From: SAR202 cluster bacterium bin90
Lineage (GTDB): Bacteria > Chloroflexota > Dehalococcoidia > Lucifugimonadales > JADFKI01
Assembly: GCA_002238855.1 (NCBI GenBank)
Contig: MPND01000001.1
Location: 105,008 to 169,007, forward strand
Direction: 5' to 3'
Length of the DNA stretch: 64,000 nt
Part shown: in pieces, positions 1 to 64,000 of the stretch
Numbering within the stretch: position 1 is the stretch's first letter
Layout: each line of letters begins with the position of its first letter
Translations under genes and position numbers: made by a program
The notes under the pieces: model-generated
Database searches by the model: none
Told to the model about the DNA's origin: nothing
What the model saw: only the letters and a program-made list of their open reading frames with translations

Positions 1-1161
1 GCGATCCACAGCCTGAATGTTGCTGAAAACATGTTGGGAATAGGCCCTGATGACGAAGATTTGGAACGCCCTAATGTAAGTGGCTTGGTAAGTCAGCCCG
101 CGCTCAGCAGGGCAAACCGTGGCTACATGAGCTTCTTCGTCAATCGCCGCTGGGTGCAAAGTCGCATGCTCGGCTACGCGCTTGAGCAGGCGTATCACGG
201 GTTCCTGAAAGAACGTCGCTATCCTATGGCCGTCGTCAACATTGCGCTCGACTACGACCAGGTGGATGTAAATGTTCACCCGTCCAAGACCGAGGTCCGC
301 TTTCGCAGTGGCGACCGTGTATTCTCCGCAATCCAGCATGCAGTGCGGAGCACGCTGACCGCTCACTCGCCCGTGCCCGAAATTCGGGGCGCTGAGGTCG
401 GCTCTCCGGCTTATCCCTACGCTCCTTCAAGAGATTCCAGCCGCCACTTCTGGCCCATAGAGCCATTCAACGCCGCTTCTGCAACTCCCTCCGCAGTTGA
501 CGGTAACGGAGAAATCGCGTCAGATGCCCTGCAAGATACTGGGTCGGAGACTTCGACCGATGACACCGGCGGCTATACTCACAGGCAGACCCTGCCGATG
601 CTGCGTGTTCTGGGCCAGGTACAGACCACCTACATCGCTGCTGAGGGCCCCGACGGCATGTATCTCATAGACCAGCACGCCGCGCACGAGCGAGTAATGT
701 TCGAGCGCATCAAGGCAGACGCCGCGTCAGGCGAACCCCAGTCGCAAAGTCTGATGGAGCCTCTTACGATAGAACTGAACCCCATACAACAGGAACTGGT
801 AGAGACACACCAGCAGGTATTTGCCAATCTGGGGCTGTTGCTGGAACCCTTCGGAGGCAACGTCTATGTCATCCGAGCCGTGCCTGGCATACTCGTGGAC
901 CAGGACCCTGCTAAGGCGTTCATTGACATGCTTGACGAGATGGCGCAGGGCGGCGACGTGGAAACGTGGAGCGACCGAGCTGCCTACTCGATGGCATGCC
1001 ACGCCGCAATCAGGGCGGGCAAGGTGATGACGCACGCCGAGATGACTGCGCTGACGCGTCAACTGGAGCAGTGTCACCAGCCCCACACCTGTCCGCACGG
1101 ACGCCCCACGATTATCCACCTAAGCGGCACTCGCCTTGAGCGGGAGTTCGGAAGGCGATAG
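1..1161 (+). CDS. mutL: DNA mismatch repair protein MutL, C-terminal part (5' end outside window)
   Basis: Frame is open from base 1. NVHPSKTEVRF motif; C-terminal endonuclease motif DQHAAHERVMFE (DQHA-x2-E-x4-E), ACHAAIRAGK, CPHGRP and terminal FGRR. Confidence 0.95.
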   Translation, partial: AIHSLNVAENMLGIGPDDEDLERPNVSGLVSQPALSRANRGYMSFFVNRRWVQSRMLGYALEQAYHGFLKERRYPMAVVNIALDYDQVDVNVHPSKTEVRFRSGDRVFSAIQHAVRSTLTAHSPVPEIRGAEVGSPAYPYAPSRDSSRHFWPIEPFNAASATPSAVDGNGEIASDALQDTGSETSTDDTGGYTHRQTLPMLRVLGQVQTTYIAAEGPDGMYLIDQHAAHERVMFERIKADAASGEPQSQSLMEPLTIELNPIQQELVETHQQVFANLGLLLEPFGGNVYVIRAVPGILVDQDPAKAFIDMLDEMAQGGDVETWSDRAAYSMACHAAIRAGKVMTHAEMTALTRQLEQCHQPHTCPHGRPTIIHLSGTRLEREFGRR

Positions 1162-1193
1162 GGCTTCCCGAACGATTGATGAAAGGACACACC

Positions 1194-2201
1194 ATGAAAT
1201 TCGGAATCTTCCTCGGCGTGCAGATCTCCCCTGATGAATCTCTAGCACAGCAGATTGAGGATAGCGCGGAGCAGGTTCGCGCAGCCCGCGACGCCGGCTT
1301 CGACCTCATTTGCACAGGTCAGCATTTCCTGTCTGCGCCCTACGCGCAGCCCGCAACTCTGCCATTCCTCGCCCGCATGGCAGCAGAGTCAGGCGACATG
1401 GAGGTCGCGGCTGCCGTCATACTCGTTCCACTGCACAACCCCGTCGATGTTGCGGAGAGCGTGGCAACGATGGACGCAATCTGCAACGGGCGCTTCATAT
1501 TCGGAGTCGGCATTGGCTACCGCGATGAGGAGTTCGCTGCATTTGGCATCAAGTCCAGCGAGCGGGTTGGGCGCCTGCGCGAATCCCTCGATCTGATGAA
1601 GAAGCTCTGGACAGACGAAGAAGTAGAATACAGCGGCAAGTATTACCAGCTGCCTAAAGTAAACCCCGTCACGCGACCGGTTCAGAAGCCCCATCCGCCG
1701 ATATGGGTAGCAGCCAACAACGATGTCGCCATACGCAGAGCCGCCCGCTGGGGTTATCCTTGGTTCATCAACCCGCACGCCACCATGTCAACCATCGCCC
1801 GCCAGATATCCGTGTTCAACACGGAAATCGACAGGGTAGGGCAGCAGGCTCCCGACGCGATGCCCATGTTCCGTGAGATGTATGTCGCCGAGGACAAGGC
1901 GACGGCGCTTGAGGAGAGCCGCCCGTATCTGGAGAGCAAGTACGCCGCATACGCTTCGTGGGGACAGGACAAGGCGCTCCCCGACGAAGAGAGCTTCAGT
2001 GTTCCATTCGAGGAGCTTGCACGCGACCGCTTCCTCATTGGCTCACCTGATGACATCGTCGAAGAAATACGCCGCTACCAGGACGACCTCGGCGCCAACT
2101 ACATCATCTTCCGCATGCAGTGGCCCGGCTTGCCGCAGGCAAAGGTGCTAAGGCAACTCGACCTGCTGCGCGAAGAGGTCATTCCCCGAATAAAGCAATA
2201 G
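1194..2201 (+). CDS. LLM class flavin-dependent oxidoreductase (luciferase-like monooxygenase)
   Basis: MKFGIFLGVQ..., GVGIGYRDEEFAAFGI, RPVQKPHPPIWVAA. ATG at 1194 follows a GAAAGGA Shine-Dalgarno, preferred over the TTG at 1176. Confidence 0.9.
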   Translation: MKFGIFLGVQISPDESLAQQIEDSAEQVRAARDAGFDLICTGQHFLSAPYAQPATLPFLARMAAESGDMEVAAAVILVPLHNPVDVAESVATMDAICNGRFIFGVGIGYRDEEFAAFGIKSSERVGRLRESLDLMKKLWTDEEVEYSGKYYQLPKVNPVTRPVQKPHPPIWVAANNDVAIRRAARWGYPWFINPHATMSTIARQISVFNTEIDRVGQQAPDAMPMFREMYVAEDKATALEESRPYLESKYAAYASWGQDKALPDEESFSVPFEELARDRFLIGSPDDIVEEIRRYQDDLGANYIIFRMQWPGLPQAKVLRQLDLLREEVIPRIKQ

Positions 2202-2202
2202 C

Positions 2203-2436
2203 ATGGAAGGTTTTGGCAGAGGACTGCTTTTCATTGGCGTCGCAGTCGCAGTTCTCGGACTAGCCATTATGCTTGCTCCGAAGATCCCGCTCCTCGGCAA
2301 GCTGCCGGGCGACCTTGTCTTTAGGCGCGGCGAATCCACATTCTACTTTCCGCTTGCCACATCCCTTGCCATATCCATTGTCGTCAGCCTCGTCCTCTCC
2401 GTGCTGCTGAACATAGCGTACCGCCTGTTCAGATAA
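2203..2436 (+). CDS. DUF2905 family small membrane protein
   Basis: 77 aa, two hydrophobic segments with APKIPLLGKLPGDLVFRRGESTFYFPLATS signature. Confidence 0.85.
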   Translation: MEGFGRGLLFIGVAVAVLGLAIMLAPKIPLLGKLPGDLVFRRGESTFYFPLATSLAISIVVSLVLSVLLNIAYRLFR

Positions 2437-2447
2437 TCGCCGAGAAC

Positions 2448-3581
2448 CTAGAACTGCGCCACCTCCACCGAGTTTATCGGTGGCAGATTGTCTATCAGCA
2501 GCTCCCAGCTGTCGCCCTCGTTCCTGCTGTAAAATATCTGTCCGTTAGTCGTGCCCACATAGACGCCGCACGGATCGAGCGAGTCCGTCGCCATGCCCTC
2601 TCGCATGCTGTGCAGGTAGGCATTCCGCTGCGGCAGACCGTTCGTCAGCGCCTCCCAGTCCGCGCCGCCGTTGCGACTTCGGAACACTCGGAACATGTTG
2701 CCGCTAACGATTCGGAATTCACCGCCGACCTCGCCTTTTTCTATGGCATTGTCTTCTGGCAGTACATACAGCGTCCTTGGATCGCGAGGGTGCAGCGCAA
2801 GCGCAAGCCCGAAGCGGGAGGGCAGCCCATCCGTAATGTCCACCCATGACAGCCCACCATCATCGCTGCGATAGGTGCCGCAGTGGTTCTGCTGGTAGAG
2901 CAGTCCCTCAGTTGCCGGATGACTGAGCAGCTTATGAGGGCACTGCCCGAACTCCAAGTCTTCCTCGTCCGGTATGAAGTCCGCGCGCACGCCCTTGTTC
3001 AGTGGCTTCCAGCTTTCACCGCCGTCGCCTGTCCCATACACTCCGGCCGCCGAGATGCCGACCCACATGCGCGCGGGATTCTGATCGTCCAACGCTATGC
3101 TGTGCATGCAAAGCCCACCCATGCCAGGAAACCAGTGCTCACGCGTCGGATGGTCCGCGATGCTGCGTATCTCCGCCCAGTTCACCCCGCCGTCATCGCT
3201 TCTGAACAGCGATGCAGGATCAGCGCTTGCGTACAGCACACCCGGCTCACTTGCTCTCCCAGGCTTGATGTGCCATATCCTGTTCAGCGTCTCGCCCTCG
3301 CGGTCGGCGAACTTGGGTGGCGTTTCGGCTGTCAGCCAGTTCTCCCCCAGGTCGTGGCTGATGTGAATCTCCGCGCCCCAGATCATGTAATTCACAGCCG
3401 CATACACGGTGCCGCCGTTTCGCCCGTCCTGAACGAAGTGGTACACATCACCGCCGCGACAGTAAACTTCGGACAGCTCCCACTTCTTGCGTGCCGCGTT
3501 GCCCGACAGCACGAATGCGCCCTTGCGTGTGCCCACAAGCAGGGCGACTTCCGGGAATGATGCACCGTTCGAATATGACAT
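2448..3581 (-). CDS. BNR/sortilin-type beta-propeller (exo-alpha-sialidase-like) protein
   Basis: Repeated Asp-box-like motifs (SDDGGVNW, GDGGESW, SDDGGLSW, SRNGGADW, SRNEGDSW). Likely start at 3581 (MSYSNG). Confidence 0.8.
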   Translation of the reverse strand: MSYSNGASFPEVALLVGTRKGAFVLSGNAARKKWELSEVYCRGGDVYHFVQDGRNGGTVYAAVNYMIWGAEIHISHDLGENWLTAETPPKFADREGETLNRIWHIKPGRASEPGVLYASADPASLFRSDDGGVNWAEIRSIADHPTREHWFPGMGGLCMHSIALDDQNPARMWVGISAAGVYGTGDGGESWKPLNKGVRADFIPDEEDLEFGQCPHKLLSHPATEGLLYQQNHCGTYRSDDGGLSWVDITDGLPSRFGLALALHPRDPRTLYVLPEDNAIEKGEVGGEFRIVSGNMFRVFRSRNGGADWEALTNGLPQRNAYLHSMREGMATDSLDPCGVYVGTTNGQIFYSRNEGDSWELLIDNLPPINSVEVAQF

Positions 3582-3670
3582 CGCCAACCTCACTTCACCA
3601 GAATAGCTCTGCTATCTATTCCAGAATGAAAGTGAGATTGGCGTCAAGAAGAAGTGCGGCGCTGTTTGGG

Positions 3671-4630
3671 CTATTCTATCGGCGCGCCCGCCGTATAAAC
3701 CTCGTGGGAGTAGGCGACGATTGAAGGATCAGGTACGTATGCCACCTCTGGGTCTTTGTCCTTATAGTCCATGACATTTATGAGGTGTCGCATGGCGTTG
3801 ATACGTGCCCGCTTCTTGTCGTCGGACTTGACGATGGTCCACGGGGCGACTTCGAAGTTCGTCAGCAGGAACATCGCTTCCTTTGCCTCGGTGTACTCCC
3901 GCCACTTGTCAATCGACCTGATATCTACGGGGCTCACCTTCCAGTGTTTAAGCGGATCGCTGGAACGCGACTGGAATCTCCGCAACTGCTCCTTCTGGCT
4001 GACGGAGAAGTACAGCTTGATCAGCTTAATGCCGCTGTCAACGATCATCCGCTCCAGCATTGGCACATGTCGCATGAACCGCCTGTACTCAGGGTCCGTT
4101 GAGAAGCCCATCACACGTTCCACGCCCGCTCGGTTATACCACGAGCGGTCGAAGAGCACGATCTCGCCGGAAGTCGGGAAGTGGCGAATGTAGCGCTGAA
4201 AGTACCATTGTCCTAGTTCTACCTCTGACGGCTTGTCCAATGCGACAACGCGCGCGGTGCGTGGGTTCCAGTGCTCCATGAATCGCCTGATTGTACCGCC
4301 CTTACCTGCAGCGTCGCGCCCTTCGAAGAGTATGATCGCCCTGTCGCCGGTCTCCCGCATGGAGTTCTGCAACTTCATCATCTCTATCTGCAGCATGCGC
4401 TTTTCGGCCTCGTATTCCTTGCGGCGCATTAGCTCTCCGTATGGGTAGATGTTCTCCCTGAAGTAACGAGATCGCACATGGGGCACGATGCTTGTCGGAT
4501 CATCAAGCGGCTCCGCGTCGAGAATCGGCGAAACTATCGGCTCAAGCTCTACTGGGATGACACCATTTGGTGAATCCTGATTAAGTTGGTCTTTGTCTGT
4601 GGTTGAGCTCTTTTCCAGCACAGTACTCAC
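3671..4630 (-). CDS. ppk2: Polyphosphate kinase 2 family protein
   Basis: Walker A FEGRDAAGKGGTIRRF; FDRSWYNRAGVERVMGF; PPK2-type WKVSPVDIRSIDKW. Confidence 0.95.
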   Translation of the reverse strand: MSTVLEKSSTTDKDQLNQDSPNGVIPVELEPIVSPILDAEPLDDPTSIVPHVRSRYFRENIYPYGELMRRKEYEAEKRMLQIEMMKLQNSMRETGDRAIILFEGRDAAGKGGTIRRFMEHWNPRTARVVALDKPSEVELGQWYFQRYIRHFPTSGEIVLFDRSWYNRAGVERVMGFSTDPEYRRFMRHVPMLERMIVDSGIKLIKLYFSVSQKEQLRRFQSRSSDPLKHWKVSPVDIRSIDKWREYTEAKEAMFLLTNFEVAPWTIVKSDDKKRARINAMRHLINVMDYKDKDPEVAYVPDPSIVAYSHEVYTAGAPIE

Positions 4631-4758
4631 CCCCGGGGCTTCAAAGCATTAACTGGGACACCCTGTATTCTGCCATAGAATACCTTTGATGGCGGTCAAT
4701 TGCAAACTGTATTAGCAGCAGCCGTGGCATATAATTTATTCTTGGCTAAACGCTGCCG

Positions 4759-5100
4759 CTACCAGTTCAGCAGCCCCGGCTTCTGCGCTTTCCAGCCCTC
4801 ATCGGACGGGAATACTGTGTTCATTGGGACTGCCTGCGTGTCACCGTCGAACCAGTCCTGAACCGTCTCGCGCCACTTCTTGTAGTGGGGAGCGTTGCGA
4901 TGCGCCGTCATGTGTGCATCTTCGTCCACATAGACCTCATAAAGGTAGAACCTGTTCGGATTGGTCTTGTCTTCCAGGATGTCGAAGCGCATGCAGCCGG
5001 GCTCGTCCCTCACGCTACCCTGGCTGTCCCCTAGGCTCGCCTCTTTGAACTGCTCTCGAAATCCCGGCTTTATATTTATCGTCACGAATATCGCGTGCAT
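4759..5100 (-). CDS. Antibiotic biosynthesis monooxygenase (ABM domain) family protein
   Basis: ~113 aa; EPGCMRFDILED...RFYLYEVYVDEDAHMTAHRNAPHYKKW typical of ABM/YgiN-like proteins. Confidence 0.85.
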   Translation of the reverse strand: MHAIFVTINIKPGFREQFKEASLGDSQGSVRDEPGCMRFDILEDKTNPNRFYLYEVYVDEDAHMTAHRNAPHYKKWRETVQDWFDGDTQAVPMNTVFPSDEGWKAQKPGLLNW

Positions 5101-5216
5101 ACTGTTTCTCCTTGCAATTTAGCTAATCGTTCCCGTGCTTCAACCTGCGTAGGGTTATACCTTCATCCCAGGTGGAATTATATTTGCGCTTCTCAGTCTG
5201 TTCAAGTCAATACCGC

Positions 5217-6251
5217 CTAACTGAATTTCGGCATGATCTGCTCGGCGAATATGCGCATGCTGCTCTCGGCAGCATCCCACGACATATCGCCTATCCTGAA
5301 CTGCACCATGATTCCGCCCACCCCCGCTTCCTGCAGTGCGGCAACGGTTTCTGCCACCGTTTCCGGCGAACCATAAACCAGGTCATCTTCTGGACCTGCA
5401 TCGGAGCCGGCATATATCGCTTCCACCTCCGCCTGCTCGGATTTCGTATTCATCCTTTTGCGTCCACCGTTTATGTGCTTCAAGCTGTCAGCGTTAGCCG
5501 GGCGCGCAATCTCAGCCGCTTCGGCATCCGTCTCAGCAACCACTCCGTTAAACCATATCCAGCACTTCGATGTCGCCGCTGAGATCCCATCATCATCGTA
5601 GCCCGCGTCCGCCATCGTGCTGCGATAAAGGTCGAACATGTGCCGTATCCTGTCCATTGAAGACATCGACAGCATGAATGGCCTGCCTTGACGCGCCATC
5701 TGAAGCAGGGAGTTCTCGCTGGCAATCGCCCGAATCAGCGGCGGATGCGGGTCCTGCACCACCTTGGGCCGCAACACCGGTATCTCCACATTCCAATGCT
5801 TGCCCTCGTGTCGGTAACGCTCGCCCGCCCACGCCTTCACCAGGATCTCCTCAGCTTCTAGTAGCCGCTCCTGCGCCTGCTCGTACTTCACGCCATATCC
5901 ACGGTACTCGTAGCGATTGAACGCAGACCCTCGCGCAGTGCCGACCATAATACGTCCGCCGCTCAGATTGTCTAGCAGCGCGATCTGCTCCGCAAGCCTC
6001 ACCGGATGATGAAACGCGGTCTGCACCGCAGAAAAACCTATGCGCACCTGCTTGGTCCGCGCGACCACAGCCCCTCCGAACGCCATTGGGTCCGCATAGG
6101 TGCATACCCCGTCGAAGTGGTGCTCGCCCAGCCATACGGAATGATAGCCAAGCCGGTCGGCAAGCTCGGTTTCGGCGAGCGCATCATTCACAACCTGGTA
6201 GTCTGAGTCCGGCGTTCTGCTCTCCGGAAATAGGAAATCTCCAAACTTCAT
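5217..6251 (-). CDS. LLM class flavin-dependent oxidoreductase
   Basis: MKFGDFLFPES...; LGYHSVWLGEHHFD; GGRIMVGTARGSAFNRYEYRGYGV. ATG at 6251 preferred to the ORF-track start 6287. Confidence 0.9.
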   Translation of the reverse strand: MKFGDFLFPESRTPDSDYQVVNDALAETELADRLGYHSVWLGEHHFDGVCTYADPMAFGGAVVARTKQVRIGFSAVQTAFHHPVRLAEQIALLDNLSGGRIMVGTARGSAFNRYEYRGYGVKYEQAQERLLEAEEILVKAWAGERYRHEGKHWNVEIPVLRPKVVQDPHPPLIRAIASENSLLQMARQGRPFMLSMSSMDRIRHMFDLYRSTMADAGYDDDGISAATSKCWIWFNGVVAETDAEAAEIARPANADSLKHINGGRKRMNTKSEQAEVEAIYAGSDAGPEDDLVYGSPETVAETVAALQEAGVGGIMVQFRIGDMSWDAAESSMRIFAEQIMPKFS

Positions 6252-6267
6252 ACAGTCTCCTGTCCTG

Positions 6268-8481
6268 TCATTTATCACCGTTCGCACTGATCTCTCTGGT
6301 GCGCTGGCTCACATAAGCCCGCACCAATCTGATCTCCTCGTAGGAAAAGCCCTCTCCAAGCAGTTCCTTCACTGGCGCAAGTCTGGTGTAGCCTACCTCA
6401 TCGAAAGCGTTCTGAATGCGCTCCACACGATCATCTTTAGGAAGCAGCGGGCGCAGATCGAGCGCATCCCCGCGCTGCACCAGCATCTCGATGTGCGCGA
6501 CTATCGTGTTGACAGACAGATCGCGCTCTTGCGACGCTTGTTCTATCGAATAGCCTTGCTGAATAAGCGCGTTGGTCTTCTCATAGGTGGTAGTCCGCTC
6601 ACCGCTCCGGCGCTCACCCGAAATGGCGCTTCTGCTATTCATACTGAATTCGGTACGGTCTTCCAGCCCTTTCTCCCGGGCATATTCGCAGATAACCGCC
6701 AGGAACTCGTCGCCATACCTATTCAGTTTCACAGCGCCCACCCCAGATATCCGAGACAGGCTATTCAGATTCTGCGGAAAGAAGTGCGCCATCTGCTGCA
6801 AGGTCGCGTCTCCGAAGACGACATACGGCGGCACGCCATCACTGCTGGCAATCCCCCTGCGAAGCGAGCGTAGCTTCTCGAACAGACCGTGGTCAAATTC
6901 GAGGGTACTACGACGGCGACCAACCGCTTCTTCAACCTCAATTTCACTCCTTCTCGGCCTGGCGAGAATCAACCGCTCCCTCTCCTTCAGCATTGTACGC
7001 CCCGCCTCGGTCACTCCCAGCGTCGCGTACTCCTCGCTGTTCTGGTACAGAAACCCTCTGTCCACCAGCAATCTGGAAATATCTCTGATGTCGTTGTCGG
7101 ATAAGTCGTCAACGATGTCATACACACTGAGCTTGTCGTGCCCCAGTCTGAGCACGCGCTCTGCCTTCGAACCACGCAGCACCTGCGCGATGTGGCCCGC
7201 CCCAAAGCGCTCCCCTGTGCGTATCACCGCGGACAGAATCTTCTGGGCGATGATGGTAGCGTCGAAATCCTCGCGCTCAGCGAGGCACACATCGCATCCG
7301 CCGCAGTCGTGTGGCTCACCATCGCCGCCACCGACAATGGAGTCGTCTCCGAAATAGTTCAGCAGGTACTGGCGGCGGCACGTCTGAAGTTGGCAGTATT
7401 CGATGACTTGGTCCAGCTTCCGCTGTGCATTCTGCTTTTCTTTCCTGTCCTCAATCTGGTCTATGAAGAAGTCCTGCTTAATCTTGTCGCCATACGAATA
7501 GAACATCACGCAATCGCTAGGCAGACCGTCCCTGCCTGCGCGCCCCGTCTGCTGGTAGTATGCCTCCAGCGATTTTGGCAGTTCCTGGTGGACCACCAGC
7601 CGCACGTCCGGCTTATCGATCCCCATGCCGAACGCGATGGTAGCAGCGATGATGTTCGCCTCGTCGCGTATGAAGCGCTCTTGATTCAGTCGTCGCGTCC
7701 CCGCATCCATTCCCGCGTGGTACGGCAATGCCTGGAATCCTTCGTCTCCAAGCCTGTCCGACAATTCCTCGGTATCCTTGCGTGAAAGGCAGTATATGAT
7801 GGCGGACTCGCCTCTGCGCTCTCTCAGAAGCCGCACAAGTTGCTCGTAAGCGCGACGCTTTGGACGCACCTCGTATTGGAGATTCGGCCGGTCAAAACTG
7901 GCGATGAACTGCTTAGGTCTATTCAACCCAAGCTGAGTGACTATGTCGCCGCGTACTCTGTTCGTCGCCGTCGCTGTCAGCGCGATGAAGGGAACGTCCG
8001 GAAGACTCTGCCTCAGATTCCCCAGCGTCCGGTAGTCCGGTCGAAAGTCGTGCCCCCACTCCGATATGCAATGTGCCTCGTCCACCGCCACAAGGCTCAC
8101 TTTTAGCGTACCCAGAAATGATCTGAAGTCCGCTAGTGCGAGTCTCTCCGGCGCCAAGTACAGGATCTTCAGCGCGCCACTTTGCGCCTGCGCCTGCACG
8201 CGGCTGATCTCGGCATAAGTCAATGAGCCGTTGATGAACTCCGCCGGAACGCCGTTGGTTCTCAGCCCGTCCACCTGGTCCTTCATCAGCGCGATCAGTG
8301 GCGAAATCACCAGCGTGAGTCCGTCCAGACGGAGCGCTGGAAGCTGATAGCACAGCGACTTGCCGCCGCCGGTAGGCATAATAACGAGAGTATCCTGCTT
8401 CCCTAGCACACCCTCGATTATCTCCTCTTGGAGCGGTCTGAAAGCGTCGTAACCGAAGTATGTCTTGAGCAGGTCTCTCAT
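6268..8481 (-). CDS. recQ: ATP-dependent DNA helicase RecQ
   Basis: MPTGGGKSLCYQLPAL, DEAHCISEWGHDFRPDY, FGMGIDKPDVR, QQTGRAGRDG; zinc-binding Cys residues; HRDC-like C-terminus. Likely start 8481 (MRDLLKTYFGYDAFRPLQ). Confidence 0.95.
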   Translation of the reverse strand: MRDLLKTYFGYDAFRPLQEEIIEGVLGKQDTLVIMPTGGGKSLCYQLPALRLDGLTLVISPLIALMKDQVDGLRTNGVPAEFINGSLTYAEISRVQAQAQSGALKILYLAPERLALADFRSFLGTLKVSLVAVDEAHCISEWGHDFRPDYRTLGNLRQSLPDVPFIALTATATNRVRGDIVTQLGLNRPKQFIASFDRPNLQYEVRPKRRAYEQLVRLLRERRGESAIIYCLSRKDTEELSDRLGDEGFQALPYHAGMDAGTRRLNQERFIRDEANIIAATIAFGMGIDKPDVRLVVHQELPKSLEAYYQQTGRAGRDGLPSDCVMFYSYGDKIKQDFFIDQIEDRKEKQNAQRKLDQVIEYCQLQTCRRQYLLNYFGDDSIVGGGDGEPHDCGGCDVCLAEREDFDATIIAQKILSAVIRTGERFGAGHIAQVLRGSKAERVLRLGHDKLSVYDIVDDLSDNDIRDISRLLVDRGFLYQNSEEYATLGVTEAGRTMLKERERLILARPRRSEIEVEEAVGRRRSTLEFDHGLFEKLRSLRRGIASSDGVPPYVVFGDATLQQMAHFFPQNLNSLSRISGVGAVKLNRYGDEFLAVICEYAREKGLEDRTEFSMNSRSAISGERRSGERTTTYEKTNALIQQGYSIEQASQERDLSVNTIVAHIEMLVQRGDALDLRPLLPKDDRVERIQNAFDEVGYTRLAPVKELLGEGFSYEEIRLVRAYVSQRTREISANGDK

Positions 8482-8657
8482 CTTTTCTAACCTGTTTATT
8501 CTCCGAAACCGTGTGCCAACTATTGTTCGCCAAACTCGTAACGCCAATTGATGATACTATAACGAATGGCAAATGATACACAATTCGATTGTGACTTGGG
8601 ATACAATAAGATAGTTCAAATCACAGATTCGCATTTAGGTAGTATGGGAGGCAACAC

Positions 8658-9644
8658 ATGGCTTTGCTGCTAAACCGCGAGACTATTCAGGGACTCCTTA
8701 CCATGAGCGATACTATCGCACTACTCGAGAGGGCATTTGAAGAACTTGCATCCGGAGAAGCCGCGATGCCCGCTCGCACTGTAATGGCCGACCCATCGCA
8801 CAACGGCTGGTACGGCTTTATGCCCGCTCACCTGAAGGGAATGGGCACAATAGGCATCAAGGCAGTCACGGTCTTCAAAGACAACCCTGCAAAGTTCAAC
8901 ATGCCTAGCACTTTGGCGTCTATCATCCTGCTCGATGTAGAGACGGGGCAGACCATTTCGGTAATGGACGGCGGCTTCATCACCGCAATGCGCACCGGCG
9001 GCGTTTCCGGCGTGGCAACAAAGTACCTGGCGCGTGAGGATGCGAAGGTCGCAGGTGTGCTCGGAATGGGTGTACAGGCGCGTGCCCAGTGCGAAGGCAT
9101 GGCGGTCGCGCGCAATCTCGACAGCCTTGTATGCTTCTCGATGGACCCGCCTGAGGCTCAGCAACAGTTCGCCAGCGATATTTCAGAGAAGACCGGGGTC
9201 AGCGTCAGCCTCGCTGGCAGCGTTCAGGAAGTTGTTGAGAGTGTGGACATTCTTGCGCTCGCCACGACTGCGGCAACGCCGATAGTTGACGGTTCCTGGC
9301 TGCCGGAAGGACTGCACATTAACGCCATAGGCTCCCACGCCCCAGGCCTACGCGAACTCGACACCTCAAGCGTCGTCAAGTCAAAGATAATCTGCGACCA
9401 TAAGGAAGCATGTCTCGCAGAGGCAGGCGACATCCAGATGCCCATCGAGGAAGGCGCACTATCCCCTGACGACATCTACGGCGAAATAGGCGAACTCGTG
9501 ACGGGAACGAAGCAGGGCAGGGAGAGCGACAACGAGATAACCCTCTTTAAGAGCGTGGGCCTTTCTATCCAGGACATCTCCACTGCCTACCACGTCTATC
9601 AACAGGCTGTGGAGCAGGGCAAAGGAACAGAGTTCGATTTCTAA
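8658..9644 (+). CDS. Ornithine cyclodeaminase/mu-crystallin family protein
   Basis: VTVFKDNPAKFNMPSTLASIILLD, GGFITAMRTGGVSGVATKYLAR, GMGVQARAQ, HINAIGSHAPGLRELD. Confidence 0.9.
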   Translation: MALLLNRETIQGLLTMSDTIALLERAFEELASGEAAMPARTVMADPSHNGWYGFMPAHLKGMGTIGIKAVTVFKDNPAKFNMPSTLASIILLDVETGQTISVMDGGFITAMRTGGVSGVATKYLAREDAKVAGVLGMGVQARAQCEGMAVARNLDSLVCFSMDPPEAQQQFASDISEKTGVSVSLAGSVQEVVESVDILALATTAATPIVDGSWLPEGLHINAIGSHAPGLRELDTSSVVKSKIICDHKEACLAEAGDIQMPIEEGALSPDDIYGEIGELVTGTKQGRESDNEITLFKSVGLSIQDISTAYHVYQQAVEQGKGTEFDF

Positions 9645-9742
9645 GAAATCTGCCTGCAAACTTGTTTTTTGTTGTTCAAGTTTTGAATTATAATGTAATA
9701 AAGGACCCCGCGTAGTCATAGCTCCGGAAGAGGCCCGAAACT

Positions 9743-10387
9743 GTGATAGATTTTGACCTGATAACGGGAATCATCCTTTCCACTCTGATCGCCTATCTGC
9801 TGGGATCGTTGCCAATTGCAGTATGGGTGAGTCGCCGTCGCAACATTGACATCTTCAACGTGGGAACAGGCTTGCCCGGCGCCTCCAATGTGCGCCGCAG
9901 CGTGGGCAATATTCCCGGTGGCCAGGTTCTCATAGGGGACATGGCAAAAGGCGCAGTCGCAATCCTCGCGGCGCGTCAGATGCAGGTGGAAGGGCTGTGG
10001 CTCGTCATGCCTTGCTTCGCCATGGTTGCAGGACATTGGAGGTCGATATTCACGGGTTTCAGAGGTGGCGACGGACTCGCCCCCCTGGGCGGTGCGATAC
10101 TTGTAATGTTCCCGCCGTTCAACGGCTTCCTCGCCGTGTTCATCGGAGCAATCGTAACTTTGGGCGGACAGAAACTGCCTTATACATCACTTCTTGGCCT
10201 CGTAGCCGGTGTTGGCGCATTGCTCTGGCTCGTCAGGACAAACTCAGCCACAGACCTCGCGCTCGCGGCGGGCGTAGGTATAATCGCGGTCCTCGTGTTA
10301 GTTCATGCGTCCGTCGGGCACCGCAGGCGAAATGCCGACGACCAGCCCTGGCCCGAACTCGACGAAGGCGAAGGTGCTATCGAATAG
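9743..10387 (+). CDS. PlsY-like glycerol-3-phosphate acyltransferase family protein (divergent)
   Basis: Multi-pass membrane protein; YLLGSLPIAVWVSR...GTGLPGASNVRRSVG and AGHWRSIFTGFRGGDGLAPLGG align with PlsY motifs but deviate from GGKG. GTG start. Confidence 0.75.
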   Translation: MIDFDLITGIILSTLIAYLLGSLPIAVWVSRRRNIDIFNVGTGLPGASNVRRSVGNIPGGQVLIGDMAKGAVAILAARQMQVEGLWLVMPCFAMVAGHWRSIFTGFRGGDGLAPLGGAILVMFPPFNGFLAVFIGAIVTLGGQKLPYTSLLGLVAGVGALLWLVRTNSATDLALAAGVGIIAVLVLVHASVGHRRRNADDQPWPELDEGEGAIE

Positions 10388-10476
10388 TCAGGCCTTTCGA
10401 CGAGTATAAAGGCCCAATGAATGTAGGTGATTGCGCTTCGCTCTCACTCACGGCTTCCTTCAAAGGCACTCGCCAA

Positions 10477-10707
10477 CTACCCCACCGACACGCTTGTGGT
10501 CGTCCGCATCACGCCTTCGATGTTGTGAATATGCTCCGTAATCAGTTCGTGAACCTTCCCCAGGTCCTCTTCCTGCACCACGGCGATGACATCATAAGGA
10601 CCGGTTACGCGTGACGCGCTCACCACATTCGCGTTCTCCATCAGCGCCCTTATAAGATCTGTCGATGTGCCGACTCTCGCTTCGATGAGCACATATGCCT
10701 TTACCAT
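10477..10707 (-). CDS. Lrp/AsnC ligand-binding (RAM) domain, stand-alone
   Basis: 76 aa: MVKAYVLIEARVGTSTDLIRAL...VTGPYDVIAVVQEEDLGKVHELI, no HTH. Confidence 0.85.
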   Translation of the reverse strand: MVKAYVLIEARVGTSTDLIRALMENANVVSASRVTGPYDVIAVVQEEDLGKVHELITEHIHNIEGVMRTTTSVSVG

Positions 10708-10897
10708 GATTCCCCTCCAGGTTGAACGTATATGTCAAGTAATAATAGGAAACACACACTCTTTGTTGGTCGTCGGTAAGCTGACCGGAATACGAGTGTT
10801 TCGCCGTTGCCTCTAGCCTGCCGAACCGCAGGCACTCCTGTTTAAAGGTTCACCGTCGCGAACTGAAAATATAGTAGCGGATGAGCCTGAGAAATAC

Positions 10898-12067
10898 TTA
10901 CCAGTTTGTAAAGGAGCCGTCGTTGCGACGAAGCTGCGGGGGCCAGCCCGTGGGATCGACCACATGCGCTTGAACTGCCTCCTCGTCGAAGTCAACGCCC
11001 AATCCCACCGCATCCGACGGCACGAAAGAGTATCCGTCCTCCCAGTCAATCTGCTGTGGAAAAAACTTGGTAGCGTAGCTTCCCGGACGCCGCGGCATCT
11101 CCTGAACGCCCACATTCGTTGACGCCATGCACAGGTTCACGCATGCCGCCGCGCTGACAGGCCCAAGCGGATTGTGCGGCACGATGTCTATGTAATGCGT
11201 CTCCGCCCAGTGTGTAATCTTCAGCGCCTCCGTCAGTCCGCCGACTATGCACAGGTCAATGCGCGCGTAGTTTATCAGCTCCTCCTCGATGACCTCGCGG
11301 AACGGCCACTTGCTCGCCCACTGCTCACCCGCCGCAATCGGCAGGGACACATGACGTGCAAGCGCGCGATAGCTCGTCGGGTTCTCAGAGCGCAGCGGAT
11401 CCTCGATAAAGAACGGTCGGTAAGGCTCCAGTGCCCTGCACAGCGCCACCGAGTGCGCCGTGTCCAGCCGTGTATGTATGTCCAGGCACATCTGAATGTC
11501 CGGACCCACAGCCTCGCGCACCAGCGCCATCTGCTCTTCCGCGATCCGCATCGACTCCACCGGCTCCAACAGCCCGTCCATCCCTTGGTACTCGAACACG
11601 CCGCCCGTCTCAGCCAGCCCCCAGCGCACGAACTTCCAGCCTTCCGCCACTGCCTTCTTGGAGTTCGCAATCAGCTCCTCGGTCGTGCTGCCCTGCGTGT
11701 GCGGATACGACACAACCTTGTCCCTCACGGGCCCGCCAAGCAGCTTGTACACGGGCATTTTCAGCGCCTTGCCCTTGATGTCCCACAGCGCGATGTCAAT
11801 CGCGCTTATCGCGCAGCAATACACCTTGTCCGCCGGAAAGAACCCGCCCCTGAACATACGCTGCCACAGCCGTTCTGTACTGAAGGGATCCTCACCTATG
11901 ACAAACTGCGACAGGTGCTCTATCGCGCTGGCGACGGCGTTACCCCAGCGCGGTATGCCCACCTCGCCGAGTCCGTATATACCCTCGTCCGTCTCTACCT
12001 TGGCAATGAAATACAGTTTGCCTTCATCGTCCTCGAAAGCATAGCTCCTGATTGCCGTAACCTTCAT
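10898..12067 (-). CDS. Mandelate racemase/muconate lactonizing enzyme family protein (enolase superfamily dehydratase)
   Basis: ISAIDIALWDIKGKALKMPVYKLLGG, MCLDIHTRLD, FFIEDPLRSEN, IAAGEQWASKWPF, DIVPHNPLGPVS. Confidence 0.9.
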   Translation of the reverse strand: MKVTAIRSYAFEDDEGKLYFIAKVETDEGIYGLGEVGIPRWGNAVASAIEHLSQFVIGEDPFSTERLWQRMFRGGFFPADKVYCCAISAIDIALWDIKGKALKMPVYKLLGGPVRDKVVSYPHTQGSTTEELIANSKKAVAEGWKFVRWGLAETGGVFEYQGMDGLLEPVESMRIAEEQMALVREAVGPDIQMCLDIHTRLDTAHSVALCRALEPYRPFFIEDPLRSENPTSYRALARHVSLPIAAGEQWASKWPFREVIEEELINYARIDLCIVGGLTEALKITHWAETHYIDIVPHNPLGPVSAAACVNLCMASTNVGVQEMPRRPGSYATKFFPQQIDWEDGYSFVPSDAVGLGVDFDEEAVQAHVVDPTGWPPQLRRNDGSFTNW

Positions 12068-12285
12068 GAAAAAGCCTCTCCCAAGCCGTCTGGAATGTGC
12101 GCCAATACGATAACGAAGTATGGGTTGAGGGTCAAGCGCGGCATTTTCTACACTCGCTCCTTTGGGGGAGGTTTAGAATGGAAGAGAAATTCGCGCTTCA
12201 ATGTGTAGTTAGTCGCTTCGATCTGAATTAAGATAGCGTCTAAATACAAGCCTGTATAGGAATGCGCCATTAAGGAGATTCCAAC

Positions 12286-13020
12286 ATGACAACCCATCCA
12301 AGTATGAACGACCTTTTTGGTCTGCTGGACAAGTGGCGGCATTTCCCCGCCTTCCCGCTCGAACCCCGCTCCGAAGTCCTCTTCGCCCTCTTCCTACCAA
12401 CGATAATGGAATCGTGCATCGGTGTTAAGATCAACCCATTAGTAATCCCACAGTTCCCTCTGAAGAAAGAAGGAAATAACCAGTCCAATAATGTTGACTT
12501 CTTCGCTCTGTCAGAAGACGGTAAATGTGGCTACCTAATCGAACTCAAGACTGATATGAGATCTCGAAGGGGAAATCAGGACAAATATCTTGATAAAGCA
12601 ATTGAGAAGAACCTGCACGCCAAATTGTGCGACTACAAGAAAATCTTGAAATCAGCAACGGATGATAAGTACGCTAGGCAGAAGTATTATCACATGTCGA
12701 AATCCTTATCCAGACTACGTCTCATTGAGTTGCCAAGCGAACTTGAAAGTACAATATACCCGCATATGTCAGGAGGTGTGGACAGATTCCGAGTGAGGAA
12801 ACTCATTGATGACATCTGCATCCTCAAATCACCTCTTCTCGAAGTGGTCTATGTTCAACCCTATCAATCGAAAGAAGACAAGTGTGACGACAATCGATTC
12901 CATTACATCTACTTCGATGAACTTGCCAACATCGTCGAAACTCATGGCGATATGGGCGGACTGTTCGCTGGCTATCTTCGAAAATGGACAACCGATCCCG
13001 CCACCCATCCACCCCGCTAG
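12286..13020 (+). CDS. Conserved-hypothetical-type protein with PD-(D/E)XK-nuclease-like motif
   Basis: Intact 244 aa ORF after an AAGGAG ribosome-binding site; VDFFALSEDGKCGYLIELKTDMRSRRGNQDKYLDKA resembles D-x(n)-E-x-K nuclease core. Confidence 0.6.
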   Translation: MTTHPSMNDLFGLLDKWRHFPAFPLEPRSEVLFALFLPTIMESCIGVKINPLVIPQFPLKKEGNNQSNNVDFFALSEDGKCGYLIELKTDMRSRRGNQDKYLDKAIEKNLHAKLCDYKKILKSATDDKYARQKYYHMSKSLSRLRLIELPSELESTIYPHMSGGVDRFRVRKLIDDICILKSPLLEVVYVQPYQSKEDKCDDNRFHYIYFDELANIVETHGDMGGLFAGYLRKWTTDPATHPPR

Positions 13021-13037
13021 ACCGTAAGTAACAAGGT

Positions 13038-14534
13038 TTGACATTGCCCCCACGCCGCCTCTCCAAGTCCCGTTACATGGCTGGCCATCAGTGCCACCTT
13101 CGTCTCTGGCACGACATCCACGATCGGCGTCTCAGGCCGCCCATAGGTGAAGCACAACAGGCGATATTCGACACAGGCCATCAAGTAGGAGATTTGGCGC
13201 GTGACCGCTACCCTGGCGGTCATTTCGTAGAGCACGATTACCGTAACATCCCCGCCGCACTATCCGAAACGCAGCGCCTCATCGAGGAAGACGCCGCACC
13301 CGCCCTCTTCGAGCCGGCATTCCAGTACAACAACGTTCTCGCTCGCGTCGATGTGCTTGAATGCATCCCGGATGGCGGCTGGCGCATCGTCGAAGTGAAG
13401 TCAACCACTCGATGTAAGCCTGAGCACATCCCTGACGTAGCAGTGCAGCTATGGGTGCTGCGCGGCGCCGGCTTGGACATTCGAGAAGCGGGAGTGCTGA
13501 CGCTCAATCGCGATTACATTTACGACGGGATTCAGCTCGACCTCGACGCACTGTTCGCGTTCCATCCCGTTCTCGACGAAGCCGATGCTCTGCTCGAAAG
13601 CATCGGAACAGAAATTTCCGACATGCAGACAATGCTCGCCGCAGACTCCGCACCGGATATTCAGCCCAGTCAACACTGCTTCAAGCCGTATGAATGCCCG
13701 TACTACGCGCACTGCACTAGGAATATCCCTCAGCCGGAACACGGCATCCGCGAACTTTCAGGAATCAGTGCCGACCGGCGCGAGCAACTGGAATCTATGG
13801 GCGTTACCGAAGTACGCGATGTTCCGGCCAACTTCCCGCTCAATCAATTACAGTCAGTCATTCGCCAAGCAGTAATTGACGGAGGCGACACCGTACATGG
13901 CGACTTGGCGCGTTCGCTCGCCGGAATAGCACCCCCCGTACGCCACCTTGACTTCGAAACCTTTCAGCCTGCCATCCCTCGATTCGCCGGCACACGCCCC
14001 TACGACCAGATTCCCTTCCTCTTCTCAGTCCGAACTGAGCTTGATGAGTTGTCTCACGACCATACGGATTACTTGCACGAGGACGACAGCGACCCGAGAC
14101 CAGCACTTATTGAGCGACTGCTTGAGGCGCTTGGACACGAAGGAAGTATCTGCACATATTCCAGTTTCGAGCGAATGCAGCTAAAGGCGCTTGCGGCAGC
14201 CTTCCCGCAGTACACAGACGCGCTCGATGACATAATCGCGCGCCTTGTTGATCTATTGCCGATAGTAAGTGGGAATTACTATCACCCGGACTTTCACGGT
14301 TCATTCTCGATTAAGTCCGTGCTGCCGGTCGTTGCTCCCGGATTGGGCTACGACGACCTGAAAATTGCCGACGGTCAACTGGCCTCGATTTGGTACGCTC
14401 GTGCCCTGGCAAGCGTCAATTCGACCGAGAAACGTCAGATATTCGATAATCTCCGCAAATATTGCGCTCGTGACACGCTGGCAATGGTAGAACTGCGTAA
14501 GACGCTCCTTGCGGTGATGCAGGCAAACACCTAG
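13038..14534 (+). CDS. DUF2779 / RecB-like (Cas4-type) putative nuclease fused to a DEDD-exonuclease-like domain
   Basis: N-term LSKSRYMAGHQCHLRLWHD, VDVLE...WRIVEVKSTTRCKPEH; CFKPYECPYYAHC; then VRHLDFETFQPAIPRFAGTRPYDQIPF and YCARDTLAMVELRK. Confidence 0.8.
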   Translation: MTLPPRRLSKSRYMAGHQCHLRLWHDIHDRRLRPPIGEAQQAIFDTGHQVGDLARDRYPGGHFVEHDYRNIPAALSETQRLIEEDAAPALFEPAFQYNNVLARVDVLECIPDGGWRIVEVKSTTRCKPEHIPDVAVQLWVLRGAGLDIREAGVLTLNRDYIYDGIQLDLDALFAFHPVLDEADALLESIGTEISDMQTMLAADSAPDIQPSQHCFKPYECPYYAHCTRNIPQPEHGIRELSGISADRREQLESMGVTEVRDVPANFPLNQLQSVIRQAVIDGGDTVHGDLARSLAGIAPPVRHLDFETFQPAIPRFAGTRPYDQIPFLFSVRTELDELSHDHTDYLHEDDSDPRPALIERLLEALGHEGSICTYSSFERMQLKALAAAFPQYTDALDDIIARLVDLLPIVSGNYYHPDFHGSFSIKSVLPVVAPGLGYDDLKIADGQLASIWYARALASVNSTEKRQIFDNLRKYCARDTLAMVELRKTLLAVMQANT

Positions 14535-14590
14535 CGTAAATTGCGACCTATTCCTTGCCCCCTCAATCCCCTCCTGCTACACTTCCACGC

Positions 14591-14953
14591 ATGACTCGCA
14601 CCGAATTTGAACTCCTTGTCGTGCAGGCGCTGGACAGCATCCCTGAAGACCTACGACTCCGCCTCGAAAACGTGGATATCGTCGTGGACGATGCGCCGAG
14701 CAAAGAGCAGCTGGTAGGTTCCGGAATCGAGGATGGCAATATCCTCTTGGGCCTGTACGAAGGGTTGCCCCTCACCGACCGATATAACTACGATATGGTG
14801 CTGCCCGACAAGATAACCCTCTTTCAGCAGCCCATCGAATCCATCTGTCAGTCCGACGAAGACATCATCCGCGAAGTGCAGGTCACTGTGGTTCACGAGG
14901 TCGCACACCACTTCGGCATTGACGACGAGCGCCTGCACCAGTTCGGACTCTAG
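14591..14953 (+). CDS. Zincin-like metallopeptidase family protein
   Basis: VTVVHEVAHHFGIDDERLHQFGL (HExxH); ORF opens at 14555 but MTRTEFELLV at 14591 is the likelier start. Confidence 0.85.
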   Translation: MTRTEFELLVVQALDSIPEDLRLRLENVDIVVDDAPSKEQLVGSGIEDGNILLGLYEGLPLTDRYNYDMVLPDKITLFQQPIESICQSDEDIIREVQVTVVHEVAHHFGIDDERLHQFGL

Positions 14954-14988
14954 CGCCCGCGTCTGCCCTAAATTTCAGGAGTACCCTA

Positions 14989-16167
14989 ATGAAAATCAAG
15001 TCAATCAAGGCCGTCGCCGTTGATCTGAGACCCAGCCCAAAGACGGCGCCCCGCGTGCCAAAGCTTGAAGTGCCCGATTGGGTAAGCCCCACGATGATGT
15101 ACACGGAGTTCAGCAAGTCCGACTTCAGCGCGCCGTGGGGACGCACTGCCTGCGTCGTAACCGCCGAGGACGGCACATGGGGACTTGGTGTCACCATCAA
15201 CAGCGCGCCCGTCAACAGCATCATCAACGATCAGTTTGCACCCATCCTTGTCGGCCAAAACTGCATGGCGACCGAAAAAGCCTGGGATATGATGCAGCGT
15301 GCCACCAGCTCATACGGCAACGTCGGCCTGGCAAGCTACGCCATCAGTGCCGTGGACAACGCCCTTTGGGACCTCAAGGGCAAACTGCTCGGCAAGCCCG
15401 TCTATGAACTGCTCGGCGGCCCGCAGAAAGACAAGATTTTCTGCTACGCCAGCAACACCGACACATCCTATGGCGTGGCGAACAGCATAGACTGGTTCTT
15501 GGAACTGGGCTTCAAGGCGGTCAAGCTCTTCGTTCCGCACGGCCCGCATGAGGGCATCGAAGGCTTGAACAAGAATGTCGAGCTTGTCGCACGCACTCGC
15601 GAGCAGATCGGCGATGATGTAGAGCTGATGCTGGACGCCTGGATCTCCCTGAACACCGAGTATGTCGTACGCCTGTCAGAAGCGTTGAAGCCGTATCGCA
15701 TCAAATGGCTGGAAGACTATCTGCCGCCTTATGACTTCGACAGCTACATCAAGGTGCGCGAGCGCGTCCCCCATCAGATACTCGCCACCGGAGAGCACTG
15801 GCACACCATACACCCATTCGCGCTGGCGGCAGGGCAGGGGCTCGTAGACATAATGCAGCCCGACGTCGCATGGGTCGGCGGCATAACCGCAATCGTCCGC
15901 ATTTGCCACATAGCCGAGGCGCACGGGCAGACGGTCATCGCGCACGGCGGCATGAACTATCCCTATGGACAGCATCTGTCCTACGCCATGCCAGCCATCG
16001 TCTGGGGTGAGCGCTCCGAGGGCGTGTCTCCTCCGGGTGTACCTCTCGAAGAGATGGTTGTGCTGCCCGGAACTCCCGCAATCAAAGACGGCTACCTGAC
16101 TCCCAGCGATGCCCCAGGCTTCGGCTTTGAGATCACAACGGAGTGGCTGGAGAGCAGGGCAGAGTAA
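14989..16167 (+). CDS. Enolase-superfamily protein, L-rhamnonate dehydratase-like
   Basis: ISAVDNALWDLKGKLLGKPVYELLGGPQKDKIFCYASNTD, LMLDAWISLN, IKWLEDYLPPYD, ILATGEHWH, VIAHGGMNYPYGQH. Confidence 0.85.
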   Translation: MKIKSIKAVAVDLRPSPKTAPRVPKLEVPDWVSPTMMYTEFSKSDFSAPWGRTACVVTAEDGTWGLGVTINSAPVNSIINDQFAPILVGQNCMATEKAWDMMQRATSSYGNVGLASYAISAVDNALWDLKGKLLGKPVYELLGGPQKDKIFCYASNTDTSYGVANSIDWFLELGFKAVKLFVPHGPHEGIEGLNKNVELVARTREQIGDDVELMLDAWISLNTEYVVRLSEALKPYRIKWLEDYLPPYDFDSYIKVRERVPHQILATGEHWHTIHPFALAAGQGLVDIMQPDVAWVGGITAIVRICHIAEAHGQTVIAHGGMNYPYGQHLSYAMPAIVWGERSEGVSPPGVPLEEMVVLPGTPAIKDGYLTPSDAPGFGFEITTEWLESRAE

Positions 16168-16192
16168 CCGCACTGCCTTACCCACCAGTGAA

Positions 16193-16240
16193 GAGCCTGT
16201 CTAGCGCATTCCATTCGAGTGAATGAACTTCGACAGGCTC
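16193..16240. repeat. Compound palindrome between convergent genes (REP-like / bidirectional terminator candidate)
   Basis: GAGCCTGTC (16193-16201) and GACAGGCTC (16232-16240) are perfect inverted repeats, enclosing a second hairpin CATTC-GAGT-GAATG (16212-16225). Confidence 0.8.
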
Positions 16241-16264
16241 CAGGTGAGTTACAGTTTGCAGGTA

Positions 16265-16822
16265 CTAGAGCTTCCGCACCACATCGCCTACCGACACCTT
16301 GCCGGGTTGAATAACCCAGGTGTTGATTCCCCGCAAGCATAGATCGCGCCCCACGGCAGAGTTCACGAACTTCATCGCGTCTGCGCCAAAGCGCTCCACG
16401 AACTTACCGCAACCGGTGTGAGGCTTGGCAGATACTTCCAGCACCGCCTCGCCAATTGACAGGCGTGTTCCCGGCGGCAGGTTCTCCCTGCTGATGTCCA
16501 TCTCCACATAAAACTGATCGCCTGCCAAGTGCCAGCGATCCTTGTCCTGCGCTACCAGCTCGGTCACGCGCGAGTTCATGATCGTTATCTGGCATTCCGG
16601 ATCGGCCGACCCGTCCGCCGTCTGGCCGCTGCCACGAGCCTTCCAGTTGTCTCCAACAAGCCCTTCCGCTGTGTCGAGCTGACCCTCTTCCACAACCTCG
16701 CGCTCAAGCGTCTCAGGCCGCCGCACAATCATGTGTACGACACCGGCGTCCTTCGGTGCATCCTGTACTTTGTCCAGACCGGCTTCGAGTTCCGTCATAG
16801 ATAGGTGTTGTACCGCTACCAT
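16265..16822 (-). CDS. MOSC domain-containing protein
   Basis: GLVGDNWKARGSGQ, ITIMNSRVTELVAQDKDRWHLAGDQFYVEMDISRENLPPGTRL, HTGCGKFVERFGADAMKFVNS. Confidence 0.9.
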   Translation of the reverse strand: MVAVQHLSMTELEAGLDKVQDAPKDAGVVHMIVRRPETLEREVVEEGQLDTAEGLVGDNWKARGSGQTADGSADPECQITIMNSRVTELVAQDKDRWHLAGDQFYVEMDISRENLPPGTRLSIGEAVLEVSAKPHTGCGKFVERFGADAMKFVNSAVGRDLCLRGINTWVIQPGKVSVGDVVRKL

Positions 16823-16898
16823 TAGATTCTCCTTCTGTCCGCTAGCTTATCTTATACGACTTTCAAAAGCTCCAAATCAGGACTTGAGTGCATGTGTA

Positions 16899-17165
16899 TC
16901 ATAGATTCCGATATGTACTTTTGTTTCTGAGAGACACACGCGCTACTGACACGATCTGCCGAGAATCCACAATCTCATAGATAATTCTGTATCGGCCTGC
17001 CCTAATGCGCCAGAAAGGGTTGTTTCCTTTCATTTTTACACTTCCGACAAGTCGTGGATTACCGGATAACCTTGTAAGAGAGCGCTGGATGCGGAGCACC
17101 GCATCAGGAGAAAGACGTCTGAGTTGTCTTCGAGCAGCAGTGGACAATTCGACTCTGTAAGCCAA
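16899..17165 (-). CDS. RelE/ParE-family toxin
   Basis: MAYRVELSTAARRQLRRLSPDAVLRIQRSL...GNNPFWRIRAGRYRIIYEIVDSRQIVSVARVSLRNKSTYRNL. Confidence 0.9.
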   Translation of the reverse strand: MAYRVELSTAARRQLRRLSPDAVLRIQRSLTRLSGNPRLVGSVKMKGNNPFWRIRAGRYRIIYEIVDSRQIVSVARVSLRNKSTYRNL

Positions 17166-17168
17166 CGG

Positions 17169-17414
17169 TTACACTTTTTTCTCCTTCTCTAAGCCCTCAA
17201 AGAATTCGCCAGCCTCTGTACCACCGTTCTCCCACCAGTCCCGACTGGCAGCCTTAATCTCATCCATCTCAAGTTCGTCCATTTCAGTGTCTATCAACCA
17301 CTGCTTCACCGCTTCTTTGATGATTTCCTGAACACTGCATCCGTATTTGGCCGCCGACGCCTCAAGAGCAGCGCACAATTTGTCGTCCTCTAAGAGCAAT
17401 GATACTTCTTGCAT
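17169..17414 (-). CDS. Putative antitoxin of the RelE/ParE pair
   Basis: Directly upstream of and nearly abutting the toxin gene; MQEVSLLLEDDKLCAALEASAAKYGCSVQEIIKEAVKQWL (ribbon-helix-helix-like). ATG at 17414 preceded by GGAAGG. Confidence 0.7.
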   Translation of the reverse strand: MQEVSLLLEDDKLCAALEASAAKYGCSVQEIIKEAVKQWLIDTEMDELEMDEIKAASRDWWENGGTEAGEFFEGLEKEKKV

Positions 17415-17449
17415 AGCGCCTTCCCCTTGATTATCCAAGTGACCGCATT

Positions 17450-19105
17450 CTAGCACGCAGACGGCCCAAATAGAACATCCATATCCTTATCCACCTGCGC
17501 CTTTAACTCCGCCGCCTCAACGAAACCAAGCTCTCTGTACGACTCTGGGCTGCCATATTCACGTGTCTGTATGACCACCGGCATCGGCAGCGCGTGCCCG
17601 AACATCAGCGCCTGTCGATTCGACTCAAGCCGTGCAAGTACCGTCCTCAGCTTGCGGCTGCCTGAGACCCCAGACAGCACCGCATCCGTATCCCGTTCGT
17701 TGTCCAGAAGGCACGCTATCTTTGTTCCGAGCTGGCTCATTACCTCGTCGTCGATCCCACTGGGGCGCTGGTCCACTACGAGCAGAGTGACGTTATACTT
17801 TCGCATCTCCCGCGCAATGTTTCCGAAAATAGTATTCCTGGCGATTGCCGAACTCAGGAACTTGTGCGCCTCCTCGATTGTGATGACAAGTGGTCGTGGC
17901 TGCTGCGTCGCGTCCCCGCTCGCCTGCTCCGACATTCTTACATACCTGTCGTGTATGCGCCGCGTCAGCAGATTTGCAATCAGCAGGTACGCGTCAATGT
18001 TGTTGCCGTAGCGTCCGAACTCCAGCACAACATGCATGCCCCGCCGCAGATAGTTCAGAATCTCGTTCACGGAGTTGCCGCCTCTGCCTTCCGTGATAAA
18101 CCCGAACCGTCTGAGTTGCATGAGGCGGTTCCGAAGCGCCCGAAGTGTCGAAGTCGGGACATTCATATCGCCGGCAAGCGTATTGAATTCTTCCCCACTC
18201 GGGTGTTCGAGAAACATCCGCAGCCAGCTCACCCCGAACTTCTCGCGCAGGGAATGCGCGGTATCTGCGGCAACATCCGACAGTCCCCATGTGTCTCGAA
18301 GAATGTCCACATCCTCCGGCTCTATGTCGTCGTAGCCGATGCTGATTTCGTAGTCCGTGCTGATCCCACGACGGCTCGCGCTTTCCGGATCAAGCGTGAA
18401 CACCGCAACCCGCGAGCTAAACAGCTGCTTCAAGCCCTTCACCTCGTTCGTATGCTCGCTGGAGCCGCGCCAACCGTATTCGCCGTGCATGTCGAAAATC
18501 AGATTGCTCGCGGCGCCGTTCTGCAATATCCCTATCAGGAGCAGCCTAGTCAGGAAGGTCTTGCCAGTGCCGCTCTTGCCGAACACCCCGTTGCTGCGCT
18601 TCACCATCTCGTTGATGTCGAGGCACAGGCGCACTTCCATGTCCATCGGGTTGCCGATGTAGAAATGCCCGGCGTCCTCACTTCCGAACACCATCTGTAT
18701 GTCTTCTTCGTCCGCGAGCGACACACGGGAGAAGTGCGGCGGAATAGTCTTCGCTGGCTGCGCTGTGTTCATCGTATCCGCGCCGATGATGAGCATCGGC
18801 TCCACCGTAATGCTGTTATACGCGACCGTGCCACTCAGGACCTGCGACAGCAGCGGGCGTGAAGCGTCCGGCGGGGCCGCCGTTATGCCGTCGTCCGTCG
18901 ATAGAAGTTCTATCTCGGTCAGCACTCCCAGGAACCGGCTGCGCTGCCCCTGTATGCTCACGAATGTTCCAACTTTGACATCCTCGATCGACACGCCATC
19001 GTCCAGGCGGACCTTGACGCCCTCACTCAGTGAGCCGGATACGACCGTACCCAGTGGCAGGCGTCCGCTGGTTTCCACGGGGTACATTCCATTCGTATGG
19101 TTCAT
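17450..19105 (-). CDS. herA: HerA-type ATPase (DUF87/HAS-barrel, FtsK-HerA superfamily)
   Basis: HAS-barrel-like N-terminus; Walker A GVFGKSGTGKTFLTRLLL, NLIFDMHGEYGWRG, VITIEEAHKFL, LVVDQRPSGIDDEVMSQLGTKIACLL. Confidence 0.9.
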   Translation of the reverse strand: MNHTNGMYPVETSGRLPLGTVVSGSLSEGVKVRLDDGVSIEDVKVGTFVSIQGQRSRFLGVLTEIELLSTDDGITAAPPDASRPLLSQVLSGTVAYNSITVEPMLIIGADTMNTAQPAKTIPPHFSRVSLADEEDIQMVFGSEDAGHFYIGNPMDMEVRLCLDINEMVKRSNGVFGKSGTGKTFLTRLLLIGILQNGAASNLIFDMHGEYGWRGSSEHTNEVKGLKQLFSSRVAVFTLDPESASRRGISTDYEISIGYDDIEPEDVDILRDTWGLSDVAADTAHSLREKFGVSWLRMFLEHPSGEEFNTLAGDMNVPTSTLRALRNRLMQLRRFGFITEGRGGNSVNEILNYLRRGMHVVLEFGRYGNNIDAYLLIANLLTRRIHDRYVRMSEQASGDATQQPRPLVITIEEAHKFLSSAIARNTIFGNIAREMRKYNVTLLVVDQRPSGIDDEVMSQLGTKIACLLDNERDTDAVLSGVSGSRKLRTVLARLESNRQALMFGHALPMPVVIQTREYGSPESYRELGFVEAAELKAQVDKDMDVLFGPSAC

Positions 19106-19728
19106 TCCAGACTCCTCAAAATGCCGCTCAGGCGTGGAAGTTGCCCCGTCAGCGCAACTGCAAGGCTCTTGCCCGCGCCCACAAGATATTGCTGCGGGTC
19201 AGCGTGAGCCGCACTTGCCTGCCGCAGGAAAGACGTGACCACATGGTCCTGTATATGAATCGGGGCATTAAGCAGTGTTGCGAGGAATTCGTGGGTTTCG
19301 CTGAAATTTGCAATCTCACCAGAATCACAGGTACGAACGAACGAATACATGCGGGGCGCGCTCAATGGAGGGTAGTGCAGTACCAGATCGCCATCCCGGT
19401 AGCCGACAATTACCGCCCGGAAGCTCGTGTATAGAAGACGCTCTATCTGTGGATTGCTGCTGAACACATCCGACTCCCTTTCAGCGTTCATCCCGCGCGG
19501 TATCGCTGAACGCCCCGGGTCGATACTCTGCGTCGTCGCCTCGCAGACAATGCCGTATGTTGGCAAATGCTGTCCGCACAGTACCAGACTGCCGATGTCG
19601 GGTGCCTCGTAGAGCCGGTAGCACTGTGCCGTAAACTCCGAAGTCGATGCCTCTATGACCTCGCCGATTCGACCATTCACAGCGCCCTGCATATCCTGAG
19701 CATCCATATAGACCCCGCTCAAATCCAC
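19102..19728 (-). CDS. Uncharacterised protein encoded between nurA and herA (HAS-barrel-like candidate)
   Basis: 208 aa; GTG start at 19728 (alternative ATG at 19707); ORF overlaps the nurA stop and overlaps herA by 4 nt. Family not recognised. Confidence 0.75.
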   Translation of the reverse strand: MDLSGVYMDAQDMQGAVNGRIGEVIEASTSEFTAQCYRLYEAPDIGSLVLCGQHLPTYGIVCEATTQSIDPGRSAIPRGMNAERESDVFSSNPQIERLLYTSFRAVIVGYRDGDLVLHYPPLSAPRMYSFVRTCDSGEIANFSETHEFLATLLNAPIHIQDHVVTSFLRQASAAHADPQQYLVGAGKSLAVALTGQLPRLSGILRSLE

Positions 19729-20927
19729 CGTCGCATCTTGGAGTTGTTCTTTTCGGACGAATACGCCGACATTCCCTGCTGCTCCAGCGCCGAAGCGACT
19801 AGTTCCACGAAATGCTGCCTGTCAGCGCCCGTCACCACAGCCTGCTCGTGCGCCTCCTTCAGAGCTACCGGATAACCCGGCCCCAGACGGCACTGCTCGA
19901 CTACAAGCGAATGTACAAGTCCGAGGAGCGCTTCATCCTCAGCCACCCAGTCCGGCACCTCAACACGCCCGACCTCATCCTCAGTCCGCACATAGAAGAA
20001 ACTAACTCCGTGACCACCATACCTGTTTCTCACGATCTCTGCGTTGCTTCCGAACACAGCCGACCTCTCACTAATGCCCAGAAAATGCGCGAATAGCTGT
20101 CTGTCAAGCACTCCTCCCACTTCCTTGTCGCAGGGCCGTTCATCTCTGCGGATCGTGCCGCACTCCCTATCGCAGCTGGGAACTGGGTAAGGACACACTG
20201 CGACGCGTAGAGCGTTCACCACCTCTCTGCTGCGCGGCAAGCTGATATAGCTCGCGATTGCCAGCGTCCGCCGCGACGACAGGCTCCTTATCTCATCCAG
20301 AAGCGCCACATAATCATCGTCCACCAGTTGCCGCACCACGAAATCGGGATGCCGGTGCATGCCGAAAAGTATCAGCGAACCGTCCACCAGCCCAATCGCT
20401 GGTATGTCCTCGGGTACCTCCCTGAGGGCGTTGAGCAGGCCTCGCAGTTCTTCGACGGCGCGCTTGGCGTCAAGCAGTGCCCCGCTTATCGTCTCCTCGC
20501 GGTACGGCGCATACCTGTCTCTGATAACCAGCTCATCCTGGCTGGCGTACAAGCGCGGCGTGCAGAAAACATCCGCACCCGGCTCATTTCCGTAGCGCAG
20601 CGACATTCCGCCGATATTTATGAGATAGCAGTGTGCCGGAATGTGCCTGCTCACATCTATGTGAGAGCCGTCCACGCCCACGACGCAATGTTCTTCCGGA
20701 ACTGGCGGTGCGACATAGCTGGCGTCCACGCGCTCGTGAACTTGGGGCACACTCCAGTTCAACTCAGTGCCCGGTTGCGCGAGTCTTGTAGCGTATGCTG
20801 CGGGATCGAACGACTGCGCTGCATCCAGCGCGCTCGCGAGGCGCAAGCTCCTGTCCGCAGTCCCGGCGCTCAACGCTGCCGCCATATCGTCTATCTGAAC
20901 TGCCGTGCGATTAAGGTCAAGTGCCAT
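19719..20927 (-). CDS. nurA: NurA-domain DNA repair nuclease
   Basis: CVVGVDGSHIDVSRH (catalytic DGS motif), IGLVDGSLILF, SLPRSREVVNALRVAVCP; coupled to herA. Confidence 0.85.
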   Translation of the reverse strand: MALDLNRTAVQIDDMAAALSAGTADRSLRLASALDAAQSFDPAAYATRLAQPGTELNWSVPQVHERVDASYVAPPVPEEHCVVGVDGSHIDVSRHIPAHCYLINIGGMSLRYGNEPGADVFCTPRLYASQDELVIRDRYAPYREETISGALLDAKRAVEELRGLLNALREVPEDIPAIGLVDGSLILFGMHRHPDFVVRQLVDDDYVALLDEIRSLSSRRTLAIASYISLPRSREVVNALRVAVCPYPVPSCDRECGTIRRDERPCDKEVGGVLDRQLFAHFLGISERSAVFGSNAEIVRNRYGGHGVSFFYVRTEDEVGRVEVPDWVAEDEALLGLVHSLVVEQCRLGPGYPVALKEAHEQAVVTGADRQHFVELVASALEQQGMSAYSSEKNNSKMRRWI

Positions 20928-20966
20928 AGGCTATCCGGTCCTTGATGCCGCTCATTCTGACCTCTT

Positions 20967-22829
20967 TTACCGGAGGACCCGCGCATCACCGACGCGCCTC
21001 GTTATTCGCTTCTGGTCCAGATAGTCCATCAGCGCCAGCGCGTACTTGCGACTTGTCCCGAGCACATCCCGCACATTCGCGACCGATATATCCCCGTTCT
21101 CACGGATGTAGTCCGAGATTATTGTCACCATCTGTTGATATGCCTCCGTCGAATACACGACACTCTCGCTAACGCGCACCACCTTGCCCTGCTCGTCAAG
21201 CAGATTCAGCACCTCGCCATCGAGATGCGCGTCAGTTGGAGGCGAAAATGGCTCCGATTCTAGCAGGCGCAGGTATGCCTCGACTTCCCGGCTCTGGCTG
21301 TCGTTCAATGTTGGCTCGTAACCCGGTAGCCTCACCAGTGTCCCGTCCTCTTCGACGACTCCTTGCTCCTGGAGCCTCGCGAACGCCAGGTTGAACACTT
21401 GCGCCGACATGACCAATCTGCTGCGCAACTGTTCCTTCGGAGCGCCGCGCCTCAGCGGGAATTGGCGATAGTACGCCTCCAGGGACTGCTGCGTTCTCTC
21501 CACAACCCCGTTCCACCCGCCTGAAGTGAAAACGTAAGTCCCTCTGCCTATGCTTCCTGTCCCCAATTGCACTATCAGGTCGTCGTCTGCCATAGCTTCC
21601 AACTCCGCTTTCACGGTGTCTGCATCCATATTGGCGCGGCTAACGAGCGCGTCGAATTCGCTCGGCTCAGATGTCTCGATGGTTGTCAGCAACACATCTT
21701 GCGTCGAACCCAACTCCATCGCTTCCAGGCGCTCTATTGTGGCCGAATGCCCGCGCCGGTGCCGCCTCGCATGCGTCTCAACAATGTTGCCTCCGCCCAG
21801 CGTGGTGCGGTTCGAGCGTATGACATAGTAGTCATCCTTCACTACCGCCAGCGGCGCGTCCAGCTTGATCTGCGCCCAGCCGGACTCACCCGGTTCCAGC
21901 GAGTCCTGCTCCAGCAGCCGCAGCCGGCCAACTACCTCGCTGCTCCCCGTATGCACAGTGATGTACATGTTGTGCCTAAGCGCATGCGGAGCGTCGGGAA
22001 TAACTCGCAGCCGCACATCCATCGCATCCGTAGGGCGTAGCCAGCCCTCGCTCGTTAGCACCTCGCCTCGCCGGATTTCGTCCTGCGACACGCCGATGAT
22101 GTTAGCTGCTACGCGCGTCCCGGGCTGCGCCTCAGTCTGCCCCTTCTTGTGCGTCTGAAGGCCGCGGATGCGTGTGGACTTCCCAGCCACCACGAGTTCG
22201 ACCTCCTGGCCGGTCTGGATCTTACCGTCAATAAGCGTACCTGTCACGACAGTCCCAAACCCTGAGATAGTAAACGCCCTATCTATGGGCAGGCGTGCCC
22301 GCCCGACATCTCGCTTGGGCGGCGTGTCATCCAGCATAGCGTCAACGGCGGCAATCAGATCGGGCAGCCCTTCTCCAGTCATGGCTGACACAGGGTAGAT
22401 GGCAGCGCCTTCAAGCACGGTGCCCTCAAGAGTCTCCTCGACATCCGCGGTGACTAGTTCGAGCCAGTCCTCATCGACGAGATCGCGCTTCGTCACCGCA
22501 ACCAGTCCCCGCTGCACTCGCAGCAAGTCCAGTATCGCAAGGTGCTCCCGGGTCTGCGGCATTACCGACTCGTCCGCTGCAACCACCAGCAGGGCAAGGT
22601 CGATGCCGCCAACGCCCGCAAGCATGTTATTCACGAACCGCTCATGCCCCGGCACATCTACGATACTGACTTCGTTGCCGCTCGGCAGTTGCAGCCAGGC
22701 GAAACCGAGGTCAATGGTCATGCCGCGCTCCTTCTCCTCGCGCAGCCTGTCCGGATCAATCCCGGTCAGCGCCTCGACCAGCGTCGACTTGCCGTGGTCA
22801 ACATGCCCTGCCGTTCCAATCACATACAT
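20967..22829 (-). CDS. selB: Selenocysteine-specific translation elongation factor SelB-like
   Basis: [61 protein letters not shown], winged-helix C-terminal region. Confidence 0.92.
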
Positions 22830-22988
22830 TCTGACATCTCCGATTCGCGTATTCCCTCTATTCTAATACACGTTGCAAGTCCGAAACGATTGCAAACGGT
22901 CCCTATAAGCTGAGAACTGGAAGTTATCTCCGTCTCTTGTGCGCTTTCGTCTTACTCGTGGCGACTCCACATACAAAGAGGTTCTTAA

Positions 22989-24041
22989 TTGACGGGCTTG
23001 AACTGCGCGTGTTACCGTTTTTCCGTGCAAGAATCCCGCTCCGCCATTTCACCTGCTGACCACTCAACCAAAGTGACGATTCTCAGAACCGCCGCGCTCT
23101 GGCTCATTGCATCTTCTGCGCTCCAGTTCGTATTGGCTTGTAGCTTCAGTCTGGGTGGCGACGACTTGGAATCCGTGCCGCAGACGTTCCAGACTGAACA
23201 GGGACCCCGCTATTTGGCGTTTGACGGAGAGCATGTCTGGTCCACACTCTTCGGCGCGCGGACCATCGCCAAGTACAGCGTGGATGGCACCAATGTAGCC
23301 AATTTCCCGGTGGAGGAGTTCCCGCGCGCCCTGGCGTTTGACGGCGAGCACATGTGGGTGGGCTTCAGCTCCAGTAATAAGGTGCTGAAGATGAGCCTCG
23401 ATGGTAATGTCGTTGATACCGTCAGCATTGGCACGCCGGACACGGCTCCCGCTGCGATGGTCTTTGATGGCGAAAGCATCTGGGTGGCGGCATCGTGGGG
23501 AAACTCCGTAACCAAGCTCAACCTTGATGGCTCCGTCGGCCGCACAGTGCGAATTCCCGGCTATCATCCTTCCCCCTGGGCGATCACTCACGACGGCAGC
23601 GAGGTGTGGGTCGCCAGCATGGGCAGCACGATGGTCGATCGTCTGGACAGTGCAGGGGAGTTGACGGGCTCGTTCAAAGTCGCGAACTGGCCCAGTGACC
23701 GCACCGACGCTTGGGGCGGTGGGGGCACGGCAATCGCCTACGATGGCGAAAGCATTTGGGTTACCGTTGCATCGACCAACTTCGTTGTTAGACTGGATAC
23801 CGATGGCAATGTGATAGGGCAATATCCTGTCGGTAGGTGGCCGACGGCAGTGGCAATCGCAGGTGGTAGTGTGTGGGTCACAGACTTCCTCGATGCCACT
23901 GTGACGAAGCTGAACATGGATGGGAGCTTGATAGAGACGATTCCGGTCGAGCGCGGCCCTCACGCACTGCTTGTCGTCCACGACACAATGTGGGTCGCCA
24001 ACTTCCAGGGAGACTCCATAACCGTGCTACCCATTCAATAG
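22989..24041 (+). CDS. Secreted beta-propeller (Vgb/YncE-like) protein, probable lipoprotein
   Basis: Repeated FDGEHVWV..., FDGESIWVAASWGNSVTKLNLDGS units; hydrophobic segment with lipobox-like FVLAC. Start uncertain. Confidence 0.75.
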   Translation: MTGLNCACYRFSVQESRSAISPADHSTKVTILRTAALWLIASSALQFVLACSFSLGGDDLESVPQTFQTEQGPRYLAFDGEHVWSTLFGARTIAKYSVDGTNVANFPVEEFPRALAFDGEHMWVGFSSSNKVLKMSLDGNVVDTVSIGTPDTAPAAMVFDGESIWVAASWGNSVTKLNLDGSVGRTVRIPGYHPSPWAITHDGSEVWVASMGSTMVDRLDSAGELTGSFKVANWPSDRTDAWGGGGTAIAYDGESIWVTVASTNFVVRLDTDGNVIGQYPVGRWPTAVAIAGGSVWVTDFLDATVTKLNMDGSLIETIPVERGPHALLVVHDTMWVANFQGDSITVLPIQ

Positions 24042-24093
24042 CAGTCTTTGATGTGCAATCAAGTAACTGAATAACAAGTGAGATTGAACTGAT

Positions 24094-25704
24094 ATGTCGA
24101 ACAGACTACTCTTCGCAATAGTCGCAATACTGGTAGCCGTCGCTGCCGTAGTGGTGATACTGGCGTACACCTATCTTGACGTTGGGCTAGGCCCAAAGAG
24201 CGGAGGCGACCTGCGAGTGGCTTTGTCGTCATTCAGCGCCGAAACGCTCGACCCTTCACTCGACAACGCGGACGGACTGAAATACCACAGTCACGCCTAT
24301 GACTTTCTCGTTGGCGTGGACGGCGAAGGTAGATTGGACATCCGCTACGGACTCCTCAGTAAATGGCAGGCGAGCCCCACGGCCGATTCCTTTACGCTCA
24401 CCCTCAGAAACAATGCCCTTTGGCATGACGGAGAGCCGGTCACAGCAGGAGATGTGCGCGCCAGCCTCGATTACTACTTCAGGGAAGACGCCACCTGCGG
24501 CATCTGCGGAGCAGTGAAGGGCGCAGTCGCCGCCGTCGAAGTCATCGACAACGAGAGCGTCGTCATTCAACTCAATGCCCCCGATGTCGTGTTCCCCGGA
24601 CTCCTCGCAGCCGTCGAAAGCGACCTGCCTCTGCTCCCTGCCCATATTGTTAACAACGACCCTGCCGCCTTGCAGGGCGCTCCTGTCGGCAGTGGCCCCT
24701 GGAGTTATGCATCGAGAGCGCAGGGACAGTCTGTATTTTTCGAGAAAAACGGCGACTACTGGAACGCTGGGCGCATTTCCCCGTTCGATACACTCAGCAT
24801 CTCGCTCGTTCCCGAAGAACCCGCCCGCATAGCCCTCATCGAAACCGATAAGATTGACGTCGCACCCATCGACGTCGCATCAATCGAGCAGGCAAAGAGT
24901 AACGGCTTCTCCATTTATGGGCCAAAGCATGTCGTATCCACGGCTCTGCGCTTCTTCATGAGCTACGATGAGGACTTCCTGACATCGAGCCTCGATTTCC
25001 GAAAGGCGCTTGCGCTCAGTACCAACATGCCCGAAATCGTCGCTGCGGCATTCCCTTCCGAAGCAGCATCCGTAGCCACGGGTTCAGCGCTATTCACGCC
25101 GGTCTCACCCGGTTTCGTTCAAGACTTACCCACCTATCCCTACAACCCCGATGAGGCGCGTACACTCCTCCAGCAGTCAGGCTACGCAGGCGAGACCGTG
25201 GACCTGATTTCCCTCGTCGCATACGGCCTGTCCGAAATGCCCCTCATAAACGAAATGATCGTCGAAGACTGGCAGGCGATAGGCATTAACGCGCAGGTAA
25301 GTCCCACTGAATGGCCGGCCGTGCAGCCTCTCTTCATGCCGCGTCCACAACTGTTCGACGAGTACGCTCCGGCGCCTGTGCTTCACGGTGCGCAACCCGC
25401 CCGCCCCGGCGGCGATGTGAACAGTGTGAGGCGCTACATGAGCGGCGCTGACACCGCTATGCTCACCTATTTCGCACCGGATGTGGCAGACGCCATGCTA
25501 AATCAGCTCACCAGCACAGCTGACGATGACGCCCGTAAACTCGTGCTACAGGCACTGAATCGCAGAACTTACGGAGAATTCTGGGCGATTCCAATCTTGT
25601 GGCGGCACCATACCTACGCACTTCGGCCGTCCTTGACCGGATGGCAGCCCACCAACGGCACCGCGTCAGACCTGCACTTCGAGACCATCCGCCGTGCTGA
25701 ATAA
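24094..25704 (+). CDS. ABC transporter substrate-binding protein, peptide/family 5
   Basis: N-terminal TM; SGGDLRVALSSFSAETLDPSLDNA, FTLTLRNNALWHDGEPVTAGDVRASLDYYF. Confidence 0.88.
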   Translation: MSNRLLFAIVAILVAVAAVVVILAYTYLDVGLGPKSGGDLRVALSSFSAETLDPSLDNADGLKYHSHAYDFLVGVDGEGRLDIRYGLLSKWQASPTADSFTLTLRNNALWHDGEPVTAGDVRASLDYYFREDATCGICGAVKGAVAAVEVIDNESVVIQLNAPDVVFPGLLAAVESDLPLLPAHIVNNDPAALQGAPVGSGPWSYASRAQGQSVFFEKNGDYWNAGRISPFDTLSISLVPEEPARIALIETDKIDVAPIDVASIEQAKSNGFSIYGPKHVVSTALRFFMSYDEDFLTSSLDFRKALALSTNMPEIVAAAFPSEAASVATGSALFTPVSPGFVQDLPTYPYNPDEARTLLQQSGYAGETVDLISLVAYGLSEMPLINEMIVEDWQAIGINAQVSPTEWPAVQPLFMPRPQLFDEYAPAPVLHGAQPARPGGDVNSVRRYMSGADTAMLTYFAPDVADAMLNQLTSTADDDARKLVLQALNRRTYGEFWAIPILWRHHTYALRPSLTGWQPTNGTASDLHFETIRRAE

Positions 25705-25710
25705 TCTCAC

Positions 25711-27822
25711 CTACTGTGGCGGCTCTACGATCTCCAGCACTTGGTTGGCTGCAATGTCTTCGAGCACCTGCGTCCTGCCGCTCGGCCACCGCACTTCGAT
25801 CATATCCACGCTGTTCGCCCGCTCCAACCCAAACTCAAGCTCTACGCTGTCCATCGACAGGTAGCTCGAACCGGCTCGCACCTCTTGCACTTGCGTCCGG
25901 TCTCCTGCAGTAAGGTACACGCGCGCGCCAATGCCGTCCGCGTTGCTGCCGCTCCCGTCGATCGCCATCCGTCCCTTCAGCCGCAATGTAATCCACCGGT
26001 TGTTCCCACCCGGATTCATCCAGACGAACATCGGCCCACCCGCCTCACTGAAGGTAACCTGTCGCGAGTCCTCCCACAAGCTGCCCTTGCTATTCGTACC
26101 TATTAAGTCCACATAGCCGTCGCCGTCCAGATCGCCATGCGCAACACCCTTGCCGTTCTCATGAAACATCGGGTCAATGCGATGAATTCCGGTATCTCGA
26201 TCCGGATCGAGCGGGTCTATCTTGTCGTAGCGGGCGCGCTGGATGTCCAGAAGCTGAGCCCGCACGGTGATGTCCTCAAATGTACCCGGCTCCACATTCC
26301 GCATCATTCTCCCGGCAGAAGGGAACACCTCACCTCCCGGAGCCTCGCCTCTGTCAACCGTAGATCCCAGCCAGTAAAGGTCTTGATCTCCGTCGTTGTC
26401 GTAGTCGAAGAAAGTCGTGCCGAAGGCGAAATCGTATGCGCTCAGCCCGGTCGGTACGACTTGCTGGGGATGGATATTTCCCGCATCCAGCGAGTCGGGA
26501 GGCATCAGCGGGCTTGGAGTCACCGACACCGAAGGAGCGACATCATGAAACGCGCCAATCCTTCCGACGCCGGGCACATCCCGCACACCGTCATTTCGCA
26601 GCAGGTAGTGCAGGCAAGTCCCCCAGGCGAACCGCTCATGGTACGCGCAGAACGGCATCGGAGTCTCAGGTGGTGCATTCAGACGCGGATGGAATCCCAC
26701 ATTGGATATAAAGATGTCCAGGTCTGCGTCTCCGTCAAAATCACCTATCGCAAAGCCCATCCACGCTCCCACCTGGTCCACGCCCATCTCACGTGCCACA
26801 TCGGTGAAGCGCACGTTACCCGGAACGGAGTCGTTGCGAAGCACATGCAGCCTGTCTCCGTCGTTCGCCACCCACAGGTCCGAATCCCCGTCACTGTCAT
26901 AGTCGAAGAAGGTCACCGCTTGAGTCTGTCCGCTCGGATCGCCCACACGGTTGTCGTAGTCGTCACGCAGGTTTGGGTCGTATGCCTCGAACTCGTCCCC
27001 GGTGTCATCATCCCTGTACAGCACCGGTTCGCCGTCACTTTCGCGCATCCATACCTGTGGCCCCTTCACGCCTGCACTCTCGCTAATATCTGTGAAGGTC
27101 AGGTTGCCGTTGTTGCGATAAAGCACATTGAACTGCCCGTTCTGGAACGGCACGCTCATCCCACGAAAGTCGTCCTCCGCGAGATTGCCCACATATATGT
27201 CCACCCACCCGTCACGATCAACATCCGCGCAGGTAGCGCTCATCGCCGCTCGTCTATTCACCGCCTCTCCAAACGCCGAAGCGGTAATGTCTGCAAATGT
27301 GCCGTCGCCGTTGTTCAGCAGCAGCCGGTCTATATTCTGGTCTCCCTCAGGCGGAGAGCGATAGTCTAGTCTGTCTGTCAGGCTACCCTGCGCCCCTACA
27401 TACAGGTCCTGGTAGCCGTCGTTATTCACATCACACGCGACAACGCCGGTGCCGTGTGACTGCCGCAGTGCTGCCCCAGTGTCATCCGCCACATTCTCGA
27501 AAGTCCCGTCCCCATTGTTGCGATACAGCCAGTTCCCGAATTCGTAAGCATTGGACACATAGAAGTCCATATCGCCGTCACGGTCATAGTCAAAGATCAC
27601 CACGCCCGGCCGTATATTCCACGACTCCTTCAGCCCCTTCAGTGCGGTCTGAGTCACATTTACAAACGGCTTAATTTCCTGCGCCTCTTCGCCGGGCTCG
27701 TCGGCCGGCATCGCCGTCTGGTGGCAAGAGAGCAGAAAAAGAACCGCCGTCACAAGCACTGCGACGGCGGTCATTCTATTACGAGTAAGCATGATTTCTG
27801 TGGGAAACGTCAAGCTCGGCAA
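25711..27822 (-). CDS. CRTAC1-family protein: FG-GAP/VCBS repeats with ASPIC/UnbV C-terminal domain
   Basis: Many DYDRDGDMDFYV, DVNNDGYQDLYVG, DFDGDADLDIFISN repeats; C-term VEVRWPSGRTQVLEDIAANQVLEIVEP. Start may be 27792 (MLTRNRM). Confidence 0.9.
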   Translation of the reverse strand: MPSLTFPTEIMLTRNRMTAVAVLVTAVLFLLSCHQTAMPADEPGEEAQEIKPFVNVTQTALKGLKESWNIRPGVVIFDYDRDGDMDFYVSNAYEFGNWLYRNNGDGTFENVADDTGAALRQSHGTGVVACDVNNDGYQDLYVGAQGSLTDRLDYRSPPEGDQNIDRLLLNNGDGTFADITASAFGEAVNRRAAMSATCADVDRDGWVDIYVGNLAEDDFRGMSVPFQNGQFNVLYRNNGNLTFTDISESAGVKGPQVWMRESDGEPVLYRDDDTGDEFEAYDPNLRDDYDNRVGDPSGQTQAVTFFDYDSDGDSDLWVANDGDRLHVLRNDSVPGNVRFTDVAREMGVDQVGAWMGFAIGDFDGDADLDIFISNVGFHPRLNAPPETPMPFCAYHERFAWGTCLHYLLRNDGVRDVPGVGRIGAFHDVAPSVSVTPSPLMPPDSLDAGNIHPQQVVPTGLSAYDFAFGTTFFDYDNDGDQDLYWLGSTVDRGEAPGGEVFPSAGRMMRNVEPGTFEDITVRAQLLDIQRARYDKIDPLDPDRDTGIHRIDPMFHENGKGVAHGDLDGDGYVDLIGTNSKGSLWEDSRQVTFSEAGGPMFVWMNPGGNNRWITLRLKGRMAIDGSGSNADGIGARVYLTAGDRTQVQEVRAGSSYLSMDSVELEFGLERANSVDMIEVRWPSGRTQVLEDIAANQVLEIVEPPQ

Positions 27823-27834
27823 CCCTGCCGGCGG

Positions 27835-28749
27835 CTAGTCAGCCCCACGCAGCCTTGGATCGAGCATGTCCCGCAGCGCATCGCCAAAGATGTTTGAGCA
27901 AAGCACCACAATCGTAATCATCAGCCCCGGCGCATAGACCAGGTGAGGGTTGTCAGTGAAATAGCTCGCTGCCCTTATCAGAAGGTTGCCCCATGATGAT
28001 GTCGGCGGCGCGATCCCGATTCCCAGATAGCTGAGAGACGCCTCAATGACGATTGCGTTACCGATGTTGACCGCCAGCATAACGATCCAGGGCGCCCAGG
28101 AGTTCGGCACCAGGTGCCGCAGGATGATGCGCTGATTTGTCGCACCAATCGCACGGCTTGCCTCGATATACTGCATGCTTCGTAGCACCAACGCATGAGA
28201 ACGCAGCAGGCGAGACGCGTATGGAGCGATTCCGACCGCAATTGCTAGTATGACGACCCAGAGATTGAAGCCCAGGGAAATGGTGATTGCCATTGCCATC
28301 ACCAGGCTGGGAATCGCCATCAATGTGTCAGTCAGCCTCTGAATAATGAGGTCAGTCAGTCCGCCGAAATATGCTCCAGTAATTCCCGCGAGTGCGCCGA
28401 TGGTAATGCCGACCGTTGGAGCTATCAATCCGACAGTCAGAGATACTCGACCGCCGACCAGTACTCGCGTGAAAAGGTCGCGGCCTAATGTGTCAGTTCC
28501 TAAAAAGTGAATACCGAAATTCTTTCCGGGTTCGAACAATCCCCCTAGTCTGACTCCGTATGCCTTATTCGGCTCGAAAGGAGATATGATGCCGGCAAAT
28601 ACTGTGGCAAAAACTACTATGGACAATACTACTACGGCAACAGACGCAGAAGGGTACCTACGCCAGAATCTGACTAGGAAGGTTTTTAGCTCCTGCCCAA
28701 AACTCCTACGTTGTACGGCGCCCGCAATACCGATACCTGCTTGGCCCAT
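27835..28749 (-). CDS. ABC transporter permease, DppC-type
   Basis: FLGTDTLGRDLFTRVLVGGRVSLTVG, EASRAIGATNQRIILRHLVPNSWAPWIV, IGIAPPTSSWGNLL. Confidence 0.92.
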   Translation of the reverse strand: MGQAGIGIAGAVQRRSFGQELKTFLVRFWRRYPSASVAVVVLSIVVFATVFAGIISPFEPNKAYGVRLGGLFEPGKNFGIHFLGTDTLGRDLFTRVLVGGRVSLTVGLIAPTVGITIGALAGITGAYFGGLTDLIIQRLTDTLMAIPSLVMAMAITISLGFNLWVVILAIAVGIAPYASRLLRSHALVLRSMQYIEASRAIGATNQRIILRHLVPNSWAPWIVMLAVNIGNAIVIEASLSYLGIGIAPPTSSWGNLLIRAASYFTDNPHLVYAPGLMITIVVLCSNIFGDALRDMLDPRLRGAD

Positions 28750-28807
28750 TCTCTCTGCCGCTCCTTCGCTCCTAAGAACGTGTTTTCAATAGAATTTGAG
28801 CGCTGCT

Positions 28808-29755
28808 CTACGAGTAGCGGATACGTGGGTCAACAACCGAATATAACAGGTCGATGACCAGTATCCATGCAGCAAGGATGACCGTCAACACCACCACGAT
28901 GCCAACCACCATGTCGTAGTCTCTGGCAAAAATAGAGACCAGAATCTGCTGTCCTAGACCAGGTATAGAGAATACATTCTCGATGACCACCACACCGGAA
29001 AGGATCGCTCCGAAGTGGTAGCCCGCCATCGTAAGCACAGGGATGCTCGCATTTCTGATTGTGTGTCGCATTACGACCAGAAACTCGCGCAAGCCTTTAG
29101 CACGGGCGGTTCTGACATAGTCCTCTCGCAAGACCTCCAACATCATGGAACGCACGAGACGACTCAAAATTGCGGCGGATGTTATCCCTGTGGCAATAAT
29201 TGGCAGGAAAAGCTGCGCCATGTTGCTGCCGGGATCCGAGAAGAAGGACGTGTAAACAACCGGTTTACTCCAGTTGAACGCCCGTGACGCGAAAATAATG
29301 AGCAGGATGCCGAGCCAGAAAGATGGCACGGCGAGCGATAACGCAGTGAAAATGCGAATTCCCTGGTCCCACCATGATCCCCTCCTTACAGCGGAGATAA
29401 TGCCCATCGGGAAAGCAATCGCGAGCGAGAACACCATGGCAAAGATCGCAAGCGTCAGCGTAGCCTCGATCTTGTCCTTCACTATCTGCGTGACGAACCG
29501 GTCCTGGTAGTGCGAGTAACCTAGGTTGCCATTAACGGTACCCCAAATCCATCTTCCGTACTGGACCACCATTGGGTCATTTAGCCCCAACTCTTCCCGC
29601 AGTTTTTCCTTAGATTCTTGGGTGGCGCCTCCCTCTGACGTGAGCGTGCTGACGATGTCGCCTGGCAGGACACGCAGCATGAAGAACACCAGCGATCCCG
29701 AGAGGAATACAGTGGGCACAATGAGTATCAGCCGCCGGATTATGTATTTCCACAT
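28808..29755 (-). CDS. ABC transporter permease, DppB-type
   Basis: MWKYIIRRLILIVPTVFLSGSLVFFMLRVLPGD, RSMMLEVLREDYVRTARAKGL, VIENVFSIPGLGQ. Confidence 0.92.
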   Translation of the reverse strand: MWKYIIRRLILIVPTVFLSGSLVFFMLRVLPGDIVSTLTSEGGATQESKEKLREELGLNDPMVVQYGRWIWGTVNGNLGYSHYQDRFVTQIVKDKIEATLTLAIFAMVFSLAIAFPMGIISAVRRGSWWDQGIRIFTALSLAVPSFWLGILLIIFASRAFNWSKPVVYTSFFSDPGSNMAQLFLPIIATGITSAAILSRLVRSMMLEVLREDYVRTARAKGLREFLVVMRHTIRNASIPVLTMAGYHFGAILSGVVVIENVFSIPGLGQQILVSIFARDYDMVVGIVVVLTVILAAWILVIDLLYSVVDPRIRYS

Positions 29756-29888
29756 ATTGCTTCCTACTCTCTCTTTGGCCTACTTCCTCATTTCGCATAC
29801 TCAGCCCGCCTGTCGAATCGGCAGGCGGCTGAGTATTCATTACATTTGAAAGGACACGTCTATCGGTTACAGCCCCTTATTTCTGTTT

Positions 29889-31655
29889 CTAGCAGCTTGG
29901 TCCTGGGACCGGGGCGCCGCAATCGAGCCAGACATCCTCAAACTTGTTGTTGCTGAAAATTTCCTGTGCAACCGTGTCCCAGTTATGCACATAATTCCAG
30001 CGGAACTTGTTCTGGTTCACAGCCGCGTAAGGTACGCTAGGTACCCACTCTTCCAGCATAATCTTGTGCATTTCGCCGAAGAGCTCGTCCCGTTCTGGGC
30101 CGGCCTGAAGCGTTCGAGCCTCATTCCACGCCGCCAGGTAGTTGGCGGGCGGATCCCAGCCTCCATTGCGACCACCTTTCTCGCTGTACATGATGTCAGC
30201 AAGAGGCACAACGCCAGCATAGCTGGGAGCGGTACCGCCTGTGGCTGCCTGGTAGCGGCGGCCCTCCACAGAGGCGATCATCGAAGTCCAGTCCTGCGGC
30301 GTGACTTTGACATCAACACCGATCTCCGCCATATCTGCCTGGATCAGTTCCGCGTGCGCTGTCCGCGCCGTGACAACAATGAGCTCGAACTCAGTGAGTC
30401 CGCCCTTTTCGGCGAAATCCTTCGCCATTGCTAGTTCCTCGTCTCGTCTCTCCGGCCTGTATCCCGGAACCGTGTCAACAATTTCCTGGCTCGACGGGAA
30501 AATGTAGCTGAACCAGCTTATTGGATAGTAGGGGTTTTCGTCGCCCTCTGACTCGATGATGCCCTGCTTATAGACCCCGTAGAACACCGCCCGCCGCGCA
30601 TCGATGTTATCGAAGGGCGGAATCTGGTTGTTGAGCTGGATGCTTGCAACGTCTACAAAGGGACCCCTATCGAAGGATGCTTCGTCCGGACCATCGCCCA
30701 ATGGCATACTCTCGTACTCTTTGTGATTAAGGTTGTTGGGCTTGGTCGCGTCGGCCTGCTTGGCTCGAAGAGCCGCAACTCGTGCCTGCTGCTCGGTAAT
30801 ATTGATCGACGTGACCCTGTCCAGGTACGGATATGGGCTACCGTCAGGGGCGTCCCTGAAGTAGTCAGCATTTTTCTCGGAGTCAACCGATATGCCGTCT
30901 TCCGCATCGGTTACCTTGTAAGGTCCTGTTCCTATCAGGTCCTGCCAGCGCGGAATTGTATTTTCGTTGGCTTCTAGTACATGCTGCGGAATCATGGCAT
31001 GCCACTGGTTGGCGGACTCCGCGATGAAGTCGCCAAACGGCGTTGTCAGATTGATGCGCAGTGTGTTGTCGTCAACCTTTTCCATGGTATCAATCAGGTT
31101 GAATGCGCCCACGCGCGGCTGAATGATACCCTCGGGCGGATTGCGCCAGCGGTCGATCGCATAAATGATGTGGTTGATATCAAATGCGGTGCCGTCATGC
31201 CACTGCGTCAGATCTTCATCGATCTTGTATGTGAACACGGTTGAATCGCCGTTGACTTCCCAGCTCTCGGCCATGTCGGGCCAGATCTCAATGCCGTCGC
31301 GCGGCGAGAATTGCAGCAGCCCACTGTACATTCGTCCGCCATAGTGGAAGAGCGAAATCCAAGTGCTCGTCTGCGAGAAGTCCCACTTAGGCGGGAACCC
31401 ATCATTAATAACGCGCAGGTGTCCACCGCGCATAGCCTCACCGGTCGCCATCGCCGCCGCTGCAGGAGCTGCCGGTACAGGCGTTGCGATTGCCGGGGGC
31501 ACGACTGTCGGCGGGAATGTCGCTGTGGCTGAAACCTGTGCGGGTGCGGCAGGCGTTATTGCCTCGGGCGCGCTCGAGCAGGCTAGCCCGGCAACCAACA
31601 GGACTGCTGCTATGATCCCCACCAAGGTGAATCTTCCGTGTGTACCAATTTGCAT
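29889..31655 (-). CDS. ABC transporter substrate-binding lipoprotein (paralog 1 of tandem set)
   Basis: Lipobox LVAGLAC; GGHLRVINDGFPPKWDFSQTSTWISLFHYGGRMYSGLLQFSPRDGIEIWPDMAESWEV; ends DCGAPVPGPSC. Confidence 0.9.
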   Translation of the reverse strand: MQIGTHGRFTLVGIIAAVLLVAGLACSSAPEAITPAAPAQVSATATFPPTVVPPAIATPVPAAPAAAAMATGEAMRGGHLRVINDGFPPKWDFSQTSTWISLFHYGGRMYSGLLQFSPRDGIEIWPDMAESWEVNGDSTVFTYKIDEDLTQWHDGTAFDINHIIYAIDRWRNPPEGIIQPRVGAFNLIDTMEKVDDNTLRINLTTPFGDFIAESANQWHAMIPQHVLEANENTIPRWQDLIGTGPYKVTDAEDGISVDSEKNADYFRDAPDGSPYPYLDRVTSINITEQQARVAALRAKQADATKPNNLNHKEYESMPLGDGPDEASFDRGPFVDVASIQLNNQIPPFDNIDARRAVFYGVYKQGIIESEGDENPYYPISWFSYIFPSSQEIVDTVPGYRPERRDEELAMAKDFAEKGGLTEFELIVVTARTAHAELIQADMAEIGVDVKVTPQDWTSMIASVEGRRYQAATGGTAPSYAGVVPLADIMYSEKGGRNGGWDPPANYLAAWNEARTLQAGPERDELFGEMHKIMLEEWVPSVPYAAVNQNKFRWNYVHNWDTVAQEIFSNNKFEDVWLDCGAPVPGPSC

Positions 31656-31753
31656 GTTTGCCAATTCCTCCCAATTATTGTTCTCTCTAGATTTATGACT
31701 CTGTGATCTTCAAATTGTTGCTGGCCCAACATTTCCTCGTTGAGCTTGCGGCC

Positions 31754-33520
31754 CTAGCACCCTGGCCCGGGGCTTGGAGCGTCGCAGTCAATCCACACAT
31801 CCTCGAACCTGTTATTGCTGAATATGTCCTGAGCAACTAGGTTCCAGTTATGCACGTAGTTCCAGTAGAACTTATTGTGGTTTGCCGCGTAATAGGGCAC
31901 AGTGGGCACCCACTCATTCATCATGATGTTAAACATCTCGTCGAAGAGCTCGCTCTGCTCGGGTCCCGGCTGCATCGTCCTCGCCGTGTTCCATGCGGCT
32001 TCCCAGTTGTCAGGCGGGTCCCAGCCACCATTGCGGCCTCCACCATCGCTATACATGATGTCCACGATCGGCACTATGCCAGCGTAGCTCGGAGCGGTTC
32101 CGCCTGATGCCGCCTGGTACCTGCGCCCCTCGACTGAAGCAATCATCGCTGTCCAGTCCTGAATGCGGATGTCTGCTGTGATGTCGCAGCACTCCAACAG
32201 GTCCTGGGCAAGCAACTCGGCATGCGCCGTGCGGAATGGCACGAATATCAGCTCGAACTCCGTCAGTCCAGCCTTCTCCGCGAACTCTCTCGCCATCGCC
32301 TGTTCTTCTTCCCGCTTGGCAGGGTCGTAGCCGGGGATCTTTGCTATCTCCGTATCCGAGGGATGGAGGTAGCTGAACCAGCTGATGGGGAACACAGGGT
32401 TCTCATCACCCTCAGAGTCGATGACTGCCTGCTTGTTGAATGCGTAGAAGATTGCCCTGCGGGCGTCTACGTTATCGAAAGGAGGCGCCTCGTTGTTAAG
32501 CTGGATGCTGGCAACGTCCGCGAATGGCCCCGCCAGGAATGTCGCCTCTCCGCCACTCTCTTCCACGATGTTCTTATAGTCCACGTGGCTCACACCCACG
32601 AAAGTCGGCTTCGTAGCGTCGCCCTTCTTAGTTCTGAGCGCGGCAAGGATTCCCTGCGGCTCGGCGATGACCACTGAGGTCACCTTGTCGAGATATGGAT
32701 ACGGGGTGCCGTCCGGATCCGAACGGAAGTAATTGGGATTTTTGTCCATTACGACAGAAATACCGTCTTCCGCGTCAATGATCTCGTATGGCCCGGTTCC
32801 AACTACATCCTGCCATCGAGGAATCGTACTCTCGTTAGCTTCAAGGATGTGCTTCGGTATAAACATATGCCACTGGTTTGCCGCCTCTGCTATGAAGTCG
32901 CCGAAAGGAGCTTGCAGCTTGATTTCCAGTGTGCTGTCGTCTATTGCCTCCATGGTGTCGATGAGCGAGAACGCACCAACTCGCGGCTGAATTATGCCCT
33001 CGGGAGGATTGCGCCACCTATCGATGGAGAAGATGATGTCCTCAACGGTAAACGGCGTCCCATCGTTCCATTCGGTAAGGTTCTCGTTAATGTGGAATAC
33101 ATAGGTCTGGTTGTTGTCCGTGACCTCCCACGAATCTGCCATGTCCGGCCATATCTCCACGCCGTCCTTGGGAGAGAACTGCAGCAAGCCGTTATACGCT
33201 CGCCCTCCGTAGTGGAATAGCGAAATCCAGGTGCTTGTCTGCGTGAAGTCCCATTTCGGAGGGAAGCCGTCATTCACAACAGTAAGATGCCCACCCATCT
33301 GAATGCCGCTGGACGGCATCGCCGCAGGTGCTTCAGGTGCCGCAGTTGGTGCGGCAATTGCCGGCGGTATAGGTGTCGGCGGGAATGTCGGCGTAGCAAC
33401 CGGCGCCTCAGCCGCGGGTGCCGCGGCCTCTTCCGGCGGTCCGCCGCACGCTAGAGCAAATGCCAGCGCCGCCGCCAGCAGACTCATAGACAAGAGTCGT
33501 CCAGTAAGGCTAAGTCGCAT
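31754..33520 (-). CDS. ABC transporter substrate-binding lipoprotein (paralog 2)
   Basis: Lipobox LAFALAC; GGHLTVVNDGFPPKWDFTQTSTWISLFHYGGRAYNGLLQFSPKDGVEIWPDMADSWEV; ends DCDAPSPGPGC. Confidence 0.9.
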   Translation of the reverse strand: MRLSLTGRLLSMSLLAAALAFALACGGPPEEAAAPAAEAPVATPTFPPTPIPPAIAAPTAAPEAPAAMPSSGIQMGGHLTVVNDGFPPKWDFTQTSTWISLFHYGGRAYNGLLQFSPKDGVEIWPDMADSWEVTDNNQTYVFHINENLTEWNDGTPFTVEDIIFSIDRWRNPPEGIIQPRVGAFSLIDTMEAIDDSTLEIKLQAPFGDFIAEAANQWHMFIPKHILEANESTIPRWQDVVGTGPYEIIDAEDGISVVMDKNPNYFRSDPDGTPYPYLDKVTSVVIAEPQGILAALRTKKGDATKPTFVGVSHVDYKNIVEESGGEATFLAGPFADVASIQLNNEAPPFDNVDARRAIFYAFNKQAVIDSEGDENPVFPISWFSYLHPSDTEIAKIPGYDPAKREEEQAMAREFAEKAGLTEFELIFVPFRTAHAELLAQDLLECCDITADIRIQDWTAMIASVEGRRYQAASGGTAPSYAGIVPIVDIMYSDGGGRNGGWDPPDNWEAAWNTARTMQPGPEQSELFDEMFNIMMNEWVPTVPYYAANHNKFYWNYVHNWNLVAQDIFSNNRFEDVWIDCDAPSPGPGC

Positions 33521-33605
33521 GCTACTAAACCTCCCCAAAACTCTAAATTGGTCCTATGGCCAATCTATAAACTGGCCGACGATAATGTTGTAATTCACGG
33601 TACTT

Positions 33606-35381
33606 CTAGCATCCCGGTCCCGGACTTGGAGCATTGCAGTCAATCCACACATCCTCAAACTTGTTGTTGCTGAAGATGTCCTGGGCGACGAGCTGCCAGT
33701 TATGCACGTAGTTCCAGTGGAACTTGTTGTGGTTGTTCGCATACACCGGTACCATCGGCACCCACTCTTCGAGCATAATCCTGTGCATCTCGTCGAATAA
33801 AGCGTCCTGATCGGCACCCGGTTGCTGGGTTCGTGCCTTGTTCCAAGCGGCCTCCCACTCGTCGGGCGGGTCCCAGCCTCCGTTACGTCCTCCGCCTTCG
33901 CTGTACATGATGTCGATGATAGGAACCGTCCCGGCATAGCTTGGCGCCGTTCCGCCGATAGCGGCTTCATACCGTCGGCCTTCAACCGCCGCGATCATCG
34001 CCGTCCAGTCCTGAATTACGATGTTAACCTGCACATCGCAGCACTCCAGCAGGTCCTGCTGCAACTGCTCGGCGTGCGCCACCCTGGTCGGTATCCATAT
34101 CAGGTCGAATTCCGTCAGACCGGCGCTCTCAGCGAACTCACGCGCCATCGCAACTTCTTCGTCCCTCTTAGCAGGGTTGTAGCCCGGAAGCTCGGCAATC
34201 TCTGCCGGGGAAGGATGGAGATAACTGAACCAGCTAATTGGGAAAATCGGGTTCTCCGCGCCGTCAATCTCGATGATGCGGTTCTTATTGAATCCGTACA
34301 TTATCGCTCTTCGAGCATCAATATTGTCGAATGGCGGCGCCTCGTTGTTGAGCTGAACGCTGTCAACGGTAGCAAATGCCTCAGCCAGGAAGGTACCATC
34401 GCCCTCTTCTGCCATCTGTTTGTACTCGAGATGGCTCACACCCACCCAGTTGGGCTTCGTTGCGCTCGCCCTCTTCGCATTCAGGGCAGCGATAATTGCT
34501 TGCGGCTCGGCGATGACTACTGAGGTTACCTTGTCCAGATATGGATAGGGGTTCCCGTCAGGGTCGGAGCGGAAATAGTTCGCATCCTTTTCCATCTCGA
34601 CGGATATGCCGTCTTCCGCGTCCACAATCTTGTACGGCCCGGTGCCTACTAGCTGCTCGAAACTCGTGATCGTGTTGTCATTGGCTTCGAGGATGTGCCT
34701 CGGAATGAACATATGCCACTGGTTGGCAGCTTCCGCTATGAAGTCGCCGAATGGCTCCTTTAGCTTGATCTCCAGCGTACGGTCGTCCACCACTTCCATT
34801 GTGTCGATCAGATTAAACGCGCCAACACGCGGCTGAATGATCCCCTCAGGCGGGTCACGCCAGCGGTCTATGGCATATACCACATCGTCAAGCGTAAACG
34901 GCTCGCCGTCGTGATACTCTGTTAGGTTCTCGTTGATGTGGAATACGTAGGTCTGGTTATTGTCCATAACCTCCCACGAATCTGCCATGTCCGGCCAAAT
35001 TTCCACTCCATCCCTGGGGGAGAACTGCAGCAGGCCACTGTACGCCCTGCCACCATAGTGGAACAGGGAAATCCATGTGCTAGTCTGAGTGAAGTCCCAC
35101 TTCGGCGGGAAACCGTCATTCAGCACGCGCAGATGTCCACCCGTCTGAATGCCATCCGATGACATAGCTGCGGGGGCTGCAGCAGCTGCGGCAGGTGCTG
35201 CCGTCGGCTGCGCTATCGCGGGCGGAATGGGTGTCGGCGGGAATGTCGGGGTCGCTACTGGCTGCGCTGGTGCCGCCGCGTCACCATCATCAGGTGCGCT
35301 ACCGCACGCCAAGGCGAAGGCCACAATTACCAGCAAAGCCAGACCAATACAGAAGAGTCGGATTCTTAGCCCTTTTTGCAT
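33606..35381 (-). CDS. ABC transporter substrate-binding lipoprotein (paralog 3)
   Basis: Lipobox VAFALAC; GGHLRVLNDGFPPKWDFTQTSTWISLFHYGGRAYSGLLQFSPRDGVEIWPDMADSWEV; ends DCNAPSPGPGC. Start MQKGLRIRL at 35381 with upstream AAGGAGG. Confidence 0.9.
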   Translation of the reverse strand: MQKGLRIRLFCIGLALLVIVAFALACGSAPDDGDAAAPAQPVATPTFPPTPIPPAIAQPTAAPAAAAAAPAAMSSDGIQTGGHLRVLNDGFPPKWDFTQTSTWISLFHYGGRAYSGLLQFSPRDGVEIWPDMADSWEVMDNNQTYVFHINENLTEYHDGEPFTLDDVVYAIDRWRDPPEGIIQPRVGAFNLIDTMEVVDDRTLEIKLKEPFGDFIAEAANQWHMFIPRHILEANDNTITSFEQLVGTGPYKIVDAEDGISVEMEKDANYFRSDPDGNPYPYLDKVTSVVIAEPQAIIAALNAKRASATKPNWVGVSHLEYKQMAEEGDGTFLAEAFATVDSVQLNNEAPPFDNIDARRAIMYGFNKNRIIEIDGAENPIFPISWFSYLHPSPAEIAELPGYNPAKRDEEVAMAREFAESAGLTEFDLIWIPTRVAHAEQLQQDLLECCDVQVNIVIQDWTAMIAAVEGRRYEAAIGGTAPSYAGTVPIIDIMYSEGGGRNGGWDPPDEWEAAWNKARTQQPGADQDALFDEMHRIMLEEWVPMVPVYANNHNKFHWNYVHNWQLVAQDIFSNNKFEDVWIDCNAPSPGPGC

Positions 35382-35658
35382 ATTTGGTGCGCCCTCCTTA
35401 TGCCGTAATGCCTGAAAAACTATTCTTTCCAATCGCATGAAACTCCCCATGCAGCCCGTAATATTAGGTGCCTGTGCATTGTGGGAGCGACGAAGAATTC
35501 GGCGTGGGGAATTTAAGCCGAGGCTTTGCTGAACTTATAATTGATATTAGTTTGATTGTCAACCCTGACACGGGCTAATCTGTGAAACTATTAACAAATT
35601 GATGCCGACAGGGTTGCGGGGTTCCGCTCGCATGCCAATTCACGACGTCGAGCTTCTC

Positions 35659-36651
35659 TTACAACTGCCGCAACCTCGGGTCCCAGCGATCACGCAACCA
35701 GTCGCCGATGAAGTTGAACGCCAGCACCGTCAGGAATATCGCCATTCCTGGGAAGAACGCCACCCACCACGCCGAGCTGAGATAGTCCCGCCCGTCCGCA
35801 ACCATCGAACCCCATGTCGGCGTCGGTGGCGGTACACCCGCGCCGAGGAAGCTGAGTATGGACTCAGCCAGAATTATGCTGCCAACCTGAAGCGTGGTCG
35901 CAACCACGATCGTGTTCATGACTCCCGGAAGTATGTGGCGGTACATGATGCGGAGTGTTGAAGCGCCCGCGATCTGCGCCAACGAAACATAGTCTAGGGA
36001 CTTTAGCTGAAGCGTCTGCCCGCGCACAAGGCGCACGATTCCCGGCCAGCTCGCCAGTGCGAGAACCAGCACAATGACATCCCCGTTGATGAACACTCTC
36101 TGGCCAAGCACAGTAACGATGATCAGTGCGAGTAGCAGGTAGGGAATCGCAGTCGCAATGTCCGTCAGGCGCATGATCATTTCGTCGAGAATTCCGCCGA
36201 AGTATCCGGCAGAAAGACCCAGAATCGTGCCGACGAGTGTTCCAACAATGATTGCGACTGCCGCGAGCACCAGTGAAACCCGTGCGCCGTAGATGATGCG
36301 TGTAAGCAGGCCACGCCCAAGAGGGTCCGCCCCCAGAATGTAGAAATTCTCGCCCGTCTGCTGGCATCTGTCCAGCCACGGGACCTCAGGAACTTCATTG
36401 TTGTTGATAGGATGCTGCTTTGTTCCACACTCCGCATACCAGAAGGGTGCGTCCGTCTTTGCGCGGAGGTCCTGCTTTATGGGATCGTGCGGAGCCACCC
36501 ACGGCGCGAAGACGGCGGAAACGACCAGCGTTGCGATGATGAAAATCGGAAACACCGGCCAGCGGCGCAGTACATACAGGACCTTACTGAGCGGGGTCTG
36601 CTGAGTTGCCCGCTCGATGCTTTCCAGGTTTGCCGCCAATGCTTGTGCCAT
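35659..36651 (-). CDS. ABC transporter permease, DppC-type
   Basis: ILGADPLGRGLLTRIIYGARVSLVLA, QIAGASTLRIMYRHILPGVMNTIVV, GVPPPTPTWGSMVADGRDYL. Confidence 0.92.
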   Translation of the reverse strand: MAQALAANLESIERATQQTPLSKVLYVLRRWPVFPIFIIATLVVSAVFAPWVAPHDPIKQDLRAKTDAPFWYAECGTKQHPINNNEVPEVPWLDRCQQTGENFYILGADPLGRGLLTRIIYGARVSLVLAAVAIIVGTLVGTILGLSAGYFGGILDEMIMRLTDIATAIPYLLLALIIVTVLGQRVFINGDVIVLVLALASWPGIVRLVRGQTLQLKSLDYVSLAQIAGASTLRIMYRHILPGVMNTIVVATTLQVGSIILAESILSFLGAGVPPPTPTWGSMVADGRDYLSSAWWVAFFPGMAIFLTVLAFNFIGDWLRDRWDPRLRQL

Positions 36652-36669
36652 TGTTACACCGATTCTATG

Positions 36670-37614
36670 TTAGGAGTACCGAATTCTAGGGTCGATGAAT
36701 GCGTAAAGTATGTCAACAACGAAAACTGTGAGCACATACAGGATGGTGAACATCATCACTGCCGTAGTCATCACGGGGAAGTCATTGTTGATGATTGCCT
36801 GCACCGTCATCCAACCCAGCCCTGGCCAGGCGAACACCGTCTCTGTTACGACCGTGCCCGCGATGAAGCCCGCCATGATAATCGCCGAAAATGTCAGCGG
36901 CGGAATGAGCGCATTTTTGAGAGCGTGCTTCCAGATCAGTGTAGAGTTGCCCACACCCTTAGCGCGCGCCAACTTCACGAACTCCGAGTCAAGCACCTCC
37001 AGCATGGAGGATCGCACCAGGCGCATCAGCCCAGCGGACGCAAGCCACCCTAAAGTTACCGCTGGAAGCACGAAATAGCTAATACGCCTCGTGAGCGCTT
37101 CGCCATCGTCGCCACGCGTTCCGGACGGCAGCCATTCAAGCTGCACTGCAAATATCAATATGAGCATTATGCCCAGCCAGAATGGCGGCAGCGCCTGCCC
37201 GAACACCGCGAAGGTTCTGCCTATCAGATCCCACAGCGAGCCCCTCTTCACAGCGGAAAGCACTCCCAGTGGCACCCCGGTGATCAGCACAAACACCCAC
37301 GCGGCAAACCCCAGTTGCAGACTCGCCGGCGCGAAGATCCGCAGCATCTCCGTGGACTCATACCCCGATTTCAGCGACTTGCCAAAGTCCCCGGTCATCG
37401 CCTTGCCAAGCCAGATGAAATACTGGATCGGCAGAGGCTTGTCCAGACCGAACTCCTTGCCCCAGGCATCCCACTGCTCCTGTGTCGTATATCCCGAAGC
37501 GAGGAACAAATAGCGTGGGTCTCCCTGCAACCGCGACATGCTGAACACGATCAGCGTCGCCGCAATTACCGAAAGGATCATGAAAATTAGCCTGCGAAGC
37601 ACGAAAGTCTTCAT
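36670..37614 (-). CDS. ABC transporter permease, DppB-type
   Basis: FVLRRLIFMILSVIAATLIVFSMSRLQGDP, RSSMLEVLDSEFVKLARAKGVGNS, VTETVFAWPGLG. Confidence 0.92.
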   Translation of the reverse strand: MKTFVLRRLIFMILSVIAATLIVFSMSRLQGDPRYLFLASGYTTQEQWDAWGKEFGLDKPLPIQYFIWLGKAMTGDFGKSLKSGYESTEMLRIFAPASLQLGFAAWVFVLITGVPLGVLSAVKRGSLWDLIGRTFAVFGQALPPFWLGIMLILIFAVQLEWLPSGTRGDDGEALTRRISYFVLPAVTLGWLASAGLMRLVRSSMLEVLDSEFVKLARAKGVGNSTLIWKHALKNALIPPLTFSAIIMAGFIAGTVVTETVFAWPGLGWMTVQAIINNDFPVMTTAVMMFTILYVLTVFVVDILYAFIDPRIRYS

Positions 37615-37762
37615 GTCAGGTTCCGTTTTTCCTTACCATTGGCTCGCCGGAAGTCGAAAGGCCCCGCCTACATGCACCGTGCTCTTTGGGCATTGAACTG
37701 GAATGCTTGACTTCCGTCAGTGGAACAATTCAAGAGTTTGCCAGAGTTGCAAAAATGAAAAT

Positions 37763-37793
37763 AGCGCCCACTCGATTTACCCGAGTGGGCGCT
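37763..37793 (-). terminator. Rho-independent terminator of the 37.8-39.8 kb substrate-binding protein gene
   Basis: Perfect 12-bp stem AGCGCCCACTCG/CGAGTGGGCGCT, 7-nt loop; minus strand continues ATTTTCATTTTTGC. Confidence 0.9.
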
Positions 37794-37806
37794 CATTGCT
37801 ACTGGT

Positions 37807-39831
37807 TTACTGCGGAGGCTGGTACACGACGGTTTCAAAGCTGTTGGTCAAGCGCCAGGGCTTGAGCTCCCAGCTCTGTATGGTGTCGGGATTCATGCCA
37901 ATCAGAGTCGGCACTTCCACGATGCCCGTGCCCGTCTTCAGGTCAAACCAGCGGTCTTGGATCGTCTCGCGCGTCGCAAGGTTCTCGGGCGTGCCCTTCT
38001 CCTGAATGCGCGTTATGTCGAAGTCGTTGTAGAAGTTGTTGTCTTCGATCCCCGCGTTATAGCCACCCGCCGACGCGATTGGCCACAGGCAGCACACCGG
38101 GATCGTTCCCCCGGCTTCCTTCGCCTGGGCGCTGTTCGGGCCCCAGCTTGTCTGCCAAATGGAATTGATCTGGCGTCCGACCATTGTCGGTCGGCGCGAC
38201 GAATATGCAGTGTTGTCGATGTACGGCTTCAGCCCAAGATGCGTTTCCCACATACCTACGACAGCCTGGCAAACCTCGATGGATGTGCCGTTACCGGCCG
38301 GGCAGTAGTACTCGAACTCGAAGCCAGGCTCCACGCCAGACTCGGCAAGCTTCTGCTTTGCTATCTCCGGGTCGAAATGCGCTGCCCACTTGTCCTTATA
38401 CTCGGGATGGGACTGGTGGAAGGCGATGCCTCCGCCGTGACCTGTGCCGAAGATTGCTCCGCCGTAGCCGGAAACGATCGTCTCGCCTATCAGGTCGCGG
38501 TCGATTGCGTAAATCAGAGCCTCACGGAAAGCCTTGGCCTTCAGCATGTGCTCAGTCTCGTATGAGAACCTGTCGGTATCTTTGTAGTCGAAGCCGGTGG
38601 CGTTGCAGCCCGCGCCAAGCTCATCCGTATTCGTGCGGTCCGCGTCCGCGCACTCGATGCGCGGGTCGCCAATCCAGGGGTGATCCACATCAGGCGTAAA
38701 GCCCTCGCGAAGTTCGACCGGGTCGCCCGTCTGCGGATCCTTGAACGACCAGTAGTTGCCCGCCATATATATGAACTGACCAAGAATCTGGTTCAGCCCG
38801 TCGTGGAACTTGAAGCCCTCGCTCTGCAAATCCGCAACATCCTGGATAGACACCATCGAGATGTCCGCCTGCCCCGTCTGGAGCAGGGCGGTGCGCTGTG
38901 CAGCCTCACTGGCCTGCCTCAGCTTCAGGAACGCGAAGTTCGGATTGCTGTTCCAGTGGTCAACGCGAGATGTCGCTTCGATCAGCTCGTTCGGCCGCCA
39001 TTCCTGTACAAAGAACGGGCCCGTTCCATGTGGCGTCGTCAGAATGTCGTCGCCAATCTCGTCGTACAGCGTCTTCGACACTACGCCGATCGCGTCGCCG
39101 CACATGCTGCTGATGCCTGCGCCGCCGCCGTTCAGCCAGTCGGCGATGTAGTTGCGGAAATGTCCCTTCAGCGTGTACTTGTCGGTAGCTTCCCAGAGCT
39201 TGAACCAGTCGCCGGCTTCACCCGCATTGGAGTGAGTAGCCGCCGGGTTGTTGGAGCCTGCGTCATTGAACGACCATGCTGCGTCCTCTGCTGTAAACTC
39301 CGAGTGCCTGCCATCTGCGACATAGAAGTCAACGCCCTGTCGCAGGCTCACTGTAACAGTGCCCTGGTTCTCGGGATCGTCGAAGTTAGGTGGCAGATCG
39401 TACTCCCAGCTTAACGCCAGCATCGGCGCTTCGCAGGTCTCGTCGGACACCTTGCCCTTGCCTGCGTCACCGGCCGTGTTTGCCTCCCAGGTCACTAGCA
39501 GCTCCTGAAAGCCGTAGTAATAGTTCATCATGTTGTCTGGCCAGGTCGCCTTCTCATTCCTATATAGGGGAGAGCCGACATTGTCGAGAACTACGGTTAG
39601 CGTTGCGCCCTCTCCGCTTGTTGCAGCGGGAACTGCTTGCGCGGGCACTGCAGTTGCGGCGGGAGCCGGCGCTGCCTGGGCTGGTGCCGCAGGTGCGGGA
39701 GCAGCAGGTGCCGGAGCGGCTGGTGCTGCCGTCTCTTCCGGCGCGCCGCCGCACGCGATTGCCGCAAATGCGATTATCGCTGCCAACGGCAAAAGCCACA
39801 GAAACCTTCCCTTCTTGCCAAATTTACTCAT
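37807..39831 (-). CDS. ABC transporter substrate-binding lipoprotein, family 5 (divergent from the tandem triplet)
   Basis: Lipobox FAAIAC; Ala/Pro-rich tether; VTVSLRQGVDFYVADGRHSEFTAEDAAWSFND; start MSKFGKKGRF at 39831 with GGAGGGA upstream. Confidence 0.88.
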   Translation of the reverse strand: MSKFGKKGRFLWLLPLAAIIAFAAIACGGAPEETAAPAAPAPAAPAPAAPAQAAPAPAATAVPAQAVPAATSGEGATLTVVLDNVGSPLYRNEKATWPDNMMNYYYGFQELLVTWEANTAGDAGKGKVSDETCEAPMLALSWEYDLPPNFDDPENQGTVTVSLRQGVDFYVADGRHSEFTAEDAAWSFNDAGSNNPAATHSNAGEAGDWFKLWEATDKYTLKGHFRNYIADWLNGGGAGISSMCGDAIGVVSKTLYDEIGDDILTTPHGTGPFFVQEWRPNELIEATSRVDHWNSNPNFAFLKLRQASEAAQRTALLQTGQADISMVSIQDVADLQSEGFKFHDGLNQILGQFIYMAGNYWSFKDPQTGDPVELREGFTPDVDHPWIGDPRIECADADRTNTDELGAGCNATGFDYKDTDRFSYETEHMLKAKAFREALIYAIDRDLIGETIVSGYGGAIFGTGHGGGIAFHQSHPEYKDKWAAHFDPEIAKQKLAESGVEPGFEFEYYCPAGNGTSIEVCQAVVGMWETHLGLKPYIDNTAYSSRRPTMVGRQINSIWQTSWGPNSAQAKEAGGTIPVCCLWPIASAGGYNAGIEDNNFYNDFDITRIQEKGTPENLATRETIQDRWFDLKTGTGIVEVPTLIGMNPDTIQSWELKPWRLTNSFETVVYQPPQ
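39625..39745 (-). repeat. Short degenerate repeats encoding an Ala/Pro tether
   Basis: Encodes ETAAPAAPAPAAPAPAAPAQAAPAPAATAVPAQAVPAA directly after the lipobox region. Confidence 0.7.
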
Positions 39832-40263
39832 TCTCGTCCCTCCTGTTACATTCAATCTGATACCGATACTTACCGTCTCATTTCCTCGTTTGTCGCTGCA
39901 ACTCCGCTTGGCGGATGAAATTCAGTTTCGGCGACTTAGACTGCAAGTGGGCGCAATCCTAAACGAACCGAAATCGCAAGTCAATCTCATTTCACAATCC
40001 GCCATCCTACGGCGCCCTCCGATTGTGAACGATTGCACCAACTATTCCTGCCCGTCATATTAGGCGATTATGATTAGCAAAGTCAAGAATCTGCGACGGT
40101 GTCCGCTCATTTCCGTGCCGTCCCTGCAACTCGCAGCCATTCCTGTTGTGCGCCTTGACGGTCTGATGTAAAATGCACTGTAAGTTTATTCACAATTTGG
40201 TACGCTTCTGGCACATGTCAGACACAGTAGAATACGCACTTCTATTATAAGGAGGGAGCGAGA

Positions 40264-41676
40264 ATGGCTAAAGACGTTGCTCAGATAGCTCACCTAATGC
40301 GCCGCGCAGGTTTCGGCGCTTCTAGGTCGGAGCTCGATGAGCTGGCATCGAAGGGCTACGAGGCAGTCGTGGACGACCTTGTATCCCCGGAACGCTTTCC
40401 GGATCTCGAAGAGGATATCTGGAAGCGCTACAACCTGGAACTAAGTTACACCGACTCGCTTCCACTTCACACGGGGCGCTGGATCTATCGCATGGTCAAC
40501 ACGCAGAGGCCGCTTCAGGAGAAGATGGCGCTGCTCTGGCACCATGTCTTCGCGACCGCCTGGTACAAGGGCGAGCACGTCCCATCCATCGTTCGCCAGA
40601 TTGAGACCTTCCGGCAAATCGGCATGTCCGATATGAGGACCATCCTCCTGGAACTCGCGAAAGACCCGGCAATGAACTACTGGCTCGACAACTGCGAAAA
40701 CCACAAAGGCGAGCCAAACGAGAACTGGGGCAGGGAACTGCTCGAGCTTTTCTCAATGGGTGTCGGACACTACTCCGAAGAGGATATCAAGAATGCCTCC
40801 CGCGCATTCACCGGCTGGACCTTCACCCAGCCCATTCCTCTGTACCCATTCGGCAGCTACGACGCCGAGTTCCTCTATGTGGAAGAGGACCACGACGATT
40901 CCGAGAAAACCTTCCTCGGCGAGTCCGGCAAATTCAACGGCGAGGACATCATAGACATCATCGTCCGCCAGCCCGCCACGGCAGCATTCATCTGCCGCCA
41001 TATCTACAACTTCTTCGTCGCCGACGAGCCGCAGGTACCCGCCTGGGAACTGGAGCCGCCGCGCGATCCCGAAGCTATGGAGATTCTCATCGGCGCCTAC
41101 TTCGAGAACAACGGTGAGATTCGCCCCATTCTGCAGACTCTCTTCAACTCCGACTTCTTCAAAGAGGCGATGTTCAAGAAGGTCAAGAGCCCGTCTGAGC
41201 TGGTCGCAGGCACGATCAAGCTCGTAGGCACCTACAAGTTCCCCGTACCGAACGAGGCTGTAGGCGCATTAAGCGCAGCAACAGGCGTCATGGGGCAGCA
41301 GCTTATGAATCCCCCCACAGTCGAGGGTTGGCACACAGGCCACGAGTGGATTGACGGCGGCACGCTCAATGAGCGCATTAACTTCGCAGTCAATCAGCTC
41401 AACGACCTGTCCAAGCCCGGCGTCCAGGACATCGTCTCCCGCATGAGCGCGGAAAGCACGGACGGCAGCCTATCGCCACTGCAGTTCGTGGACATGTCCC
41501 TCGAACTCGCCGGACACGTTGCCGTTGATGATGCCACCCGTGAAGGCCTGATGCGCTACGCGGAGGCGGCAGGCGGTCTCAATTTCGACAGCGAGGACGA
41601 TGCCAACGACAGCGCCATCCACATCGGCAGGATGCTTCAGCTCATCGTCTCCACCCGCGAGTACCAGTTCGCCTAA
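40264..41676 (+). CDS. DUF1800 family protein
   Basis: AHLMRRAGFGASRSELDELASKGYEAVVDDLV, ENWGRELLELFSMGVGHYSEEDIKNASRAFTGWTF; strong AAGGAGGGAG ribosome-binding site. Confidence 0.93.
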   Translation: MAKDVAQIAHLMRRAGFGASRSELDELASKGYEAVVDDLVSPERFPDLEEDIWKRYNLELSYTDSLPLHTGRWIYRMVNTQRPLQEKMALLWHHVFATAWYKGEHVPSIVRQIETFRQIGMSDMRTILLELAKDPAMNYWLDNCENHKGEPNENWGRELLELFSMGVGHYSEEDIKNASRAFTGWTFTQPIPLYPFGSYDAEFLYVEEDHDDSEKTFLGESGKFNGEDIIDIIVRQPATAAFICRHIYNFFVADEPQVPAWELEPPRDPEAMEILIGAYFENNGEIRPILQTLFNSDFFKEAMFKKVKSPSELVAGTIKLVGTYKFPVPNEAVGALSAATGVMGQQLMNPPTVEGWHTGHEWIDGGTLNERINFAVNQLNDLSKPGVQDIVSRMSAESTDGSLSPLQFVDMSLELAGHVAVDDATREGLMRYAEAAGGLNFDSEDDANDSAIHIGRMLQLIVSTREYQFA

Positions 41677-41741
41677 CCAGAACACTACCTTATATGTACT
41701 GTTGACAGTTCCAGGCAAGTAAGCAAAAGGAGGCACACGAG

Positions 41742-42881
41742 ATGCCAGCCAATGGTAACGGAAAAGACCCGGTCATGGTCGTAGTGCAGTTGTCAGGCGG
41801 CAACGACTTCATGCACACCCTCATTCCGTACAACAGCCCGACCTACTACGACAACCGCAAGTTGGTCAAGATTGATCGCGAGGATGTGCTGCCCATAAAC
41901 GACGACCTCGCATTCAACCCCAACTTCCGCCCCGTCAAGGAAATGTTCGACGACGGCAAGGTTGCAGTCGTGCAGGGCATCGGCTACCCGAACTCCAACC
42001 GCTCGCACTTCCGCGGCATGGACATCTGGCACACTTGCGAGCCGGACAAGGTCGTTACGGAAGGCTGGGTCGGCAAGGCGCTCCGCGAGCTCGATCCCAA
42101 TGGCGAAGATGAGCTGACTGGCATCAACTTCGGCGTCGGGCTCCCGCGCGCGATGGCCGTCCCCGGCGTGCCTGTTACCTCAGTCAACGACCTTGACAGC
42201 TACGGCCTCATGACCGGCATCGGCGAGAACGATCAGCGCGATCAGGCTCTTCAGATCTTCAAGGACATGTACGCCCAGGCAATCGGCACCGGCCCGGTGA
42301 TGGAGTATCTCTCCCGAACCGGCATGGACGTACTCCGCGGCGCCGACAGGCTGAAGGCAGCGCCGGCGCAGTACAGCTCCTCGGTGGAGTACGCTGACAA
42401 CGCCATATCCAACAGCCTGCGGGACATCGCCAGGGTGCATACGACAGGTCTCGGCACCCGTATCTTCTACACCAGTCACGGCGGGTACGACACCCACGCC
42501 AACGAGAACCCGACGCATCCCAAGCTCCTGCAGGACCTCTCCGGTGCGATTCGCGACTTCTTCGATGACCTCAATGAGCACGACGCCGCAGACAATGTGG
42601 TGATGATGGTATTCACCGAGTTCGGTCGCCGCATCAAGGACAATGGCAGCGGAACCGACCACGGCTCAGGAGGCGGCGCCTTCATCATCGGCGAGCCTGT
42701 AAACGGTGGCCTCTACTCCGAGTATCCGTCTCTCGACTCCGCTGATTGGGCGAAGGGCGAAGACCTGGAACACACCATCGACTTCCGCGGCATCTACGCC
42801 ACCATGCTTGAGCAGTGGATGGGCATTGACGCTCCCGAGATCGTCAACGGACAGTACGAGCAGATCACCCCGTTCAAGTAA
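41742..42881 (+). CDS. DUF1501 family protein
   Basis: VMVVVQLSGGNDFMHTLIPYNSPTYYDNRKLVKI, GYPNSNRSHFRGMDIWHT, GYDTHANENPTHPKLLQDLSGAIRDFFDDL, FTEFGRRIKDNGSGTDHGSGGGAFIIG. Confidence 0.93.
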   Translation: MPANGNGKDPVMVVVQLSGGNDFMHTLIPYNSPTYYDNRKLVKIDREDVLPINDDLAFNPNFRPVKEMFDDGKVAVVQGIGYPNSNRSHFRGMDIWHTCEPDKVVTEGWVGKALRELDPNGEDELTGINFGVGLPRAMAVPGVPVTSVNDLDSYGLMTGIGENDQRDQALQIFKDMYAQAIGTGPVMEYLSRTGMDVLRGADRLKAAPAQYSSSVEYADNAISNSLRDIARVHTTGLGTRIFYTSHGGYDTHANENPTHPKLLQDLSGAIRDFFDDLNEHDAADNVVMMVFTEFGRRIKDNGSGTDHGSGGGAFIIGEPVNGGLYSEYPSLDSADWAKGEDLEHTIDFRGIYATMLEQWMGIDAPEIVNGQYEQITPFK

Positions 42882-42898
42882 CCGTTAGCAGTTTAGTC

Positions 42899-42937
42899 AG
42901 TCGGTCAGCCAGTCCCAATGAAGACTGCTGACCGACT
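42899..42937 (+). terminator. Stem-loop, probable terminator after DUF1501 gene
   Basis: Perfect 11-bp inverted repeat AGTCGGTCAGC/GCTGACCGACT with 17-nt loop; weak T-tract. Confidence 0.6.
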
Positions 42938-42985
42938 TTGATACCGAGATACTTACAATCTGAAATAGTCTAGCGAGGTGCAACA

Positions 42986-43984
42986 ATGGCCAGACCATAC
43001 GCATTGCTCAGGTCAGGCTTTCCTTATTACATGACACTCGGCATGCGCCGCGTTACATCCAACGCCGTTGACATCGCTTTCGGCAAGAACGAGCGCGTCT
43101 ATGTCCTCACAAGGGGCGGACTGGGTAATGAAATCCGTTGCATAAACTGGGCCGACGACAATCTCGGCACCATCGGCACCGGCACATTCCAGTGGCCCTC
43201 CGGGCTACTCTGCGACGACGACGAGATGTTGTATGTCTCAGACGAAGCGCACAACAAAGTCTTCATCTTTGACAAGGACGGCGCACAACAGGCGAGCTGG
43301 GGCGAGGAGGGGAGTGGCGAAGGCCAGTTCAATCGGCCTACCGGCATGTCCTTCGACAATGACGGTAACATCGTTCTTTCCGACACTCTGAACCACCGCA
43401 TCCAGACCTACACCAAGAATGGGAAATTCCTCTCCCAGTTCGGCGAATTCGGTGACGGCAAGGGCCAGTTGAACATGCCCTGGGGCGTAACCGTTGACGA
43501 CCAAGGCGACATATACGTCGCCGACTGGCGCAATGATCGTGTACAGAAGTTCACCCCGGATGGCCAATTCCTCATGGAAGTCGGCGGACCCGGCAACGAC
43601 AAGGGCGAATTCGATCGCCCGACAAGCGTTGCGGTAGATTCCGACGGCGATATTTACGTCTGCGACTGGGGCAACGATCGCGTGCAGCTATTCGACGACG
43701 AGGGACGCTTCGTGGAGCAATTCCTCGGCGACGCCAACCTCTCTCGCTCGGCGCGCGAGTACACCCTCGCCAACCCGGTAACCCTTCGCCTGCGCGAAAT
43801 GGCAGACCTCGAAGCCACCAAGCGCCTCCGCGCTCCTCTCACCGTTCGAGTTGACGACGAGAACAGGCTGTACATCACAGACTTCGGCTCGCACCGCATC
43901 CAGATATACAAGAAGGAAGCCTACCAGCTCAATGAGCGTGAGATAGCGCCTCCTCTCAGAAACCCGGTGCTATTTACCACATAG
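42986..43984 (+). CDS. NHL-repeat beta-propeller protein
   Basis: Repeats such as GEGQFNRPTGMSFDNDGNIVLSDTLNHRIQTYTKNGKFL, GKGQLNMPWGVTVDDQGDIYVADWRNDRVQKF. Confidence 0.9.
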   Translation: MARPYALLRSGFPYYMTLGMRRVTSNAVDIAFGKNERVYVLTRGGLGNEIRCINWADDNLGTIGTGTFQWPSGLLCDDDEMLYVSDEAHNKVFIFDKDGAQQASWGEEGSGEGQFNRPTGMSFDNDGNIVLSDTLNHRIQTYTKNGKFLSQFGEFGDGKGQLNMPWGVTVDDQGDIYVADWRNDRVQKFTPDGQFLMEVGGPGNDKGEFDRPTSVAVDSDGDIYVCDWGNDRVQLFDDEGRFVEQFLGDANLSRSAREYTLANPVTLRLREMADLEATKRLRAPLTVRVDDENRLYITDFGSHRIQIYKKEAYQLNEREIAPPLRNPVLFTT

Positions 43985-44019
43985 TTGGCCTGTGCCAACT
44001 GCTTGCAGATGCCTAACAC

Positions 44020-44050
44020 AAGGGGCGGGACATCAACCCGCCCCTTATTA
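44020..44050 (+). terminator. Rho-independent terminator after NHL-repeat gene
   Basis: AAGGGGCGGG/CCCGCCCCTT perfect 10-bp stem, 7-nt loop, followed by ATTATTTG; preceded by a second hairpin AGTTGGC-CTGT-GCCAACT. Confidence 0.85.
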
Positions 44051-44103
44051 TTTGAAAATTTCTAATTCCGTACACCCTGTAATTCGATGATTGTTTCATA
44101 TTC

Positions 44104-45051
44104 ATGAGCCAGGCCAATCGCCTCACTCTTGCCGACATTAACCGCCGCACGCATCCCTCCATACCTAGGCGTGTTTACTATGTACTGCGCCGCTGGCCCC
44201 TCATTCCAATTCTGATTATCGGCACGCTCATCTCCTGCGCCTTATTCGCGGAGTATATATCGCCAAGCCTGCCAAATCGCCAGAACCTTCGTGACCGCAC
44301 CGCAGCCCCTTTCTGGTACGCGGAATGTGTCGGCGAGGAAAAACCATACTTAGACTACTGCAGCAGGGGGAACAGGTACATTCTCGGAGCCGACCCGCTT
44401 GGTCGCGACATCCTCACTCGCATCATTCACGGCGCACGCGTCTCCCTCACGCTTGCCTCCATCAGCATAGCAATCGGAATAACGGTCGGCACAACTCTCG
44501 GCCTGTGCGCCGGATACTTCGGCAAGTACATAGACGAAGTGATAATGCGCCTCACAGACATCTCCACCGCAATTCCGTATCTGCTGCTCGCACTCATAAT
44601 AGTCGTTGTATTCGGCCAGAAATACTATGTCATCATCGGTGTCCTTGCGCTCGCAAGCTGGCCCGAGATTGTCCGGCTCGTTCGCGGACAGACCTTACAA
44701 CTCAAGACATTGGACTACGTCGCCCTCGCGAAAGTGGCGGGCGCATCCAACTCCCGCATACTCTACCGTCACGTCCTTCCCGGCGTGATGAACACCCTCG
44801 TCGTAGCGACCACGCTGCAGGTCGGCGGCATAATCCTCGCCGAGTCCATCCTAGGCTATCTCGGCGCGGGTGTCCCGCCGCCCACACCCGCTTGGGGCGC
44901 AATGGTAGCCGATGGAAGAAACTACCTCTCAAACTCCTGGTGGGTAACACTCTTCCCCGGCTTCGCCATCTTCCTCACAGTGCTGTCCTTCAACTTCATC
45001 GGCGACTGGCTCCGCGACCGCTGGGACACCCGCCTCCGCCAGATCTTGTGA
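44104..45051 (+). CDS. ABC transporter permease, DppC-type (orphan)
   Basis: PFWYAEC..., ILGADPLGRDILTRIIHGARVSL, VAGASNSRILYRHVLPGVMNTLVV, GVPPPTPAWGAMVADGRNYL. Confidence 0.92.
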   Translation: MSQANRLTLADINRRTHPSIPRRVYYVLRRWPLIPILIIGTLISCALFAEYISPSLPNRQNLRDRTAAPFWYAECVGEEKPYLDYCSRGNRYILGADPLGRDILTRIIHGARVSLTLASISIAIGITVGTTLGLCAGYFGKYIDEVIMRLTDISTAIPYLLLALIIVVVFGQKYYVIIGVLALASWPEIVRLVRGQTLQLKTLDYVALAKVAGASNSRILYRHVLPGVMNTLVVATTLQVGGIILAESILGYLGAGVPPPTPAWGAMVADGRNYLSNSWWVTLFPGFAIFLTVLSFNFIGDWLRDRWDTRLRQIL

Positions 45052-45131
45052 CACACTGACGCCGCTTGACTCTCCGCACAATTGTGCTAGAATTATATAG
45101 CGAACATATATTCTTACACAGGAGAGCCGCG

Positions 45132-46484
45132 ATGCTCATCAAGCACACCACCAGCACTTTCGAAAAGCTCCACATCCTAGGCGGAATGGCAAGCGACGAC
45201 ATTCTCTCGCGCCCCGCTCCCGGCAGCAGGACGGCAGCCCCTTACACTTCAGCCCGACGCAACCCCGTCCCTGGCGTTTACAAGGCTGCAATGCCCAACG
45301 GCAAGACAATCAGCCTCATGCGTGTCATGTTCACCGACTTCTGCAAGATGGACTGCTTCTATTGCCCAAACAGTCATTGGGTCCCCCGAAAGCGCCACGC
45401 GTTCAAGGTGGACGAGCTCGCCAGTGCCTTCATGGAAATGCACCGCCGCCACACCGTCAACGGCCTCTTCCTCAGCTCTGGTATCGCTGGCAGCGGCTCC
45501 AATACCACCGAGCGACTGCTGAAAGTCGTGGACGCAATACGCAACAGGCACGGCTTCAAGGGCTACATCCACATGAAGGTCATGCCCGGCACCGACTACC
45601 CACTCGTCGAGGAAGCCTATCGTCTGGGAACTCGACTATCCGTCAACATCGAGACGCCCACAGCCGAGATGATGACACGCCTCAGCACCATGAAAGACAT
45701 GCAGCGCGACATCCTCGACCCGATGCGCTGGGTCTCCGATCTCATCAGCCGCAACCGCTACGCCAGCAGGGGCACAACCATTGGTCAGGCAACTCAGATG
45801 GTCGTCGGCGCGGCAGACGAGTCCGATTGGGACATCTTCGAGCGCATGCGCCAGCTATACGGCGAATGGGACTTCAAGCGCGTGTACTACGCCCCATTCC
45901 AGCCGATCCGCCACACGCCCCTTGAAGAGCACCCGCCAACCCCTATGGCAAGAGAGCACCGTCTCTATCAGGCAGACTGGCTCAGCCGCGTGTACAAGTA
46001 CACCTCCGACGAGATGCGTCTAGCTTACGACGACAGCGGCTTCCTGCCCCACGACGAAGACCCCAAGCAGTCCATCGCCGTCCAGAACCTCGATACCTTC
46101 CCCCTCGATGTCAATGCCGCGACCAGGCAGCAACTCCTCCGAGTTCCCGGCATAGGCCCAACCTCCGCTGAGCGCATCCTGAACAACCGCCGAGCGCACA
46201 CCATCGACAACTGGCGCGACCTAAAGACGATGGGCGTGGTCCAAAAGCGCGCCTGGCCCTTCTTGCGCTTTCCAGGCCACCGTCCACCCCGCGCAAGGCA
46301 GCTCAAGCTCAACCTCTTCAGCGAAGGCGCAAAGCAAGCTCGCAAGAAGGAGACGAAAGCCCGTCTCGGACTGACAAAGACACAGCCATCATACAACCCG
46401 GCAACCTGCGGCAACTCCACGCACCCCACATCCTGCGCAGCCTGCCCCCTCTACGGCGCTCCCGGCCACCCCGGCGCGCTCTAG
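45132..46484 (+). CDS. Putative DNA modification/repair radical SAM protein with C-terminal HhH motif
   Basis: MFTDFCKMDCFYCPNSH (CxxxCxxC); LDVNAATRQQLLRVPGIGPTSAERILNNR helix-hairpin-helix; C-terminal CGNSTHPTSCAACP. ATG at 45132 after AGGAGAG. Confidence 0.88.
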   Translation: MLIKHTTSTFEKLHILGGMASDDILSRPAPGSRTAAPYTSARRNPVPGVYKAAMPNGKTISLMRVMFTDFCKMDCFYCPNSHWVPRKRHAFKVDELASAFMEMHRRHTVNGLFLSSGIAGSGSNTTERLLKVVDAIRNRHGFKGYIHMKVMPGTDYPLVEEAYRLGTRLSVNIETPTAEMMTRLSTMKDMQRDILDPMRWVSDLISRNRYASRGTTIGQATQMVVGAADESDWDIFERMRQLYGEWDFKRVYYAPFQPIRHTPLEEHPPTPMAREHRLYQADWLSRVYKYTSDEMRLAYDDSGFLPHDEDPKQSIAVQNLDTFPLDVNAATRQQLLRVPGIGPTSAERILNNRRAHTIDNWRDLKTMGVVQKRAWPFLRFPGHRPPRARQLKLNLFSEGAKQARKKETKARLGLTKTQPSYNPATCGNSTHPTSCAACPLYGAPGHPGAL

Positions 46485-46502
46485 TGAGACAACCAATCGC
46501 TG

Positions 46503-47729
46503 CTACACAAGCCGCACATACCGCCGCCGCCCGGCCCTCAACACCACCCCAGCCTTGACGCCCGCCGTCGAGTCATCCGACACGCGCTCGCCGTCAATCT
46601 GCACCGCACCCTGGCTTATCAGACGCCTCGCCTCACCCGCGCTGCTAGCAAGCGCCGCATCAACCAACAGTCGGCTCAACCGCATTCCCGCAAGCGTCTC
46701 CGCAGGCGGCAGCGCGTGCTCAGGCATATCCTCCGGCACTCCACCCCCTTGCACCGTCCGCTCGAAGTGCCGCTCCGCCTCCCGCGCCGCTTCAAGGTCA
46801 TGGAACTGCGTTACGAGCTCCCTTGCCAGCCGCTTCTTCAGCTCCATCGGGTTTACCGACCCGCCATCCAGCGCCAACCGCATCTCCTCGATCTCATCGT
46901 CCACCACATCCGTAAGATACTCGCTATACGGCAGAATCTGGCTGTCCGGTAGCGACATCGCCTTGCCATAAATCTCGTTCGCCGGCTCATCTATGCCAAT
47001 ATAGTTCCCAAGGCTCTTGCTCATCTTCTGCACGCCGTCAGTCCCCGGCAGCAGCGGCATCAGAAAGCACTGCTGCGGCGTCTGCCCCATCATTCCCTGC
47101 AGGTCCCTGCCCACCAGCAGGTTGAACATCTGGTCAGTCCCGCCAAACTCCACATCCGACTCGATTGCCACCGAGTCATACGCCTGCAGCAACGGATACA
47201 GCAGCTCCGTTATCGCAATCGGTTGGTTTGCCTTGAACCGGCTGGCAAAGTCGTCGCGAGCAAGGAACTGTGCCACGGTAAATCGGCTCGTCAGTCGAAT
47301 GACATCCGCCAGTGAGAAGTCACCGAACCACTCGCTCTGCCAGCGCGTCTCCGTCCTGTCTCTGTCCACTATCTTGAAGAACTGCGCCATATATGTAGCC
47401 GCGTTCTCCCGCACCTGCTCCGCTGTCAGCATCGGCCGTGTAGCCGACCTGCCGCTCGGGTCGCCTATCTGCGCTGTCCAGTCTCCGACGATGAGCACAA
47501 CCTTGTGCCCCAGGTCCTGCAACTGGCGCAGCTTCCGCAACCCCACCGCATGCCCAAGGTGTATGTCTGTCGCGCTTGGATCGAAGCCCATCTTCAGGCG
47601 AAGCGGTCTGCCGCCCTGCAGTCTCTCGACGAACTCCGATTCCACGATGATCTCCGACACGCCTCGCTTTAGCACGCGGCGCATCACACCCTCATCCCTG
47701 ATTGCATCTAATAGAGCGTCCGACAACAA
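46503..47729 (-). CDS. tyrS: Tyrosyl-tRNA synthetase
   Basis: LKMGFDPSATDIHLGHAVGLRKLRQLQDLGH, GDWTAQIGDPSGRSATR, QKMSKSLGNYIGI (KMSKS), C-terminal S4-like domain. Confidence 0.93.
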   Translation of the reverse strand: MLSDALLDAIRDEGVMRRVLKRGVSEIIVESEFVERLQGGRPLRLKMGFDPSATDIHLGHAVGLRKLRQLQDLGHKVVLIVGDWTAQIGDPSGRSATRPMLTAEQVRENAATYMAQFFKIVDRDRTETRWQSEWFGDFSLADVIRLTSRFTVAQFLARDDFASRFKANQPIAITELLYPLLQAYDSVAIESDVEFGGTDQMFNLLVGRDLQGMMGQTPQQCFLMPLLPGTDGVQKMSKSLGNYIGIDEPANEIYGKAMSLPDSQILPYSEYLTDVVDDEIEEMRLALDGGSVNPMELKKRLARELVTQFHDLEAAREAERHFERTVQGGGVPEDMPEHALPPAETLAGMRLSRLLVDAALASSAGEARRLISQGAVQIDGERVSDDSTAGVKAGVVLRAGRRRYVRLV

Positions 47730-47847
47730 GATGGCACACCTCGCTCAGGTTGGATATGCGACTCAGTCTGGTTGGTGGGGCAGGGGATTTTGCCCACACC
47801 GCGATTCCCGCAGACTCTCATCGCGCAAGCAATTATAGCGCAAAGAA

Positions 47848-47884
47848 GGGAGGCGGGCGCAACACATGCTGCTACCCGCCTCCC
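47848..47884 (-). terminator. Perfect 10-bp stem-loop, candidate terminator on the minus strand
   Basis: GGGAGGCGGG (47848-47857) / CCCGCCTCCC (47875-47884); minus strand continues TTCTTTGCGC. Confidence 0.6.
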
Positions 47885-48125
47885 TGAATTACCCGTTAGT
47901 CCCGCACTTCCGGTCTTTGACCGAAGGCTGCGCCCCTTATGCTAGGGGTCATTTAACAGCCGGTTGTGCTTCGCGGGGCTGCCGGTCTTGGCCACCCCTG
48001 CTGGATCATTATTGGAGCTTTCCTCCTGCCATCCCTATCTTCGGCATCCGCCCCTGAGACCAGCAGGGGCAGGACAAGGGAACTTCCAGTTATGATTCAA
48101 GACGATCTGACGAATCATAGCCAAC
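47848..48125. other. Structured, ORF-poor intergenic region (candidate non-coding RNA or mobile-element remnant)
   Basis: Succession of perfect or near-perfect inverted repeats including CCCCTGCTGG/CCAGCAGGGG (47995-48069); no recognisable protein. Confidence 0.45.
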
Positions 48126-48316
48126 CTCCTGATAGCCCGGCGCTTAGCCTGGGCGGTAATTGCAGAGCTTCCGCTCCTCTTGTCAACCGTAGCAACTCAA
48201 TGCCACGCTGTCAACACTGTCTAAGACCTCTTCAAAACGAATTACTGGATAGGTGCTAAGGAGCAATAGCCAATGCAGCTTCAACTCTCATCCAACCCAA
48301 CCGGTTTAGACACGAC

Positions 48317-48769
48317 CTAATCGGGCAGTACGGCTACATTCGTCCAGTAATTCAGCAAGTCCCTCACTTTGGAATTGAACTGATGTACATCAACCGGCTT
48401 CGTGATGTAGCTGCTGATGCACTTGCTGTACGCGTATTCCAGGTCCTCCTGCGATTGCGATGTCGTCAACACTACTACCGGGATTCTGCCGAGGTCAGGG
48501 TTCTGCTCCAGCGCCGCCAGCACCTCCCTGCCATCCATCACAGGCATGTTCAGGTCAAGCAGGATCATGTCGGGGCGCGCTGCGTTGGTGGCCTCACCTT
48601 CCTTGAGCAGAATCGTCATCGCCTCCTGCCCGTTGTTTGCGACCGTGAAGTTCACATGAAACTCGGCGTCCTCCAGTATCAGCTGAATCAGCCGTACATC
48701 TGCTGGATTGTCCTCGACCAGCAGTATCTCCAGCGGTCTGCTTGCGGGCCTTCTATATGCAGTGGTCAC
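48317..48769 (-). CDS. Single-domain response regulator (Rcp1-like)
   Basis: EILLVEDNPADVRLIQLILEDAEF, PDMILLDLNMPVMDGREVLAAL, VVVLTTSQSQEDLEYAYSKCISSYITKPVD. Confidence 0.93.
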   Translation of the reverse strand: MTTAYRRPASRPLEILLVEDNPADVRLIQLILEDAEFHVNFTVANNGQEAMTILLKEGEATNAARPDMILLDLNMPVMDGREVLAALEQNPDLGRIPVVVLTTSQSQEDLEYAYSKCISSYITKPVDVHQFNSKVRDLLNYWTNVAVLPD

Positions 48770-48803
48770 ATCATTGTCCTTAAGTCGTCTGCTGGCATGC
48801 AGC

Positions 48804-49319
48804 CTAGCTGCCGCCGAAGGGCCACCACCATCGGCGCTTACCTTCGGATGATGCCTGTTCCTCTGCCTGTCCGGCAGGCGGCCCCAGGCTGATTGGCTGA
48901 CGGCTGAACATCCCTAATTGCGAGACCACATTATTGAACCGCTGCAATTCGATCGGCTTGCGGCAGAAGCGGCTCGGAGGGATATTGTACGCGTTCAGCA
49001 GGCTTTGCTCTGCTTCCGTGCCCGTCAGAATCATCACCGGAATGTTCACCAGAGCCTCTTCCGAGTTTATGTCTGCGAGTACCTCCGGCCCATCCTTGCG
49101 TGGCAACCGCAAGTCAAGCAGAATCAGGTCGGGTCGCGGTGTGTCTGAGTATGCGCCCGCCTGCCGCAGAATCTCCATCGCGATTACACCGTCCTCTGCT
49201 ACGGTGATGTTCGTCGTATGCTCCGATTGCCTGATTACCTCCTCCGTCAACCGCACATCGGCAGGATTGTCTTCGACCAGAAGAATCTCGATCGCTCTGT
49301 CCTCTGTCGCTGAAGTCAT
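48804..49319 (-). CDS. Single-domain response regulator (Rcp1-like) with C-terminal aromatic tail
   Basis: EILLVEDNPADVRLTEEVI, PDLILLDLRLPRKDGPEVLADI; ends EGKRRWWWPFGGS. Confidence 0.92.
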   Translation of the reverse strand: MTSATEDRAIEILLVEDNPADVRLTEEVIRQSEHTTNITVAEDGVIAMEILRQAGAYSDTPRPDLILLDLRLPRKDGPEVLADINSEEALVNIPVMILTGTEAEQSLLNAYNIPPSRFCRKPIELQRFNNVVSQLGMFSRQPISLGPPAGQAEEQASSEGKRRWWWPFGGS

Positions 49320-49337
49320 TTTGCCGTCTCCTTTCCC

Positions 49338-51509
49338 TTAATCCTCCGCAACCGGCAGCGTGAAGCTGAAAGTTGCCCCGTTTCCAATTTCCGATTCGAC
49401 CCAGATCTTGCCCTGGTGCCGCTCAACGATCTTGCTGCATATCGCAAGCCCAATGCCCGTGCCCGGGTACTCGCCCCTTCCATGCAGCCTCTTGAACATA
49501 CCGAATATTCTTTCATTGTGCTGCGGGTCTATCCCAATGCCGTTATCCGAAACCGACATCACATACGACTCGCCCACCTGCACGCTTGATATGTGAATCT
49601 CAGGACGCTTATCGCCGTGGAATTTCATGCCATTGCTGATCAGGTTCTGGAAGAGCTGCGAAAGCTGGTTTATGTCTCCCTGCACCTTGGGCATCCTATC
49701 ATGCGTGACCCTCGCGTTTGCCTCGCTGATGGCAACGCGTAGGTTGGCCATCGCATTCTCCAGCGCGCTGGAGCTCTCCACCGGCTCAAGCGGCCTTCCG
49801 CGTGTGCCCACACGGGAGTACTCCAGAAGATCATTTATCAGAATCTTCATTCGCTCCGTGCCGTCCACAACATATCCGATAAATTCGTCAGCCGTCTCGT
49901 CCAGTTCCCCGCCATAGCGGTCGGAAAGCAACTGAACAAAGCCCGAAATCACCCGCAGTGGTTCCTGGAGGTCGTGAGAAGCCACATAAGCGAACTCTTG
50001 CAGTTCCGCATTCGACCGCGCCAGTTCATCTGCCTGTCGCGCCAGCTTCTCCTGCGCTCGCTTCCTCGGGGTAATGTCGTTCGAGTAGATTCGTATCTGG
50101 TTGATTGCGGGAATATAGACGATGCGCTGCTGGTAGGTCTCGTCTCCGACATCGGTCTCTCGCGAGTGGAACGCGCCACCAGAAGTCAATTCCTCGATTA
50201 TCTCATCGATCTCCGCCATTATCGGATGTCGCGGACCCATTTCCTGCAGATTAGGGAATCGCTGCCGGGCTATCGGATTGCTGTAAGCAATAGTGCCGTC
50301 CAGGTTCGCCTCGATTACAGGGTTGGGATTGTGCATCGGGAATGTCGCCAGCCGGCTCTGCTGTGCGTAAAGCAGCGTGTTCGCAATGGCAGGGGCGATC
50401 TGTCTGGCAACTTGAGTGAGCATATCGATATCTCGCTGACCATACGCGTTCTCCTTCAGAGAGCGCACATTCAGAAGTCCGATCACTTCGTTCTTAAAGA
50501 TCAGAGGCGCCATTACTACCGAGCGCATGTTATGGAATACCATCAATGGGTACCGCGCCTTGAGCACATCCGCGCTCCCCTGAACAAGTATGGTCTGAGC
50601 GGTATAGATCGCGTCTTCGGCAGGCGTGTCAGCTATGGAAAACTTCTCGCCAACGCGACGGCCCTCCGCCTCTATCCCCGACACATAGGCGTTTACCAGT
50701 GTGTCGTCTTCCTTATAGAAGTGTGCCAGAGAGATTCTATCGAAAGTAATCAGTTGCTGCACCTGGTTGGCGAAGTCCTCATACACTTCGTCAATATCCA
50801 TTGACGACGAGATTATCCTGCCAATCTCAGCAAACAGCGTTTGCTCCTGGACGAGCCTGTGTTCGAATCGGAGCGTCTCCTCCAGCACAGCCTGAGTCTC
50901 CATCTGCTTGGCATACAGCAGAGAATTCGCAACAGCTCCTGCTATCTGCGATGCAATTCGTTCCGCAAGATCAAGGCAGCTCTCCGAATACGCATCCGCA
51001 TCGGTGGACCTGAAGTGAAGCGTACCTATGACCTCATTCCTGGAAATTAGAGGAACCGCGACCAGCCACCTCAGGCCCATGTCCATTACGGGAGCCTGGT
51101 TCGCGAATAGCTCTTCTAAGGTGTGAGGCGAGTTCGGTGTGAGGAGCAGCCCACGAGCATTCTTGGCAACCCATTCCGTCGGCGAATTAGCCAGCGCTCT
51201 GACCATTCCCGGCGCCCAGGCCGGTATATTCGCGCCGGACTGATACAGGGTGGTTACCGTGCCCGCTTCGAGGTCAACGCTGTTAATGACCAGCCGCTCG
51301 AACGGAATAATATTGCGAACTTGCGAGGCGAAGCCCTCATAGACCTCTTGAATGTCGGGGGAGGAACTGATGACGCGACCAATCTCAGCGAAGATTGCGT
51401 ACTCAGCCGCCACGCGGCGCGCCTCGACTATGGCGTCGCGTCCGCTGCTCTGCCCATTTCGCGGGGCGACATCATCAATTTGACCAGGCTGACTCGGGCG
51501 CTCTAGCAT
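49338..51509 (-). CDS. Sensor histidine kinase with two GAF domains and PAS-like segment
   Basis: Two GAF-like repeats ([50 protein letters not shown]); [23 protein letters not shown] (HisKA); [37 protein letters not shown]. Confidence 0.93.
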
Positions 51510-51538
51510 GAGTGTCCCCCATCCTGCTGAGCCTCAGG

Positions 51539-52465
51539 CTATCGCTCGGCCTGAAGCAGTGTTCGCGTTTGCTCTACATCCAGCTCCATCTGCTTTAGCA
51601 GGTCGTCCACGCTCTCGAACTTCAACTCATCGCGTAAACGCTGCACGAATTCCAGCCGTAGTTGCCTATTATACAGGTTCTTGTCAAATCCCAACAGGAA
51701 GGCTTCTATCGTGCGTCCCCTGCCGTCGAATGTCGGTCTCGTGCCAATGCTCGTCGCCGCCATGTGGCGCTCTCCGTCCACATAAGCCAGTGTCGCATAT
51801 ATCCCGTTTCCGGGCACCGCCATGTCCGGTCCAACCTCCACATTAGCGGTCGGGAATCCCAATTCCCTTCCCAGTTTTTCACCTGTAACCACGGTGCCGC
51901 TTATGGAGAATTTACGCCCCAGCTTCTTCGCCGCATCCCCTACATTCCCCTGGGAGATCGCCTTCCTTATGCTAGTGCTGTGTACGGCATCCCCACCCTC
52001 TGATAGCAGGTCAACCACGCTCACAGTAAAGCCGAGCTTCTCGCCCAACTTCGACAGCACTTCCACATTGCCCTCTCGCTTGTATCCCATCGCAAAATCC
52101 GGCCCCACCACGAGACCGCGCATCCGAAGCTTGCCCATCAGTAGCTCAACGAACTTCTGCGGACGCAGCCCCGAGACCTCCCTGTCGAACGTAACCGGTA
52201 CTACGAAGTCCGCGCCAATCTCCTCGACCAACCGGACCCGCTCCGCGATGCTCGTAATGTACTGTGGCTGAAAGTTCGGGTTCAGCACCGAGTCCGGGTG
52301 GTTGCGGAAAGTCACCACACCCGCTGCCATGCCCCTTGACTGCGCCTCGGCTGCGACCTTGCCTATCAGGTACTGATGCCCGCGATGTACGCCGTCGAAG
52401 ACCCCGATGGTCAGCACCGAGTCCCTGTCGATTTGCGCCTGTTCCAGCTCCTGCTCGATTCGCAT
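51539..52465 (-). CDS. ribF: Bifunctional riboflavin kinase/FAD synthetase
   Basis: VLTIGVFDGVHRGHQYLIGKV, VVTFRNHPDSVL, GRKFSISGTVVTGEKLGRELGFPTANV, PGNGIYATLAYVDGER. Confidence 0.93.
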   Translation of the reverse strand: MRIEQELEQAQIDRDSVLTIGVFDGVHRGHQYLIGKVAAEAQSRGMAAGVVTFRNHPDSVLNPNFQPQYITSIAERVRLVEEIGADFVVPVTFDREVSGLRPQKFVELLMGKLRMRGLVVGPDFAMGYKREGNVEVLSKLGEKLGFTVSVVDLLSEGGDAVHSTSIRKAISQGNVGDAAKKLGRKFSISGTVVTGEKLGRELGFPTANVEVGPDMAVPGNGIYATLAYVDGERHMAATSIGTRPTFDGRGRTIEAFLLGFDKNLYNRQLRLEFVQRLRDELKFESVDDLLKQMELDVEQTRTLLQAER

Positions 52466-52671
52466 GCGCCTCAATCCGCCGGACTTCTGACTGCGTAGGC
52501 TTCCGTCAATTCGCCCTCCGCACACTCCCTCTGGCCACGACGCACATTCATGCCTCGGGCAATTTGGAGTATATCAGACGCACATTCCGCACTTCCATAA
52601 TTTTCGCCCGATAATTGTTTCTGTCAAGGCTCAGGTCGCCATGCCTGCGAAGTGGGAACACATTCCGCGTG

Positions 52672-53859
52672 CTATCTGCTGAATCTATGCGTCAGCAGCA
52701 GCAAGCTCACCGGCAGAATCAGCGCAGTCGCGGCACCCATTATCAGCATCGTCGCACTAAGGCTGTACGCATCCGCAAGCACCCCATAGCCGATTGGCGC
52801 GGCTACCGTCCCAATCTCATTGGTCGTGTAGAAAAACCCATAGAACCTGGCTCGCCTGAATGCTGGCACATATTCCGCCACCGTCGCATAGAGAATGGAA
52901 GAAGTGCCGTTCAGCCCCACGCCCAATAACACCAGCAGCGGAATCATTGCAGACATCGGCACATACAGCGCCGCAACAATCAGCACCGCCGTCAGTCCCT
53001 TTGTCGCCCAGATCAGACTGACCGTGCTGAACTTGTCCCCAAGCCAGCCCACAACGAACTTGCCCGCCGCGCCCCCGATGAACACGAACAGCAGCATGCT
53101 TATCGCCTGCGACTGGCTCACATCTTTGGAGATAAGCACGAACGGCAGGAACGTCAGCGCACCCACTCGCGCCATTGAGTCCAGCGCGCCAATCCCGCTC
53201 AGCGTAGCGAATCCGCTCAGCCTCGCATTGCCGGAGCCAGACGCGCCATCCTCCGACTCCACCCTCACCGGTCTGCCTATATCCACCGCTCGCCGAGTCA
53301 GTGCCGACATCGCCATGAACACAAGGCTCGCCAGCCCGACCACCCACAGCAGCTGCCGCCATCCCATATTGACCGCAATCGCCCCCGCCACGATCGGCGG
53401 CGCGAGCATCTTCCCCAGGTCGCCGGCAAAATTCACCGTCCCCACCGCGGTCGAGCGACCGCCATCGTCATACGCCCGCGACACCATGCTCGACGCCAGC
53501 GGATGCTGAAATCCGCCGCCAAGCCCGCCAACGAAGCTCAGCAGCACCAGCATCACGAACATCGGCGCCAGAGCCATCCCCACCAGCCCCACAGACACCC
53601 ACACGTTCCCCCCCAGCAGCAGCCAGAACTCGCCCATGTTCTCCGCGATAAAGCCCGCAGGTATCTGCAGCACCGCCGAAGCCCCGCTATATGTCGCCCG
53701 TAGTATCCCCACCTGCGTGAACGACAGTCCCATGTCGCTCTCGATAAGAGGCAGCAGGGGAAACATCAGCGCGAAATGCAGGTCGCTCCAGATGTGCATG
53801 ATGGAGCCAAAATAAAGCGTTCGGCGGCTCTGCGGCGTGCGGAGTACGAAGCTGAACAT
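52672..53859 (-). CDS. MFS transporter
   Basis: ~12 hydrophobic segments; GSIMHIWSDLHFALMFPLLPLIESDMGLSFTQVGIL, GGGFQHPLASSMVSRAYDDGGRSTAVGTVNFAGDLGK. Confidence 0.88.
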   Translation of the reverse strand: MFSFVLRTPQSRRTLYFGSIMHIWSDLHFALMFPLLPLIESDMGLSFTQVGILRATYSGASAVLQIPAGFIAENMGEFWLLLGGNVWVSVGLVGMALAPMFVMLVLLSFVGGLGGGFQHPLASSMVSRAYDDGGRSTAVGTVNFAGDLGKMLAPPIVAGAIAVNMGWRQLLWVVGLASLVFMAMSALTRRAVDIGRPVRVESEDGASGSGNARLSGFATLSGIGALDSMARVGALTFLPFVLISKDVSQSQAISMLLFVFIGGAAGKFVVGWLGDKFSTVSLIWATKGLTAVLIVAALYVPMSAMIPLLVLLGVGLNGTSSILYATVAEYVPAFRRARFYGFFYTTNEIGTVAAPIGYGVLADAYSLSATMLIMGAATALILPVSLLLLTHRFSR

Positions 53860-53982
53860 AATGGCGCGGATTATAACATTCCGTTAACAATCACGCTCCC
53901 GGAGAGATGATGTGCGGGGAAAGGAGAAAAAGAAAGAGGTGTTGTCTGAAGCGAGTTTCGCGAATCAGTTAAGATTACGCTG

Positions 53983-54222
53983 TCAGTTGCTCGACTCGAC
54001 TGTCACGGGTAGTGCCGTGGGTGCGATAGGCTCAATTCCAAACTCGGCGCAGCCATCTAGATACACATCGATTGAAATACGAAACTCCCGCTTGATGCCT
54101 TCAACATCAGTAGCTTCGGCGTTAGCTATCGGATATGGGCCGCTGTTGATAACTCTGGCATGCAGAATCTCGGCATCATCATCATAGACTACCTCTCCGA
54201 TGTAACCCTTGTACTCTAGCAT
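53983..54222 (-). CDS. hicB: HicB-family antitoxin
   Basis: MLEYKGYIGEVVYDDDAEILHARVIN...EATDVEGIKREFRISIDVYLDGCAEFGIEP; start overlaps hicA stop (TGATG). Confidence 0.85.
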   Translation of the reverse strand: MLEYKGYIGEVVYDDDAEILHARVINSGPYPIANAEATDVEGIKREFRISIDVYLDGCAEFGIEPIAPTALPVTVESSN

Positions 54223-54488
54223 CAGCTTTCTCCTGTGCGGTCGATGAACCTAGCAATGTCTCGAACCGTGTCTCGCCTTGCAGCAGGCCTTGGGTGAGGC
54301 CTGTGAACTACGATGGATTCCACCCCTTTGACCAATTGCACCCTGGAACCAGCCCGTTCAACTAATCTGACCCCAAGCGCATAGAGCAGCGACTCGATCT
54401 CCTCCCATCTGATGTCGGCAGGCGTAGGTCTCGCCCGCATCTGTTCCAGCGTCCGTCGGTGTCTCCTCCTCATTGGATGCGAGTCCAT
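54222..54488 (-). CDS. hicA: HicA-family toxin
   Basis: IRWEEIESLLYALGVRLVERAGSRVQLVKGVESIVVHRPHPRPAARRDTVRDIARFI; upstream-overlapping with hicB. Confidence 0.88.
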   Translation of the reverse strand: MDSHPMRRRHRRTLEQMRARPTPADIRWEEIESLLYALGVRLVERAGSRVQLVKGVESIVVHRPHPRPAARRDTVRDIARFIDRTGES

Positions 54489-54553
54489 CCAGAACTAGAG
54501 GACGAGCCGTCAGTCATCACATTAAAGGAGCACGTTTGGTTGACTAGCAGAAC

Positions 54554-54925
54554 CTAGTCCTCCACCCGCCACTTCCGCAGGTTCGCAGCCTCGCGCAGGT
54601 AGATGTTCACAATCTCATCTGCCCGCTTTTCCGTGTTGACGAGTATGAGCGTCCGGATGCACCGCGACTGCGACCCCGGCACATCTATCTCCACGGCGTC
54701 CATCAGCGCCACATGAGTCCAGCCCATCAGCCGCGCCGCCGCCGCCGGAAAGTCTGCGTTCAGGTCGGGTGTTGTGGTAAAGAACGCCGCCGCAATGTCG
54801 TCGGCATCATCAATCTCATTCGCATTCACGATTTCGGCTAGCAACTCGCTCGTCGCGTTGAACACCTCGTCCTTTTCGTTGCTGTTCGCCGTTGTCGCCC
54901 CTCTTATGCCGCGGACTTTGGACAT
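54554..54925 (-). CDS. aroH: Chorismate mutase, AroH type
   Basis: MSKVRGIRGATTANSNEKDEVFNATSELLAEIVNAN, AAFFTTTPDLNADFPAAAARLMGWTHVALMDAVEIDVPGSQSRCIRTLILVNT. Confidence 0.92.
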   Translation of the reverse strand: MSKVRGIRGATTANSNEKDEVFNATSELLAEIVNANEIDDADDIAAAFFTTTPDLNADFPAAAARLMGWTHVALMDAVEIDVPGSQSRCIRTLILVNTEKRADEIVNIYLREAANLRKWRVED

Positions 54926-54940
54926 CCCTGCTGCACCCTC

Positions 54941-55774
54941 TTAATTCATTGTACGTATATATGAGTCGTTGGAAGTTACACCTGACTTACGCCGCAGCCC
55001 TCGCACAAACCGCGCAGCTGTCTCCGCCGCTTCCTCGGTCGGCACTCGGCTGACGCTGTCCAGCATCGCGCTCGCTACCACCGCCCCATCGGCAAATCGC
55101 GCTATATTATCCACATGTTCCTGCCGCGACACGCCGAACCCAACCAGTATCGGAAGGTCGCTATGCTCGCGTATGCGCCGCACCAGCCCCTCTACACCAC
55201 CGGACAATTCCGACCTTGCGCCAGTCACCCCCGCAACGCTCACGCAGTATATGAAACCACTTGCCTGTTTGCAAGCCTGCTCGATACGCGCCTCCGTGCT
55301 CGTGGGCGCCAGCAGGGGAATCAGGTGAATGTTATGAGACGCAAGCACCGCTTGATATGGTGGCGCCTCCTCAGGTGGCAGGTCTGGAATGATGATCCCG
55401 TCCATCCCCGCATCCGAGGCTTCCTTAGCAAACTCTTCCATCCCGTAACTGATAAACGGGTTGAGATACCCCATGAATATCAGCGGTGAATCTACCCCAC
55501 GCTCCCGAAGCCGCCGCAGGCTTCCGAGCGCGTCACGAAGCGTGGTGCCGTTCTCTAGCGCCCGAAAACTCGCCATCTGAATTGTAGGCCCGTCCGCAAG
55601 CGGATCGCTGAACGGCACTCCCATCTCCAGCATGTCCGCGCCCGACTCCATGATCGCCACCGCCATCTCCTCAGATGTCGCAATGTCCGGATATCCCACA
55701 GTCACCCATGGTACTAGGGCAGCCTTGCCCTCCGCCCTTAATGAGGCCATTGTCGTATCAATACGGTTCGTCAT
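54941..55774 (-). CDS. trpA: Tryptophan synthase alpha subunit
   Basis: ALVPWVTVGYPDIATSEEMAVAIMESGADMLEMGVPFSDPLADGPTIQMASFRAL, LPPEEAPPYQ, YCVSVAGVTGAR; start MTNRIDTTM at 55774. Confidence 0.95.
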   Translation of the reverse strand: MTNRIDTTMASLRAEGKAALVPWVTVGYPDIATSEEMAVAIMESGADMLEMGVPFSDPLADGPTIQMASFRALENGTTLRDALGSLRRLRERGVDSPLIFMGYLNPFISYGMEEFAKEASDAGMDGIIIPDLPPEEAPPYQAVLASHNIHLIPLLAPTSTEARIEQACKQASGFIYCVSVAGVTGARSELSGGVEGLVRRIREHSDLPILVGFGVSRQEHVDNIARFADGAVVASAMLDSVSRVPTEEAAETAARFVRGLRRKSGVTSNDSYIRTMN

Positions 55775-55902
55775 AACCTTACCTTGCCCTTCAGTCTGTG
55801 TGGTGATGCTGGTAGTGCCGCCTATGGCTGTAAATGTTGTTACTAGTGACAATGATCGTCCGTCCAGAAACCGTCGCCGGACGTGATGCCGCATAGCGCT
55901 CG

Positions 55903-56748
55903 CTACAGCACGGCGGCGGTCGGCGCATCGAACGGTATCTGAAGAAATATAAGTGCCAGCAGGTTCTGCGCCGCATGCGCCACGAACGCAGGCCATATTG
56001 ATCCAGTCCGCAGGTAGAGCCACGCCAGCAGCATCCCCATAACGAAAATCGGGAACAGCGTCCCTATACTCAAGTGCGCCACTGAAAATATCGCCGAACT
56101 GACTAACGCTCCTCGCAGCCCGCCGATTATAGGCACCAGCGCTGCGAGCAGGAAACCCCGAAAAAAGACCTCTTCTCCGAATGGCGCAAGCAGTCCCACT
56201 ATTGCGAATGTCGGCACGCGCGCAAATCCGTCTAACGCCCCAATCTCCTCCAGGTTCTGGTTGGGTACGAGCATGTCGATACCGAGCGCTTTCATTGCCA
56301 GCGCGTACACGCCCGTTGCCGTAAGCCCTATCGACAGCGCAACCACCGGCAACCAAAAGGCAGACGTTGCCGAAGTCCTTTTGAAGCCCAATAATGATGC
56401 CGGAACATTGTACCGGCGCAGGCCGAATAACCACGCGCCGGCAATCAGCGCAACCGGAAGCAGCGTGCTGCCCAGCAGGATCGCTAAAATCCTGTCGTCT
56501 GACAGCACTGACCTCGCCAGCAACAGCCCCAAGCCAAGACTTCCGCCAACGCCGATTGGCGCAAATATGGCAGACGCGACGACCACATCCCGCATTGACC
56601 ACGGAACAGTTCCGATCCTGCTGGCAAACAGGCCCCAACCTTCGCCGAACTCCGGCTGCGAGACTTTGCTGTCGCAGCCGTTTTCCGGTTCAGGCGTAAT
56701 TTCAGGGGAATGCCTTTCCGTGCGCTCGCTCTCTAGCTTTCCTTCCAC
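55903..56748 (-). CDS. CPBP family intramembrane glutamic endopeptidase
   Basis: FGEEVFFRGFLLAALVPIIGGLRGALVSSAIFSVAHLSIGTLFPIFVMGMLLAWLYLRTGSIWPAFVAHAAQNLL. Confidence 0.92.
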   Translation of the reverse strand: MEGKLESERTERHSPEITPEPENGCDSKVSQPEFGEGWGLFASRIGTVPWSMRDVVVASAIFAPIGVGGSLGLGLLLARSVLSDDRILAILLGSTLLPVALIAGAWLFGLRRYNVPASLLGFKRTSATSAFWLPVVALSIGLTATGVYALAMKALGIDMLVPNQNLEEIGALDGFARVPTFAIVGLLAPFGEEVFFRGFLLAALVPIIGGLRGALVSSAIFSVAHLSIGTLFPIFVMGMLLAWLYLRTGSIWPAFVAHAAQNLLALIFLQIPFDAPTAAVL

Positions 56749-57377
56749 AGCACATCGCCGTAGAGGTCGTCCGGATGTTCGCGCGATGCGAAGTCTGCGT
56801 ACTCTTCCTTTGACGCGGCGAGGTGCCCGTCATCGCCGTGACCGGGAAACACATTGGTGTCGTCACCCAGCGCAAACAGCTTGCTCGTGATGCTCCCGAT
56901 CAGCTGCTGCAACTTTTCCGGTGATCCGGACTTGCCCGGTCCGCCGGGGAACAGCGTGTCGCCTGAAAAGAGATGCCCCTCCGTGTGATAGCAGGTCGAA
57001 CCCGGTGTATGCCCCGGTGTGAACACTGCGGTCAAATTGACATTCCCAGCCGAAATCACATCCCCGTCATTCAGCAGCAAATCAGCCGGACGCGAAAGTG
57101 CATCCGCATCATCCGTGCCAATCCCTACGGGCGCATCGATCGCCGCCGTAACGTCCTCGAACCCTAGCAGGTGGTCCATATGATTGTGCGTGATGATTAT
57201 CGCCTTCACATCCGTCGTCTTCGCCAGCTCGATCATTTTGTCCGGCTCGGCAGGCGTATCTATGAGTATGCTCTCGTTCGTCTCCGGGCACACCACGAGG
57301 TACATGTTATTCCCGTATGGCCCGCATTCCATCTTGTGAATAATTACATTGTCGTCCTGAAAGTGAGGCGTCGCCAT
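56733..57377 (-). CDS. MBL-fold metallohydrolase
   Basis: IITHNHMDHLLGFEDV (HxHxDH), FTPGHTPGSTCYHTEGHLFSGDTLFPGGPG, NVFPGHGDDG. Confidence 0.93.
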   Translation of the reverse strand: MATPHFQDDNVIIHKMECGPYGNNMYLVVCPETNESILIDTPAEPDKMIELAKTTDVKAIIITHNHMDHLLGFEDVTAAIDAPVGIGTDDADALSRPADLLLNDGDVISAGNVNLTAVFTPGHTPGSTCYHTEGHLFSGDTLFPGGPGKSGSPEKLQQLIGSITSKLFALGDDTNVFPGHGDDGHLAASKEEYADFASREHPDDLYGDVLWKES

Positions 57378-57486
57378 ATCTTCTCCTAAAAGTCTGATAA
57401 AATGTGTTCGCGCACAGAATTATATCAGCCCCCATCCCAGCGTCAAACTTGGCTACCGAATACTCCTTGGAAATTGGAGGGTCAAC

Positions 57487-58035
57487 ATGGTCGCCACAGG
57501 TGCCAGAATCAAGTTCACCTACGAAGACTACTGCAACGCGCCCGAAGACAAGCGCTACGAACTTCACGACGGAGATTTAATCTTGGTTCCCTCTCCAAAT
57601 CAACCTCACCAGAAGACATCGAGGGAATTGACTACCGAGATAAACTTGCTAATCCGACGCACAGGGATCGGCGAGGTTTATTCGGCTCCCTTCGACGTCG
57701 TTCTTTCTGATACGGATGTTGTGCAGCCTGATGTAATATTCGTATCAAGAGAGCGTGCCCATATCGTAACCCTAAACAACATACAGGGCGCACCTGACCT
57801 AGTTGTCGAAGTCCTATCCCCCTCCACGGCACACCGCGACCGCACTTTCAAGCGCGCCCTATACGCGCGCCACGGCGTCCGCGAGTTCTGGCTCGTGAAC
57901 ACCGATGCCCACACTATTGAGGTTCTCCAGTTGGAAGAAGAGGGTTACCGTACTGTCGGAACGTACAGTGCTGGGCAAACACTCACTTCCCCGACACTGA
58001 CTGGGTTCAGCCTAAAAATAGACGACATATTCTAG
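57487..58035 (+). CDS. Uma2 family (PD-(D/E)XK-like) endonuclease
   Basis: FTYEDYCNAPEDKRYELHDGDLILVPSPN, VVQPDVIFVSRER, IQGAPDLVVEVLSPSTAHRDRTFKRALYARHGVREFWLVN. Confidence 0.9.
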   Translation: MVATGARIKFTYEDYCNAPEDKRYELHDGDLILVPSPNQPHQKTSRELTTEINLLIRRTGIGEVYSAPFDVVLSDTDVVQPDVIFVSRERAHIVTLNNIQGAPDLVVEVLSPSTAHRDRTFKRALYARHGVREFWLVNTDAHTIEVLQLEEEGYRTVGTYSAGQTLTSPTLTGFSLKIDDIF

Positions 58036-58120
58036 TGAAGCTAACAGACGTCGAGGATTTGTTGCCGGCCCTGATCTCTGATAAACGGGCCACCGAACTA
58101 CGAAATAGTTGGAGGCGAAC

Positions 58121-58669
58121 ATGGTCATTGCAGGCACCAAAATAAAGTTCACCTATGAAGACTACTGCAACGCGCCCGAAGACAAGCGCTACGAACTTCA
58201 CGACGGAGACTTAGTTGTGGTCCCATCCCCCAAAGAGCGGCATCAAAACTCAGTTGGATCGCTGTACTATTTTCTAAGGGCATTCCTTCAGGGTAGAGAA
58301 CTCGGACGAGTTTACATCGCTCCTTTCGACATCGTCTTCTCCAATCACGATGTCGTCCAACCGGACGTGATTTTCGTGTCCAATGAAAAACGCGACATCA
58401 TCACCTCTGACAACATCCAGGGCGCACCCGACCTCGTAGTCGAAGTCCTCTCGCCATCCACGGCACACCGCGACCGCACATTCAAGCGTGCCCTTTACGC
58501 TCGCCACGGCGTCCGCGAGTTCTGGCTCGTTGATACCGACGCCCACACCATTGAGGTGCTACTGCTCGGTCCCAATGGCTACAGTGATTCGGCGGTCTAT
58601 TCTACCGGACAGATTCTCACTTCGCCCACCCTTACGGACTTCGCCCTCAACATAGACGACATCTTCTAG
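58121..58669 (+). CDS. Uma2 family (PD-(D/E)XK-like) endonuclease, tandem paralog
   Basis: FTYEDYCNAPEDKRYELHDGDLVVVPSPKERHQ, VVQPDVIFVSNEK, IQGAPDLVVEVLSPSTAHRDRTFKRALYARHGVREFWLVD. Confidence 0.9.
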   Translation: MVIAGTKIKFTYEDYCNAPEDKRYELHDGDLVVVPSPKERHQNSVGSLYYFLRAFLQGRELGRVYIAPFDIVFSNHDVVQPDVIFVSNEKRDIITSDNIQGAPDLVVEVLSPSTAHRDRTFKRALYARHGVREFWLVDTDAHTIEVLLLGPNGYSDSAVYSTGQILTSPTLTDFALNIDDIF

Positions 58670-58679
58670 GGAGCATCGG

Positions 58680-58943
58680 ATGCCTGATTTCGGACTGACA
58701 GTGAAACATGACAATGAAGGCAAGCGCATCGAAATGCAATGCGAGCATCAGAACGGCCTCGTCTATGTCGTGCGCGGCGAGGCAAACTGGGTCTGCGACG
58801 AAGATCTGCTGCACGCCCACTCACTCGCCGGATTCTTCCGTGAACTCGGCGAACTCGATGACGATCGGGTTTCCGATGTCATGCAGCGCTGGGGCATCTA
58901 CTACCGCCCTCGCCCCCTCGCTGATACATCCGAACATTCCTAA
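58680..58943 (+). CDS. Small hypothetical protein downstream of Uma2 genes
   Basis: 87 aa ORF beginning 11 nt after Uma2 stop; no recognised family. Confidence 0.55.
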   Translation: MPDFGLTVKHDNEGKRIEMQCEHQNGLVYVVRGEANWVCDEDLLHAHSLAGFFRELGELDDDRVSDVMQRWGIYYRPRPLADTSEHS

Positions 58944-58949
58944 TGAAAT

Positions 58950-58976
58950 GAGCCTTCCCAGTTAAAGGGAAGGCTC
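58950..58976. terminator. Stem-loop between convergent genes, candidate bidirectional terminator
   Basis: GAGCCTTCCC/GGGAAGGCTC perfect 10-bp stem, 7-nt loop AGTTAAA. Confidence 0.65.
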
Positions 58977-59017
58977 GCAAATTCCACATCTCACCACTTG
59001 TATGAGGGCGATATGTC

Positions 59018-59055
59018 CCTTCCCCCTTGACGGGGGAAGGTTAGGATGGGGGTGA
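59018..59055. repeat. REP-like palindromic element, copy 1
   Basis: CCTTCCCCC-TTGAC-GGGGGAAGG followed by TTAGGATGGGGGTGA. Confidence 0.75.
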
Positions 59056-59090
59056 TTTGCAAACTTCACCCTCTCAACTTCTTTATTCTG

Positions 59091-59678
59091 CTACGCCCCG
59101 ATCCCAAGCTCCGACCGCAGATCATTGATCGTCTCAGCCCTGCTCCGCGTAACCCGTCGCTCCCGCAAGCCAATCGGGAGGTTCTGTATCTCGGGCTGCA
59201 CCTTTATCGCCACCATCACAGGACCGTCTTCATTCATGATGTCCTCAACACTGGTGGCGAACTCTTCAAGGTCATCGAAGTTATACGCGGCCGCATATCC
59301 GGCACCCTTCGCCATAGCCGCATAGTCGATGTCCGCGGCGTTCGGCACCGGCTGGCCGCCCGTCGTCGCATAGCACTCGTTGTCCAGCACAAAGTGTACG
59401 AAGTTCTTTGGCTGCTTCCCCGCGATGGTCGCGATTACGCCCAGGTTCATAAGCAGCGAACCCTCGGCGTCAAACAGCACCACCTTCTCATCAGGCAGCC
59501 CCAGCGCAAGCCCGAACGCCGCCGATGTCGTGTGTCCCATCGCGCCGCCCAGCGCAATGTCCCTGGAAGGCTTGTCGCTGATGTCTCCCCAGTGCCGTCC
59601 CGCAGTTCCCTGCGCCGTTACAATCGCGTCGCCTCGATGCGCCTTGAATACATTAAATACATCAACTGGATCTAGCAT
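59091..59678 (-). CDS. Thiamine pyrophosphate-binding (PP-domain) subunit of a split 2-oxoacid decarboxylase-like enzyme (ComE/sulfopyruvate decarboxylase beta-like)
   Basis: IALGGAMGHTTSAAFGLALGLPDEKVVLFDAEGSLLMNLGVIATIA, FVLDNECYATTGGQPVPNAADIDYAAMAKGAGY. Confidence 0.85.
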   Translation of the reverse strand: MLDPVDVFNVFKAHRGDAIVTAQGTAGRHWGDISDKPSRDIALGGAMGHTTSAAFGLALGLPDEKVVLFDAEGSLLMNLGVIATIAGKQPKNFVHFVLDNECYATTGGQPVPNAADIDYAAMAKGAGYAAAYNFDDLEEFATSVEDIMNEDGPVMVAIKVQPEIQNLPIGLRERRVTRSRAETINDLRSELGIGA

Positions 59679-59704
59679 TTCATCTCCTTATCAGTACCTA
59701 CGTC

Positions 59705-59769
59705 CCTTCTCCCTTTATGGGGGAAGGCTAGAGCCTGTCTTGAGCTTGTCGAAGGAATGGGGGTGACGA
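59705..59769. repeat. REP-like palindromic element, copy 2, interrupted by a second repeat type
   Basis: CCTTCTCCC-TTTAT-GGGGGAAGG-CTAG, then AGCCTGTCTTGAGCTTGTCGAAGG, then AATGGGGGTGA. Confidence 0.7.
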
Positions 59770-59801
59770 CCCTCCAATTCCTTTGTATTGAGTCAGCCAC
59801 T

Positions 59802-60323
59802 CTACCTGTTGAACCCGTGATACTCGTCCCCAACCAGAACGACCACCGGGCGCTTCGTCCGCTGCGCCTCTGCGAACGCCTCGGAAATTCGGCCCCCGTC
59901 CTCATCGTGCTCCACCAGGTAGTAGTTTATGCGGAAGGCGTTCAGGAACGGCTCCGTGTAAGTCGCTGCGGTGTCCGGCGTCTTCCCCCAGCGCGTCCAG
60001 CCGCGATAACCAATGACCATCACCAGCGGAAAGCCCGCATCCAGCGCCATCCCCCGTATCGAGTCTCCCGACTCCATCATCCCCGTATTCTGAATCAGGC
60101 ACACCGGCACCTTCCCCGCCACATTCAGCCCCAGTGCAACGCCCATCGTCTCGCCCTCGCGTGACACCGGCACCACATCCAGCCAGTCCTGATCCAGCAT
60201 CAGCTCGTACAGGTAGTTCGTCTCGCTGTCCGGGATTGTGATGATATGAGTTACCCCGTTCTTCTTGAACTCCTCAACCATCGTCTCAGGTCTTAGTATC
60301 TGAGGTTGCTGCTCCTGTACCAT
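59802..60323 (-). CDS. Thiamine pyrophosphate enzyme Pyr-domain subunit (ComD/sulfopyruvate decarboxylase alpha-like)
   Basis: FKKNGVTHIITIPDSETNYLYELM, VPVSREGETMGVALGLNVAGKVPVCLIQNTGMMESGDSIRGMAL, VMVIGYRGWTRWGKTPDTAATYTEPFL. Confidence 0.85.
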   Translation of the reverse strand: MVQEQQPQILRPETMVEEFKKNGVTHIITIPDSETNYLYELMLDQDWLDVVPVSREGETMGVALGLNVAGKVPVCLIQNTGMMESGDSIRGMALDAGFPLVMVIGYRGWTRWGKTPDTAATYTEPFLNAFRINYYLVEHDEDGGRISEAFAEAQRTKRPVVVLVGDEYHGFNR

Positions 60324-60495
60324 TAATCGCTCCTTCCGCTCTACGCAGTGTAGCCCGTTGGTTTCTATTGCATCTCATAACGCGCATCCGCGCTGAGCCA
60401 CAATTATATGTAGTACCTATGTCGCGGTCAATTTCAACGCACAGCTCCCCAACGGATTCCATTGCGCCGCACTCCCTGAGAACATATCATGTGAA

Positions 60496-61032
60496 ATGAA
60501 TCACAATTACTGGAGGACACTGAACACCATGGCAATGACCCCTGAATTACGCGCGCAGAAGATAGAATCCTACGCCCGCCACCACGACCTTCTTGTTGAT
60601 TCACTTAACGAGTTCCCAACGGAAATGTGGCAGTTCCGCGACGAGCACGGCTGCTGGAGCATCCACGAGCACATCCTCCACATCACCGACAGCGAGGCAA
60701 ACAGCTACATCCGCTGCTGCCGCCTCATCGCCGAGCAGGGCGAACCCCTCATGGCATACGATGAAAACCAGTGGGCAACAGCCCTCGACTACCACGACCA
60801 GAGCACCGAAGACGCGCTCGCCCTCTTCAAGTGGCTCCGCCACAAAAGCTACACCCTCATCAAGGATCTCCCCGAACCCGTCTGGGCACACTCCTCATTC
60901 CACCCCGAAAACGGCGAGACCACCCTCGACGACTGGCTCGACACCTACGAGCGCCACGTCCCCGAGCACCTCGAGTACATGCGCCAGAACCTGCAAGCCT
61001 GGCATGCAACAAGGGCTCCAGCAGCCGGCTAG
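60496..61032 (+). CDS. DinB-family (DfsB/YfiT-like four-helix bundle) protein
   Basis: HDLLVDSLNEFPTEMWQFRDEHGCWSIHEHILHITDSEANSYIRCCRLIAEQG, DWLDTYERHVPEHLEYMRQNL. Confidence 0.85.
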   Translation: MNHNYWRTLNTMAMTPELRAQKIESYARHHDLLVDSLNEFPTEMWQFRDEHGCWSIHEHILHITDSEANSYIRCCRLIAEQGEPLMAYDENQWATALDYHDQSTEDALALFKWLRHKSYTLIKDLPEPVWAHSSFHPENGETTLDDWLDTYERHVPEHLEYMRQNLQAWHATRAPAAG

Positions 61033-61052
61033 TCAGTCCCATAACGCAGAAA

Positions 61053-61077
61053 CGCCCGGACAGTCACAGTCCGGGCG
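61053..61077 (+). terminator. Stem-loop between convergent genes, probable terminator
   Basis: CGCCCGGAC/GTCCGGGCG perfect 9-bp stem, 7-nt loop, followed by CTTTCATTTG. Confidence 0.75.
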
Positions 61078-61106
61078 CTTTCATTTGCGACACCTCCGCT
61101 GGACTA

Positions 61107-62357
61107 TTAAACCACCCCCGCCTCACGCATCGCCTCCAGCTCCTCCACCCCAATCCCCAGTTCCCCGTACACCGCTTCGTTGTCCTCGCCCAGCAGCGGC
61201 GGCCGTCGCCTGATCCCCCACGGCGTCTCCTTGAAGTCATACGGCGCCCCCACATACACGAACTCAGCACCGAGTTCGGGATGCGCCACAGGCACCTTCA
61301 TCCCCCGCTCCACGAAATGCCTGTCCTCCAGCGTCTCCTCTGGCGAATACACGATCCCCCATTGGAATCCCAGATCCTGCGCTCGCACGAATATGTCGTG
61401 CGCATTATTCGCAAGGCAAAGCTCCCTCACCGCGTCCATCACTTCTTCCATTTGCCTTATCGCATCAGGGTCGCGCTGAATCAGAGCCTCCCTGCTCGGC
61501 GGCGAGATGTACTTCGACAGATCGCCCACAAGCCCGTGCTCATCCAGCCACGCCAGCAAATGCAGCCACTGCTCCTCCGTCCGCGCCGGAAATCCGATGT
61601 TCACATATCGCCCGTCTCCGCACACGATCTGCACATTCGCTGTCGGCGTCGGCGACGAATGCCGCCCCGTCTGCCGCTGCACCGTATCGCCCGCAACAAG
61701 CCAGTGATACACGGCGCCCTCCGTCGTCACGTTCTGCGCCGCGTGCATATTCACATCGATAAACTGCCCCTCGCCTGTGAACTGCCTGTGTACCAGCGCC
61801 GTCAGCACACCGATAGCTGCGAAATGACATGCAGTGTGGTACGCCTGATTGCCGCCCCCGCGCACCGGCGCAATCGAATGATCGTCATACCCGCAGCTCC
61901 ACACGGGCCCCCCGAACGCCAGCGCAGTCATGTCCGTTGAAGCATACTCGCTGAACGGCGCATCCTGCCCGAACGGGCTCACCGCGGTGTAGATGATGTC
62001 CGGCGCGACCTCCGACACCCGCTCATACCCCAATCCCAGCGAATCGAGATACTTCGGCGCGCTGCTGTCAATCACCACATCCGCGCCCTCAGCCAGCCGT
62101 AGGAACAGGTCCCGCCCCGTCTCAGAGTCCAGGTCCAGCGTAACGCTCTGCTTGTTCGTGTTGTAATGCCAGAAGTACAGGCTGCCGTTCTTGTCAGCCT
62201 CATCCTTGTAGAAAGGCGGATACCCGCGAGTTACTTCGCCCTCCGGCGGCTCCACCTTGATTACCGTCGCGCCCATATCGCCCAGCAGCTTGCCGCACCA
62301 CCCGCCAAGCTCGCCGCCCACCTCAATGATTCGCACATCGTCGAGAACCGAAGCCAT
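61107..62357 (-). CDS. CaiB/BaiF CoA-transferase family protein
   Basis: DVRIIEVGGELGGWCGKLLGDMGATVIKVEPPEGEVTRGYPPF, RLAEGADVVIDSS, YTAVSPFGQDAPFSEYASTD. Confidence 0.92.
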   Translation of the reverse strand: MASVLDDVRIIEVGGELGGWCGKLLGDMGATVIKVEPPEGEVTRGYPPFYKDEADKNGSLYFWHYNTNKQSVTLDLDSETGRDLFLRLAEGADVVIDSSAPKYLDSLGLGYERVSEVAPDIIYTAVSPFGQDAPFSEYASTDMTALAFGGPVWSCGYDDHSIAPVRGGGNQAYHTACHFAAIGVLTALVHRQFTGEGQFIDVNMHAAQNVTTEGAVYHWLVAGDTVQRQTGRHSSPTPTANVQIVCGDGRYVNIGFPARTEEQWLHLLAWLDEHGLVGDLSKYISPPSREALIQRDPDAIRQMEEVMDAVRELCLANNAHDIFVRAQDLGFQWGIVYSPEETLEDRHFVERGMKVPVAHPELGAEFVYVGAPYDFKETPWGIRRRPPLLGEDNEAVYGELGIGVEELEAMREAGVV

Positions 62358-63638
62358 CTAAATGACCCCCTTGTCATGCAGTTCCTTCTGCTCCGACTTG
62401 TCCAGCATCAGGATTTCGTCATAGAAGAAATCGTTATCCTCCCCAAGCACCGGCGCGCCCTTCCTTATCTTCGCCGGAGTCTTCGACATCTTCATCGGCA
62501 TCCCCTCCACGCGCACCTTACCCATCTCCCTGTGCTTCACCTCTGGGAAGGTCTCCCACTCCAGCGAGTTCGCGTCCTTGTCCATCCTGTCCTCCGGATG
62601 CTGCACAGCCGCCGCCGCCACGCCCTTCGCCTGCAGCGCATCCATCGCCTCGAAGTCCGATCTCTCAACAGTCCACGCCTCTATAAGCTCGTCCAGCGCA
62701 TCCTGGTTTTCGTCCAGCATCCGCGACTCAAGCGATGCGAACCGCGCGTCGTCCGCAAGCTCCGACCTCCCGATCACCTCGCAGATAGCCCGCCATTCGC
62801 CGTCGTCCCTCGCCGATATGGCAACCCAGCGGTCGTCACCTTTGGATCTGTAAATCCCATGCGGCGCCATTGGCGGAAACGTATTCCGATTGCTGTGCGG
62901 CTTGCCCGGGCGCCGCGTCGGACGGCCGTTCACCGTGTAGTCCAGCAGCGCAGGCCCGTTCAGCGTCAGCGCCGCGTCCGTGCAGGACAGATCGACATAC
63001 TGCCCCTCGCCCGTCTTGTTGCGGTGGTACAGCGCCATCAGAATCGCTATCGCCATGAAGTACCCGCCCGTGTGGTCCATGTGCGAGTATCCCCACCCGG
63101 CAGGTGGCATATCCGGCAATGCCGACTGAAATGTCAGCCCTGACACCGCCTGCACCACGGGCCCCCACGTCTTGAAGTGCGTGTACGGTCCCTTATGCCC
63201 GAACCCGCAGTTTGACACATAGATTATGTCCGGCTTGATGCGCCTCATCTCCTCGTAAGGAAACCCCCACCGCTCCATCACGCCCGCGCTGAAGTTCTCA
63301 GTAACCACATCGCTGATGGAGATTATCTCGCGCATAATCTCCTTGCCACGCTCGCTCTTGGCATTGAGCGTGATCCCCAGTTTCTCCACATTGTGGTTAT
63401 TGAACATCCCGCCCAGGTTCGTCCCGCGCCTCTCGTCCTTATAAGGCCCGTTCCCACGGAAGATGTCCCATCCGCCCTGCGAAAGCCGGTCCTCTATGCG
63501 TATCACCTGCGCTCCGAACGCCGCGAAAAACCGCGTAGCGCCCGCACCCGCAAGCTGCCCAGAGAAATCGCATATCCGTATCGGCGCAAGCGCGCCCCTA
63601 GCTCCATTGCTCGCCATAACTGAATCTCCAAAAAACAC
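62358..63638 (-). CDS. CaiB/BaiF CoA-transferase family protein
   Basis: IRICDFSGQLAGAGATRFFAAFGAQVIRIEDRLSQGGWDIFRGNGPYKDE, NHNVEKLGITLNAKSERGKEIMREII. Start of ORF at 63638; MASNGARG at about 63617 is an alternative. Confidence 0.9.
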   Translation of the reverse strand: MFFGDSVMASNGARGALAPIRICDFSGQLAGAGATRFFAAFGAQVIRIEDRLSQGGWDIFRGNGPYKDERRGTNLGGMFNNHNVEKLGITLNAKSERGKEIMREIISISDVVTENFSAGVMERWGFPYEEMRRIKPDIIYVSNCGFGHKGPYTHFKTWGPVVQAVSGLTFQSALPDMPPAGWGYSHMDHTGGYFMAIAILMALYHRNKTGEGQYVDLSCTDAALTLNGPALLDYTVNGRPTRRPGKPHSNRNTFPPMAPHGIYRSKGDDRWVAISARDDGEWRAICEVIGRSELADDARFASLESRMLDENQDALDELIEAWTVERSDFEAMDALQAKGVAAAAVQHPEDRMDKDANSLEWETFPEVKHREMGKVRVEGMPMKMSKTPAKIRKGAPVLGEDNDFFYDEILMLDKSEQKELHDKGVI

Positions 63639-64000
63639 GGCTCATTGAACGCTGCCGCTGATTATAACCCTGACTCCCGTTCCTTGCCACACCATCGCAT
63701 CTATGCTCACCGCAAGCCGGCGCCACAAAGCCGAGCCGCCGTGCGGGTATTTGGAATTACCGCGCCACCACTCACGGTCACAACCCCGCATTTCTAACGA
63801 TGTAAGTCGAACTGATCCGTCTGCATCGACAGTCTGCCAGTCCCTTCCTCAATACTTCTCATAACCAATTGATCGACCTGTTGAAAAAGCCTAGGTTTCC
63901 ACGACTCTTGGTCAGTGCCCTCGCTTTTTTGAGATGATGACATGTCGTTCGAATGAGTTCTTCCATTCCCCCGTATCCTATGGCCAAAGCCATCGGTCGA

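Follow-up and report, generated by a model that had tools for sequence, protein, structure and literature searches.

A stand-alone HAS-barrel protein is a probable third subunit of the HerA-NurA machine in Chloroflexota and some haloarchaea

Between the genes for the nuclease NurA and the DNA-pump ATPase HerA, the window (the whole stretch of 64,000 nucleotides analysed here) encodes a small protein, called X in the following. X is likely a paralogue of the N-terminal HAS-barrel domain of HerA, with a helical C-terminal domain replacing the motor. Jointly with this, we consider it likely that the HerA-NurA machine for DNA-end processing has X as a dedicated third subunit, obligate in Chloroflexota and some haloarchaea. 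HerA-NurA is known as a two-part machine, and an overlooked third part probably exists there. No stand-alone HAS-barrel partner of HerA-NurA was found described in open-access full texts; the FtsK-HerA superfamily paper (Iyer et al. 2004) may mention one.

The window belongs to a Chloroflexota genome of 4.6 Mb in 213 contigs. The features of the locus are the following:

20967-22829, minus strand: selB, syntenic upstream neighbour and no component of the machine (TIGR00475, E 7.9e-102)
20927-19719, minus strand: nurA, nuclease gene, 402 aa, with stop codon TGA at 19721-19719 (Pfam PF09376, E 2.3e-17, profile positions 3-254 of 254)
19728-19102, minus strand: X, gene of a predicted stand-alone HAS-barrel protein without ATPase, 208 aa from GTG (AlphaFold and PDB fold search)
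19102-19105, minus strand: ATGA overlap of the X stop and the herA start (sequence)
19105-17450, minus strand: herA, hexameric DNA-pump ATPase gene, 551 aa (Pfam DUF87, E 3.8e-29; HAS-barrel, E 1.5e-7)

An earlier note on this DNA had read a minus-strand stack of nurA, X and herA below selB. Its coordinates were reproduced exactly, and Pfam confirmed both NurA and HerA. The NurA match lies above the cut-off and is the only one in the whole genome. HerA has a HAS-barrel of its own at the N-terminus (PF09378, residues 19-69), the DUF87 core and the Walker-type motifs GKSGTGKT and IEEAHKF, which are invariant among its homologues. The selB end (20967) and the nurA start are 39 nt apart. Of the two gene overlaps claimed in the note, the 4 nt shared by the X stop TGA (19104-19102) and the herA ATG (19105-19103) are real, whereas that of nurA and X exists only if X starts at GTG 19728, which falls 10 nt within nurA. 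Judged from the sequence, ATG 19707 (201 aa) would be an equally good start as the GTG (208 aa). The choice is uncertain, because the conserved part of X starts near residue 20 and the starts of its homologues vary just ahead of there. With ATG 19707, a codon just past the nurA stop, nurA and X would not overlap.

Directly after herA, a ribbon-helix-helix antitoxin / ParE toxin pair was found on the minus strand (17169-17456 and 16899-17165). The sister genomes G001 and G004 are without this pair, and a MOSC-like gene comes straight after herA there. The pair looks like a recent insertion, outside the machine.

X alone had no match passing the cut-off in Pfam, NCBIfam, PADLOC or PHROGs. Its 32 aligned homologues had a mean column identity of 57%, and 8 of them matched the Pfam HAS-barrel weakly (E up to 1, best E 0.0027); X itself did not reach the PF09378 gathering cut-off. 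Among PDB sequences, the profiles of the two X types described below (X1 and X2) found no relative, the two matches of X1 having E-values of 0.35 and 1.3. As the sequence-only searches were empty, a fold search was needed. The AlphaFold model of X, built from the 32-homologue alignment, had a pLDDT of 95.5 and a pTM of 0.90. With this model, the PDB fold search gave 53 matches at E <= 0.001, and the best 50 of the 53 were all HerA-family proteins (E 1.7e-6 to 7e-4). They included Sulfolobus HerA (1.7e-6), Thermococcus kodakarensis HerA-NurA (5e-6), Deinococcus radiodurans HerA, TdpA, HerA-DUF4297 and HerA-Sir2, and the matched region was their HAS-barrels. TM-scores by query length were modest (0.37-0.50), because the barrel alone aligns. 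A profile-profile comparison of the merged X family with the HerA N-terminal domain agreed (86% probability, E 4.8e-6, colinear from X 3-132 to HerA 5-137), whereas none of ten shuffled controls, nor the ATPase part of HerA, exceeded 0.2%. The suggestion that X is of the HAS-barrel type, made in the earlier note, was thus borne out. The accompanying statement that X is not assignable to a family holds for the sequence libraries, but not for the structure search.

In the model, X consists of a barrel at residues ~18-130 and a helical C-terminal domain of ~70 residues (~135-208). The element order, strand-strand-strand-strand-helix-strand, is the same in a HerA model, at low confidence: four sequences went into that model, its quality is poor (pLDDT 54.7), and it was used for element order only. 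The modelled X shares the fold of the HerA N-terminal domain as well as its order of strands and helices. From sequence and model together, X is a motor-less HAS-barrel with a C-terminal helical domain, next to a HerA that retains its own barrel. Compared with the PF09378 domain, the fold is the same by structure and by profile-profile comparison, but X gives no match by itself and stands as a protein of its own, with a helical domain at the C-terminus. Its best conserved motif is DPxR ... NPQL.RLL, located between strands 4 and 5 in a long loop with short helices (model residues ~51-81); the conserved loop-helix lies around SIDPGR and SNPQIERLL.

The X1 type was found in 50 of 60 relatives and in 119 of 301 Chloroflexota genomes. 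NurA was present in 189 of the 301 genomes, while PMC9960219 reports the bacterial form of NurA-HerA from just a few bacteria. A lack of X in 72 NurA genomes was considered and rejected: most are explained by X2, a divergent X homologue, and at least one of the others, G096, which counts as NurA-only, has a very divergent X1 adjoining herA. X2 occurs in 61 of the 301 genomes and sits between nurA and herA in NurA genomes apparently without X. Its family has 35-38% internal identity and a profile-profile probability of 95% to X over 163 columns. Either X1 or X2 was found in 179 genomes, 175 of them with NurA too; 4 genomes had X only, 14 had NurA only, and both were missing from 108 (Fisher p ~4e-60, a value that ignores kinship; shared ancestry inflates the co-occurrence). 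Several of the 14 NurA-only genomes had weak NurA scores only (e.g. values of the kind seen in G065 and G121). When 80 selected genomes were examined for HerA, its cognate form (E below 1e-70) was found in 74 of the 74 that were X-positive. Across nearly all sampled Chloroflexota carriers, X is kept together with NurA and HerA.

Gene neighbourhoods were surveyed, as the note had proposed, and X lies commonly between nurA and herA. In 77 of the 91 genomes with listed places for both X1 and NurA, nurA immediately precedes X on its strand, at most 3 kb away. At 13 of 20 related loci, selB in turn precedes nurA. In 73 of 81 distinct adjacent X-herA pairs, herA could start no more than 20 nt from the X stop. 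The exact in-frame ATGA occurs in 44 of these 81, as against ~4% by a rough chance estimate, so the translational coupling of X and herA suspected earlier is not due to chance. Coupling between X and nurA is looser (35 of 62). At two loci (L138 and L142), genes are inserted between nurA and X, with X still adjoining herA. By eye, the insertions are oxidoreductase-, nucleotidyltransferase- and acetyltransferase-like, and mutually unrelated.

The three genes do not always stay together. In the families f70, f80, f90 and f98, X remains beside nurA, with herA elsewhere. In family f75, X2 remains beside herA, with nurA elsewhere. In G224 and G280, all three genes are dispersed and all three are retained. 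Retention without linkage argues for a joint function, rather than co-regulation only.

The type of X follows the type of HerA. The HerA tree has two deep clades of ~20% mutual identity; in 88 of 88 labelled rows, X1 accompanies HerA of the first clade and X2 HerA of the second, with zero mismatches. One genome, G103, has a nurA-X1-herA1 set (L113) and a separate X2-herA2 set (L114), each X matching its own HerA clade. This genome is a MAG with 4% estimated contamination, and its sets may represent two systems of a single cell, or contaminating DNA that mixes two organisms. Whichever is true, the pairing stands.

These patterns bear on two other readings of X. As a regulatory partner of HerA only, a gate or inhibitor, X would control ring loading or the ATPase without contacting NurA. 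The exact tracking of the HerA clade by X type speaks for this, as do the tighter coupling to herA than to nurA and the unrelated genes that sometimes intervene between nurA and X. Against it, the four families noted above keep X by nurA and not by herA, and X is nearly missing where NurA is absent (4 of 179). We regard this reading as unlikely. Alternatively, X could have a function of its own, e.g. another DNA- or protein-binding role, and share the operon for co-regulation only. Operon membership is by itself no proof of a complex, but the joint retention when dispersed, the exact HerA-type pairing and the fold common to a HerA domain make this the least probable of the explanations weighed here.

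Outside the Chloroflexota, tblastn with X2 found four haloarchaeal plasmids (E 2e-17 to 7e-9), and a plasmid search with X1 gave no match. In all four, X is annotated as "hypothetical protein" and is followed by herA with a short overlap. Three of the plasmids carry the order mre11 (metallophosphoesterase)-rad50 (SMC ATPase)-nurA-X-herA; in Halorussus salilacus, the record start cuts into the locus. For the Halorussus plasmid NZ_CP099995 (L111), the plasmid database gives a predicted beta-lactamase (DES-1) of 162 bp at 2710-2871, over the herA 3' end, probably a false call. The Pontibacillus plasmid NZ_CP062975 (L112) has nurA-herA-mre11-rad50 without X, so X is not universal. This megaplasmid of a member of the Bacillota thus carries an archaeal-looking set in a Firmicute. 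Thermus, too, has a nurA-herA pair without X (PMC5448004). In the cyanobacterium UCYN-A, a HAS barrel domain protein and a NurA domain protein are listed among 20 genes that UCYN-A1 has and UCYN-A2 lacks (PMC12234771), a hint that NurA is paired with a HAS-barrel in cyanobacteria as well.

The earlier idea of an "obligate third subunit" therefore stands in a lineage-specific form: in Chloroflexota, X is neither missing nor unrelated at most nurA-herA loci, being present in 175 of 189 NurA genomes, with a cognate HerA in 74 of 74 X-positive genomes examined and the X type matching the HerA clade. It does not stand for HerA-NurA generally, given the Pontibacillus and Thermus pairs. NurA-HerA functions without X in Deinococcus, Thermus and archaea, which speaks against X as a universal requirement and means that it is not mechanistically essential everywhere.

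Known HerA systems resemble the triad in part. In D. radiodurans (PDB 7wrw, 7f6d), a NurA-family nuclease likewise stands beside a HAS-barrel/DUF87 HerA, in a presumed 2:6 complex docked via the HAS-barrels; the available text of PMC9960219 describes two components and mentions no third gene. The archaeal mre11-rad50-nurA-herA operon of Thermococcus and Sulfolobus (PMC12977600, PMC7776575) shares the core enzymes, and the haloarchaeal plasmid X operons have all four of its genes. It differs by the extra X between nurA and herA here, and the window locus has no mre11 and rad50 beside it, unlike the three haloarchaeal X loci. The antiphage systems HerA-Sir2, HerA-DUF4297 and TdpAB also contain a HerA-family pump, and their HAS-barrels are among the fold matches of X. 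The effector here is NurA, not Sir2 or DUF4297, and the distribution is that of a core-genome system. We know of no stand-alone HAS-barrel subunit in these three systems.

By analogy with HerA-Sir2 and HerA-DUF4297, nurA-X-herA could itself be an antiphage defence, with X as sensor or adaptor, as the earlier note had hinted. PADLOC HerA models match the window HerA (best 7e-34), the haloarchaeal copies are plasmid-borne, and an antiviral function of HerA-NurA is suggested by the group that solved the T. kodakarensis structure (PMC12977600). The genomic context gives this hint no support: neither Sir2, DUF4297 nor another defence effector is present, and the partners NurA and X have no PADLOC match. 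The genes are phylum-wide, nearly always single-copy and in stable synteny with selB, unlike patchy defence islands, and the haloarchaeal copies are linked to mre11-rad50. X was absent from phage genome records and from PHROGs, and a viral structure library held no match to it. A defence role is thus very improbable.

For the role of the triad, we favour housekeeping DNA-end processing over phage defence, a reading of gene context that rests on the haloarchaeal mre11-rad50 linkage and the stable core-genome selB synteny. A tendency of triad genomes to be without large AddAB/RecB-type nucleases points weakly the same way: large PDDEXK_1 nuclease ORFs (>= 900 aa) were found in 16 of the 56 genomes with X and in 14 of the 21 without it (Fisher p 0.004). 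A replacement of AddAB/RecBCD by the triad was considered and rejected, the tendency being weak, the sample small, hand-picked and related, and the window genome having both. Outside the window, that genome has an AddAB-like pair with PDDEXK_1 matches in ORFs of 1061 and 1136 aa (G000:C51:36369-41091), so the triad is not the sole possible end-resection enzyme there.

The solved HerA-NurA complexes suggest where X might act. In them, double-stranded DNA is driven through the pore of the HerA hexamer into a NurA dimer that is docked on the HAS-barrel ring. NurA is contacted in T. kodakarensis by HAS helix alpha-1 together with the loop ahead of it (PMC12977600); in D. radiodurans, acidic HAS-barrel residues contact NurA at 2:6 stoichiometry (PMC9960219). 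The predicted barrel topology of X is that of the HerA HAS domain, and its most conserved stretch lies in the counterpart of the loop-helix region with which that domain docks NurA. We infer that X forms a complex with HerA and NurA, in which it would be placed between NurA and the HerA ring, on the collar of HAS-barrels, would help to load, dock, orient or gate the nuclease, and would influence resection. More tentatively, in a three-subunit HerA-NurA of Chloroflexota, haloarchaea and perhaps cyanobacteria, X could build an additional or mixed collar on the hexamer of HerA and take over NurA docking, which would make the loading, orientation or exchange of NurA independent of the motor; this is possible, though doubtful.

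The role of HerA-NurA is contested, with end resection, degradation of foreign DNA or others under discussion (PMC9960219, PMC12977600), and mechanistic work so far has treated it as a two-protein machine. If X is its third subunit, reconstitutions of HerA-NurA from these lineages without X would be incomplete. The symmetry mismatch between the HerA hexamer and the NurA dimer may then have an evolved solution that is directly visible. In addition, a family without annotation, which the plasmid records call "hypothetical protein" and which matches no library, would gain a named partner and a testable role.
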